This document shows, piece after piece, positions 1 to 45,548 of a stretch of DNA of 45,548 nt. The stretch comes from an uncultured Bacilli bacterium (GTDB lineage Bacteria; Bacillota_I; Bacilli_A; RF39; UBA660): NCBI GenBank assembly GCA_944371305.1, contig CALVXM010000008.1, positions 1 to 45,548 on the forward strand, written 5' to 3'. The notes beneath the pieces were generated by a model. It had not been told where the DNA came from, ran no database searches, and saw nothing but the letters and a program-made list of their open reading frames with translations. The position numbers were made by a program, and so were the translations under genes. The stretch's first letter is position 1; every line of letters starts with the position of its first letter.

Positions 1-2
1 CT

Positions 3-83
3 TACATCAAAAATGATACATATTTTAAAAAACTGGTTGATATACAATTTAATATAAGTAAAGTTATAGAACAAACAATATAA
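3..83 (+). CDS. C-terminal end of an unidentified protein (partial at left edge)
   Basis: An open frame enters from the left edge and ends at TAA 81-83, giving 26 residues that finish in SKVIEQTI. The other two forward frames stop earlier or look less protein-like. A strong terminator follows at 131-163, which fits the end of a transcription unit. The piece is too short to assign a family. Confidence 0.4.
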   Translation, partial: YIKNDTYFKKLVDIQFNISKVIEQTI

Positions 84-130
84 AGATAAGATATAATATA
101 GTGATATATCAACTAGAGCTGTTTTGTCAT

Positions 131-163
131 AAAAATGTGTTTTTAATAACACATTTTTATTTT
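131..163 (+). terminator. Rho-independent terminator before cysS
   Basis: A perfect 10-bp stem (AAAAATGTGT at 131-140 with ACACATTTTT at 149-158) has an 8-nt loop and is followed by a T-rich tail. It separates the partial upstream gene from the cysS operon. Confidence 0.8.
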
Positions 164-195
164 AAAATTATAATCTTTTAAAAACAAAATTAATA

Positions 196-204
196 TGATA
201 TAAT
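196..204 (+). promoter_or_regulatory. cysS promoter -10 (extended TGn TATAAT)
   Basis: TGATATAAT has a perfect -10 at 199-204 with an extended TGn. It ends only 19 nt before the cysS TTG start, so the 5' leader should be about 12 nt. The ATG at 203 lies inside this -10 and cannot be the start. Confidence 0.75.
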
Positions 205-223
205 GTATGAGAAGGTGATTTAT

Positions 224-1624
224 TTGCGATTATATAATACTTTAACCAAAAAAATTGAAGAATTTAAACCTTATAATGATAAAGAAGTAACTTTATATAC
301 CTGTGGACCTACTGTTTATCATTTTGCTCACATCGGTAATCTAAGAACTTATATATTTGAAGATATTTTAGAAAAAAGTTTGGAATATGTTGGTTATAAT
401 GTCAAAAGATGTATGAATATAACTGATGTTGGCCATATGTCTAGCGATGCTGATACTGGCGAAGATAAAATGATAAAAGGAGCTATCAGGGAAAATAAAA
501 CGGTTTACGAAATAGCCGATTATTATACAGAGGCATTTTTTAAAGATGCTAGCAAATTAAATATAAGAAAACCAAAAATAACTGAAAGAGCTTCAAAACA
601 TATTGATTTTTATATTAAAATGATTGAAAAACTATTAAAAGAAGGTTATGCTTATATATCAAATGGTAATGTTTATTTTGATATTTCTAAAGTTAAAGAT
701 TATTATGCGCTATCAGGCAAAAACCAAGAAGAATTGATAATTGGGGCAAGAGAAGATGTCAATTATGATATTCATAAAAGAAATCCTTATGATTTTGGAC
801 TTTGGTTTACGGTTAGTAAGTTTGCTAATCAAGATATGAAATGGGATAGTCCTTGGGGTGTAGGATATCCTGGATGGCATATTGAATGTTCTGGTATATC
901 GATAAATTATTTAGGGGAACATTTAGATATTCATTGTGGTGGTGTTGATAATATTTTTCCTCATCATACTAATGAAATTGCTCAATCAGAGGCTTACTTA
1001 GGGCACAAATGGTGTAGTTACTGGTTACATGGAGAACATTTAAACGATGCTACTGGTAAGATGAGTAAGAGTAAAGGAGAGTTTTTAACGGTTTCTTTAT
1101 TAGAAGAAAAAGGTTATAATCCTTTAGTTTATCGCTTCTTTTGTCTACAATCGCACTATCGTAATCAATTAGTATTTAGTTATGAAGCTTTGGATAAAGC
1201 TAGTAGTACTTACAATAAATTACTTAATAAAATAAATATAATTAAAAATAATACTGATGGAATAGTTGAGGAAGATGTTTTAAATAATTATAAAAACAAA
1301 TTTAAAGAAGCAATTAATAATGATTTAAATACTTCTTTAATGATAACTTGCCTTTATGATATTTTAAAAGAAAATGTAAATAATAATACTAAAATTGAAG
1401 TAATTAAATCATATGATCAAGTGTTATCTTTAGATTTACTAAACGATAATAAAAAAGAATTATCTTCTGATTTGATTAAATATATTGAAGACAAAATAAA
1501 TGAAAGAGCTTTGGCAAAACAAAATAAAGATTACGTTAAAGCTGATTTAATTCGTAAAGAATTAGAAGAAAAAAATATAATAATTAAGGATACCCGTGAG
1601 GGAACAAAATATGAGGTGATATAA
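224..1624 (+). CDS. cysS: Cysteinyl-tRNA synthetase
   Basis: Class I aminoacyl-tRNA synthetase charging tRNA-Cys in the cytoplasm, full length at about 466 residues. Visible signatures are CGPT (residues 27-30), the HIGH-type motif HIGN (36-39), the WHIECSG and FPHHTNE zinc-ligand region, and KMSKS (279-283). The start chosen is TTG 224: it follows AGAAGGTGAT with good spacing and gives the usual MRLYNTLT N-terminus, whereas the longer ATG at 203 overlaps the -10 box. It is the first gene of a tight operon; its stop overlaps the next ATG by one base. No T-box leader precedes it, although many Firmicutes cysS genes have one. Confidence 0.96.
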   Translation: MRLYNTLTKKIEEFKPYNDKEVTLYTCGPTVYHFAHIGNLRTYIFEDILEKSLEYVGYNVKRCMNITDVGHMSSDADTGEDKMIKGAIRENKTVYEIADYYTEAFFKDASKLNIRKPKITERASKHIDFYIKMIEKLLKEGYAYISNGNVYFDISKVKDYYALSGKNQEELIIGAREDVNYDIHKRNPYDFGLWFTVSKFANQDMKWDSPWGVGYPGWHIECSGISINYLGEHLDIHCGGVDNIFPHHTNEIAQSEAYLGHKWCSYWLHGEHLNDATGKMSKSKGEFLTVSLLEEKGYNPLVYRFFCLQSHYRNQLVFSYEALDKASSTYNKLLNKINIIKNNTDGIVEEDVLNNYKNKFKEAINNDLNTSLMITCLYDILKENVNNNTKIEVIKSYDQVLSLDLLNDNKKELSSDLIKYIEDKINERALAKQNKDYVKADLIRKELEEKNIIIKDTREGTKYEVI

Positions 1625-2307
1625 TGGATGAAATATTAGTTTTTTATGGTTTGGCTATTTTAGGTTTTATAATTGTTTTATGGGCACAAATTAACATTAG
1701 TAACAATTATAAAAAATATCGAACTATAAAAGTGAAAAGTGGGTTAACCGGTCAAGAAGTGGCTAGAAAAATTTTAGATGCTAATGGGTTAGGTGATGTT
1801 CATGTTGTTGAAACTCGTGGAGAATTGACTGATCACTATGATCCAAAAAGAAAAGTAGTTAGATTATCTACGGCTATTTTTCATGAAGATTCAATTTCTT
1901 CAGTTGGCGTAGCAGCACATGAATGTGGTCATGCAATTCAAGATAAAGAAGGTTACTCTTTTATGAGGATTAGATCGGCTTTAGTTCCTTTCGTTAATTT
2001 AGTGTCATATCTTGGTTATTTTGGTTTGTTTATTTCTATTCTTGGTGGTTTAACTGGATATTTAAAATTAAGTATATTAATTTTAGTGGTTACAATTTTG
2101 TTCCAATTAGTTACTTTACCTGTTGAATTTGATGCTTCTAAGCGAGCTAAGGAACAATTAATTAATTTGGGAATAGTTGATAATTCTGAACACGAAAAAG
2201 TTAGTAAAGTTTTATTTGCTGCAGCGATGACTTATGTTGCTGGATTAATTTCTAACTTATTACAACTTTTAAGAATAATCATTCTTTTAAAAGGACGAGA
2301 TGACTAA
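1624..2307 (+). CDS. yugP: YugP-family zinc metallopeptidase, membrane-bound
   Basis: A 227-residue membrane protease with the HEXXH zinc motif in AAHECGHAIQ (about residues 98-107), an N-terminal membrane helix, and further hydrophobic segments near residues 120-155 and at the C-terminus. This is the known layout of the YugP/DUF2268-like neutral zinc metallopeptidases, whose substrates are not known. The TAATG junction with cysS (one-base overlap) and the 8-base overlap with truB indicate translational coupling in one operon. Confidence 0.9.
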   Translation: MDEILVFYGLAILGFIIVLWAQINISNNYKKYRTIKVKSGLTGQEVARKILDANGLGDVHVVETRGELTDHYDPKRKVVRLSTAIFHEDSISSVGVAAHECGHAIQDKEGYSFMRIRSALVPFVNLVSYLGYFGLFISILGGLTGYLKLSILILVVTILFQLVTLPVEFDASKRAKEQLINLGIVDNSEHEKVSKVLFAAAMTYVAGLISNLLQLLRIIILLKGRDD

Positions 2308-3154
2308 CGGTTTATTAATAGTTGATAAAGAAAAAGGAATAACTAGTCGTGATGTTGTCAACGAGATTAGTAAAGTTTTAAAAACCAAAAAAGTTGGTCA
2401 TACTGGCACTTTAGATCCACTTGCAACGGGTGTATTAATTGTAACCATTGGAAAAGCAACAAAATTAGGGGAAATAATTACTTCTTTAGAAAAAAGTTAT
2501 CAAGCTGAAGTGGTATTAGGATTAAAAACAGACACTTTAGATATAACTGGTAATATTTTAAAAAATGTCGATACTAACTATTCTAAAGAAGAAATAAATC
2601 AAGTTTTACAATCTTTTATAGGAACTTATAATCAAGAAGTACCAATTTATTCAGCGGTTAAAATTAACGGTAGAAAGTTATATGAATATGCTCGTAATAA
2701 CGAAAAGGTAGATTTACCAAAAAGGTTGGTCACCATCAAAAAAATAAATTTAGATGAAATAAGACAAGAAAATAATCAAACCGTTTTTAAATTTACCTGT
2801 TTAGTTAGCAAAGGAACTTATATTAGAAGTTTAATTTCAGATATTGCCGCTAAATTAAAAACGGTAGGGACAATGAAAAATTTAAGAAGAATAAAACAAG
2901 GTAAATATACTATCTATGATACTTGTAAATTAGAAGACATTAAAAATAATAATTTTAACATTATTTCGATTAACGAAGCTTTAAGTGATTATTATACTGT
3001 TAAGGTTGATAGTACTCTTAAATTTAAAATTAAAAATGGTCAAGTCATCGATGATATATATGGTCATGATTTTGTTTTATTTATTGATGATGAAGCCATC
3101 GGTTTATATAAAAAGGAAGGCAATTTACTAAAACCTTATAAAATGTTCATATAA
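2300..3154 (+). CDS. truB: tRNA pseudouridine(55) synthase TruB
   Basis: Makes pseudouridine 55 in the T loop of tRNAs. The catalytic-Asp motif GHTGTLDPLATGVL lies at residues 33-46, and YSAVKINGRKLYEYAR matches the family. Length (284 residues) is normal for a short Firmicutes TruB; the C-terminal part after residue 220 is a small, divergent PUA-like region. The ATG at 2300 overlaps the end of yugP. Its placement before rpsO-pnp is reminiscent of the truB-ribF-rpsO-pnp order of other bacteria, here without ribF. Confidence 0.95.
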   Translation: MTNGLLIVDKEKGITSRDVVNEISKVLKTKKVGHTGTLDPLATGVLIVTIGKATKLGEIITSLEKSYQAEVVLGLKTDTLDITGNILKNVDTNYSKEEINQVLQSFIGTYNQEVPIYSAVKINGRKLYEYARNNEKVDLPKRLVTIKKINLDEIRQENNQTVFKFTCLVSKGTYIRSLISDIAAKLKTVGTMKNLRRIKQGKYTIYDTCKLEDIKNNNFNIISINEALSDYYTVKVDSTLKFKIKNGQVIDDIYGHDFVLFIDDEAIGLYKKEGNLLKPYKMFI

Positions 3155-3157
3155 GTA

Positions 3158-3186
3158 TTTACTTTTTAATAAAATTAGTGTATGAT
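3158..3186 (+). promoter_or_regulatory. rpsO promoter
   Basis: A TTTACT -35 (3158-3163), 17-nt spacer and TATGAT -10 (3181-3186) lie between truB and rpsO. The predicted start near 3193 leaves a leader of nearly 80 nt, much longer than other leaders in this window. Confidence 0.55.
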
Positions 3187-3202
3187 TAAGTAGTACTTAT
3201 TT

Positions 3203-3235
3203 CTGAGTTTAAAAATGCTCCGTTTTTATACTCGG
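3203..3235 (+). promoter_or_regulatory. rpsO leader hairpin (possible S15 autoregulatory RNA)
   Basis: CTGAGTTTAAAAA (3203-3215) pairs with TTTTTATACTCGG (3223-3235) with one T-T mismatch and one G-T pair around a 7-nt loop. It sits in the rpsO 5' leader and is not followed by a T tract, so it is not a terminator. S15 is known to bind its own leader in several bacteria; that this hairpin does so is inference. Confidence 0.45.
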
Positions 3236-3269
3236 TTATAAGCGAATATATCAAGAAAGGAGAATAAAA

Positions 3270-3539
3270 ATGGCTTTGACAAAAGAAAGAAAAGCAGAAT
3301 TAGTTAAAAAATTTGGTAAGGATACTAACGATACTGGTAGTATTGAAGTACAAATTGCTATTTTAACTGATGAAATAAACACTTTGACTGAACATTTAAA
3401 AGTTCATAGTCAAGATTTTCATTCAAGACGTGGATTGTTAAAAAAAGTTGGTCATAGAAGAAGTTTATTAAATTATTTATTAAAACATGATGTTACAAGA
3501 TATAGAACAGTTATCAAAGAATTAAATTTAAGAAAATAG
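3270..3539 (+). CDS. rpsO: 30S ribosomal protein S15
   Basis: An 89-residue small-subunit protein that binds the central domain of 16S rRNA. Family signatures are [16 protein letters not shown] (about residues 21-36), [12 protein letters not shown] (46-57) and the RRSLLNYL segment. A clear AAGGAG precedes the ATG. It is followed by a short terminator/attenuator and then pnp, the classical rpsO-pnp order. The preceding leader contains a large hairpin that could mediate feedback control. Confidence 0.98.
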
Positions 3540-3541
3540 TA

Positions 3542-3563
3542 GGCACTTTTTTAAGTGTCTTTT
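3542..3563 (+). terminator. Terminator/attenuator between rpsO and pnp
   Basis: GGCACTT (3542-3548) pairs with AAGTGTC (3553-3559) around TTTT and is followed by four T. The short stem probably gives partial termination, so that pnp is read through at a reduced level. Confidence 0.6.
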
Positions 3564-3579
3564 ATTATTAGGAGGATTT

Positions 3580-5712
3580 ATGAAAAAAACTTTTGAATTA
3601 GATTTTAGAGGAAGAAAATTAATTGTTGAACACGGGGAATTAGCTAAACAAGCTCATGGTTCCATCTTAGTTAGATATGGTGATACGGTTGTTTTATCAA
3701 CTGTTGTTATGTCTAAGAATGTTAACTTATTAGCTGATTTTTTTCCGCTTATGGTGTTATATAATGAAAAATTATATTCAGTAGGAAAAATCCCAGGAGG
3801 ATTCATTAAAAGAGAAGGTAGGCCTACTGAAAACGCTACTTTAGCTGCAAGAATGATCGATCGACCAATGCGTCCACTATTTCCTGAAGATTTTAAAAAT
3901 GAAGTCCAAATTGTCAATACTGTTTTATCAGTTGATCAAGATAATTCACCAGAAATAACAGCATTATTTGGTTCGTCTTTAGCTACTTGTATTAGTCAAG
4001 TTCCCTTTAATGGACCAGTAGCAGGAGTTAAAGTAGGACGAATTAATGGACAATTCATTATTAATCCAACTGTCGAACAAACAGAGTTATCAGATATCGA
4101 CTTAACTGTATCTGGAACGATCGATGCTATCAATATGGTTGAAGCTGGAAGTAAAGAAGTTAGTGAAGAAGATATGTTAAAAGCTTTAATGTTTGGACAT
4201 GAAGCTATTAAAGAATTAATTAAATTTCAAGAACAAATTATTAACGAAATTGGTGTACCTAAATATGATTATCCAAAATTAGAAATAACTGAAGATTTAA
4301 TTACAGAAATTGATAAAAGTATTAGAAATGATGTTGATAAAGCCCTAAGAATCAAAGATAAACAAGAAAAATATGCTGCTTTGGACAATATTAAAGAACA
4401 GTTGATAAACAAATATAAGGAAGCTAGTGAAGAAAAATTAAAAGAAGAAGAATTAGCTGAATTATTAACTAAAGTGGCTAATGTTTTTGAAAGTATCAAA
4501 TACGAAGTTTTTAGAAATATTGTTGTCAAAGAAAAAATAAGAGCAGATGGTAGGAAAATGACTGAAATAAGACCTTTATCAACGGCTATTGATCTATTAC
4601 CGAGAACTCATGGCTCTGCTTTATTTACAAGAGGAGAGACTCAAAGTTTGTCAATTACGACACTTGGTGCTTTAGGTGAACATCAAATTTTAGATGGTCT
4701 AGGTATCGAAGACTCTAAACGTTTTATTCTTCACTATAACTTCCCGCAATTTTCAGTTGGTGAAACTGGTCGTTATGGTTCGCCAGGAAGAAGAGAAATT
4801 GGCCATGGTGCTTTAGGTGAAAGAGCATTATTGCAAGTTATTCCTTCTGAAGAGGAATTTCCATACACAATTAGAGTTGTATCAGAAATATTAGAATCTA
4901 ATGGTAGTAGTAGTCAAGCAAGTATATGTGCTGGCTGTATGAGTTTAATGGCAGCTGGAGTGCCTATTAAAGCACCAGTTGCTGGAATCGCTATGGGTCT
5001 TATCACCAGTGGTGATGATTATACTATTTTAACCGATATTCAAGGATTGGAAGATCATTTAGGAGATATGGATTTTAAAGTAGCAGGTACGCGTAGAGGA
5101 ATTTGTGCTTTACAAATGGATATTAAAATTAAAGGGATTACTGAACAAATTTTAAAAGAAGCTTTAGAGCAAGCTCATCAAGCTAGATTAGAAATATTAG
5201 ATGTAATTGAAAAACAAATCAAAGAACCACGTTCTGAAGTAAGTAAATATGCGCCTAAAACAATGACTTTTACTATTGATCCTAATAAAATTAAAGATGT
5301 TATTGGTAAAGGTGGCGAGATGATTACAAAAATCATTTTGGAAGCTAGCCATGTTAATACAGTCAATGATATTAATGCAGTTAAAGTTGACTTAGAAGAT
5401 GATGGAAGAGTTATTATTTATCACACTTCGAAAGAAATTATCGAAAAAACAGCTGAAATGATTAAAGATGTAGTTAAAGAGGTTGAAACCGGAAAAATTT
5501 ATACTGGTAAAGTTGTTAAAGTAGAAGATTTTGGTTGTTTTGTCGAACTATGGCCAGGAACTGAAGGATTAGTTCATGTATCTCATTTAGCTAAAGAACG
5601 AGTTGAAAAACCTAGTGATGTTGTTAAAGTGGGCGATGAAATAATCGTTAAATCATTAGGTTACGATAAGAGAGGAAGACTAAATTTATCTCGTAAAGAT
5701 GCCTTAAAATAA
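3580..5712 (+). CDS. pnp: Polyribonucleotide nucleotidyltransferase (PNPase)
   Basis: 3'-5' phosphorolytic exoribonuclease of mRNA turnover. At 710 residues it has the complete domain order: first RNase PH domain, helical linker (about 240-310), second RNase PH domain ([15 protein letters not shown], about 350), KH domain with GKGG (about 578-581) and a C-terminal S1 domain ([20 protein letters not shown], about 638 onward). Start: GGAGG is placed 4 nt before ATG 3580. It probably shares transcription with rpsO through the intervening weak terminator. Confidence 0.98.
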
Positions 5713-5713
5713 T

Positions 5714-5752
5714 ATGTTAAAAAAGACCAAATGATTTGGTTTTTTTTAACAT
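5714..5752 (+). terminator. Rho-independent terminator after pnp
   Basis: ACCAAA/TTTGGT with a TGA loop is extended by an A-run/T-run pairing (ATGTTAAAAAA with TTTTTTAACAT). It begins directly after the pnp stop codon. Confidence 0.85.
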
Positions 5753-5762
5753 AAAAAATAAT

Positions 5763-5790
5763 TTGACATTTAAAATAAATATGATAATAT
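5763..5790 (+). promoter_or_regulatory. Promoter of the 294-residue hypothetical gene
   Basis: A perfect TTGACA -35 (5763-5768), 16-nt spacer and TAATAT -10 (5785-5790) lie 20 nt before the start codon of the next gene. Confidence 0.65.
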
Positions 5791-5810
5791 ATTAACGAGG
5801 AAGTGGTAGT

Positions 5811-6695
5811 ATGGTAAATTTTGTCAATTTTAACTCACAACTTCGTAATATATTAGAAAGGATTTACATTGATTTAAAAAATAAATATGATAAATATGAA
5901 GTAGGAGTTAAATATTATGATTTTTTTGAAAATTTAAAAATAGAAAATCCAGAATTATATCAAAATATTATTGGATTATGTTTTATTGACCACTATCGAA
6001 TCTTATTACATTTAAAAGAAGAAAAACTAATTAATCCTGACAATATGGAAATATTAGATTTATATAGTCAAATTGAAGATATTGACGATTTAAATATTTT
6101 TTTAGAAGAACACCCTGATTTAATATTTGAAATGGTTTTTGGTAGTTTTAAATTTAAATCTTTTACTATCAAAGGACAAGCTTGCCTAATTTCTCAATTA
6201 AGTGATGAAGAAACTCTTAAGTTTAATAAATTTTCTATCTTTGAAAAATATAATATCTTTAAAAAAAGAAATTTAGAAGATTTTATTATTTTATACAAAA
6301 ATACTATTAATATTAATCCTGATGATATTATCTTAAGAAAATTTGCTATTATCGAAATCCTTAATATTCTAGATTTTTTGTTATCTAAAAATGTCAAAAA
6401 CTTTCAAGAATTAATATTAAAAATGACCAAAATATATTATAAATGGAAAAAATTTTTACAAGCAATGAAACCAGATTTGATTTTCGGTAATGATAAAGAA
6501 ATTATTGATTTAATTGAAAGTACGCCAATTGATGATATTTTATACACTTTAGCCTATAATGAAGAATATTTAGAAATAATTGTCGAAGATTTTTTAGAAT
6601 ATGAAACCAATTCAATAATTGATAAGGTAGAAGTTGATGATCAATTTGAACAATTAGTTCCTTATGAAGTAAAGATAAAATTAAAAGAAGTATAA
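5811..6695 (+). CDS. Unidentified cytoplasmic protein, 294 residues
   Basis: I do not recognise this family. The protein is rich in Ile, Leu, Lys, Asp and Glu, has no signal peptide or clear membrane segment, and looks mostly helical. There is one histidine-containing segment, CFIDHYRILLHL, near residues 57-68. It has its own promoter and a purine-rich GAGGAAGTGG ribosome site, and stands as a single-gene unit between the pnp terminator and the convergent HIT gene, whose stop codon abuts this one with no bases between. A lineage-specific gene is likely. Confidence 0.75.
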   Translation: MVNFVNFNSQLRNILERIYIDLKNKYDKYEVGVKYYDFFENLKIENPELYQNIIGLCFIDHYRILLHLKEEKLINPDNMEILDLYSQIEDIDDLNIFLEEHPDLIFEMVFGSFKFKSFTIKGQACLISQLSDEETLKFNKFSIFEKYNIFKKRNLEDFIILYKNTININPDDIILRKFAIIEILNILDFLLSKNVKNFQELILKMTKIYYKWKKFLQAMKPDLIFGNDKEIIDLIESTPIDDILYTLAYNEEYLEIIVEDFLEYETNSIIDKVEVDDQFEQLVPYEVKIKLKEV

Positions 6696-7055
6696 TTATT
6701 TTAATAATTCATATACTTCTTCAATACTTTTATCTTTTTTATTTTTGTAATATGGTTTTAAATGTAAATGGAAATGTTTTACTTCTTGAATTAAACCATT
6801 ATTTTGAATTAAAGTTAAGCCATCACAATTTAATTTTTCTTCTAATCTTAATTTCAAACTTTTTGCTACATCTAAAATATGGGTTAGCGTTTTCATATCA
6901 ATACTAGTTAAGTCTTTAAAATGTTCCTTAGGAATAATCAAGGTATGACCAACACTATCAGGATTAATGTCCAAAAAAGCAAAAACAACTTCATCTTCAT
7001 AAATTTTATATGAGGGGATTTCTCCTTTAATAATTTTACAAAAAATACAATCCAT
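6696..7055 (-). CDS. HIT-family nucleotide-binding hydrolase
   Basis: A 119-residue histidine triad protein. The catalytic triad is visible as KHFHLHLKP near residue 95, and the N-terminus MDCIFCKIIKGEIPS with CxxC is typical of the Hint/HinT branch, which hydrolyses AMP-lysine or purine phosphoramidates. ATG 7055 is preceded by GGAGG and by TATAAT (7074-7079, minus strand). It ends tail-to-tail with the preceding plus-strand gene without spacing. Confidence 0.93.
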   Translation of the reverse strand: MDCIFCKIIKGEIPSYKIYEDEVVFAFLDINPDSVGHTLIIPKEHFKDLTSIDMKTLTHILDVAKSLKLRLEEKLNCDGLTLIQNNGLIQEVKHFHLHLKPYYKNKKDKSIEEVYELLK

Positions 7056-7090
7056 ATTATTACCTCCATAGTAATTATAACAAAATATGA

Positions 7091-7116
7091 AAAAAAATCC
7101 TAGAAAAATATCTAGG
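7091..7116 (-). terminator. Minus-strand terminator with no annotated gene feeding it
   Basis: On the minus strand TCTAGG is the outer arm end of a 6-bp stem (7099-7104 with 7111-7116), followed by a run of eight or more T. The only sequence upstream of it on that strand before sufS (plus strand) is the 7117-7343 gap, so it may end an antisense or small RNA. Confidence 0.45.
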
Positions 7117-7206
7117 TTTACGTGAATATCTGCGAATATTCTATTTATATGTTGATAAATTACAGTTATTTTTATACATGTTATTTTAAAATATGATAAT
7201 TTAGTG

Positions 7207-7307
7207 TATAATTATGTTAAGAAAAATCTAATAATTTTAGTGCATATGTTATATAGAAAAAAACTGTTGATGAATAAAATAATATATCTAATCAATTTAG
7301 ATATATT
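7207..7307 (+). promoter_or_regulatory. Extended region upstream of sufS: -10 box and 11-bp hairpin
   Basis: The 288-nt gap before sufS holds a TGTATAAT box (7205-7212) and, further on, a perfect 11-bp inverted repeat (7281-7291 with 7297-7307, loop TCAAT). A second possible -10, TATATT near 7323, lies at the short distance from the start usual in this window. The upstream box and hairpin might therefore form a leader or a separate short RNA. No known riboswitch or T-box element was recognised. Confidence 0.35.
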
Positions 7308-7343
7308 TCAAACTTTTATTTATATATTTTAGGAGGTGAGATA

Positions 7344-8534
7344 ATGTTTCGTGAAGATTTTCAATTACTTGATAAAAATATTATTTATTTAGATAATGCA
7401 GCTACTTCATTAAAACCAAGAACAGTTATTGCAAGCATTCAAGATTATTATAATAATTATAGCGCTAATGCGCATCGCGGTGACTATGATTTAAGTTTGC
7501 AAGTTGATTATAAATATGAAGAAACAAGAAATTTAGTTAAAAATTTTATTAATGCTAAAAAAAGCAAAGAAATAATTTTTACTAGTGGTACAACCGATTC
7601 ATTAAATAAAATTATATTTGGTTATTTTAAAGATTATTTAAATGATAATGATGAAGTTCTGCTTACTAAAAGTGAACATGCATCCAATGTTTTACCTTGG
7701 TTTGAATTAGCTAGTTTAAAAAGTTTAAGAATAAATTATATTCCTTTAGATAATTTAGAATTGACATTAGAAAATGTCAAAAAAACTATTACTGAAAGAA
7801 CCAAAGTAATTAGTATTGCTCATATTACTAATGTAGTAGGGGATATACGTCCAATTAAAGAAATTATCGAATATGCTCATAGTAAAGGAATTTTAGTTAT
7901 CGTCGATGGAGCACAAAGTGTCGCTCATCTAAAAGTTGATGTTCAAGATTTAGATATTGATTTTTTAGCTTTTTCTGCACATAAGATGTTAGGACCAACC
8001 GGTGTTGGGATTTTATATGGAAAAGAATGTCTGTTAAATAATATAAAGCCAATTATTTTTGGCGGAGGAATGAATGCTAGTTTTCAATTTGATGGAACAA
8101 GGGTTTATAGTGAATTACCTCATTTATTAGAAGCTGGTACTCCTAATATTGCGGGAATTATTGGTTTTGGAGAAACTATTAAATATTTAAATACTATTGG
8201 TATGGATAAAATAACTGAATATGAGAAACAATTAAAAAAATATGCAGTTGAAAAGTTAAAAAAAGTTAAAGACATTGTCATTTATAATGAGAATAGTGAA
8301 AGTGGAATTATCACCTTCAATATTAAAGATATTTTTGCTCAAGATTTAGCTATTTATCTTAATAAATATAATATTTGCGTAAGAGCTGGTAACCACTGTG
8401 CGAAAATTTTAAAAGATGACTTAGGTATTAAAAATACCTGTCGGATTAGTCTATATTTTTATAATACTAAAGAAGAAATCGATTATTTAGTAAAAGTTTT
8501 AAACAATCCTAACTTAAAAGAAGAAATAATTTGA
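7344..8534 (+). CDS. sufS: Cysteine desulfurase, SufS/CsdA type
   Basis: PLP-dependent class V aminotransferase-fold enzyme that takes sulfur from cysteine for Fe-S cluster or thiolation pathways. Visible residues are the PLP lysine in AFSAHKMLGPTGVGILYG (about residue 212) and the active-site cysteine loop RAGNHCAKIL (about 346-355), in place of the usual RAGHHCAQP. Length of 396 residues is normal for SufS. The start follows a perfect AGGAGGTGA. The gene stands alone: no sufBCDU neighbours are present, so its partner scaffold must be elsewhere. It could also supply sulfur to MnmA, encoded at 26 kb. Confidence 0.93.
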   Translation: MFREDFQLLDKNIIYLDNAATSLKPRTVIASIQDYYNNYSANAHRGDYDLSLQVDYKYEETRNLVKNFINAKKSKEIIFTSGTTDSLNKIIFGYFKDYLNDNDEVLLTKSEHASNVLPWFELASLKSLRINYIPLDNLELTLENVKKTITERTKVISIAHITNVVGDIRPIKEIIEYAHSKGILVIVDGAQSVAHLKVDVQDLDIDFLAFSAHKMLGPTGVGILYGKECLLNNIKPIIFGGGMNASFQFDGTRVYSELPHLLEAGTPNIAGIIGFGETIKYLNTIGMDKITEYEKQLKKYAVEKLKKVKDIVIYNENSESGIITFNIKDIFAQDLAIYLNKYNICVRAGNHCAKILKDDLGIKNTCRISLYFYNTKEEIDYLVKVLNNPNLKEEII

Positions 8535-8547
8535 TTTCTTTTTTCTT
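8519..8547 (+). terminator. Terminator after sufS
   Basis: AAGAAAT (8521-8527) pairs with ATTTCTT (8534-8540) across the sufS stop codon and is followed by T-rich sequence. Confidence 0.55.
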
Positions 8548-8578
8548 TAAAAAACTAGATTTTAAATTATTATTTTGA

Positions 8579-8584
8579 TAAAAT
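8579..8584 (+). promoter_or_regulatory. apbE promoter -10
   Basis: TAAAAT lies 17 nt before the apbE start, the position seen for most genes in this window. No clear -35 is visible. Confidence 0.5.
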
Positions 8585-8601
8585 AAAGCATAGGTGGTAT
8601 T

Positions 8602-9522
8602 ATGAAAAAGGTAGTATTGTTATTAATATTATTATTACTAACTGGTTGCAATAACAATTATTATAGTACTAATTTATTTTATATGGATACTGTTATTAAT
8701 ATCAAAATATATAATGCTAAACAAGAAAAAGTAGAAAAAGCTTTTAAAGAAATCGAAAGTATATATCAAAAATATGATAATTTAACTGATTTCTATGATC
8801 AAAATAGTGAATTATCAAAGTTGAATAACAATGTTAATATTAATATTTCCGATGAACTTTGGCAATTAATTAAGTTTGGTGATGAGTGGTATGATAAAAG
8901 TAATGGTTTATTAAATATTAATATTGGTGCACTAACTAAAGTATGGCATGATTTTAGAGAAAATCATACTGAATTACCTGATGTTAAAAATATCGTTATA
9001 GAAAGATTAAATATTGTCGATGATCGAATAACTAATGATAATGTAAATATTGATTTAGGTGCTATTGCTAAGGGTTATGTCACGCAAATAGTAGGGGAAT
9101 ATTTAAAAAATCAAGGCTTAGAATATTATATAATCAATGCGGGAGGTAATGTTTTAGTAGGAAAAAGCCCTAAGGGATATTATAATATTGGTATTGCCAG
9201 TCCAATTAGTGATGAGACTTTTGAGATTATTAAAGGAGAGAATATCAGTGTGGTAACTAGTGGTGGCTATGAAAGATTTTATCAATATAATGGTAATTTA
9301 TATCATCATATCATCGATCCTAATACCAAATATCCAGCCAATTACATGAAAAGTGTAACTGTAATAGGAAAAAATAGTGGCTTATGCGATGCTTTATCGA
9401 CGACTTTATTTTTAATGGATATTGAAAGTGGGAAAGAATTTATCAGAGATTATGATGTTGATGTTATTTGGTTTACTAATGATGATGAAATAATAAAAAG
9501 TGATGGTTTTAGATATGAATAA
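8602..9522 (+). CDS. apbE: FAD:protein FMN transferase lipoprotein (ApbE/FmnB)
   Basis: Extracytoplasmic flavinyltransferase that attaches FMN to threonine or serine of FMN-binding domains. At 306 residues it has a lipoprotein signal with lipobox LLTGC (Cys about 16). Family motifs include GAIAKGYV (about 154-161), NAGGNVLVG (about 193-201), VTSGGYERFY and HHIIDPNTKYP (DPxTG-type, with K for G), then DALSTTLFLM. Its likely substrate is the FMN-binding lipoprotein encoded three genes later. It overlaps the next gene by 8 nt. Together with EetA, EetB and PplA-like genes it matches the fmnB position in the Listeria flavin-based electron transfer locus (established knowledge; the functional link here is inference). 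Confidence 0.95.
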   Translation: MKKVVLLLILLLLTGCNNNYYSTNLFYMDTVINIKIYNAKQEKVEKAFKEIESIYQKYDNLTDFYDQNSELSKLNNNVNINISDELWQLIKFGDEWYDKSNGLLNINIGALTKVWHDFRENHTELPDVKNIVIERLNIVDDRITNDNVNIDLGAIAKGYVTQIVGEYLKNQGLEYYIINAGGNVLVGKSPKGYYNIGIASPISDETFEIIKGENISVVTSGGYERFYQYNGNLYHHIIDPNTKYPANYMKSVTVIGKNSGLCDALSTTLFLMDIESGKEFIRDYDVDVIWFTNDDEIIKSDGFRYE

Positions 9523-9868
9523 AAATGATATCAGATTAATTGTCATAATTATCTTAATCGCTTTGATAATTCTATTCATATTTTCAATCACTAAAAAGAA
9601 GGCTAAAATAGCTAATGTATACTATGGAAATGATTTAATTTTAAATATTAATTTAGGTATAGATAAGACATACGAAGTAATGGGAGAAAATGGCAAAGTT
9701 GTTATCGAAGTTTTAGATGATAAAATTAGAGTAGTCGAAGAAAATAGTCCTTATCATTTATGTTCTAAGCAAGGTTTTATATCTAATGCCGGACAATCAA
9801 TAATTTGCCTACCTAATAAAATTATTATTAAATTACCTAATGAAGATATTGATACCGAGGTGAGTTAA
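9515..9868 (+). CDS. eetA: NusG domain II protein, EetA-like, membrane-anchored
   Basis: A protein of about 117 residues with one N-terminal membrane helix (RLIVIIILIALIILFIFSI) followed by an extracytoplasmic beta-rich NusG-II (Lin0431-like) domain with the typical CSKQGFISNAGQSIICLPNKI segment. Start: ATG 9515 overlaps the apbE stop by 8 nt; an ATG at 9500 is possible but would add five residues ahead of a normal N-terminus. In Listeria, EetA carries the same domain and works with EetB in flavin-based extracellular electron transfer. The adjacency to apbE and the EetB-like gene supports orthology, which remains inferred. Confidence 0.82.
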   Translation: MNKNDIRLIVIIILIALIILFIFSITKKKAKIANVYYGNDLILNINLGIDKTYEVMGENGKVVIEVLDDKIRVVEENSPYHLCSKQGFISNAGQSIICLPNKIIIKLPNEDIDTEVS

Positions 9869-9869
9869 T

Positions 9870-10373
9870 TTGAAAAAATTTACACGTTTATCATTATTAT
9901 TGGCTTTATCGGTAGCCTTAAATATTATTGAATCTAGTTTACCTCTTTTAAATGATTATATTCCAGGACTAAAATTGGGCTTAGCTAATATTGTTACTTT
10001 ATTTATAATTTATAAATATGGTTTAAAAGAAGCATTATATGTCGGTATCTTAAGAGTATTTTTAGTTGGTATTTTAAGAACAGGCGTTTTTAGTACTCAT
10101 TTTTTCTTTAGTTTATCAGGATGTCTTTTAAGTATTATTTTTATGTGTTTGGCTAAAAGATTTTTAAATTTATCAGTTATTGGCATCAGTATTATTGGCT
10201 CAATTGCTCATTCCCTTGGACAAATTTTAGTAGCTATTTTACTTCTTCAGATGCCAGCAATGATTTATTATTTACCTTGGTTATTGATATTTTCAATTCC
10301 TACAGGTTTATTAGTTGGAATAATCGGTAAACAACTTATCAATCATTTTGAAGATGATTTGCTTTTGTATTAA
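9870..10373 (+). CDS. eetB: Gx transporter / heptaprenyl diphosphate synthase component I family, EetB-like
   Basis: A 167-residue multi-spanning membrane protein with four or five hydrophobic segments and the family signature IPGLKLGLANIVTLF (about residues 30-44), plus RVFLVGILRTG and HSLGQILVA. Start is TTG 9870, one base after the eetA stop, with GAGGTGA inside the end of eetA. This family is annotated as Hpre_diP_synt_I, but in Listeria the homologue EetB is a component of extracellular electron transfer. Transcription is probably shared with apbE and eetA. Confidence 0.85.
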   Translation: MKKFTRLSLLLALSVALNIIESSLPLLNDYIPGLKLGLANIVTLFIIYKYGLKEALYVGILRVFLVGILRTGVFSTHFFFSLSGCLLSIIFMCLAKRFLNLSVIGISIIGSIAHSLGQILVAILLLQMPAMIYYLPWLLIFSIPTGLLVGIIGKQLINHFEDDLLLY

Positions 10374-10381
10374 AATTATTG

Positions 10382-10387
10382 TATAAT
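10382..10387 (+). promoter_or_regulatory. -10 box of the FMN-binding lipoprotein gene
   Basis: A perfect TATAAT lies 18 nt before the ATG, with AGGAGG between. The lipoprotein may therefore be expressed separately from apbE-eetA-eetB. Confidence 0.65.
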
Positions 10388-10405
10388 TTAAAATAGGAGG
10401 ATGTT

Positions 10406-10855
10406 ATGAAAAAGATATTATTTATTACTGCTTTAATGCTAACGTTATTGTTTACAGGATGTCAAAAGCAATTAAAAGAAGGAATTTATGAAGGAAGCGC
10501 TATTGATACGTATGGTGGTGAAGAAAACACGGCTACAGCTCGTGTTACAATCGATCAAGATGGTAAAATAACTGATGTATATTTAGATACTACATATACG
10601 AAAGATGGAATTGAAACAACTAAAAAAACTTTAGGTAATGAGTATGGTATGAAAACTGGTAACAGTGATTATGGCCAAGCCGAATATGAGTGGTTTGAAC
10701 AAATTGAAGCTTTAGAACAAGCGATAATCGACAATCAAGGGATTACCTTTTTAAATATCGATAGTGATGGTTATACTGACGCTGTAAGTAGTTGTACTAT
10801 TAAAGTAGATGCATTATATGAAGCTTTAGAAAATGCCTTAAACAAAGCAAAATAG
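10406..10855 (+). CDS. pplA: FMN-binding lipoprotein, PplA-like
   Basis: A 149-residue lipoprotein: signal peptide with lipobox LFTGC (Cys 19), then one FMN-binding domain. The flavinylation motif, normally SGAT, appears here as SSCT (residues 128-131, in DAVSSCTIKVDAL), keeping the acceptor threonine 131. The segment ETTKKTLGNEYGMK and WFEQIEALE are typical of PplA-like electron shuttles. Listeria PplA has two such domains, this protein only one. It is the probable substrate of the ApbE at 8602. A terminator follows immediately. Confidence 0.85.
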   Translation: MKKILFITALMLTLLFTGCQKQLKEGIYEGSAIDTYGGEENTATARVTIDQDGKITDVYLDTTYTKDGIETTKKTLGNEYGMKTGNSDYGQAEYEWFEQIEALEQAIIDNQGITFLNIDSDGYTDAVSSCTIKVDALYEALENALNKAK

Positions 10856-10875
10856 ATTTTAATAATCTATTTTTT
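10850..10875 (+). terminator. Terminator closing the flavin-redox block
   Basis: AAATAGATT (10850-10858) pairs perfectly with AATCTATTT (10864-10872), with a TTAAT loop and continued T run. The stop codon of the lipoprotein gene lies within the stem. Confidence 0.8.
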
Positions 10876-10899
10876 CATTTATATTTCACAAAAATATTA

Positions 10900-10905
10900 T
10901 ATAAT
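10900..10905 (+). promoter_or_regulatory. -10 box of the two-component operon
   Basis: TATAAT ends 17 nt before the response regulator ATG, with AGAGGTGAGG in between. Confidence 0.65.
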
Positions 10906-10922
10906 AATTAAGAGGTGAGGTT

Positions 10923-11579
10923 ATGAGGGTTTTAATCGTCGATGATGAAGAAAGAATCAGAACACTGATTAAAGAATATTGTTTGAATGAAAATTTTGAA
11001 GTACTGGAAGCTAGTGATGGAATAAGTGCTTTAGATAATATTAAAAATAATCAAATTGATATTGTCATTCTCGATATAATGATGCCTAAAATGGACGGAT
11101 TAACTGCATATAAAGAAATTAAAAAATATAATATTCCAACAATCATTTTATCAGCTAGAACTGAAGAATATGACAAATTGATTGGATTTGATTTAGGAGT
11201 AGATGATTATGTTACAAAACCATTTAGTCCTAAAGAATTGATTGCAAGAATCAAGGCTGTTACTAAACGTTTTAATGATTTGGATGATATATATATTTAT
11301 AAAGATTTAAAAATCGATTTCAAAGGTCATATTGTCTTTATTAAAGATGAAGAACTAAAGTTAACTCCAAAAGAATATGATTTATTAGTTTATTTTATAA
11401 ATAATAAAAATAAAGCTTTATCTAGAGAAGAATTATTATCTAAAATTTGGGGATATGATTTTTTTGGTGATGATCGAACTATCGATACTCATATTAAAAT
11501 GCTACGCAACAATTTAGGTGAATATCGTGATTTGATTCAAACAGTGAGAGGAATGGGTTATAAATTTGAAATCAAATAA
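10923..11579 (+). CDS. OmpR/PhoB-family response regulator
   Basis: A 218-residue regulator. The receiver domain has the acidic pair in IVDDEER (residues 6-7), the phosphoacceptor Asp in VILDIMMPKMDG (about 51), and the lysine of TKPFSPKEL (about 100). The C-terminal winged-helix DNA-binding domain ends with the usual RTIDTHIKMLRNNLG and VRGMGYKFE. It overlaps the kinase gene and is almost certainly its partner. Closeness to the flavin-redox genes suggests, but does not show, that these are targets. Confidence 0.95.
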   Translation: MRVLIVDDEERIRTLIKEYCLNENFEVLEASDGISALDNIKNNQIDIVILDIMMPKMDGLTAYKEIKKYNIPTIILSARTEEYDKLIGFDLGVDDYVTKPFSPKELIARIKAVTKRFNDLDDIYIYKDLKIDFKGHIVFIKDEELKLTPKEYDLLVYFINNKNKALSREELLSKIWGYDFFGDDRTIDTHIKMLRNNLGEYRDLIQTVRGMGYKFEIK

Positions 11580-12933
11580 AAATAAATTAAAAATCCATAT
11601 CTGGCTTTATTTAATAATTTTTACTTTAGTTATAATGCTATTTCTATGGTTTTTTCAAGTTGTTTTTATCGATAGTTATTATGAATATAGTAAAACTAAA
11701 CAAATAAAAAAAACAACTTTGAAAATTATCGAAAATTATGATGTCGATGAAGAAGCTTTAGACAAGTTATCATATGAAGAAAATGTTTGTATTGAAATTG
11801 TCAAAAATAGAATGACTATTTATACTTCTAATGATTCTAATCGTGGATGTATTATAAGTGGTAATAAATATAAAGATGATTTTTATTCTCTTGATAAAAA
11901 TGAACAAACTTATAAATTAATTAATCCTATTTTTAATACAAAATCATTAATATATGCAAGGAAATATAACGACGATATTACTATCTTTGTCAATGCTTCT
12001 TTAGAGCCTTTAGATAATACAATTTTAATTTTATCTAATCAATTGATTATCGTATCGATTATCGTCATTGTTCTAGCACTTATTATTGGATATTTTATCT
12101 CAAAAAGAATTAGTAAACCAATTGAAAAAATGAATAAAAATGCTAAACAACTAGCTAATGGTAATTATGAATTTACTTTTGATAATACTTCTAATATTTA
12201 TGAAATCGATGAATTAGCTAATACATTAAACTATGCTAAAGAAGAATTAGAACAAACTGATGAATTAAGAAAAGACTTATTAGCTAATGTTTCACATGAT
12301 CTTAAAACGCCTCTTACAATGATTAAAGGTTACGCAGAAATGATTCGGGATTTAAATTCTGATAACGCAGAAAAAAGAACTGAAAATTTAAATGTTATCA
12401 TTGAAGAAAGTGAAAGATTAAATATTTTAGTTGAAGATCTTTTAACCTTATCGAAAATACAGGCCAATAAGGATACTTTAGATAAAGAAAGTTTTGATAT
12501 TGTTGAATTGATTAGTAATATTATAAAACGTTATGGTATTTATAAAGATACTGAGGGTTATATTTTTGAAATAAATGCACCGAGTAAAGTAATAATTAAA
12601 GCTGATAAGAAAAAAATCGAACAAGTAATTTACAATTTAATCAATAATGCTATTAATTATACTGGCGACGATAAAAAAGTAATTATCAACGTTTTAGTTG
12701 ATAAAAATGTTAGAGTCGAAATAAAAGATACTGGAAAAGGAATAAAAAAAGAAGATTTACCACATATTTGGGACAAATATTATCATTCTAAGAAAAAACA
12801 TAAACGTAATATTATTGGAACAGGAATTGGTCTTTCAATTGTTAAAACAATTTTAGAAAGTCATAAATTTAAATATGGGGTAGAAAGTAAAAAAAATAAA
12901 GGCACGACATTTTATTTTGAAATTAATAAGTAA
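11566..12933 (+). CDS. Sensor histidine kinase
   Basis: A 455-residue membrane kinase: a first membrane helix (about 9-30), extracytoplasmic sensor of about 115 residues, a second helix (about 148-172), HAMP (KRISKPIEKM), HisKA with NVSHDLKTPLTMIKG (phosphorylated His about 245), and HATPase with N box NLINNAINYTG, G1 DTGKGI and G2 GTGIGLSIVK. The start is TTG 11566, overlapping the regulator by 14 nt, with GAGGAATGGG upstream. The sensor domain contains two cysteines (in NVCIEIV and RGCIISG), which could form a disulfide outside the membrane. Confidence 0.93.
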   Translation: MKSNKNKLKIHIWLYLIIFTLVIMLFLWFFQVVFIDSYYEYSKTKQIKKTTLKIIENYDVDEEALDKLSYEENVCIEIVKNRMTIYTSNDSNRGCIISGNKYKDDFYSLDKNEQTYKLINPIFNTKSLIYARKYNDDITIFVNASLEPLDNTILILSNQLIIVSIIVIVLALIIGYFISKRISKPIEKMNKNAKQLANGNYEFTFDNTSNIYEIDELANTLNYAKEELEQTDELRKDLLANVSHDLKTPLTMIKGYAEMIRDLNSDNAEKRTENLNVIIEESERLNILVEDLLTLSKIQANKDTLDKESFDIVELISNIIKRYGIYKDTEGYIFEINAPSKVIIKADKKKIEQVIYNLINNAINYTGDDKKVIINVLVDKNVRVEIKDTGKGIKKEDLPHIWDKYYHSKKKHKRNIIGTGIGLSIVKTILESHKFKYGVESKKNKGTTFYFEINK

Positions 12934-12963
12934 TTTGCTATAATAATACTAGGAGGGAATTTT

Positions 12964-13605
12964 ATGGAATTAAATAAAATATATTCTAAAGTATTTGGTT
13001 GGATGTTTTTAGGTTTAATGGTAACATTTTTAACAGGTTTCATTATTTCTAATAATATAAATATGTTATTATTCGTTTTAAAAATCCCATTTATTGTCTA
13101 TGTAATATTAGAAATTGGTTTAGTTATTTTCTTATCAGCTAGAATTCACAAAATGAATGATACAACAGCTAAAATATGTTTCTTAATTTATTCATTTATA
13201 ACTGGTTTAACTTTCTCGACAATATTTATCGTCTATGAATTATCATCAATTATCTATGTCTTTGGTATAACAGCTTTATTATTTGGTATTTTTGCTTTGA
13301 TTGGTCATTTTACAAAAATTGATTTAAGTAAAATTGGTACTTTTTTGTTCATGGGATTACTTGGCATTATTATTTGTACCATTATTAATATTTTTATTGG
13401 TAATAATACATTTGATTTAATTATTACTATTATATCTGTTATTATTTTCTTAGTTTATACAGCATATGATATTCAAAAAATTAAAAGAATGATGAATACA
13501 TTACCTGAAGAAAACTTAGCCATTTGTGTAGCTTTAGAATTATATTTAGATTTTATTAATTTATTCTTGGATTTATTAAGATTATTTGGTAAAAAAAGAA
13601 ATTAA
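12964..13605 (+). CDS. Bax inhibitor-1 family membrane protein
   Basis: A 213-residue protein with seven hydrophobic segments and the BI-1/YccA pattern, including FIYSFITGLTFS-like and VYTAYDIQKIKRMM (about residues 167-180) with the conserved Asp. Bacterial members such as YetJ are pH-sensitive calcium leak channels. It has its own TATAAT (12939-12944) and AGGAGG and is followed by a terminator, so it is a single-gene unit. Confidence 0.9.
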   Translation: MELNKIYSKVFGWMFLGLMVTFLTGFIISNNINMLLFVLKIPFIVYVILEIGLVIFLSARIHKMNDTTAKICFLIYSFITGLTFSTIFIVYELSSIIYVFGITALLFGIFALIGHFTKIDLSKIGTFLFMGLLGIIICTIINIFIGNNTFDLIITIISVIIFLVYTAYDIQKIKRMMNTLPEENLAICVALELYLDFINLFLDLLRLFGKKRN

Positions 13606-13611
13606 AAATTG

Positions 13612-13638
13612 AGTCACACCATTTGATGTGGCTTTTTA
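13612..13638 (+). terminator. Terminator after the Bax-inhibitor-like gene
   Basis: AGTCACA (13612-13618) pairs with TGTGGCT (13627-13633) with one G-T pair and is followed by TTTTT. Confidence 0.7.
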
Positions 13639-13641
13639 TGA

Positions 13642-13767
13642 CTATCATTTAGTACAGGAAAATTATATATTCCAAGTCAAATAGAAGATTTTGCTGTTTT
13701 AATATATAAAAAACTAAAAAATAAGTTTAAGAAATATATTAAAGATTTAGTAGTTAATGATAAATAA
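13642..13767 (+). pseudogene. Possible gene remnant without a start codon
   Basis: An open frame of about 41 codons runs from 13642 to TAA 13765-13767 and reads like a protein C-terminus (LYIPSQIEDFAVLIYKK, then a basic stretch). It has no usable start codon and follows a stop at 13639-13641. The rest of the 13639-13828 gap shows nothing else. I cannot identify a parent family. Confidence 0.3.
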
Positions 13768-13850
13768 AGTATTCATTATTTATAAAACAATTAAGTTAAA
13801 ATTGCTATCATTTTTTCACAAAGTATAGTATAATTAAAACGGTGAGCAAT

Positions 13851-14789
13851 ATGATTTATATTTTGTATGGAACAGTTGATTATTTAATTAATAAATACAC
13901 AAATAAAATCATCGATGACAATAAAGTAGGGGAATTTGATATCAACAAATACGATTTAACTAATACTTCCTTAACTGACATTATTAACGATGCTAGCAGT
14001 ATGTCATTATTTAGTGAAAAAAAAGTTATTATTGTAAATAACGCTTATATATTTACTGGATCTAATAAAAAAAATATAGAACAAAACATTGATGAATTAG
14101 AAAACTATGTAAATAATAATAATGAAAATACTATTTTAATATTTATTGTTAACAATGAAAAATTAGATGAACGTAAAAAAATAACCAAATTAATTAAAAA
14201 AAATGGTATTGTCAAAGATTTTAATACCATAGATAATATAACTTTAGCTAAAAATTTATTTGATAGCTACTCTATTTCTATAGATAATATAAAATATTTA
14301 ATTGAAAGAGTAGGGGATGATACTACCCTACTTGCTAGCGAAATTGAAAAAATAAAAACTTATAAAGATAAAGATTTAAATATTACTAAGGATGATATAA
14401 CTAAGCTAACAACTAAATCATTAGAAGTAAATAATTTTAAATTAATCGATGCAATTATAAAAAAAGATAAAGCTTTAGCATTATCATTGTACCAAGAACG
14501 ATTAAAGTTAAATGAAGAACCTATCGCTATTATTATTTCATTGGCAAATCAAATTAGAATAATGTATCAAGTAAAACAACTATATTTAAATGGTTATACG
14601 GAGAACAATATTGCATCAATTTTAAAAATACATCCGTATCGCGTTAAATTAGCTGCCCAAAACAGTAAAAAATATGATTCTGATATATTATTAAATTATA
14701 TTAGCAAATTAGCCAATTTAGATATTAATATTAAAAATGGTAAAATTGATAAAAAATTAGGGTTGGAATTATTTATTATATCATTATAA
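13851..14789 (+). CDS. holA: DNA polymerase III subunit delta
   Basis: Clamp-loader subunit that opens the sliding clamp. The N-terminus MIYILYGTVDYLINKY, the central DDTTLLASEIEKIKTY and the C-terminal LNEEPIAIIISLANQIR segment follow the HolA pattern; length about 312 residues. The ATG at 13851 is chosen because the GTG at 13842 is part of the GGTGAG ribosome site, and TATAAT (13829-13834) lies 16 nt upstream. The usual rpsT neighbour is absent. The sequence is divergent and Lys/Asn/Ile-rich. Confidence 0.9.
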   Translation: MIYILYGTVDYLINKYTNKIIDDNKVGEFDINKYDLTNTSLTDIINDASSMSLFSEKKVIIVNNAYIFTGSNKKNIEQNIDELENYVNNNNENTILIFIVNNEKLDERKKITKLIKKNGIVKDFNTIDNITLAKNLFDSYSISIDNIKYLIERVGDDTTLLASEIEKIKTYKDKDLNITKDDITKLTTKSLEVNNFKLIDAIIKKDKALALSLYQERLKLNEEPIAIIISLANQIRIMYQVKQLYLNGYTENNIASILKIHPYRVKLAAQNSKKYDSDILLNYISKLANLDINIKNGKIDKKLGLELFIISL

Positions 14790-14820
14790 AGTCTATATTT
14801 AGTATAAATACAGACTTTTT
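14790..14820 (+). terminator. Terminator after holA
   Basis: AGTCT and TATTT pair with AAATA and AGACT around one A-C mismatch (14790-14816), followed by T. It starts at the base after the stop codon. Confidence 0.7.
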
Positions 14821-14833
14821 ATAAATGTTTAAC

Positions 14834-14876
14834 TTCCGATAATATATATTATGTTAACTAACTAATTTCCGATAAT
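14834..14876. repeat. Two direct copies of TTCCGATAAT, 33 nt apart
   Basis: TTCCGATAAT occurs at 14834-14843 and 14867-14876 in the short gap between holA and the convergent hypothetical gene. The sequence between contains the palindrome-like ATAATATATATTAT and GTTAAC. No function can be assigned. Confidence 0.5.
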
Positions 14877-15773
14877 CTATTTATTTAATCTTTTTTTAGT
14901 TTTGTTGACGGCTTTTAAAGTTAACTGATAGTCATCTTCATCAAAATTGATTTTATAAAAATCTAGAACATTTTTAAAAGCAATATTAAATTTATCATAT
15001 GCCTTATTTATATATTTTTTTTCAATTATCCCATAACTTGATAAATAATATATCTTATTATTGAACATATTAGTAATAGAGATTAATTGTTCTTTAATTA
15101 TTTTAGCTTTATCTTTATTTGAATTGTTAGCTAATTTATCAAATTTTTCGCATAATTCTTTATATGAACCAATTTTATTAGAATAACGATCATATTGTTT
15201 TTCAGTATATAATCCATCGATAACTAAACCATATAAGAAATCATTAATTGGGACCGTTTGAAACAAATGTTTAGATGATGTTAATAAATTTATCTTATAA
15301 TTAATAATCCCCTTCTCTTCTTTAATTAAGTCATTATAACTTTTATCACTAAACAAATTATTCATAGCAACGATAATTAATTTGACAATTGGGTCAAAAT
15401 AATTATCATTATTTTGATTTTTATAAATAATTGTCTCATAATTTTGCGATATTGCCATTTCACTTAAAATAGAAATTCCTATTTCATTAATAGTTTCACC
15501 ATAATAACTATATCCTAAACTAGTTTTTTCTTCGATTATTAATCCTGAAAAAACTAATTCTTTGCTACCTTTTTCATACATTTCAAAAAAATCAATTTCC
15601 GACTTTCCTAACAAATGAATTAATTCATTTATATTTTGATTAATATCTTTCAAATTATACTTTTCTTTCGTTAATTGCCTTTTTAATTTTTCCTCAATTT
15701 GATACCGACTATCTTTATTAAAAAGAGGTAATAAGAAATTTAAAGATTCTTTAAAGTTATCAATTTTTTTCAT
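14877..15773 (-). CDS. Unidentified cytoplasmic protein, 298 residues
   Basis: Not recognised. No signal peptide or membrane helix; Lys/Asn/Ile/Leu-rich with predicted helices throughout. The centre (about residues 85-110) contains SYYGETINEIGISILSEMA. A TATAAT lies at 15800-15805 on the minus strand, but the ribosome site before ATG 15773 is weak (TAGGGTAGG). It is monocistronic, convergent with holA, and separated from the neighbouring small gene by a short gap. Confidence 0.7.
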   Translation of the reverse strand: MKKIDNFKESLNFLLPLFNKDSRYQIEEKLKRQLTKEKYNLKDINQNINELIHLLGKSEIDFFEMYEKGSKELVFSGLIIEEKTSLGYSYYGETINEIGISILSEMAISQNYETIIYKNQNNDNYFDPIVKLIIVAMNNLFSDKSYNDLIKEEKGIINYKINLLTSSKHLFQTVPINDFLYGLVIDGLYTEKQYDRYSNKIGSYKELCEKFDKLANNSNKDKAKIIKEQLISITNMFNNKIYYLSSYGIIEKKYINKAYDKFNIAFKNVLDFYKINFDEDDYQLTLKAVNKTKKRLNK

Positions 15774-15883
15774 GAATGAACGCCTACCCTACTAAATTAA
15801 TTATAGCAAAATTACCTTATTTTAACAATCTTTTTAGATGAATAAAAAACAAGGAACTGTCAATAATATTAATGGGTGATAAA

Positions 15884-16030
15884 ATGAAAAAGAATGCTAA
15901 CGCTAATAAAAGTTCTAATGCTAAAAAATCTTGCAACGAAAAAAGCAAAACTAATGCTAATTCAAGCATGAATAAAAGCAAACAAACTAATGCTAGTGCT
16001 AATACTTCTTCAAATTATGATTTTGAATAA
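15884..16030 (+). CDS. Small Asn/Lys/Ser-rich protein, 48 residues, spore-protein-like
   Basis: A 48-codon gene starting at ATG 15884 with GGGTGAT just upstream and followed by a strong terminator. The product is almost only Asn, Lys, Ser, Ala and Thr, with the unit TNA or NAN repeated about six times, one Cys, and the end SSNYDFE. Low-complexity polar composition with TNA repeats is reminiscent of gamma-type small acid-soluble spore proteins (SspE), which also repeat TNAQQV and have EF-containing cleavage sites. This is inference from composition only; no family motif is present. Confidence 0.6.
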   Translation: MKKNANANKSSNAKKSCNEKSKTNANSSMNKSKQTNASANTSSNYDFE

Positions 16031-16040
16031 GTCTTAACCC

Positions 16041-16070
16041 AAGAAAAAGCTCAATAAGAGCTTTTTTCTT
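16041..16070. terminator. Bidirectional terminator between the small gene and the helicase gene
   Basis: AAAAAGCTC pairs with GAGCTTTTT around AATAA, with A and T runs on both sides, so it can act in both directions. It overlaps the last codons of the minus-strand helicase gene. Confidence 0.85.
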
Positions 16071-18552
16071 TATTAATAAATTCGACATATTTACAACCAT
16101 CAGAAATATCATAATTAGAACAACCTAACATAATATTATTATTTTTAGTAATGGTTTTAAAAATCACGTATCCATTACACTTAGGACAAGGTTTTAAATT
16201 TATCTTATGAGTTAGATTAGTTGTTTTAAAGCCACAAATTTCATCTTCTGAACTGCAACAATAGATATCTTGCTTTAAACCATCAAAATACTGTTTTCTA
16301 AGATAATTACCACATATAGGACAGATTAGACTTTCCATTTTATAATTATATTTGTTAATAACATCATCTTTAAATTCAACATTCTTGTTATTTTTTAGTT
16401 CTAAAACAAATGGTGAAGGTTTTGATTGTGGGACAACAATATAAACTTTATTTTTAGTTCTAGTTAAAGCAACATAAAATAGTCTTCTTTCTTCGGCATA
16501 TCGATTCGCTTTTTCATTTATTATTGAAAAAATTGGATCATCTTTTATTTTAGATGGGAACCCAAAGGTATCATCGATAGCATTGATAATGATTACCTCA
16601 TCAAATTCTAAACCTTTAGAACGATGGACGGTAGCAAATTCAATGTTAGCTTTTTTACATTCGTTACATATTATTTTTTCTTTAAATTGATAAAATAAAT
16701 TTGTCTTAAATAATTTTTCCATATCATAATTATAGCGACCAATTAATAAAATTTTAGAATTTTGATTTTCATCATAAATATTTTTAATTATTTCACATAA
16801 TGTTTCTGCTTTATCCATTAAGTTAGAACCTCGATCATCAATATATGAATAAACGCAAATTGGTTTTTCGATATGTTTATTAGAATGAAGAGTTTTTTTA
16901 ATATTATTTTCATCTCTTTGGACAAATTCACCAGCAACATCAATTAATTCTTGACAGTTACGATATGTATTTGTAATTTTTAAAACTTCAGCATAACCCA
17001 TTTCTTCTTTAAATTTAGTAAATAACTCAACATTAGAACCGGCAAAGGAAAATATTGATTGCCAATCATCTCCTACGGCAACAATATTACAAGAAAATAT
17101 ATCAGATAATGTTTTAATAAGATCAAAACGTGGTTTAGAAATATCTTGATATTCATCAATAATTAAATATTTATAATTCTTATTATCAAAATTAAATTGA
17201 TTGTTTTTTAATAATAAAGTAGCTTTAACAATCATATCTTCAAAATCAATGAAATTACCTCTTTCTAATGATTGCTGATAATATAAATATAATGGCTTAA
17301 TAGTCATCAAAAATTGTTTAGTTCTAATATCACCCGTGATGTTTGTTAAATTGTCTAATTCATCAATAGACAGATTTTTAAGTTTTATTTTACTGATAAA
17401 CTCCATTGCTAAAGTTAAGTAATGATAATAATAAGAATCAATATCTGTTTCTGTTAATTTTTTAAATATTTCCTTTTCATTTATTGGCTTTAGAATAAAA
17501 CCATTGGCAATTAATAATTCTTCTAAATGACTTAAAAGAGGTCGCCCATCATTAAATTTTGAATAAGTGACTATCATTTTAGTACCGTTTCGCTCATGAA
17601 TCTGTTTTTTTATATTAATATTATGCATGTATTTATTTAAAGCATTAAATGAATATAAATTACTACTACCATTTTGACTTATTCCAAAATGTTCTAAATA
17701 AATGATATTTTCTCCTTGTTTAATTGTGAAATCTGGTAAATATATTTTATCGTTATCATATATGTATCTTTGTTCATATTCATATTCTAAACCGTTTAAA
17801 AATAAAAAATTAGCAATCTTTAATTCTTCATTTGACTTTAAATATTCACTTTGAATACTTCGACGAAATTTGCTTCTTTTTTTAATAACAGAATTGTTGT
17901 ATTCTTTTAAATTATCTTTAATACTTTTAAATAAGCATTCACTTTTGTATTTATGATATTCTTCAAAAGAATTAAATTTCATCATCGATTCATCAACATT
18001 AGAATAATACGACAAAAATGTCATCATATTTTTTAAATCATCTTTATTTTTGAATAGTTCTTTTTGCATGTATTTTTTTAATAAATTGTACTTTTTTCCA
18101 TCATCAATTGGTCTTTTCTTAATATTATTAGACTCTAAAATATTTTTTCCTAATTGATGAAATGTCTTTACATCAACATTAAGTTTTAAAATCTTATTTA
18201 ATTTTTCATCTAATTCTGAAACATTTTTTCTAGCAAACGATAAAGCTAATATTTCATCTCCTTTAATTCCACATTTATCAATTAAATATCTAATTTTACC
18301 TATCATCGTCGTTGTCTTACCACTTCCAGCTCCAGCTATAATAAGATTATAATTTTCATCGGTTAAAATAGCTATTCTTTGATTTAAATCAAGCGAAACA
18401 TTGGGATTTATTTCATCATATAAATGATCAAAATAATCTTGATACTTAATCAATCCTTTTTTAATAAAATTTAGATTATGGTCTTTTAATTGTTTATCAT
18501 CAAATAAATTTAGCCTTAAATTTTCCTTTACACTTATATATCTATCCAACAT
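16051..18552 (-). CDS. UvrD/HelD-type superfamily 1 helicase with nuclease-like insert and zinc ribbons
   Basis: An 833-residue SF1A helicase. Walker A is AGAGSGKTT (about 73-81), motif II is IDEYQD, motif III VGDDWQSIF, motif V TVHRSKGLEFDEV and motif VI VALTRTKNKV. Between motifs Ia and II (about residues 235-345) is an insert reading YEYEQRYIYDND, YLPDFTI and IYLEHFG, resembling a PD-(D/E)XK nuclease core with H where K is expected. The C-terminus carries two four-cysteine topoisomerase-type zinc ribbons (CPICG to CGF, and CPKCN to GC). Helicase IV (HelD) relatives share this layout. Role in DNA repair is likely; nuclease activity is uncertain. Confidence 0.9.
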   Translation of the reverse strand: MLDRYISVKENLRLNLFDDKQLKDHNLNFIKKGLIKYQDYFDHLYDEINPNVSLDLNQRIAILTDENYNLIIAGAGSGKTTTMIGKIRYLIDKCGIKGDEILALSFARKNVSELDEKLNKILKLNVDVKTFHQLGKNILESNNIKKRPIDDGKKYNLLKKYMQKELFKNKDDLKNMMTFLSYYSNVDESMMKFNSFEEYHKYKSECLFKSIKDNLKEYNNSVIKKRSKFRRSIQSEYLKSNEELKIANFLFLNGLEYEYEQRYIYDNDKIYLPDFTIKQGENIIYLEHFGISQNGSSNLYSFNALNKYMHNINIKKQIHERNGTKMIVTYSKFNDGRPLLSHLEELLIANGFILKPINEKEIFKKLTETDIDSYYYHYLTLAMEFISKIKLKNLSIDELDNLTNITGDIRTKQFLMTIKPLYLYYQQSLERGNFIDFEDMIVKATLLLKNNQFNFDNKNYKYLIIDEYQDISKPRFDLIKTLSDIFSCNIVAVGDDWQSIFSFAGSNVELFTKFKEEMGYAEVLKITNTYRNCQELIDVAGEFVQRDENNIKKTLHSNKHIEKPICVYSYIDDRGSNLMDKAETLCEIIKNIYDENQNSKILLIGRYNYDMEKLFKTNLFYQFKEKIICNECKKANIEFATVHRSKGLEFDEVIIINAIDDTFGFPSKIKDDPIFSIINEKANRYAEERRLFYVALTRTKNKVYIVVPQSKPSPFVLELKNNKNVEFKDDVINKYNYKMESLICPICGNYLRKQYFDGLKQDIYCCSSEDEICGFKTTNLTHKINLKPCPKCNGYVIFKTITKNNNIMLGCSNYDISDGCKYVEFINKEKSSY

Positions 18553-18596
18553 ATTATCACCTATTATATTTACATTATAACAGAAAATATTATATT

Positions 18597-19343
18597 TTAA
18601 AATACAAAATGATTGATAATCATAAATAAAACACCTATAATAAAAAATAAAAACATAATTCCTTTTTTATTATAGCTATTAGCAGTTGGCAATAACTCAT
18701 ATAAAGATATATGAATCATGATACCAGCAATTATTCCAAATAAACAACCCATTATACGATCGTTAATAAAATTAGATAAAAACAAATAAGTTAACAAAGC
18801 TCCAAACGGTTCAGAAATAGCTGATATAAATGTATAAAATATTGCTTTAAAACGGCTATTGGTAGCATAATAGATAGGAATAGATATACTTATACCCTCA
18901 GGAATATTATGGAGCGCTATGGCGATAGTAAGTGATATTCCAAGCATAATATTACTGTTAGTTGCCATAAAAGTAGCTATACCTTCTGGAATATTATGGA
19001 TAATGATAGCTAACATAGAAAAGATTCCTACTCGATATAAATTACTATTATCGTGTTTACAAGGAAGATATTTATCGATAAAAATAGAAAATAAGATACC
19101 ACTTACAACAAAAATAAGCATATATATAAAGGCTGGAAATTTAAAAAATAAATTTGTAAGCAAATGAAAAGATTCATTCATTAAATCGGTAACCGACACT
19201 GTCAACATAACTCCAGCGGCAAAACTAAGTGAGGCAATAATAATGTTATCATTTCTTTTTTTGAAAAATATAAAAAAAGTCCCCACCATTGTCGATAATC
19301 CGGCCATTATCGTAAGAATAAAAGCATAAGATATATTGCTCAT
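18597..19343 (-). CDS. ZIP-family divalent metal transporter
   Basis: A 248-residue membrane protein with eight hydrophobic segments. The metal-binding helices show HNIPEGIATFMA (about 117-128) and a second HNIPEGISISIP (about 145-156), both diagnostic of the ZupT/GufA branch that imports zinc, iron or manganese. TATAAT (19359-19364, minus strand) and AGGTGAT precede the ATG. It sits upstream of the helicase gene on the same strand but has separate promoters between. Confidence 0.93.
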   Translation of the reverse strand: MSNISYAFILTIMAGLSTMVGTFFIFFKKRNDNIIIASLSFAAGVMLTVSVTDLMNESFHLLTNLFFKFPAFIYMLIFVVSGILFSIFIDKYLPCKHDNSNLYRVGIFSMLAIIIHNIPEGIATFMATNSNIMLGISLTIAIALHNIPEGISISIPIYYATNSRFKAIFYTFISAISEPFGALLTYLFLSNFINDRIMGCLFGIIAGIMIHISLYELLPTANSYNKKGIMFLFFIIGVLFMIINHFVF

Positions 19344-19372
19344 ATTATCACCTATTTAATTATATGAATTAA

Positions 19373-19400
19373 TAAAAAAACTAGTAAAAATTACCAGTTT
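19373..19400 (-). terminator. Terminator after the tyrosine recombinase gene
   Basis: On the minus strand a 10-bp stem with one G-T pair (19378-19387 with 19391-19400) is followed by seven T. Confidence 0.75.
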
Positions 19401-19425
19401 GATTTTAAGTTAAAATATTTTAGAC

Positions 19426-20331
19426 CTATCCATGAGGATGATATTTATCATATTCATCTTTTAGTTTTTGATTAGAAATATGCGTATATATTTGAGTCGT
19501 CGATAAAGAACTATGGCCTAGCATTTCTTTAATACTAACAATATCAGCGCCCCTATCTAGCAAATGAGTAGCAAAAGAATGTCTTAAAGTATGCGGAGAA
19601 AATTCAGTTTTAATATTTTTTTTGAGCGCTAAAGCTTTAACTAGTTTATAAAAACTTTGCCTTGACAATTTCTTCCCGCGATTATTTAAAAATAAATATT
19701 CCGTATTATCTTTTAATAGTTGCCTACGATATTCATTAATATATATTTTTATAAAATATATAGCATAATCACCAATAGGAATAATTCGTTCTTTATTACC
19801 CTTACCTAAGGTCCTAATTAAATCCATATCTAAATCAATGTCATTTAGTTTTAAATTGACTAATTCACTAACTCTTAATCCAGTTGCATACATCAGTTCT
19901 AACATTGCTTTATTACGATAACTATATTTATCAATTAAATCAATATCTAATAACTTTTTGACCTCATCGTATGAAAGAGTCTTTGGTAGTGTCTTTCGTA
20001 ATTTAGGAACTTCTAAATATTCGCTAGGATCTGTTACAAAATGATGTGTAACAACCAAAAATTTATAAAAAGTTCTTAAAACTGAAACATTGTGGTTAAT
20101 TGAATTAGTTGAAAGCTGTTTTTCTCTTAAATATTTAGTATAACTCATAATATCTTTTCTCTTAATATTATCGATATCCAAATTATTTTTTTTTATATAT
20201 TCATAATATTTATATAAATCATTCATATAAGAATCGATAGTTTCATTACTGTATTTTTTATCAATTAAAAGATAAGTTTTAAATTCTAAAGCTTTATCGT
20301 TGAATTTATCTTTATTAGCTACGAATTTCAT
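19426..20331 (-). CDS. Tyrosine recombinase XerC/XerD
   Basis: A 301-residue site-specific recombinase that would resolve chromosome dimers at dif. N-terminal SAM-like core-binding domain (about 1-95), then the catalytic domain with Arg in MYATGLRVSELVNL, Lys in GKGNKERIIPIG, HTLRHSFATHLL, His in LGHSSLSTTQIY and the nucleophilic Tyr in YTHIS. Start is ATG 20331; the GTG nine bases upstream is part of the AGGTGAT site. No integrase-associated genes or attachment sites are nearby, so a housekeeping Xer role is favoured. XerC and XerD cannot be told apart here. Confidence 0.92.
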   Translation of the reverse strand: MKFVANKDKFNDKALEFKTYLLIDKKYSNETIDSYMNDLYKYYEYIKKNNLDIDNIKRKDIMSYTKYLREKQLSTNSINHNVSVLRTFYKFLVVTHHFVTDPSEYLEVPKLRKTLPKTLSYDEVKKLLDIDLIDKYSYRNKAMLELMYATGLRVSELVNLKLNDIDLDMDLIRTLGKGNKERIIPIGDYAIYFIKIYINEYRRQLLKDNTEYLFLNNRGKKLSRQSFYKLVKALALKKNIKTEFSPHTLRHSFATHLLDRGADIVSIKEMLGHSSLSTTQIYTHISNQKLKDEYDKYHPHG

Positions 20332-20406
20332 TCTAATCACCTATTTAATTATATCATACTATATCAATTTTTATTATTTTTTGATAAAATATTAGTGGTG
20401 ATTTAT

Positions 20407-21615
20407 ATGGAACCCTTAGCTCATATTTTAAGACCTAAAAAATTAAGTGATGTGGTAGGACAAAAACATTTAATTGGTGAAAATAAAATATTATCTAACT
20501 TAGTAGCTAACAAAAAAGTTTTTTCGATGATTTTATATGGAAAACCTGGCATCGGAAAAACTAGTATTGCTAATGCCATTGTAAGTGAATTAAATTGTGA
20601 TTATATTTTACTAAATGCTGTTATTAATAACAAAAAAGATTTTGATGATGCAATAAGTGAAGCTAAGATTAATAATGGTTTAATCATCATTATGGATGAA
20701 ATTCATCGATTAAATAAAGATAAACAAGATTTATTATTACCTTATTTAGAAAATGGTCTAATTACTTTAATTGGCATGACCACTTCTAATCCTTATCATA
20801 AAATTAATCCGGCTATTAGAAGTCGTTGTCAAATCTTCGAACTTAAAGAATTAAATGATGAAGATATTTTAGAAGCATTAAATAAAGCTACTAATTATTT
20901 AGAAAATATCAAAGTTGATCAAGAAAGTTTAAAATATATTGTCAAATTATCAGGTGGCGATTTAAGATATGCTTATAATTTGTTAGAAATTGCTTATTAT
21001 GCTAGCAATAATAAAACCGTTGATATCGAACAAATAAAAAAAATAAATAATAAACCAGTTTTTTTTCACGATAAAAATGAAGACGGTCATTACGATGTTT
21101 TATCAGCTTTTCAAAAATCAATTAGAGGAAGCGACGTTAATGCTAGTCTACATTATCTAGCTCGTTTAATCGAGGCCGAAGATTTAGATAGTATCTACCG
21201 CAGAATGAGTGTAATTGCTTATGAAGATATTGGTTTAGCTAATCCTACAATGGGACCAAAAGTTGATGCTGCTATCAATGCCTGTGAACGTTTAGGACTA
21301 CCTGAAGCTAGAATTCCTTTAGCAACAGTTGTTATTGAACTAGCTCTTTCTCCTAAATCTAATTCTGCTATAATAGCTTTAGACAAAGCATTAGAAGATA
21401 TAAGATTAGGAAACACAGGCAATGTACCTAATCACATTAAAACCAATTCAACGACCTATTTATATCCGCATGCATTTCCTAATGCTTTTGTTAAGCAACA
21501 ATATTTGCCAGACAAAATCAAAAATAAAAAATATTATATTCCTAAAACAACCAGCAAATATGAAATAGGTTTAAAAAGTGTCTATGATAAATTAAATAAA
21601 ATGCAAGATAATTAA
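20407..21615 (+). CDS. rarA: Replication-associated AAA+ ATPase RarA/MgsA
   Basis: Clamp-loader-like AAA+ ATPase acting at stalled replication forks. Full length (about 402 residues): MEPLAHILRPKKLSDVVGQ, Walker A GKPGIGKTS (about 46-54), Walker B IIIMDEIHRL, sensor region TSNPYHKINPAIRSRC, and the MgsA C-terminal domain with AYEDIGLANP and PNHIKTNSTTYLYPH. Start is ATG 20407 rather than the GTG at 20395, which belongs to the ribosome site; TAAAAT (20385-20390) lies 16 nt upstream. It is divergent from the Xer gene. Confidence 0.95.
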   Translation: MEPLAHILRPKKLSDVVGQKHLIGENKILSNLVANKKVFSMILYGKPGIGKTSIANAIVSELNCDYILLNAVINNKKDFDDAISEAKINNGLIIIMDEIHRLNKDKQDLLLPYLENGLITLIGMTTSNPYHKINPAIRSRCQIFELKELNDEDILEALNKATNYLENIKVDQESLKYIVKLSGGDLRYAYNLLEIAYYASNNKTVDIEQIKKINNKPVFFHDKNEDGHYDVLSAFQKSIRGSDVNASLHYLARLIEAEDLDSIYRRMSVIAYEDIGLANPTMGPKVDAAINACERLGLPEARIPLATVVIELALSPKSNSAIIALDKALEDIRLGNTGNVPNHIKTNSTTYLYPHAFPNAFVKQQYLPDKIKNKKYYIPKTTSKYEIGLKSVYDKLNKMQDN

Positions 21616-21629
21616 AATCTTGTTTTTTT
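21604..21629 (+). terminator. Terminator after rarA
   Basis: CAAGAT (21604-21609) pairs with ATCTTG (21617-21622) across the stop codon, followed by seven T. Confidence 0.8.
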
Positions 21630-21713
21630 AAGCGCCTATTTACCATTTTTTTAAACCGATACAATAAAATAAATATTTTTAATATTTAAATCCATATTAT
21701 TAATGGTGAAATT

Positions 21714-23111
21714 ATGAAAAAACAAAGCATATGGTTAGAAAATTTCAAAAATCAAACAAAAAAATTAGATACAAATGAAGAATGTGATGTTTTAATTATC
21801 GGTGGCGGAATAACAGGTTTATCAACAGCTTATCATTTGAAAGGTAAAAATTTAAAAGTTATTTTAGTTGAACGTAATGAAATTGGCAGTGGTATAACTT
21901 CTAAAACTACAGGAAAAATTACTTATTTACAAGAATTAATTTATTCTAAACTATATAAAGAAAAAGGTAAAGAAGTTGCCAAATTATATTTAAATTCTCA
22001 ATTAGATGCAATTAAAATAGTTACCAATATTATTAAAAAAGAAAAAATTGATTGTGATTTAGAACAAGTTAAATCTTATGTTATCGGAAATAATTTGGAA
22101 AAAGAAAAAGATATCTTAAAAGAGTTTAATATTAAAGTTTTCGAAGATAAAAATGCTATTTTTGTCGATGACACTTATGTCTTTCATCCAATAAAATATT
22201 TGGTTAAAATAAAAGAAATTTTAGAAAATAATAATATTAAAATATACGAACATACCAATATTATTGAAATAAAAAATGATATTGCTTATACTAAAGAATA
22301 TCATATAAAAGCCAAAAATATTGTTTTAGCTTGTCATTATCCTTTCTTTTTATTACCATTATTGATGCCGATTAAAGGATATTTAGAAAAATCTTATATC
22401 GCTTCTATTTCTAATATTGAAAATAAAAAGCTATCTGCCATAACATCAAACAATCCGACTATCTCTTTACGTTATCACTTAAATAATTTAATCTATTTAA
22501 ATGGTTCTCACGCTATCTCTAATCATCAAAATGAACAGAAAAATTTTGATAATTTAATTAATGAAATTAAAAAATATGGTACTTTTGATTATATTTGGTC
22601 TAATCAAGATATAGTTACTAATGATCACTTACCTATTATTGGAAAAATTAACGATTCATTATTAATTGCCACTGGTTACAACACTTGGGGGATGACAAAT
22701 GGGTCATTAGCTGGAAAAATTATAAGTGATTTAATTTTACAAATTGATAATAAATATACGGATTTATTTGCCGTTAAAAGAGATAAAAGTTTATATGAAA
22801 TTAAAAATATTTTAAATGAAATAGTTAGAAATGGGAAAAGTTTTACTTTAAGTAAATTAATAAATAATAAAAAATGGTATTCTAAACAAGTACAATTTAA
22901 AGCAATTAAAAATGATAAGGTTGGTATATATATTGATGAAAACAATCAAAAACATATTGTCTATAATAAATGCCCACATCTTAAATGTGGCCTTATCTTC
23001 AATGAATTTGAAAAAACATGGGATTGTCCTTGTCATGGTTCTAGATTTGATATGGATGGTAATTTAATATTAGGACCAAGTCGTTATAATATAACATATA
23101 AAAAACAGTAA
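21714..23111 (+). CDS. FAD-dependent oxidoreductase with C-terminal Rieske [2Fe-2S] domain (YhfW-like)
   Basis: A 465-residue fusion. Residues about 20-370 form a DadA/GlpO-type FAD oxidoreductase: dinucleotide fold DVLIIGGGITGLSTAYHL (about 24-41), SGITSKTTGKIT and the closing GYNTWGMTNGSLAGKI FAD segment. Residues about 385-465 form a Rieske domain with cluster ligands in CPHLKCG and CPCHGSRFD. The same architecture occurs in Bacillus YhfW, whose substrate is unknown. It is a single-gene unit with TGGTGAAA before the ATG. Confidence 0.9.
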   Translation: MKKQSIWLENFKNQTKKLDTNEECDVLIIGGGITGLSTAYHLKGKNLKVILVERNEIGSGITSKTTGKITYLQELIYSKLYKEKGKEVAKLYLNSQLDAIKIVTNIIKKEKIDCDLEQVKSYVIGNNLEKEKDILKEFNIKVFEDKNAIFVDDTYVFHPIKYLVKIKEILENNNIKIYEHTNIIEIKNDIAYTKEYHIKAKNIVLACHYPFFLLPLLMPIKGYLEKSYIASISNIENKKLSAITSNNPTISLRYHLNNLIYLNGSHAISNHQNEQKNFDNLINEIKKYGTFDYIWSNQDIVTNDHLPIIGKINDSLLIATGYNTWGMTNGSLAGKIISDLILQIDNKYTDLFAVKRDKSLYEIKNILNEIVRNGKSFTLSKLINNKKWYSKQVQFKAIKNDKVGIYIDENNQKHIVYNKCPHLKCGLIFNEFEKTWDCPCHGSRFDMDGNLILGPSRYNITYKKQ

Positions 23112-23130
23112 ATCTTACTGTTTATTTTGT
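23102..23130. terminator. Bidirectional terminator between convergent oxidoreductase and deacetylase genes
   Basis: AAACAGTAA (23103-23111) pairs with TTACTGTTT (23115-23123); T-rich flanks lie on both strands. It overlaps the oxidoreductase stop codon. Confidence 0.7.
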
Positions 23131-23165
23131 AACTTTAATATCTAAAAAAATTATAAATAACTTCA

Positions 23166-24536
23166 TCAATTTTTTTTCATGTTAAAGTATGTATCCTGAT
23201 AATTTAAATCTATACCTCTTAGCTGTGCCATTTCGGTTATTGTAACAAAGGCATATCCTTGTTTTTCTAATTCTTCCATCGCCATTAAAGTTCCCTCAAC
23301 TGAACTTTGATAAATATCATGAACTAAGACAATAGCGCCATCATGAGCATGCTCAATTATTGCATTAGCTACTCGGTTTTTATTTTTATATTTCCAATCT
23401 AAAGGATCAATATCCCATAAAATAATATGCATATTAGCTAACTCTTTTCCATGATCAGTTAAATTTCCATATGGTGGTCTTAACAAAATTGGATTAACGC
23501 CAATAATCTCCTTTATTTTATCATTAGTTTTTTTAACTTCATCGATAAGACCAGAATCACTTACTAAATTTAAATTACGATGATTATAAGTATGGCTACC
23601 GATATCATTTCCTTGCAAATAAGCTTTTTTTAAGACCTCTTTATTATTTTCTACCCTACTACCTAAAACAAAGAAAGTGACTCTTGCATTATATTTATCT
23701 AAATTATCTAATAAATAATTAGTTGTGCTAGTACTTGGACCATCATCAAAAGTAAAAGCAATCAATTTTTTATCTTTAAATTGCGTTAAATCGCGAATAT
23801 TAGGAACTTCTTTAGCGACTGTTTCATCTTTAGTAGTATCACGATATTGTTCTTTTAAATATTTATTTACATCTTCATAAGAAATCGTAATATTGATCTC
23901 TCCATCAGCCCACGAAGCTACTTGGTAAGGAGGAAACATTATTTCTAAACCATTATCTGTAAATTTAAAATAACGATAATTATCTATTGTTGGAGCTGTG
24001 CCTCTTTTTACCCATAACTCATCAAATTTTTTATTATCATCTTCACTTAATTTCATTGTATAATAATAAGCTAAATTAGTCATTTGTTTAAAAGATTCTT
24101 CATCCTTAAAAAAATATTTTAAGTCAACAAAATCCTTAATTTCATTATTCCAATATAAACTATCGTCATCTCGCATATAATGAGCACCACCAGTATAAGA
24201 ATAAGTTAACATTTTGATATAGATAATATTATCATTTACATTTTTAGTAACAATCAAATTAAAATCATATTTAGGGTGTTCTATTTCCGCTGATTTTTTT
24301 ACAATTGATAAAAATTCTTCTTTTTGTTTGTCGATATATTCATTAATTTTTTTCATAATTTTTTTATTTTCTATATTAGGATAATCGATTTTCAAATCAT
24401 AACTATCAGTGCTTTCTAGGATATGTACTTCTTCCTTTTCATTGAATCCTTTAGCGATCAACATACTACTTGTTAAAAATAGCAAACATAAAATATATAC
24501 TAACATTTTACCTTTTTTATTTAAACGTCTTTTCAT
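23166..24536 (-). CDS. PdaC-like polysaccharide deacetylase with DUF3298 domain
   Basis: A 456-residue secreted or membrane-anchored enzyme: basic N-terminus and hydrophobic anchor (about 8-28), a PdaC/DUF3298 region with SYTGGAHYMRDD (about 112-123), then a NodB deacetylase domain. NodB motifs are TFDDGPS (metal and catalytic Asp), SHTYNH (metal His pair), RPPYG and LVHDIY. Members remove N-acetyl groups from peptidoglycan. Start is ATG 24536; the in-frame GTG codons upstream lie in the ribosome site. It is convergent with the Rieske oxidoreductase gene. Confidence 0.9.
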   Translation of the reverse strand: MKRRLNKKGKMLVYILCLLFLTSSMLIAKGFNEKEEVHILESTDSYDLKIDYPNIENKKIMKKINEYIDKQKEEFLSIVKKSAEIEHPKYDFNLIVTKNVNDNIIYIKMLTYSYTGGAHYMRDDDSLYWNNEIKDFVDLKYFFKDEESFKQMTNLAYYYTMKLSEDDNKKFDELWVKRGTAPTIDNYRYFKFTDNGLEIMFPPYQVASWADGEINITISYEDVNKYLKEQYRDTTKDETVAKEVPNIRDLTQFKDKKLIAFTFDDGPSTSTTNYLLDNLDKYNARVTFFVLGSRVENNKEVLKKAYLQGNDIGSHTYNHRNLNLVSDSGLIDEVKKTNDKIKEIIGVNPILLRPPYGNLTDHGKELANMHIILWDIDPLDWKYKNKNRVANAIIEHAHDGAIVLVHDIYQSSVEGTLMAMEELEKQGYAFVTITEMAQLRGIDLNYQDTYFNMKKN

Positions 24537-24595
24537 ACAAAACACCACCACTATTTAATAATATGTTTTTTTAATTAATACTATTTCCTAGTATA

Positions 24596-24628
24596 TCAAA
24601 AAAAAGAATATAATCAATATTCTTTTTT
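24596..24628 (-). terminator. Terminator after tRNA-Pro
   Basis: A perfect 12-bp stem (24600-24611 with 24617-24628) with A and T runs and a 5-nt loop. It ends the tRNA transcript on the minus strand and could also act on the plus strand. Confidence 0.85.
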
Positions 24629-24667
24629 AGTTTATTTTATTTTTGACATAAGTATGACATATCAAAC

Positions 24668-24745
24668 TGGTCGGAGTAATAGGATTTGAACCTACGACCT
24701 CTAGTTCCCGAAACTAGTGTTCTAACCAAACTGAACTACACTCCG
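24668..24745 (-). tRNA. tRNA-Pro (anticodon CGG), CCA encoded
   Basis: Read on the minus strand, the cloverleaf is complete: acceptor CGGAGTG/TACTCCG with discriminator A and encoded CCA, D stem GTTC/GAAC, anticodon stem CTAGT/ACTAG with loop TTCGGGA, T stem GTAGG/CCTAT with TTCAAAT. The anticodon is CGG, decoding CCG. The C1-G72 pair with A73 and G37 agree with bacterial tRNA-Pro. Confidence 0.92.
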
Positions 24746-24759
24746 ATAAAAAAAGAGCT

Positions 24760-25539
24760 TTAGTTAGCTACTTTTCTTGATTGAATTTCCGCTATTTTTT
24801 CAAAAACTTCTGTTGCATTATCTTCGTTTATTACGGTATAGCCTAATTCTTTTAAAGCCTGAACTTTGATTGTATTTAATTCCATTGTTCGACTCATTTT
24901 TTCTTCAATTTTATGTTCAATTTGAGCAACAAATCTTTCGTGCGAAGCAGCTATCTTAGTTCTTGAAGCTCCCCCACCATTATATAAAGTGAAAGCCGAA
25001 AATAAAATACTTTCAAAAATAAACTGTTGTTCCTCATCAAAAACAAATTCCATCGGTTTAGTAAAACCAGCAGCTTTAGAAACATAACCCAAAATATATT
25101 TTAATTCTTTAGAAGTATCTAATGATTGCAAAAAGTGATATAGATATAATAATATATAATATCCTTCAACATCATTTTCATCTTCGATTTTTTCTTTTAG
25201 TAATTCTACTATATCTTGCAATAATATTTTTTGTTTTCGACCTAATCCTTCAAATAAATTATTATTGACTTCTCCACTATCAGCTTTACATAAAGAATTT
25301 AATCTATCATCGACTTCATATATATAATCTGTCGTAATTTTAATTTTATCAATTTCATCAGCTGATTTAACTCCTAGTAAATTTAAAAGTAATACTTTTT
25401 TATCTTTTGGCCATTTATTGATATTATCCAATTCTAAATAATTGTATATCATTTGTCTAGATACACCGAGAAATTTAGCTAATTTGACTTTAGAAATGCC
25501 AAGTTCATGTAATATTTCGTTTAATTTGTTCATCTTCAT
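24760..25539 (-). CDS. XRE-type helix-turn-helix regulator with unknown C-terminal domain
   Basis: A 259-residue protein. Residues about 1-60 form a lambda-repressor-like HTH: LNEILHELGISKVKLAKFLGVSRQMIYNYL. The C-terminal 200 residues are acidic and helical and not recognised; residues 185-230 (ASRTKIAASHERFVAQIEHKIEEK) are highly charged. It is preceded by ATAGGAGGG and by three tandem TTGACA heptamers (25570-25589), which may be both the -35 and an operator. tRNA-Pro lies just downstream on the same strand. Confidence 0.8.
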   Translation of the reverse strand: MKMNKLNEILHELGISKVKLAKFLGVSRQMIYNYLELDNINKWPKDKKVLLLNLLGVKSADEIDKIKITTDYIYEVDDRLNSLCKADSGEVNNNLFEGLGRKQKILLQDIVELLKEKIEDENDVEGYYILLYLYHFLQSLDTSKELKYILGYVSKAAGFTKPMEFVFDEEQQFIFESILFSAFTLYNGGGASRTKIAASHERFVAQIEHKIEEKMSRTMELNTIKVQALKELGYTVINEDNATEVFEKIAEIQSRKVAN

Positions 25540-25569
25540 AACCCTCCTATAATAATTTTACCACATTAT

Positions 25570-25589
25570 TGTCAATTGTCAAGTGTCAA
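25570..25589 (-). promoter_or_regulatory. Three tandem TTGACA heptamers upstream of the HTH gene
   Basis: On the minus strand TTGACAC, TTGACAA and TTGACAA follow each other at a 7-nt period. The middle copy is 16 nt from a TAAAAT -10 and the downstream copy is 17 nt from TTATAG, so alternative promoters or repressor half-sites are possible. Confidence 0.55.
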
Positions 25590-25610
25590 GTAAAAGTATA
25601 AGGGTTATTT

Positions 25611-26714
25611 TTATAAATACCAAAGTTTTTGATTATTTTTTCTTACTTCTTTAATAATTCCCCCACCTAAACAACGTTCATTCAGATAAAAAACGCAAGC
25701 TTGCCCGGGTGTGACTGATTTAACTAATTGAGGATATTTAACAATTATTTTATCATCGATAAATTCTAATTCAACGTCATTATCCGGTTGGCGATATCTA
25801 AATTTAGCAGTACATTTATTAATTTTTTCATCCCCTAACCAATTAACGTCAGTTACTATACAAGAATCACTATATAAATATTCATTATCTTCACCTAATG
25901 CGACATATAAAATATTTTTATCTAAATTTTTACCAACGACGAACATTCTATTTTCATAACCACCAATATTTAAACCTCTTCTTTGACCAATTGTATAATA
26001 CATTAGACCTATATGTTTACCAAGTATTTTATTGGTATCAATATCGACGATATCACCTTCTTGATTAGGTAAATAATTTTCTAAAAATTTAGTCATATTA
26101 CGTTCTCCGATAAAACAAATACCAGTTGAATCTTTTTTCTTAGCCGTAATCAGGTTATATTTACTAGCTATTTCTCTTACTTCTTTTTTATTCAAATGAC
26201 CTATAGGAAATAAAACATTTTTAAGTTGTTCTTTTGACACTTGTGATAAAAAATAAGTTTGATCTTTATTATCGTCAATCCCTCTTAACAACATACCATC
26301 TTTCATTCTCGCATAATGTCCCGTAGCAATATAATCAGCGCCTAATTTATTAGCTTCTTTTGCAAACATATCAAATTTAATATATTTATTACACATAATG
26401 TCAGGATTAGGGGTTCGTCCATTTTTTAATTCATCTAAAAAATAAGTAAATACATAATCCCAATATTCTTTAATAAAATCCACGCGATGTAAAGGAATAC
26501 CTATTTTTTGACAGACAGCTACTGCATCGTTATAATCTTGTTCTTGTGGGCAAATATTGTTGTTTAAAGTAGGATTACCCAAAATATCATTATTCAAAGA
26601 AGCATCCCAATTCCTCATAAATAATCCAATTACTTCATAACCCTGATTTTTAAGTAAAATAGCAGCAACACTACTATCTACTCCTCCACTCATTCCAATT
26701 ACAACTTTTTTCAT
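25611..26714 (-). CDS. mnmA: tRNA-specific 2-thiouridylase MnmA
   Basis: Makes 2-thiouridine at the wobble position of tRNA-Lys, -Glu and -Gln. PP-loop SGGVDSS (about 9-15), catalytic cysteine in [11 protein letters not shown] (about 103), second cysteine in [12 protein letters not shown] (about 200) and QRRGLNIGG are all visible; length 367 residues. ATG 26714 is preferred over the GTG at 26723, which is part of GAGGTGAG; TATAAT lies at 26731-26736. The sulfur donor would be a cysteine desulfurase such as the SufS encoded at 7.3 kb. Confidence 0.96.
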
Positions 26715-26766
26715 AAAACTCACCTCGCTAATTATATCACTTATAAAATAAGATGTAAATTAATTT

Positions 26767-27019
26767 TTAAAAATCTCTAATTTTATCAAATAAATCAATT
26801 ATTTTATCTTGTGAAATTACTAATTTAGTTGAACTTATCAATTGATTAACTGCTTTAAAAATATCTTCTCGCTCAATTGTCTCAATATCTGATAAACTAT
26901 TAAAAAATTTAATAAAATTTGTTATTTCCTTAAGTATTGTTTCTTCATCATCTGACGATTTTAATTTATCTAAATATTCTTTATATATTTTAATGGCTTC
27001 TTTTATATAAGTATATCAT
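26767..27019 (-). pseudogene. Frame-disrupted small gene downstream of spoIIM
   Basis: A coherent open frame of about 82 codons ends at TAA (26767-26769) and encodes a charged helical product (YIKEAIKIYKEYLDKL near its start, DKIIDLFDKIRDF at its end). It has no start codon: an in-frame TGA sits just ahead. The ATG at 27017-27019, immediately after the spoIIM stop, is in a different frame and needs a +1 shift near the AAAA run at about 27000. It is either a recently broken gene, a sequencing indel, or one using a non-standard start. The rest of the 26.75-27.02 kb gap is this frame. Confidence 0.5.
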
Positions 27020-27020
27020 A

Positions 27021-27647
27021 TTATTTAATAAAATTAATAATTGCTTTAACTAATTTAGGCATTAAATAAGCATCATATACCCCCATTAAAACCACTATTA
27101 TTAAAACAATGATTAAAATTTTAAAATATTTATTCATTATTAATTTAAAATCTAACGTTTTTTTCTTAAAAATAACATAAATCATTTTAAAAGAAAAGCT
27201 CATAGCATACATAACTAAAAACAAAATAAATAAAAGGGATAATACTTGTCCTGGAAAAGTATAAATAATACTAAATAATATTCCTTTTGCCTTAAAAGAA
27301 CTAATAATCGCTCCAATACTAAATCCTAATATGAAAGTTTTACTGAAAAACATAAATATAATTATTGGCAATCCAATTACCGATATACCTAATAACCAAA
27401 TAATTAGAATATAACTAATATTACTGAACAAATTATTTTTTAGAGCTAAAAAACAATCTAATTTATTATTTTCGATACTACTTAAAAAATTATTTAAATG
27501 ATCAACTACTAAAGTTTGATCAGAACTATTTAAAATACTTACAAAAACTGCTCCTGCTGTTATTCCTATAATTGTCAATATTAAAAGAAATAGAAATATT
27601 TTTTTGTCCAATTTGATTCTAATTTTTAGTTTGTCCATTATTTTCAT
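27021..27647 (-). CDS. spoIIM: Stage II sporulation protein M
   Basis: An integral membrane protein of about 208 residues with five hydrophobic segments. The pattern FFSKTFILGFSIGAIISSFKAKGILFSIIYTFPGQ is spread over about residues 100-135 and matches SpoIIM, part of the SpoIIDMP engulfment complex of endospore formers. ATG 27647 follows TTAGGTGAT; the upstream in-frame GTG is part of that site. Its presence, with spoIVB and ylbJ, suggests the organism sporulates or did so recently. Confidence 0.85.
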   Translation of the reverse strand: MKIMDKLKIRIKLDKKIFLFLLILTIIGITAGAVFVSILNSSDQTLVVDHLNNFLSSIENNKLDCFLALKNNLFSNISYILIIWLLGISVIGLPIIIFMFFSKTFILGFSIGAIISSFKAKGILFSIIYTFPGQVLSLLFILFLVMYAMSFSFKMIYVIFKKKTLDFKLIMNKYFKILIIVLIIVVLMGVYDAYLMPKLVKAIINFIK

Positions 27648-27734
27648 CTTTATCACCTAATTAAGAATATTAAAAATAATAAAAAATATTCCTTTTTTTA
27701 TTATTTTATAGTATAATTGTTACTAGGTGATTTT

Positions 27735-27824
27735 ATGCGAAACGAAAAAGTTGGAAAAGTAATGGCAATTGTGATGCTTTTAGTTATGGTTTTATCAACC
27801 GTCGCATCTTTAATTTTTATCTAA
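27735..27824 (+). CDS. Small single-span membrane protein, 29 residues (DUF4044-like)
   Basis: A tiny gene with TATAAT (27712-27717), AGGTGAT and ATG in the standard spacing, and a strong terminator after it. The product has a basic N-terminus (MRNEKVGKV) and one helix (AIVMLLVMVLSTVASLIFI). Size and layout fit the DUF4044 family of very short Firmicutes proteins, a resemblance I infer from pattern only. It is divergent from spoIIM. Confidence 0.7.
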   Translation: MRNEKVGKVMAIVMLLVMVLSTVASLIFI

Positions 27825-27828
27825 ACAT

Positions 27829-27868
27829 AAAAAACTAAATAAAATTTTTATATCTTATTTAGTTTTTT
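27829..27868 (+). terminator. Terminator after the 29-residue membrane protein gene
   Basis: AAAAACTAAATAA (27830-27842) pairs perfectly with TTATTTAGTTTTT (27855-27867), with a 12-nt loop. The remaining gap to 28002 holds no gene that I can support. Confidence 0.85.
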
Positions 27869-28002
27869 TATTAACATTCATTAATTATAAGTGGATCTGT
27901 TCCAAAAATTATTCTATTAACTTCCAATCTTTGACATTATACTTAATTATACATAGGAACTATTTTTATTAAATATAAAAATAACATTTTTCTGTTTGAA
28001 AT

Positions 28003-28028
28003 TTCAAAAAAAGAGACAATGGTCTCTT
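28003..28028 (-). terminator. Terminator after spoIVB
   Basis: On the minus strand AAGAGAC pairs with GTCTCTT (28011-28017 with 28022-28028) and is followed by seven T. It reaches the spoIVB stop codon. Confidence 0.8.
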
Positions 28029-28996
28029 TAATTTTCTCCTTCTTCTAACATGTTAGTTATAAAAATACCATAACCCTTATGAGGATTATCGACAACTACA
28101 TGAGTTACCGCACCGATAATTTGATTATTTTGAATAATTGGTGAACCACTCATACCTTGAACAATACCATTAGTTTTATTCAATAATTCTTGATCAGTTA
28201 TTTTAAATGAAATATTTTTAGTACTAGTTGAATTATTTAGTTTAGTAATTTCTATTTCATATTTACTTACAACATCACCATCTAAGACCGTTAAAATTTC
28301 AGCTTTACCGGTCTTAATTTCATCAGGTTTTGCTACCTTGTATAATTTTGAATTATCAAAATCATCAGTATAATTGCCAAATATTCCTTTGGTAGTATTT
28401 TCAAAAATACTACCATTAATTGAATCAGTCATTATTTTAGCATTCTTCTCACCAGGCGTACCATTAGAACTTGGTTCAATATCAGTTACATTAGACTCAA
28501 AAATACTACCACCTGATATATCTAATATTTTACCAGTTCTACTATCTGTTATCTCATGACCTAATGCGCCAAATAATTTGGTGTTTGGATCAATATAAGT
28601 AAGAGTTCCGATGCCTGTTACACTATCCTTAACATAAATACCAGTTTTATAATTATTATTATCTTTAACTAATTGTAAATTGATAGTTTTTATATCATTA
28701 TCTCTTTTAAACTCTACTTTAATATTACCATCGCTAGTTTTAATTTTATTAGTTAGGTCATATATTGAAGCTATTTTTTGATCATTGATCGATGTAATTA
28801 CGTCTCCAATTTCTAATCCTGCTTTACTAGCTATATACTCATCATTAACCTTATAAAAACCAACTACCATAACACCATCAGTTTTTAATTCAATGCCGAT
28901 ATTTTCCCCACCAACAATTATGTAATCTGAATATGCAAAAGCTTTTGGTATAAAAAGAGTAACAAGAAGAAGGGAAAGAAATGTTTTTTTAAACAT
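28028..28996 (-). CDS. spoIVB: SpoIVB serine peptidase (S55) with PDZ domain
   Basis: A 322-residue secreted peptidase. Signal peptide with AFAYS cleavage region (about 18-22), the family opening GGENIGIELKTDGVMVVGF, a PDZ domain (about 45-110), and the S55 catalytic domain with His in LFGALGHEITD and Ser in VQGMSGSPI (about 290), ending HKGYGIFITNML. In Bacillus this protease, secreted from the forespore, triggers pro-sigma-K processing. It lies downstream of xseA-xseB as in Bacilli, but no spo0A follows here. AAGGAGATG precedes the ATG. Confidence 0.93.
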   Translation of the reverse strand: MFKKTFLSLLLVTLFIPKAFAYSDYIIVGGENIGIELKTDGVMVVGFYKVNDEYIASKAGLEIGDVITSINDQKIASIYDLTNKIKTSDGNIKVEFKRDNDIKTINLQLVKDNNNYKTGIYVKDSVTGIGTLTYIDPNTKLFGALGHEITDSRTGKILDISGGSIFESNVTDIEPSSNGTPGEKNAKIMTDSINGSIFENTTKGIFGNYTDDFDNSKLYKVAKPDEIKTGKAEILTVLDGDVVSKYEIEITKLNNSTSTKNISFKITDQELLNKTNGIVQGMSGSPIIQNNQIIGAVTHVVVDNPHKGYGIFITNMLEEGEN

Positions 28997-29043
28997 TAAA
29001 ACATCTCCTTTTCTATTTCACAGACTACAATAATATTATTAAC

Positions 29044-29066
29044 TAAAAAAGAAGACTTATTCTTCT
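29044..29066 (-). terminator. Terminator after xseB
   Basis: On the minus strand AGAAGA pairs with TCTTCT (29050-29055 with 29061-29066), with a 5-nt loop and T run. It probably limits read-through from nusB-xseA-xseB into spoIVB. Confidence 0.65.
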
Positions 29067-29266
29067 ATTTCTAAATCTTCTAAATTACCATTTTCTGTTA
29101 CTATTTTATTAACTTTTTCTTCAATATTTTTTAATTGTTCATCACATTCTTTAACTAATTTCATTGCTTCACTATATTTATCAATTGAATCTTCTAAATC
29201 ATTATTTTCACTTTCTAAAGTGGCCACTATCTCTTCTAATTTTTTTATTTTTTCTTCAAACTTCAT
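29057..29266 (-). CDS. xseB: Exodeoxyribonuclease VII small subunit
   Basis: A 69-residue helical protein: FEEKIKKLEEIVATLESENNDLEDSIDKY is the standard XseB N-terminus, forming the helical hairpin that binds XseA. Its start overlaps the xseA stop by one base, so the subunits are translationally coupled. Confidence 0.95.
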   Translation of the reverse strand: MKFEEKIKKLEEIVATLESENNDLEDSIDKYSEAMKLVKECDEQLKNIEEKVNKIVTENGNLEDLEIEE

Positions 29267-30594
29267 TAATTTATCTCCTTTACATTAACAACAATATCAC
29301 CGTCACTAAACTTGATATTTAAAGTATCGTCTAATTTGACTTTCTTCTTACTTTTTATAATCTTATCATCTTTATAAGTTAAACTAAATCCTCGTTTTAA
29401 AACATTTAGAGGATTAACTAGTTGTAATTTTTCAATCAAATTATTTAAATTATTAATATTATTATCTATTTTTAATTTAATATTCTTATTTAAATTGTTA
29501 TTTAATAAAATTAATTTTTCATATTTATTTTTATATAAAAATTGAGGATTTTTTAAAATGTAAGAATTTTTAAGACTATCTAAATTTAATTTTTTAAAAT
29601 CGATTTCTTTAATTATCAATTCATTTAGTTTATTATTTAACAAATCTAGTTTTTGTTTTTTATTTTCATATAATAACAATGGATTTTTTAAAATATAAGA
29701 ATTTTTTAAACTGTCCAAATATAATTTTTGGATATTTATTTTTTTTAAAATATCACTACTTAATCTAATTTTTAACTGATCAATGTATTTATTTACATCA
29801 ACTAAATTAGGCACCGCTAATTCGGCAGCTCCGGTCGGCGTCGGCGCCCTTAAATCGGCTACGAAATCAGCAATCGTAAAATCAACTTCATGTCCAACCG
29901 CACTAATAATTGGAATTTTAGAATCAAAAATAGCTCTAGCTACTATTTCTTCATTGAAAGGCCACAAATCTTCAATTGATCCACCACCTCTTCCAACAAT
30001 TAAAACATCCAAATCAAAAGTATTAGCCAACTTTATATTTTTAACAATATCTTTACTAGCGTTTTCTCCTTGAACTAAACTAGGAAACAAGATAACTTGT
30101 CCAATCGGATATCTTCTTTTAATAGTTGATATAATATCTTTGATTGCAGCTCCTGTATTAGCTGTAATTACTCCAATTTTAGTAGGATATTTAGGAATCG
30201 GTTTTTTATATTTTTCATCAAACAAACCTTCACTAGCTAATTGCTTTTTTAATTTTTCAAAAGCAATATATAAACTGCCAATTCCATCTTCAATCATTTC
30301 TTCAACATATATTTGATAATTACCAGTTGCTTCGTAAACACTAATTCTGCCAGTTATTAAAACTTTAGAACCATCAATCGGTTTGAAATTTAATTTTCTA
30401 GCATTACCACTAAACATAATCGCATTGATCTTACTTGTCTCATCCTTAATCGAAAAATAAAGATGCCCAGTTGAATGTTCTTTAAAATTGGATATTTCAC
30501 CTTTAATAAAAACATGAGTTAAATTTTCATCTGTATCTAGTTTATGTTTTATGTAACGATTTATAACGCTAACTGTTAAATATTTATCGTTCAT
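29266..30594 (-). CDS. xseA: Exodeoxyribonuclease VII large subunit
   Basis: Catalytic subunit of ExoVII, degrading single-stranded DNA. OB-fold N-terminus (MNDKYLTVSVINRYIKHKL and GEISNFKEHSTGHLYFSIKD), catalytic core with VIVGRGGGSIEDLWPFNEE, AVGHEVDFTIADFVADLRAPTPT shown in pieces at about 235-262, then a long coiled-coil C-terminus. This tail holds two near-identical units of about 43 residues containing LDSLKNSYILKNP (nt 29530-29740). ATG 30594 is chosen; a TTG six bases upstream is possible. It overlaps the end of nusB by 11 nt. Confidence 0.95.
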   Translation of the reverse strand: MNDKYLTVSVINRYIKHKLDTDENLTHVFIKGEISNFKEHSTGHLYFSIKDETSKINAIMFSGNARKLNFKPIDGSKVLITGRISVYEATGNYQIYVEEMIEDGIGSLYIAFEKLKKQLASEGLFDEKYKKPIPKYPTKIGVITANTGAAIKDIISTIKRRYPIGQVILFPSLVQGENASKDIVKNIKLANTFDLDVLIVGRGGGSIEDLWPFNEEIVARAIFDSKIPIISAVGHEVDFTIADFVADLRAPTPTGAAELAVPNLVDVNKYIDQLKIRLSSDILKKINIQKLYLDSLKNSYILKNPLLLYENKKQKLDLLNNKLNELIIKEIDFKKLNLDSLKNSYILKNPQFLYKNKYEKLILLNNNLNKNIKLKIDNNINNLNNLIEKLQLVNPLNVLKRGFSLTYKDDKIIKSKKKVKLDDTLNIKFSDGDIVVNVKEIN

Positions 30595-31000
30595 TTTCAA
30601 CCATCTCGTGATATACTTTATCTAAAACAGCATTAATCATTTTTGCAACGCTATCATCACTATATAATTTGGCTAGTTCAATTGCTTCATTAATCGATAC
30701 GATACTTGGTGTATCAGTGTATAACAATTCATAAATACCCATTCTTAAAATTGCTATATCAGTATTACCCAAGCGATCAATAGTCCAATTATTTAAATAT
30801 TTATTAGCTATTTTATCGATATCATTTTGATAAGTAATAACACCATAGACAATATCTTTGATAAATTCATTATCAATTTCTACGTTTTCTTTAATTATTT
30901 CTTCAACATCATAAATCATATTATTTTTTTCATAAACTACAATTTGATAAAGAATAGTCATAATAATTTTTCTTGCTTCACTTCTATTAATTTGTTCCAT
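30584..31000 (-). CDS. nusB: Transcription antitermination factor NusB
   Basis: A 138-residue all-helical RNA-binding protein acting in rRNA antitermination. Signatures are RSEARKIIMTILYQ (about 6-19), DRLGNTDIAILRMGIYELLY (about 77-96) and SINEAIELAKLYSDDSVAKMINAVLDK. It heads the nusB-xseA-xseB operon; TATAAT lies at 31027-31032 on the minus strand with AGAGGTT before ATG 31000. Confidence 0.95.
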   Translation of the reverse strand: MEQINRSEARKIIMTILYQIVVYEKNNMIYDVEEIIKENVEIDNEFIKDIVYGVITYQNDIDKIANKYLNNWTIDRLGNTDIAILRMGIYELLYTDTPSIVSINEAIELAKLYSDDSVAKMINAVLDKVYHEMVENER

Positions 31001-31141
31001 AATATAACCTCTTTTTCATAATATTCATTATATCACGAAATATGCAATTTAAAAAGCCTAAAGTTAATTGAATTGTCAATTCGCTAATTTTCATTTGGAA
31101 GTCCGTTTTTTGAATAAAAAAGGAAATAAGTCTGATTATAG

Positions 31142-31147
31142 TATAAT
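31142..31147 (+). promoter_or_regulatory. Transposase -10 box
   Basis: TATAAT lies 38 nt before the transposase ATG, inside the left end of the element; AAGGAGG (about 31171) sets the start. Confidence 0.5.
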
Positions 31148-31185
31148 ACAAGGTGTTTCTATGCAGTTATAAGGAGGAATTGAAA

Positions 31186-32342
31186 ATGAAAACATGGAAA
31201 CATATAAATTTTGAACAAAGAAAAGTAATAAGTTCAGGCATTGCTCATAATGACAAATTAATTGAAATTGCAGAAAGATTAGAGCTTGATCCTAGGAGTA
31301 TCTCTAAAGAAGTTAGAAGAAACAGAACACCAATTGATTATCCAGATGGCACTATATCAAAATGTCAAAAACTAAATAGATGGCCTTTAGTTTGTACTAA
31401 ATGCAAATATAGATATTCATCTAAATGTACTCATGTAAAACTAAAATATGATGCCAAGATTGCTCAAAGAAAAGCTGATGCTAATCTTATTAATTCTAGA
31501 AAAGGTATTGATTTAGATGATGAAGAATTTAAAGGACTAGATTCTATTATTAAAAAAGGTATTGATGAAGACAAATCTATATATCAAATTAAAATTGAGA
31601 ATAATGATAAAATTGATAAATCAATTACTACTTTATATAGATATATTAATAAAGGATATCTTACTACTAAAAGAATTGATTTACCTTATGCAGTTAAATT
31701 AAAAAAAGAAAACATAATAAAAAGTATGAGTATTCTGAAAATAATAAAATTGACAGAACAGGTCATACTTATTTAGACTATCTGTCATACATTCATAAAA
31801 ACCCAAGAATTAATGTATGGCAACTAGATTTTCTAGGTGCCATCAAAACAGATAGTAAAAATATTTTATCATTTATACTTCCAAAAGTCCACTTTACTTT
31901 ATTAGATATCATAAGCAATCCTAACACGACTAAGGTTGTTAAATTCTTTGATGAGTTAGAAGAAAAAATTGGAACAGAAAATTTTATCGAATTAATTCCA
32001 GTAATTTTAACTGATAGAGAGCCCTGCTTTTCTGATATTGAAGGTATATGTTTTTCTAAAATTACTGGTGAAGAAAGACGTAAATTATTCTTTTGTGATC
32101 CTTATGTATCAAATCAAAAACCTAATGTTGAAAATATAAATAAGCAAATAAGAAAGTTTTTCCCTAAAGGAAAATCCATTGATCATTTATCTAAAAAAGA
32201 TGTATTAAACAAAAATATAACATTGCTTAATACACCAATTAAATCATTAGATGGAAATACACCTAAAGATGCATTCAATGTTGTATATGGTGAAGATTTA
32301 TTCTATAAAATATTTGATGTTGTCAATGACGAGCGTATGTGA
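31186..32342 (+). CDS. IS30-family transposase in two frames (possible -1 programmed frameshift at A7)
   Basis: The first frame (31186-31776) has the HTH (FEQRKVISSGIAHNDKL), a cysteine cluster (CTKCKYRYSSKC) and a second HTH-like part. The second frame, joined at 31701-31707 and running to TGA 32340-32342, carries the DDE domain: WQLDFLGAI (D), LTDREPCFSD (D) and KPNVENINKQIRKFFPKG (E). Joined product is about 385 residues, normal for IS30. The junction is TTA AAA AAA G, a slippery A7 run in exactly the register needed for a -1 slip. No other damage is visible in either part. The alternative is a simple inactivating indel. Confidence 0.8.
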
Positions 32343-32389
32343 GTTCATTTTAATCATTGACAACATTATCGATAATTAAAATATTCATA

Positions 32390-32412
32390 CAAATAAAGTT
32401 TATCTTTATTTG
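32390..32412 (+). terminator. Hairpin after the transposase gene
   Basis: CAAATAAAG (32390-32398) pairs perfectly with CTTTATTTG (32404-32412). The following T tract is poor, so it may be a weak terminator or an RNA-stabilising hairpin. Confidence 0.4.
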
Positions 32413-32443
32413 TTACTAAAAAATAATTATCTGCATAGAAACA

Positions 32444-32614
32444 AAAACGGAAATAAGTTTAAAAAACGGACTTTAGTGCGTTATTTTAGTCGTGGAATAT
32501 TTTAGTTGCAAAAACAGCTTTTAGAAGTAATTTATCAACTTTATTTCCGTTTTGTATCTTAAAACCGGCAATATATCTGATAAAGAAAAAGATCCGTTAG
32601 AAAACGGACTTTAG
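32444..32614. repeat. Cluster of IS-end-like sequences
   Basis: ACGGAAATAAGTTT (about 32449) has an inverted relative AACTTTATTTCCGTTTT at 32538-32554, and ACGGACTTTAGT occurs twice (about 32466 and 32604). The gap 32343-32651 between transposase and lipoprotein is filled by these end-like pieces; no gene is seen in it. Confidence 0.6.
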
Positions 32615-32651
32615 TCTAAAAATTTACGTTATTTTTTAAATTTATTAAAAA

Positions 32652-33287
32652 TTATTCTTCTGTTCTTAAAGTTTTTATCATTGCATCAACTACTGAACTG
32701 ATTTCTTTAATTGTTGATGGATCTTGTTTTTTATCAATTACTGATCCTATTATTTCACATGGAACACCATCCAATATAAATGAGTATCCTTTAGCATACC
32801 CATCAAATTTAGTATCAGTACCATAATTTATTGTTCCTTCAAAACTATACACATCAATTCCATTTACTTTTATTTCTTCAGATTTAGTTATGTTAATACT
32901 ATTTATTCCACCCTCATAATTTTGCATATTAATAGTAAAGTCTTTAAAAGCTACTTTATGTGCTTCTTTTGTATTGTTTGCATTACTCATTTTAGCTGAA
33001 GTGAAAGCAACATATTTTGAATCATGTACTATGAATAATTCAGTAAAGGCTTGTTCAATTTCTTGATAATTAGGAACGTCAACATATATATTTTTTAATG
33101 GTACTTTATATGTTCCTGACAAAAGTGTTGAATTAGCATTATTATTTATATCATCCTTTACTTGTTCTTTATTTTCAGTTAGATTATTAGTATCAACCTC
33201 ATCATTGCTTTTTGAATTACCACACCCTGTAGTAATTCCAACTATTAATACCCCACATACTAAACTTAATAATATTTTGTTTTTCAT
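32652..33287 (-). CDS. Unidentified secreted lipoprotein, 211 residues
   Basis: Signal peptide with lipobox ITTGC (Cys about 22), followed by a Ser/Asn/Asp/Glu-rich linker (about 25-58) and a globular domain starting GTYKVPLKNIYVDVPNYQ. One further Cys is in VPCEIIG. Family not recognised; it resembles small cell-surface lipoproteins of gut Bacillota. AAGGAGGAC precedes ATG 33287. Upstream lies a fragment of a paralogous C-terminus and a promoter cassette shared with 43.4 kb, so the locus was probably a tandem lipoprotein pair. Confidence 0.85.
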   Translation of the reverse strand: MKNKILLSLVCGVLIVGITTGCGNSKSNDEVDTNNLTENKEQVKDDINNNANSTLLSGTYKVPLKNIYVDVPNYQEIEQAFTELFIVHDSKYVAFTSAKMSNANNTKEAHKVAFKDFTINMQNYEGGINSINITKSEEIKVNGIDVYSFEGTINYGTDTKFDGYAKGYSFILDGVPCEIIGSVIDKKQDPSTIKEISSVVDAMIKTLRTEE

Positions 33288-33311
33288 ATTCTACTGTCCT
33301 CCTTACATATA

Positions 33312-33398
33312 TTATCTTTCAGATCTTACTGTTTTCATCATATTATCTATCGTTGCTTTCATTTCTTTAATCATACTTTGTTCTTGCTTAACATCTTA
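33312..33398 (-). pseudogene. C-terminal remnant of a paralogous lipoprotein
   Basis: The frame DVKQEQSMIKEMKATIDNM, then MKTVRSER and stop, aligns without gaps to the last 27 residues of the adjacent lipoprotein (DKKQDPSTIKEISSVVDAM, then IKTLRTEE). About half the positions are identical. The N-terminal part is missing, replaced by the repeated promoter/start cassette. Confidence 0.65.
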
Positions 33399-33436
33399 CT
33401 GCACCTACTTTCTATTATTAATTATATATTATTTAT
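33389..33436 (-). repeat. Promoter/start cassette, copy 1
   Basis: About 47 bp (containing on the plus strand CATCTTACTGCACCTACTTT) nearly identical to 43414-43460. On the minus strand it carries a TATAAT-like box, an AGTAGGTG ribosome site and ATG TTA. Here the start opens only a 7-codon frame (MLSKNKV) before a stop. Confidence 0.75.
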
Positions 33437-33458
33437 AAATTAAAAACAAGATTTTATT

Positions 33459-33488
33459 AAAAAAAGATAAATTCTCTATTTTATCTTT
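33459..33488 (-). terminator. Terminator after mutS
   Basis: On the minus strand AAAGATAAA pairs with TTTATCTTT (33463-33471 with 33480-33488) and continues into seven T; it spans the mutS stop codon. Confidence 0.75.
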
Positions 33489-36010
33489 TCTTTCAAATTA
33501 TACAATAAATTAAGTGCATCCATCGGTGTCATTTCTAAAGGATTAATATTTTTAATTTCTCTTTCAATTTCAGATTCAGTATCCTTTAAATCATCTAAAG
33601 GTAATGCCTCTTGAATGATAATATCTCTTTTTTTCTCTTTATTTTCATAAACAGATAAAATTTGATTAGCTCTTTTAATTAAATTATCTGGTAAATTGGC
33701 TAATTTAGCTACATGAATACCATAACTTTTATCGATACTACCTGTTTTAATTTTATGTAAAAATGTAATATGTCCATCTTCTTCTAAAGCAGATACATGA
33801 ATATTTTTTAGATTAGTTAAATTATTTTCTAAATCGGTTAATTCATGATAATGAGTCGAAAATAAAGTTTTACATTTAATGTTATCATGAATATATTCGA
33901 TAATTGATTGAGCTAAAGCCATCCCATCAAATGTAGCAGTACCACGTCCTAATTCATCGAATAAAATTAATGAGTTGCTAGTGGCATTACTAATAGCATT
34001 ATTAGCTTCATTCATTTCAACCATAAAAGTCGATTCACCACTTACTAAATCATCAGAAGCCCCAATTCGGGTAAATATGGCATCAAAAATTGGTAAGATA
34101 GCTTCACTAGCAGGAACAAAGCAGCCGATTTGAGCCATTATAACTGTTATCGCAAATTGGCGCATATAAGTCGATTTACCGGCCATATTAGGCCCTGTTA
34201 TTAACAAAATATTTGTCTTATTATCCATTATAATGTCGTTAGGAACATATTCACCTTCTAAAACTTGTTCAACTACTGGATGACGGTCATCGACAATATG
34301 AACAATCCGCTCATCAGTTAATTTGGGTCTAACATAATTATAGGAAGAAGATACACTAGCAAATGATTGAAGACAATCTATTTCACTAATTACTTTAGAA
34401 ATAGATTGCAAAGTAGGAATATATTCTTTTACTTTATCTCTAATTTCACAAAATAATTGATATTCTAAATCAATAATTTTTTCTTCCGCGTTCAAAATTA
34501 AATTTTCTTTTTCTTTTAAAATCGGACTAATATATCTTTCACAATTAGATAAAGTTTGTTTTCTCTCATAACCATACTCATCTTTAACTAAGTTAATATT
34601 CCCCTTAGAAATTTCAATATAATAACCAAAAACTTTATTGTAACCAACTTTCAAATTTTTAATACCGGTTCGTTCTTTTTCTTCATTTTCAAACCTAGCG
34701 ACAAAATCTTTACCACCTTTACGTAATTCTTTAAGTTCATCTAATTCTTTATTATATCCTTCTTTAATAATGTAACCTTCTTTAATTGTAACAGGTGGAT
34801 TTTCATAAATACTTTTATCCAATAAATTATATAAATCATCTAAAGTCTCTATATTTTTATAAAAACTGATTTGGGTCAAAATATCTTTGATATTAGGTAA
34901 AACCGATAGCGAATTTTTTAATTGTAACATATCTCTTGCATTAGCTGTTCCAAAAGCGATTCGTCCCGATAATCTTTCTAAATCATATACTTCTGTCAAA
35001 TATTTTTCTAAATCATTAGTAAGCAAAAACTCTTCTTGTAATTTTTCAATACAATCGTATCTTCTTTCAATTTCTTTTTTATCGATTAAAGGATTTTCAA
35101 TAAAACTTTTAAGCATTCTTGATCCCATTGCTGTTTTTGTTTTATCCAATAACCAAATTAAAGAATGATTACGTTGTTTTAATCTAAAAGTTTCCGTTAA
35201 CTCTAAATTACGTTTGGTATGAATATCCATCTTTAAATAGTTTTTATTTTCTTTAATAATTGCTCTTTGTAAATGTGACAAATCACGAAATTGAGTATAA
35301 TTAACATAACTTAATAAATATTTAATAACTTCAATTAATCTGATATCACCGATATCGTTATAAATATAACCATATTGATCTAAAGTTTCCTTCTTATCAA
35401 ATAAAGAAACCGTTACCTTAAAATTATTTTTAAGTAAAGAATATACTGTTTTATCAAAATTCTCGCTGATGACAATTTCTTTAATACCAATACTGACAAC
35501 TTCACTTACTAATTTAGAAACATTGTGTTCAAGTAAAAAAGTATAAATTTCACCGGTCGTAATATCGGCATAACTAACCGCATATCCATGGTTAAAATCG
35601 ATAATAGCTCCAATATAATTATTTTCTTTTTCATTTAATGATTCGTTAAATAATGTCCCACTACTAACAATTTGAACCATACCTCTTTTAACAATTCCTT
35701 TAGCAGTTTTTGGATCTTCTAATTGTTCACAAATACCTACTTTATAACCTTTTTCTACCAATTTATCGATATAAATACTGGCGGAATGAAAAGGAACTCC
35801 ACACATCGGAATTCTCTCATCAAGGCCAGCTGATTTACCAGTTAAAGTTAGTTCTAATTCGCGCGATACTGTTAGGGCGTCTTCAAAAAACATTTCATAA
35901 AAATCTCCTAACCGATAAAAAACAATTATATCTCTATTTTGTTTTTTAGTTTCAATATATTGTCTCATCATCGGCGTTACTTTATTCATATCGACACTAT
36001 CTATACTCAT
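33476..36010 (-). CDS. mutS: DNA mismatch repair ATPase MutS
   Basis: Mismatch-recognition ATPase, about 844 residues and full length. N-terminal mismatch-binding domain with the Phe-x-Glu motif FYRLGDFYEMFFEDA (about residues 30-44), connector, lever/clamp region, Walker A GPNMAGKSTYMRQ (about 600), FDELGRGTATFDG and the STHYHELTDLE segment. ATG 36010 is chosen over 36022 because the longer start overlaps the TGGTGGT ribosome site, and TATAAT (36028-36033) fits the shorter one. No mutL is adjacent. Confidence 0.96.
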   Translation of the reverse strand: MSIDSVDMNKVTPMMRQYIETKKQNRDIIVFYRLGDFYEMFFEDALTVSRELELTLTGKSAGLDERIPMCGVPFHSASIYIDKLVEKGYKVGICEQLEDPKTAKGIVKRGMVQIVSSGTLFNESLNEKENNYIGAIIDFNHGYAVSYADITTGEIYTFLLEHNVSKLVSEVVSIGIKEIVISENFDKTVYSLLKNNFKVTVSLFDKKETLDQYGYIYNDIGDIRLIEVIKYLLSYVNYTQFRDLSHLQRAIIKENKNYLKMDIHTKRNLELTETFRLKQRNHSLIWLLDKTKTAMGSRMLKSFIENPLIDKKEIERRYDCIEKLQEEFLLTNDLEKYLTEVYDLERLSGRIAFGTANARDMLQLKNSLSVLPNIKDILTQISFYKNIETLDDLYNLLDKSIYENPPVTIKEGYIIKEGYNKELDELKELRKGGKDFVARFENEEKERTGIKNLKVGYNKVFGYYIEISKGNINLVKDEYGYERKQTLSNCERYISPILKEKENLILNAEEKIIDLEYQLFCEIRDKVKEYIPTLQSISKVISEIDCLQSFASVSSSYNYVRPKLTDERIVHIVDDRHPVVEQVLEGEYVPNDIIMDNKTNILLITGPNMAGKSTYMRQFAITVIMAQIGCFVPASEAILPIFDAIFTRIGASDDLVSGESTFMVEMNEANNAISNATSNSLILFDELGRGTATFDGMALAQSIIEYIHDNIKCKTLFSTHYHELTDLENNLTNLKNIHVSALEEDGHITFLHKIKTGSIDKSYGIHVAKLANLPDNLIKRANQILSVYENKEKKRDIIIQEALPLDDLKDTESEIEREIKNINPLEMTPMDALNLLYNLKEKIK

Positions 36011-36057
36011 GCATACCACCATTACAAATTATACCAGAAATATCAAATAAATTCAAA

Positions 36058-36080
36058 CAAAAAAACATAATAATATGTTT
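36058..36080 (-). terminator. Terminator after the PDZ-Lon protease gene
   Basis: On the minus strand AAACATA pairs with TATGTTT (36063-36069 with 36074-36080) and is followed by T; it overlaps the stop codon. Confidence 0.7.
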
Positions 36081-37074
36081 AATTTGTTAAATATTTAATT
36101 GCATCATCAATATGGCTAACTTCAACTAATTCAATATCTAAATCATCTTCTAAAACAACCTTTTTAGCTTCTTCAAAATTTTCAGTTGGAGCAAAAAAGA
36201 TATCTGAGTCTTCCTTAACTGCAGCTTTAATTTTGTATTCAATTCCGCCAATCTCACCGACATTACCATATTCATCAATAGTTCCCGTTCCAACTATTTT
36301 AAGACCATTGGTAATATCATCAGGAGTTAAATAATTATAAATTGATAAAGCCATCATAAAGCCTCCAGAAGGACCTGATTCTGATTTTTTAAAATTGATA
36401 GATACTTCTTTAGAAGGTATTACTTCTTTAGTTTCACAAACTGTAACGCCAACTAATTCCACACCTTCAATATTAGTTTTTTTAGCCTTTCTTGTATGTT
36501 CTTTACCATTATTAATAACTTTAAATGTTAAATCATTACTTTCTTTAATAACATTTAAAGCTTCTTCTTTACTATTTATATTTATGTCATTAATAGAAAT
36601 AATTTGATCACCAATTTTTAAATCAGTATTAGCTTCTTCATAAATATAAATAATATTCACTTTTCTATTTTTCACTTCATAATCAAGACCGGCCTTATCA
36701 AATGCTACCATGATAGCATTTTGATTAGCTTCTTCTAATAGTAAGTGATTGCGATAATCTATTTCTTCGACAGTTTCATTACTAGCTACAACTTCTTCTT
36801 TTTTAATAATATCCCAATCATCATTAAAATAAGCAAAAATAAGGGTTGGAATTGTTGCTTTAATTTCAGAAATGTAAGCTAAATTAAGACTTCCTTCCAT
36901 ATTGTAGCCATCTTCAACTTCCAACCTTTTAGAAACATCGATTAAGCCACCCGGCATGTCGATGTAATAAGGTAATTCTAAAGTAAATAAAAATAAAATA
37001 CAAAATAAGATAATGATAAGTTTAAAATTTTTTTTGATATAGTATTTGATTTGTTCATATATTTTATTAAGCAT
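36079..37074 (-). CDS. ylbL: Membrane-anchored PDZ/Lon-type serine protease (SepM/YlbL family)
   Basis: A 331-residue protease anchored by one N-terminal helix (about 18-34) and facing outward. After PYYIDMPGGLIDVSKRL comes a PDZ domain (about 150-215, containing DLKIGDQIISINDI) and a Lon-type catalytic domain with the serine in SGPSGGFMMAL and the lysine in GGIEYKIKAA. Relatives cleave cell-surface peptides (SepM of streptococci). It is divergent from ylbJ, its neighbour also in Bacillus. AGGAGG precedes the ATG. Confidence 0.93.
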   Translation of the reverse strand: MLNKIYEQIKYYIKKNFKLIIILFCILFLFTLELPYYIDMPGGLIDVSKRLEVEDGYNMEGSLNLAYISEIKATIPTLIFAYFNDDWDIIKKEEVVASNETVEEIDYRNHLLLEEANQNAIMVAFDKAGLDYEVKNRKVNIIYIYEEANTDLKIGDQIISINDININSKEEALNVIKESNDLTFKVINNGKEHTRKAKKTNIEGVELVGVTVCETKEVIPSKEVSINFKKSESGPSGGFMMALSIYNYLTPDDITNGLKIVGTGTIDEYGNVGEIGGIEYKIKAAVKEDSDIFFAPTENFEEAKKVVLEDDLDIELVEVSHIDDAIKYLTN

Positions 37075-37106
37075 ATAAATTCCTCCTAGAAAATGAGTTG
37101 AAAAAA

Positions 37107-38072
37107 ATGAAAAAAATAATTACAAGTATATTAATAATGTTATGTTTAATCATTTGTGCTTATGAAATATTAAGCGAATCACAAACGATTATGAGCGCTG
37201 TATCGACTTCTTTTAATATTTGGATCAATAATGTATTCCCATCATTATTTCCTTTTTTTGTACTATCAGAAATACTTACTAACTATGGGTTTATAGAACT
37301 ATTTGGGGAATTATTTAAACCAATATTTGAAAAATTATTTAAAATGAATGGTAATGCTGCTTTTATATTTATTATGAGCTTAATATCTGGTTGTCCTAGT
37401 AATGCTAAATATACTAGAGAATTATATTTACAAAATAAGATAAATGCTAAAGAAGCCACTAAAATATTAATGTTTTCCCATTTTTCCAATCCTTTATTTA
37501 TATTAGGAACAGTATCCTTAACTTTTTTAAATGATAAAAAAATCGGATTAATAGTTTTAATATCTCATTATATATCTAACATCATCATTGGTTTGTTATT
37601 TAGAAATTACAACCCAAGTAAAATAACCAAAGATAAATTTTCTTTAAAAAAAGCTATTTTAATGATGCATAACAAAAGAATTAATAACGATAAAAGATTT
37701 GGTTCTATCATTACTAATTCCCTTATCAATAGTATCAATACTTTATTATTAATATTAGGTGTTATTACAACTTTCTTAATTATAACAACTATTATCGATA
37801 ATAATTTTCATCCTTCGTTATTAAATAAAACTTTTATTAGTGGTTTTTTAGAAATGACTCAAGGTTTAAGACATGCTAGTTTATTAAATACTACTACTAA
37901 ATATAAAGCCATATTAATCTGTATGATTATATCTTTTGGTGGATTATCAGTTCACACACAAATATTAAGTATCATTAGTGATACGGATATTAAATATAAA
38001 CCTTTTTTATTAGCTAGATTAATTCATGCTATATTATCTTCAATTATCTGCTTTATGATCCTAAGTATGTGA
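37107..38072 (+). CDS. ylbJ: Sporulation integral membrane protein YlbJ
   Basis: A membrane protein of about 321 residues with eight or so hydrophobic segments of the nucleoside-recognition (gate) type: FNIWINNVFPSLFPFFVLSEIL (split over about 35-56), SGCPSNAKYTRELYL (about 90-104) and FSHFSNPLFILGTV. YlbJ is required for heat-resistant spores in Bacillus. ATG 37107 is chosen, a TTG at 37098 is possible; only 32 nt separate it from the ylbL start. Its 3' end overlaps the convergent prepilin gene by 20 nt. Confidence 0.88.
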   Translation: MKKIITSILIMLCLIICAYEILSESQTIMSAVSTSFNIWINNVFPSLFPFFVLSEILTNYGFIELFGELFKPIFEKLFKMNGNAAFIFIMSLISGCPSNAKYTRELYLQNKINAKEATKILMFSHFSNPLFILGTVSLTFLNDKKIGLIVLISHYISNIIIGLLFRNYNPSKITKDKFSLKKAILMMHNKRINNDKRFGSIITNSLINSINTLLLILGVITTFLIITTIIDNNFHPSLLNKTFISGFLEMTQGLRHASLLNTTTKYKAILICMIISFGGLSVHTQILSIISDTDIKYKPFLLARLIHAILSSIICFMILSM

Positions 38073-39390
38073 TTCTAGCATAACCATTGCCAGTTTTACC
38101 AACAGCAGTAGTTCCATTCGGTTGAATAAAAGATGACGTTCCTAAATAAGTATGCGCATCAGTCAAATAATAAGAACTATTTAATGTGCATCCGGTTGGA
38201 CAATAGGTGTATGTGCTTGAGTTATAAACGTAACCAGAGCCGCCTCCGCCTCCAGCGCCATTAGTTCTACCGGCAGAGCCACCATACCAGCCTCCGCCTC
38301 CGCCTCCACCAGATGAACTACTAGCTGATCCGCCTTGGCCAAAACTACCACTTAAAGCTGTAATTGTTCCAGTAGTTCCAGGACTACTAATTGATCCCCC
38401 AGTACCGTTACTTTGACCCGATCCTTTATATGTAGTGGCCGGTCCTCCTGAAGTTCCTCCACCAGCACCACCAATAGTAGAGTATGATGATTCACTACTC
38501 CAAGCACAAGCACCACCGCCTCCACCAGCTACTAGAACTCGGGAATATAATGAATTTTGGGAAATGCGGATATCTGATGCACCACCGCCTCCTGCACATG
38601 CTACACCACTTTGGGAGCCAGTATAAGACCGGCCACCGCCTCCAAATGCATATGAAGAATAAGTCGAGACGACATTTACACTCTGGCCTTGTGAACCAAC
38701 ATATATATAAATTGTCGTACCTTTACTCAAATTAATTGTTCCATACGAATAACCACCATAACCACCGTGAGCATTGGCAGAATGATTACCACCTTGTGCT
38801 CCCCATACTTCTAACTTATATCGACCAGTTTCAGGAACAATGAAAGTTTGATATGAACCAGTATAATCAAAATTATAAACTAAAGTAACTTCTGGCAAGG
38901 CATTATCAAAGGCGAATTGACTCAATACTCTAATTCCAAAATTTTGATCTTTAAAATTATCATTATATATAGGGATATCGACAATTAATATTGAACCATC
39001 GACATAAGACTGCAATGTCGCTGTCTTAACGACATCAACAGTAACGTTTTTTAAATAACTATCTTTAGGTAACTCTGTTTTATAGGTTCCAAATTCAATT
39101 GTATTATTATCATAATCTACTACCAATTTATCGTTACTATTATCTGTATAGTTAAACTGATAACAATTAGTACCACAAGATGTCGTCGATGAAATAGTTT
39201 TACTTCTAAATTTCTTATTTATTTCATTACTAATAATTGATTGCTTATTTAATAATTCAGTTTTAACAATACTGTTATCATATAATTTTTTTAAATTAAG
39301 AACTAACTGAAATAAAAAGACAGCTATAACAAGAACTAAGGAAAATGAAACGATTAATTCAACAACTGTCATCCCTTTTTTATTCTTCAT
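38053..39390 (-). CDS. Prepilin with C-terminal ALK-like glycine-rich domain
   Basis: A 445-residue protein. Residues 1-30 are a class III signal: KKGMTVVEL with cleavage after Gly 6, Glu at +5, and a hydrophobic helix. Residues about 35-165 are a pseudopilin-like region with a CGTNC pair. From about 170 on, TYQTFIVPETG-like and KLEVWGAQGG lead into a glycine-rich domain of more than 200 residues with poly-Gly runs (GGGGR, AGGGGA, SGGGGGGGWYGG, GAGGGGGSGY), as in the Gly_rich/ALK-LTK fold. The local GC content is far above that of its neighbours owing to Gly codons. Probably a minor pilin or adhesin of the pilus encoded here. Confidence 0.88.
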   Translation of the reverse strand: MKNKKGMTVVELIVSFSLVLVIAVFLFQLVLNLKKLYDNSIVKTELLNKQSIISNEINKKFRSKTISSTTSCGTNCYQFNYTDNSNDKLVVDYDNNTIEFGTYKTELPKDSYLKNVTVDVVKTATLQSYVDGSILIVDIPIYNDNFKDQNFGIRVLSQFAFDNALPEVTLVYNFDYTGSYQTFIVPETGRYKLEVWGAQGGNHSANAHGGYGGYSYGTINLSKGTTIYIYVGSQGQSVNVVSTYSSYAFGGGGRSYTGSQSGVACAGGGGASDIRISQNSLYSRVLVAGGGGGACAWSSESSYSTIGGAGGGTSGGPATTYKGSGQSNGTGGSISSPGTTGTITALSGSFGQGGSASSSSGGGGGGGWYGGSAGRTNGAGGGGGSGYVYNSSTYTYCPTGCTLNSSYYLTDAHTYLGTSSFIQPNGTTAVGKTGNGYARITYLGS

Positions 39391-39402
39391 AAAACTTCCT
39401 CC

Positions 39403-39897
39403 TTAAATTTGTAATGTTGCATAAGTATCATCTTCAAATTGAACAATAATACGATAAGAATTATTACCAACTGGACTTATATACTTAATAAAAGTTTTTA
39501 GTGAATTTTCAAATTCATTGTAACTATCAATGTTATCTTGAAGATAATAAACATCGTTTCTTGTAAATAATACTTTCTTAGCGTTTATATTATCCATAAG
39601 AGCTCGACAATATAAATATTCAGTAAAATAAGAAACCGGGCAACTAGTAATATCAATATAACCAACATTAGTTTGATTTAAAGCTGTAATTACCTTATCG
39701 ATTCCATCATTATTTATATATTCTTTAATATTATTAGTCAAATACAAATTATTGACACTATTATATTTAAATGTACGATTAAAACTATTATTAATAGAAC
39801 TAAACTGAATGAATATGAATACTAAACTAGTCATAACAATTGTTGAAATTATTATGGTTTCAGCTAAGACAAAACCTAATTTATTATTTTTTTTCAT
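39403..39897 (-). CDS. Minor prepilin-like protein, 164 residues
   Basis: Class III signal KNNKLGFVLAET with cleavage after Gly 8, Glu at +5, and the hydrophobic helix TIIISTIVMTSLVFIFIQF. The remaining 125 residues form a small globular domain with two cysteines (TSCPVSY and LYCRALM). It is 12 nt upstream of the glycine-rich prepilin on the same strand, so the two are one operon. AAGGAGA precedes the ATG, and a shared palindromic promoter separates it from the ATPase gene. Confidence 0.85.
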   Translation of the reverse strand: MKKNNKLGFVLAETIIISTIVMTSLVFIFIQFSSINNSFNRTFKYNSVNNLYLTNNIKEYINNDGIDKVITALNQTNVGYIDITSCPVSYFTEYLYCRALMDNINAKKVLFTRNDVYYLQDNIDSYNEFENSLKTFIKYISPVGNNSYRIIVQFEDDTYATLQI

Positions 39898-39931
39898 AAT
39901 TATCTCCTTTTATCTTGAATTTAGTCTAAAT

Positions 39932-39945
39932 ATATTATATAATAT
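39932..39945. promoter_or_regulatory. Palindromic shared -10 for divergent pilin and pilus ATPase genes
   Basis: ATATTATATAATAT is a perfect 14-bp palindrome with TATAAT readable on both strands. It is the only -10-like site between the two divergent starts (39897 and 39993), so one element may drive both directions. Confidence 0.55.
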
Positions 39946-39992
39946 TTTTGGAATAAAAACTAGTCCTAAAATATAAAAGGGGTTGAAAAACT

Positions 39993-41414
39993 ATGATGAG
40001 ACAATTTGATTTTGAAAAAATACCGGTTGTTGAAGTTGTAAATGAAATAATGGTTGACGCTTCTAAAAGAGGCGCTTCTGATATTCACTTCGATCCGTTA
40101 GATGAACATATGAAAATTAGAATTAGAATTGATGGTATCTTACACAATTATGCTGAGGTACCAAATTCAATTAAGAAAAATCTAATAACTCGTATTAAAA
40201 TCATTTCAGGTATGAATATTACTGAATCACGTCTACCACAAGATGGCGCTATTAAAGCAACATTACAAGGCACTAATTTGGATTTGCGTGTTTCTTGTAT
40301 CCCAACTAGCAACGGTGAGAAAATAGTTATTCGTATCTTAGACTATACAATGAGTTTAGCTGGTGTTGAAACTTTAGGTTTTAGTGAAGATAACTATAAA
40401 AAAGTATTAGAGATGATTTCAAAACCAAACGGCATTATTTTAGTTACTGGTGCTACTGGTACTGGTAAATCTACGACAGTTTATTCTATATTACAAAGGT
40501 TAAATACTGAACAAGCTAATGTTGTTACAGTTGAAGATCCAGTTGAAATGAATATTGAAGGAATTAATCAAATTCAAACTAACAGTGAAATCGGACTTAC
40601 CTTCGCTACTGCTTTACGTTCTATCTTACGTCAAGATCCTAACATTATAATGATTGGAGAAATTCGTGATACTGAAACGGCTAAAATTGCTGTTCGTGCC
40701 TCTATTACTGGTCACTTGGTATTATCTACTATCCATACCAATAACTCATTAAATACTATCGAACGTCTACTTGATATGGAAGTTGAACGTTACTTATTAG
40801 CTAGTTCACTAGAAGGAATCATATCACAAGTATTAGCTCGTAAATTATGTCCACATTGTCGTACCTTAAAGAAAACTAATGAATATGAAAAAGAATTATT
40901 TAAAACAGTTTTAGGCAAAGATGTCGATGAGATTTATACAACTGAAGGTTGTGAGGAATGTGGTAACGGATATGCTGGTCGTATAGCTATTCACGAAGTA
41001 TTATTATTCAATCAAGAAATAAGAGATGCTATTAGTGCTGGTATTAGACGTGATAAATTAAGAGATTTGGTATATAAATCAGGCGTTAATACTTTGTTAG
41101 AAGATGGCCTAGAGAAAGTTTTAATGGGATTAACTACTGTTGAAGAAGTAATTAAATTAATTGAATTAGAAGATGATGAAAAAGGTTCTAAAGCTTATGG
41201 ATTAAAAGCAGCATTAAGTAATACCGATTTAACTAAAACAACTACGAAAAATAATGCTGAGCCAAAAGTTCAAAAGAAGGAAGAAAAACCAGAAATTGTA
41301 ACTGAATCATCAACTAAAGATGAATTAGTTATCGAAACTCCTAATGATAATCAACAAACAGAAGATAGACCACTTACTTTAAATGATTTAATCAATAGAA
41401 GTACTAAAAATTAA
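39993..41414 (+). CDS. pilB: Type IV pilus/type II secretion assembly ATPase (PilB/GspE)
   Basis: Hexameric ATPase that powers pilus extension. The 473-residue protein lacks the usual N1 domain and begins with ASDIHFDPLDEHMKIRIRIDG (about 27-47). Walker A is GATGTGKSTT (about 153-162), the Asp box includes VTVEDPVE, Walker B IIMIGEIRDTETA, the His box TGHLVLSTIHTNNS, and a tetracysteine zinc motif CPHC to CEEC. A polar tail of about 75 residues (from about 400), rich in Lys, Thr, Glu and Asn, ends in LTLNDLINRSTKN and is not part of the usual enzyme. No pilC or pilD is in the window. Confidence 0.93.
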   Translation: MMRQFDFEKIPVVEVVNEIMVDASKRGASDIHFDPLDEHMKIRIRIDGILHNYAEVPNSIKKNLITRIKIISGMNITESRLPQDGAIKATLQGTNLDLRVSCIPTSNGEKIVIRILDYTMSLAGVETLGFSEDNYKKVLEMISKPNGIILVTGATGTGKSTTVYSILQRLNTEQANVVTVEDPVEMNIEGINQIQTNSEIGLTFATALRSILRQDPNIIMIGEIRDTETAKIAVRASITGHLVLSTIHTNNSLNTIERLLDMEVERYLLASSLEGIISQVLARKLCPHCRTLKKTNEYEKELFKTVLGKDVDEIYTTEGCEECGNGYAGRIAIHEVLLFNQEIRDAISAGIRRDKLRDLVYKSGVNTLLEDGLEKVLMGLTTVEEVIKLIELEDDEKGSKAYGLKAALSNTDLTKTTTKNNAEPKVQKKEEKPEIVTESSTKDELVIETPNDNQQTEDRPLTLNDLINRSTKN

Positions 41415-41435
41415 GATGAATTTCTTAATTTTTTT
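41408..41435 (+). terminator. Terminator after pilB
   Basis: AAATTAAGA (41408-41416) pairs with TCTTAATTT (41423-41431), followed by T; the stop codon is in the stem. Confidence 0.75.
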
Positions 41436-41446
41436 GTTTTATCAAA

Positions 41447-41470
41447 TTAAAAAGAAGATTTAAATCTTCT
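41447..41470 (-). terminator. Terminator after the large prepilin gene
   Basis: AGAAGATTT/AAATCTTCT (41453-41461 with 41462-41470) is followed on the minus strand by TTTTTAA. The loop is formed by the innermost bases. Confidence 0.65.
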
Positions 41471-43232
41471 ATATTTCATAAGGATCAGACCAAATCCCAC
41501 TCCCACCATTAATTTTGACACTAGAATTTATAACTATAACTGGACGAATTGTATTAGGATTAGTAACATTAACGATATCAGTATTTCCATAATTATAAAC
41601 TAGCCATATTTGGTTATTATTAGTATAAGGAGTTAAAGTCCAATAAGAAGCACTGTTTTCCATATCAGAGTTAGAAGTATAACCAGCTGTTAAAATACTG
41701 CTACTTTGTCCTGATAACATCTCACTCATTCTAATTAATCCAACAGTCGAATTAATTGTTCTAGTTGGTTTTGTCTGTTCTAAGGCAACTGTATAATTAG
41801 TTCCATAATCTGTTTTATTTTGATAAAAAGGATAATCACGTACCATTTTATCACGATTAGTAGAGTCAGTACTAGCAACTAACCAATTTAAAACATCACC
41901 ATTTAATTTTTGACCAATATTACCATCAGTAGTGAACGTATTACTTGCTCCAAAATTCATTAAATATTTAGTCGCAACTGGTTCTTCATAAAAACCATCT
42001 AATATTAATTTAGTATTACCATCATCATCAATTCCCACAACACGATAAATTTTATTAGCAAATTTAACATACTCACCAATCGTAGCTGTATTCAAGTTAT
42101 CATTAACATCAATAAATTTATTCTCATTCAAAACATATGGTCCATTGTCTTTAGTCCAATTACTTGCAATCTTACCACTTCCTGAAGTAATTGTCGCAGT
42201 CGGTAAAATATTAATCACTGGTCGAATTCCACGATTATTGGTCGACATAAGACTATTACTATCACCATTATAATGCATATACCAAACCTTGGTCGCATCA
42301 TAAGGCGTTAACATCCAATGACTTTGATTATTATATAAGTACGAAGTATTATCGCCAGCCAAATTATACTCATCTAATGTTATTAAACCAACTTTAGAAG
42401 CTGATGTTAAAGCATCATTAGAACAAACTGTTCGATTAGAACTTTTAGTAGTTGTCGCTTCATAACACCATACTTGATCAGCAATAATATCTTTATTTTT
42501 TAAATTATTATAAAAATAATTATTTAACCAATCTTTAATAAAACTGCCGTCGTAATTTAAAGCATTATTTCTCGTTCCAAAAATAACAGTAGATAAATTA
42601 TCTTCGGCTACCAATTTTATGCTATTATCGGCATTAATTCCCATTATCCGCCATAAGAATCCTGAATACCAAATATAATTATTATCAGGATTACCTTTTA
42701 AATAGCATCCTCCCATATAACTATAATTGTTATCATTTGTAAGAGTACAACCACTACCATCAGTATTTAAATATGGAAACTGTTCTAACACTTTATCTTC
42801 AATTTTAGTAATTATAGGCACAACTGGTTCTTCTGGCGTTTGAGATGCTCCATTTATTGTAAAACTGCCATCTGATTGTAGTTCAAATTCATAATTATTA
42901 CTCTTTACCTTTAATTTGGTTACTTTGCCATTTTCATATTTTACTTCTAAGACTTCGGCATTCCCTAAACTTACCATTTGGCTGACATCATCAATGGTTA
43001 CTCCATCATCATCATTGCAAATGTCTATACTTCCATCTAATTGATTCTTCATTTCTGATGTCGCGCAGTAATTATTAATGCTATTCATTATCATACTTGC
43101 TTCTGATTTTCCGGCACTTTTTCTTGCATCCTCAATCACATTTAATATGATTGGTGTGGCTATCAAAGCTATTATAGCTAATATTATGATTACTGCTAAT
43201 AATTCTATTAATGTAAATCCGCATTTCTTCAT
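41469..43232 (-). CDS. Prepilin with two tandem DUF6273-like surface modules
   Basis: A large prepilin of about 587 residues. MKKCGFTLIELLAVIIILA is a standard class III signal (cleavage after Gly 5, Glu at +5), and a pseudopilin region with ATSEMKN and DICNDDDG follows to about residue 140. Two homologous C-terminal modules then occur: GFLWRIMGINADNSIKLVAE to HWMLTPYDATKVWYMH to RGIRPVINI, and NKIYRVVGIDDDGNTKLILD to YWTLTPYTNNNQIWLV to NTIRPVIVI. ATG 43232 has GAGGAGA upstream; the ATG at 43274 lacks a ribosome site and would spoil the signal. It converges on pilB. Confidence 0.88.
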   Translation of the reverse strand: MKKCGFTLIELLAVIIILAIIALIATPIILNVIEDARKSAGKSEASMIMNSINNYCATSEMKNQLDGSIDICNDDDGVTIDDVSQMVSLGNAEVLEVKYENGKVTKLKVKSNNYEFELQSDGSFTINGASQTPEEPVVPIITKIEDKVLEQFPYLNTDGSGCTLTNDNNYSYMGGCYLKGNPDNNYIWYSGFLWRIMGINADNSIKLVAEDNLSTVIFGTRNNALNYDGSFIKDWLNNYFYNNLKNKDIIADQVWCYEATTTKSSNRTVCSNDALTSASKVGLITLDEYNLAGDNTSYLYNNQSHWMLTPYDATKVWYMHYNGDSNSLMSTNNRGIRPVINILPTATITSGSGKIASNWTKDNGPYVLNENKFIDVNDNLNTATIGEYVKFANKIYRVVGIDDDGNTKLILDGFYEEPVATKYLMNFGASNTFTTDGNIGQKLNGDVLNWLVASTDSTNRDKMVRDYPFYQNKTDYGTNYTVALEQTKPTRTINSTVGLIRMSEMLSGQSSSILTAGYTSNSDMENSASYWTLTPYTNNNQIWLVYNYGNTDIVNVTNPNTIRPVIVINSSVKINGGSGIWSDPYEI

Positions 43233-43281
43233 AAATATTCTCCTCATTTCTTTATAACTTAATTTTAATATCATCTTTATT

Positions 43282-43419
43282 CTAATAATAAGTTACATTT
43301 TTAATGTGAGGTAGTTTATTTATTTTTAAATTAAGCAAATAACAATTTAGTCTATAAAGTTTTTGCCACCCCCCATGTGTGCTATTTGCTAATGCGGGTG
43401 CTACTTTATTTTCTAACAT
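43282..43419 (-). CDS. 45-residue ORF downstream of the repeated promoter cassette
   Basis: Reading begins at the ATG of cassette copy 2 (AGTAGGTG ribosome site) and gives a 45-residue product starting MLENKVAPALANSTHGGWQK. The first half is GC-richer than the surroundings and contains a run of six G, unlike neighbouring genes. It ends 49 nt before the large prepilin start and may be a leader peptide or a remnant of an imported gene. Family unknown. Confidence 0.45.
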   Translation of the reverse strand: MLENKVAPALANSTHGGWQKLYRLNCYLLNLKINKLPHIKNVTYY

Positions 43420-43460
43420 CTTACTGCACCTACTTTCTATAATAATTATATATTATTTAT
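43414..43460 (-). repeat. Promoter/start cassette, copy 2
   Basis: Nearly identical to 33389-33436: 27 identical bases ending at TTTCTAT, then an AT-rich stretch with one or two differences. On the minus strand it supplies TATAAT, AGTAGGTG and ATG TTA. Similarity fades beyond about 43475. Confidence 0.75.
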
Positions 43461-43485
43461 TGCTAAAAAACAATAATTTAATCAC

Positions 43486-43511
43486 AAAAAAATAGTAAAA
43501 TTTACTATTTT
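43486..43511 (-). terminator. Terminator after uppP
   Basis: On the minus strand AAATAGT pairs with ACTATTT (within 43490-43510) and runs into seven T. Confidence 0.65.
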
Positions 43512-44311
43512 AAAACCATAGATAAAACTAATATACCAAGTAAAATTCGATATACCATAAATATTTTAAAATCATGTTTTCTAATATATTTTAATAAGAA
43601 AGATATACATAATAAACCAACAATAAAAGAAATTAAAATGCCTATTCCGAAAGTGATTAAATTTTCACTAATAATTGTTAAAGTGTTTTCTTTAATTAAA
43701 CTAAAGAAACTAGCGCCTAATACAACAGGTACTGATAGATAAAATGAAAATTTTGCGCTATCTTCCCTATTTAAACCCAAAGCACGACTAGCTGTAATAG
43801 TAGTTCCACTTCTTGAAAAACCAGGAATTAAAGCAAATACTTGTGCACAACCAACAATTAACGCTTGATACCATTTCATTTCTTTGATATCTTTATCAAT
43901 TTTACTTTTTTTATCGACTAAATAAATAATAATACCCATAATTATCAAAGCTAAAGCGATTAACCAAAGTTGTTTCCTAAAAAAACTATCGAAAATATCT
44001 TCAAATAAAACACCAACAATACCAGCAGGAATAGTAGCAATAATTAAATACCAAAATAAACGACCGTCTTTAGTCTTAGTTCCTTTGGTAATACCTGAAG
44101 TAAATATCTGCCATAATTCTTTAAAAAAGAAAATAATAATTGCTAACAAAGTTCCAAAATGTAGCGCTAAATCAAAAGTCAATTCGATATTAGGAGCAAT
44201 ATTACTACCAATATTAAAAACTTCTCTAAAAATAATTAAATGAGCTGAAGATGAAATTGGTAAAAATTCAGCTATTCCTTGAATAATACCCAATATTATA
44301 ATGTCTATCAT
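43505..44311 (-). CDS. uppP: Undecaprenyl-diphosphate phosphatase (BacA/UppP)
   Basis: A 268-residue polytopic membrane enzyme recycling the lipid carrier of cell-wall synthesis. The two signature motifs are QGIAEFLPISSSAHL (about 10-24) and GFSRSGTTIT (about 165-174). TAAAAT (44329-44334) and TAGGTGAT precede the ATG in the usual spacing. Its presence shows a peptidoglycan or glycan-bearing envelope, against a wall-less mollicute. Confidence 0.96.
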   Translation of the reverse strand: MIDIIILGIIQGIAEFLPISSSAHLIIFREVFNIGSNIAPNIELTFDLALHFGTLLAIIIFFFKELWQIFTSGITKGTKTKDGRLFWYLIIATIPAGIVGVLFEDIFDSFFRKQLWLIALALIIMGIIIYLVDKKSKIDKDIKEMKWYQALIVGCAQVFALIPGFSRSGTTITASRALGLNREDSAKFSFYLSVPVVLGASFFSLIKENTLTIISENLITFGIGILISFIVGLLCISFLLKYIRKHDFKIFMVYRILLGILVLSMVLK

Positions 44312-44398
44312 GTTTCATCACCTACTATATTTTATCATATTATAAAGCTTAAATTTAATTTAATCTTTTAATTTGACAAAATGTTTTCACATTTAATT

Positions 44399-44986
44399 TT
44401 ATTCTTCTATTTTATTTCTAATACTATAAATACAACCACAAAAATCTTGACGATACAAATTATATTCTTTAGATAATTTAATACTTTGTTTATAGCCTTC
44501 TTTTTTCTTAAAATCACTTACTAAATATTTAATACCATATTCTTGTTCTAAAGTTAAACCGATTTCATTTAGTTTTTTACTATTTTTAAACGGACTAACG
44601 GTTAAAGTGGTCCCAAAATAATCATAATTTTTAGCTAAAGAAGCTGTTTTTCGAAGTCTTAATTCATAACATTTAAAACATCTATTCCCACCCTCTTTTT
44701 CATTTTCTAAACCAGCTACCACTTTATGAAATATAACGTTATCATAATCACAATCTAAAACTTTAATATTAAATATATTGCATAATCTAATTTGTTCTTC
44801 TTTTCTTTTATTATATTCACTAATTGGTTCAATATTAGGGTTATAATATAATACCGTTATATCAAAATAATCTTTTAAATAACTTATAACATAACTACTA
44901 CAAGGAGCACAACAACTGTGTAGCAATAACTTTTTTTTACCATCTAAATTATTTATTATTTTTTCTAATTCTAATTGATAATTCAT
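44399..44986 (-). CDS. queH: Epoxyqueuosine reductase QueH
   Basis: Last step of queuosine synthesis, acting on tRNA. About 195 residues with the DUF208 signatures: LLHSCCAPCSSYV (about 18-30), GGNRCFKCYELRL (about 97-109) and RQDFCGCIYS near the C-terminus, the cysteines that hold the Fe-S cluster and metal. ATG 44986 is chosen over 44998 because the longer start overlaps TGGTGAG; TATAAT lies at 45004-45009. Monocistronic. Confidence 0.94.
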   Translation of the reverse strand: MNYQLELEKIINNLDGKKKLLLHSCCAPCSSYVISYLKDYFDITVLYYNPNIEPISEYNKRKEEQIRLCNIFNIKVLDCDYDNVIFHKVVAGLENEKEGGNRCFKCYELRLRKTASLAKNYDYFGTTLTVSPFKNSKKLNEIGLTLEQEYGIKYLVSDFKKKEGYKQSIKLSKEYNLYRQDFCGCIYSIRNKIEE

Positions 44987-45042
44987 AAAACTCACCATTA
45001 ATAATTATATATAATTTATCTAAAAAAGCAAGTTTAAATAAA

Positions 45043-45070
45043 AAGAATTCAAATTTTCATTTGAATTCTT
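45043..45070 (-). terminator. Terminator after the right-edge gene
   Basis: On the minus strand AAGAATTCAAAT pairs perfectly with ATTTGAATTCTT around GAAA, followed by TTTTTA. The stop codon of the partial gene overlaps it. Confidence 0.9.
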
Positions 45071-45548
45071 ATGAGAGAACTGCGCGCGAGCTGACATCAC
45101 TGTAAGTGTAACCCGTGTGGTTGCTGAAGTAGAACACGCCTGCACTAGAGCCAATGTTATATTTGCCCCCACGATAGACCCAAGGATAGGTAGAGAAGAC
45201 GAAATAAGCGAAATCACTATACCAACCGCCTGTAGTACTTCCAAATGTTGTTAATGTCTCTTTCGTTGCATCGCCAAGTTTACCTCGACTATGTGTTGTA
45301 TTAGATGTTCCGTAGGTATATTTGTCATAATATTTTTCTTCTGGTGCATTTGCAAATCCTGATGATTGTATTAAAAATGTACCACTACTATCTACCATAT
45401 TAGCCATTACATATTCCAATGATCCTCCTGACAGGTCATATACGCCATAAATATTTCCGGTAGTAGATTGGGCAACGTTATCTTTATAAGCATTACCTGC
45501 ACCACCACCAGTATAATATGTTGTTCTATTTATTGCTATATCAGTTAG
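45069..45548 (-). CDS. C-terminal part of a surface protein with SUMF1/C-type-lectin-like domain (partial)
   Basis: The frame is open from the right edge to the stop at 45069-45071, giving 159 residues. It includes YYTGGGAGNAYKDN, GNIYGVYDLSGGSLEYVMAN, GWYSDFAYFVFSTYPWVYRG and the ending SSRAVLS. This succession (YGVYDxSGGxxEYV, then WxxRGG, then RAVL) resembles the formylglycine-generating-enzyme-like fold in surface proteins and prepilins of gut Bacillota. The N-terminus is outside the window; a prepilin like those at 38-43 kb is likely but not shown. Confidence 0.7.
   Translation of the reverse strand, partial: LTDIAINRTTYYTGGGAGNAYKDNVAQSTTGNIYGVYDLSGGSLEYVMANMVDSSGTFLIQSSGFANAPEEKYYDKYTYGTSNTTHSRGKLGDATKETLTTFGSTTGGWYSDFAYFVFSTYPWVYRGGKYNIGSSAGVFYFSNHTGYTYSDVSSRAVLS

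Follow-up and report, generated by a model that had tools for sequence, protein, structure and literature searches.

A cluster of four flavin-related genes at positions 8602-10855 of the window (the whole stretch of DNA that was analysed, 45,548 nucleotides) raises the question of which electron donor it serves. The original prediction regarded the cluster as a minimal module of flavin-based extracellular electron transfer (EET) and left the donor unclear. The host is a small gut bacterium of the Candidatus Faecisoma group within RF39, a group of uncultured gut Bacilli. Its assembly comprises 1.14 Mb in 47 contigs and is 92% complete. Candidatus Faecisoma is, according to its authors, the genus CAG-878 of the order RF39 in GTDB (PMC8035907).

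We compared about 230 genomes overall. Seventeen further genomes belong to the same genus; sixteen of them together with the window genome are referred to as the crown (n=17), and the remaining one, G015, represents a sister lineage outside the crown. The family survey covers 193 genomes of 148 genera, and the tree of RnfC has 68 rows.

All four Pfam profiles match, and the four genes are indeed consecutive (Table 1). The open reading frame of the EetA-like protein was listed from a GTG codon at 9500, but the ATG at 9515 is the likelier start. The ApbE-type protein contains the motifs GAIAKGY, TSGGYER, HHIIDP and DALST, and the solved structure closest to it is that of another FAD:protein FMN transferase, 7esa (E 2.6e-38), which we take to be Listeria FmnB. 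The NusG-II protein is the only one of its kind in the genome; it is probably an accessory protein. The EetB-like protein has the lowest dN/dS in the module (0.09). Although the lipoprotein matches PF04205 weakly, three features back the assignment: a solved homologue, 2kzx, which aligns over nearly the full length (E 6.5e-11); a lipobox (LLFTGC); and conservation of a D-A-V-S-x-C-T site, with DAVSSCT as the predicted site of flavinylation. Both the lipobox and the Thr site are kept in 21 aligned relatives, where the site follows the pattern D-A-[VI]-S-x-C-T. An AlphaFold2 single-sequence model of this protein (pLDDT 53) was too poor for use.

Table 1. Features of the cluster and its neighbourhood (coordinates in the window)
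Feature	Coordinates	Strand	Evidence
SufS-like cysteine desulfurase, directly upstream of apbE	7344..8534	+	PF00266, 448 bits
ApbE-type FAD:protein FMN transferase, FmnB-like lipoprotein	8602..9522	+	PF02424, 222 bits (Pfam)
EetA-like NusG-II protein, one N-terminal TM	9515..9868	+	PF07009, 90 bits
EetB-like ECF-S flavin exporter subunit	9870..10373	+	PF07456 (Hpre_diP_synt_I), 137 bits; 6 predicted TM
PplA-like single-domain FMN-binding lipoprotein	10406..10855	+	PF04205 (FMN_bind), 23.8 bits, cut-off 22.0
OmpR-type response regulator and WalK/PhoR-like histidine kinase, neighbouring the module	10923..12933	+	Pfam, synteny

The spacing is operon-like, with an overlap of 8 nt between the ApbE and EetA genes and a gap of 1 nt between those of EetA and EetB. 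As the order of the four genes is conserved in contigs of the same genus as well as in four further genera within the family, the cluster is not a chance arrangement. No riboswitch or other Rfam element was found near it, the sole Rfam match of the window being a tRNA. The regulator and kinase genes adjoin the module in most contigs of the genus and also in another genus (G027), and this synteny makes the pair a possible regulator of the module. The SufS-like gene has a conserved upstream position in the genus; it is a context gene with a possible role in iron-sulfur supply.

Several other features of the window deserve mention. A 294-aa open reading frame between the genes of PNPase and HIT (5811-6695) has no Pfam match and evolves fast, with 33-48% identity in the genus versus about 70-90% for its neighbours. 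At 21714-23111 an FAD-dependent oxidoreductase (DAO) is fused to a Rieske [2Fe-2S] domain. Two regions, 27021-28996 and 39993-43274, encode the sporulation proteins SpoIIM and SpoIVB, in a small gut genome, together with a T2SSE pilus ATPase and an N-methylated pilin-like protein.

Genome-wide searches point to a probable donor outside the window. Another contig (G000:C6) encodes RnfC of 418 aa followed by an RnfD-RnfG fusion of 461 aa (RnfDG), in which PF03116 is fused to PF04205 and PF00175 is absent. We refer to this pair as half-Rnf; its locus is unlinked to the flavin cluster. The genome has exactly two FMN_bind proteins, the lipoprotein and RnfDG. All crown genomes share the two-gene rnfC-rnfDG arrangement, and searches with PF02508 (RnfA/E) and PF04060 (the iron-sulfur domain of RnfB) gave no match in any of them. 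Both are present in G015 and in other genera of the family; the same searches matched in about 20 genera besides G015.

The locus of G015 reads rnfC-rnfDG-rnfE-rnfA-rnfB-M23-M50-rplU-rpmA (M23 and M50 are peptidases, rplU and rpmA encode L21 and L27), and 13 crown contigs read rnfC-rnfDG-M23-M50-rplU-rpmA, with an optional PDDEXK transposase gene after rnfDG. Since rnfE-rnfA-rnfB still separate rnfDG from the shared flanking genes in G015, the crown lineage has undergone a clean deletion of rnfEAB. The Rnf contig of the window genome ends 91 nt past rnfDG, so the absence of RnfA, RnfE and RnfB from this genome is based on the search of the whole assembly and on its relatives. In several Faecisoma species (loci L098, L099, L100, L106, L107 and L109) the gene at the deletion site, directly after rnfDG, is that of a PDDEXK_2 family transposase. 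One further locus (L176) has two open reading frames of RnfE and RnfA size after rnfDG; neither matches the HMMs, the first resembles RecX on visual inspection, and they were rejected as candidates.

Across the family, EetB occurs in 40 of the 193 genomes, FMN_bind in 43 and both in 39 (Fisher 4e-35, uncorrected for phylogeny). With subunits denoted by their letters, the states in the family form a gradation that runs from full Rnf through C-DG-E-A, which lacks B (G182), C-D-A (G066), C-DG and C-D to C next to a D that can barely be recognised. The C-DG state is found in the Faecisoma crown, G062, G179 and L171, the last being assigned from its locus, as its genome beyond the locus was outside the RnfA/E search. 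This state requires three changes on the RnfC tree, which suggests about three origins of half-Rnf in the family. The C-D state requires nine changes, five of which are forced by well-supported branches. Weak RnfC_N matches in the survey (about E 1e-6) are highly diverged RnfC-like proteins, only two of which are included in the tree, on long branches. Every organism with half-Rnf is an uncultured organism represented by a metagenome-assembled genome (MAG).

EetB accompanies all 18 C-DG rows of the tree (16 from the crown plus G062 and G179, with L171 outside the EetB scoring) and 25 of 26 rows with full Rnf, but none of the 18 C-D rows. The flavin module thus tracks RnfG rather than RnfA, RnfE or RnfB. 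The C-D genomes have lost the FMN site of RnfD and most of the motifs GGFGxNxFNPAL and FMATDPVT, all of which are kept in every C-DG genome shown. This motif evidence is clear; the co-occurrence statistics of EetB with RnfG are modest, with four independent phylogenetic contrasts on well-supported branches, none of them discordant, which is too few for significance.

The survey also revealed other unusual forms. Many genomes of the RF39 family have RnfC-RnfD pairs without RnfG (L266-L268, L270-L280, L282, L284 and others), and the motifs for FMN and riboflavin are gone from the RnfD of these pairs; RnfC in such pairs may be co-opted for another use or decaying. RnfD-RnfG-RnfG fusions of about 590 aa with two tandem FMN-binding domains were observed in L170, L171, L174, G018, G020 and G182. 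Lone RnfD genes of about 283-305 aa, with no other rnf gene recognised nearby (L190, L193, L197, L200, L202, L206, L222, L179 and L192), belong to MAGs of Spirochaetes, Halanaerobiaceae and Syntrophomonadaceae. In G053, rnfCDGEAB-apbE-eetA-eetB forms one cluster (L143).

The existence of a graded series allows one to suppose that half-Rnf is decaying towards the RnfC-RnfD-only state of many relatives, and that the flavin module is a leftover with no current function. We consider this unlikely. RnfDG is 459-461 aa long in all 17 crown sequences, and the median dN/dS in the crown is 0.16 for RnfDG and 0.13 for RnfC. Crown RnfC keeps the NADH/FMN motif GLGGAGFPT and two CxxCxxCxxxCP motifs for [4Fe-4S] clusters. 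Crown RnfD keeps the Thr aligned to the FMN carrier T156 of A. woodii and the Asp aligned to its riboflavin binder D249, and the RnfG domain keeps D-T-x-S-x-A-T. Judging by these motifs, half-Rnf retains its predicted sites for NADH, iron-sulfur clusters, riboflavin and both FMN attachments, and it is under purifying selection. All three origins have been retained as well. An AlphaFold2 model of RnfDG (pLDDT 76) matches RnfD structures and the FMN_bind domain, as expected; the FMN loop of RnfD has low confidence in it, so no cofactor distances were derived.

In all crown Faecisoma species checked, the ApbE motif [ST]-G-x-T has S, T, K or R in place of its Gly. The replacement is coordinated in two ApbE substrates, RnfG (L097:92-1477) and the lipoprotein (10406-10855); G015 and other genera keep the Gly. 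Its loss could weaken flavinylation of both proteins, yet RnfD of A. woodii likewise has no such Gly (DTVTTAT) and is flavinylated (PMC11889175).

We return to half-Rnf as the probable electron donor. In the solved Rnf complexes electrons follow a U-shaped path from ferredoxin through RnfB, RnfA/E, RnfG, RnfD and RnfC to NAD+ (PMC11889175; PMC9588780). Half-Rnf corresponds precisely to the RnfG-RnfD-RnfC arm on the NAD side, the ferredoxin side (RnfB and RnfA/E) having been deleted; run from NADH, electrons would reach the outer FMN of RnfG and go no further inside. We consider it probable that the flavin export and flavinylation module, together with the carrier lipoprotein, serves half-Rnf in one-way transfer from NADH to an extracytosolic acceptor.

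From the sequences we infer the electron flow, its direction, the flavinylation and the partnership with the lipoprotein as follows. EetB would export FAD and ApbE would attach FMN covalently, so that the two would supply flavin for RnfDG and for the lipoprotein. Electrons of NADH would enter the FMN and the two [4Fe-4S] clusters of RnfC, pass to the riboflavin and covalent FMN of RnfD and then to the covalent FMN of the RnfG domain. The lipoprotein, a predicted ApbE substrate encoded beside apbE and eetB, would be the natural next carrier and would hand electrons to a putative extracytosolic acceptor without quinones or Ndh2. Because the two loci are unlinked, the pairing of the lipoprotein with half-Rnf is drawn from their co-occurrence. 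The lipoprotein also occurs in relatives with full Rnf, so its presence does not single out the half complex. For EcfT and EcfA, the expected partners of EetB, a crude motif search in the 69% of the genome that was read gave no match.

The analysis identified neither a terminal acceptor nor a terminal reductase, which would fit half-Rnf and the module performing local redox work in the envelope (repair, detoxification or passing electrons inward to NAD+) rather than export. The entire Rnf complex can run in either direction (PMC11889175), and flavinylated proteins have many envelope functions (PMC8238504). However, the genome has no flavinylated reductase domain, its two FMN_bind proteins being the lipoprotein and RnfDG; a flavinylated terminal reductase was rejected for the same reason. 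Such envelope work seems to us slightly less probable even than decay.

The reading that the cluster belongs to an ordinary Listeria-type EET system, in which an Ndh2 that escaped detection and a quinone, either taken up or made by the cell, feed the lipoprotein, is very improbable. The Listeria locus (FmnB, EetA, EetB and PplA) does have counterparts for all four adjacent proteins, 7esa is the closest solved structure to ApbE, and Lactiplantibacillus plantarum is reported to use exogenous quinones (PMC10746273). Here, in contrast, there is no FmnA in the cluster, and the lipoprotein has one FMN domain. PplA of Listeria has two. The absence of Ndh2 and demethylmenaquinone genes, originally claimed for the window, extends to the whole assembly within the reach of Pfam: UbiA (PF01040) has no match, with a positive control matched in 14 of 14 genomes, and Ndh2 is not recognisable, the sole full-length match to Pyr_redox_2 (PF07992) being a 291-aa frame of thioredoxin-reductase size and the other three being partial. 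On these grounds EET through Ndh2 and quinones was rejected; the tracking of RnfG by the module across the family also argues against it.

The four families and the absence of Ndh2 and UbiA stand from the original prediction, but the four genes by themselves do not make an EET core. EetB exports flavins, and ApbE attaches them to proteins; the gene of EetB lies together with that of EetA in 3,328 genomes and with apbE in 2,169 (PMC9973259). The set of ApbE, EetA and EetB is common and has already been linked with Rnf; its most frequent neighbours are Rnf or EET genes, and by itself it does not amount to Listeria-type EET.

Least credible is that the module serves an intact Rnf in which only divergence or assembly gaps hide RnfA, RnfE and RnfB: the truncated Rnf contig and incomplete genome would allow it, but both profiles fail throughout the crown while matching elsewhere, and 13 relatives with intact flanks span the site without these genes, for which an assembly gap was rejected.

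Half-Rnf shares with the Rnf ferredoxin:NAD+ oxidoreductase RnfC, RnfD and RnfG with all their cofactor motifs and the association with ApbE and EetB. It differs in the fusion of RnfD to RnfG and in having neither the ferredoxin-side subunit RnfB nor RnfA and RnfE with their iron-sulfur centre. Clusters described by Rivera-Lugo and co-authors (PMC9973259) have EetB beside Rnf, as in G053; those clusters are defined by RnfB, whereas the present genome lacks RnfB and carries its rnf and flavin loci apart from each other. Also close are the NQR/RNF-like systems, 127 one-arm clusters mainly of Actinobacteria and CPR (Meheust et al. 2021, PMC8238504; also Huang et al. 2024, PMC11334425). They too are partial Rnf/Nqr systems with a single transmembrane electron path in place of two, combine an RnfD/NqrB membrane unit with an FMN domain of the RnfG/NqrC type, and are proposed to pass electrons one way from NAD(P)H to an extracytosolic acceptor, a direction that half-Rnf would share. 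However, their RnfD has a C-terminal NqrF-like PF00175 domain and no flavinylation site of its own. The NADH unit of half-Rnf is RnfC, its RnfD keeps FMN-Thr and is fused to RnfG, and its hosts are RF39 Bacilli. RnfDG thus falls outside the definition of NQR/RNF-like proteins (PF03116 and C-terminal PF00175 in one protein).

More generally, none of the definitions of flavinylated systems that we consulted in the literature covers the RnfC-RnfDG type, and published searches miss it because they require RnfB, Ndh2 or PF00175. No RnfC-RnfDG system is described in the literature searched, which includes few subscription papers or preprints.

Structural papers dispute which subunit moves ions, RnfD (C. 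tetanomorphum) or RnfA/E (A. woodii) (PMC12174285). A naturally occurring Rnf that has lost RnfA/E but retains every cofactor site of RnfC, RnfD and RnfG is a direct test object for this dispute. It is a doubtful but conceivable extension that in RF39 gut bacteria the Rnf ion pump was repeatedly turned into a two-protein, NADH-driven exporter free of quinones and cytochromes, with RnfD still moving Na+. If true, Na+ movement by RnfC-RnfDG would bear directly on the choice between RnfD and RnfA/E as the pump. The family itself presents Rnf reduction as a graded series that starts with the entire complex and ends with RnfC beside an RnfD past recognition, and within it half-Rnf would, if our reading is true, give small-genome gut bacteria a quinone-free outlet for electrons.
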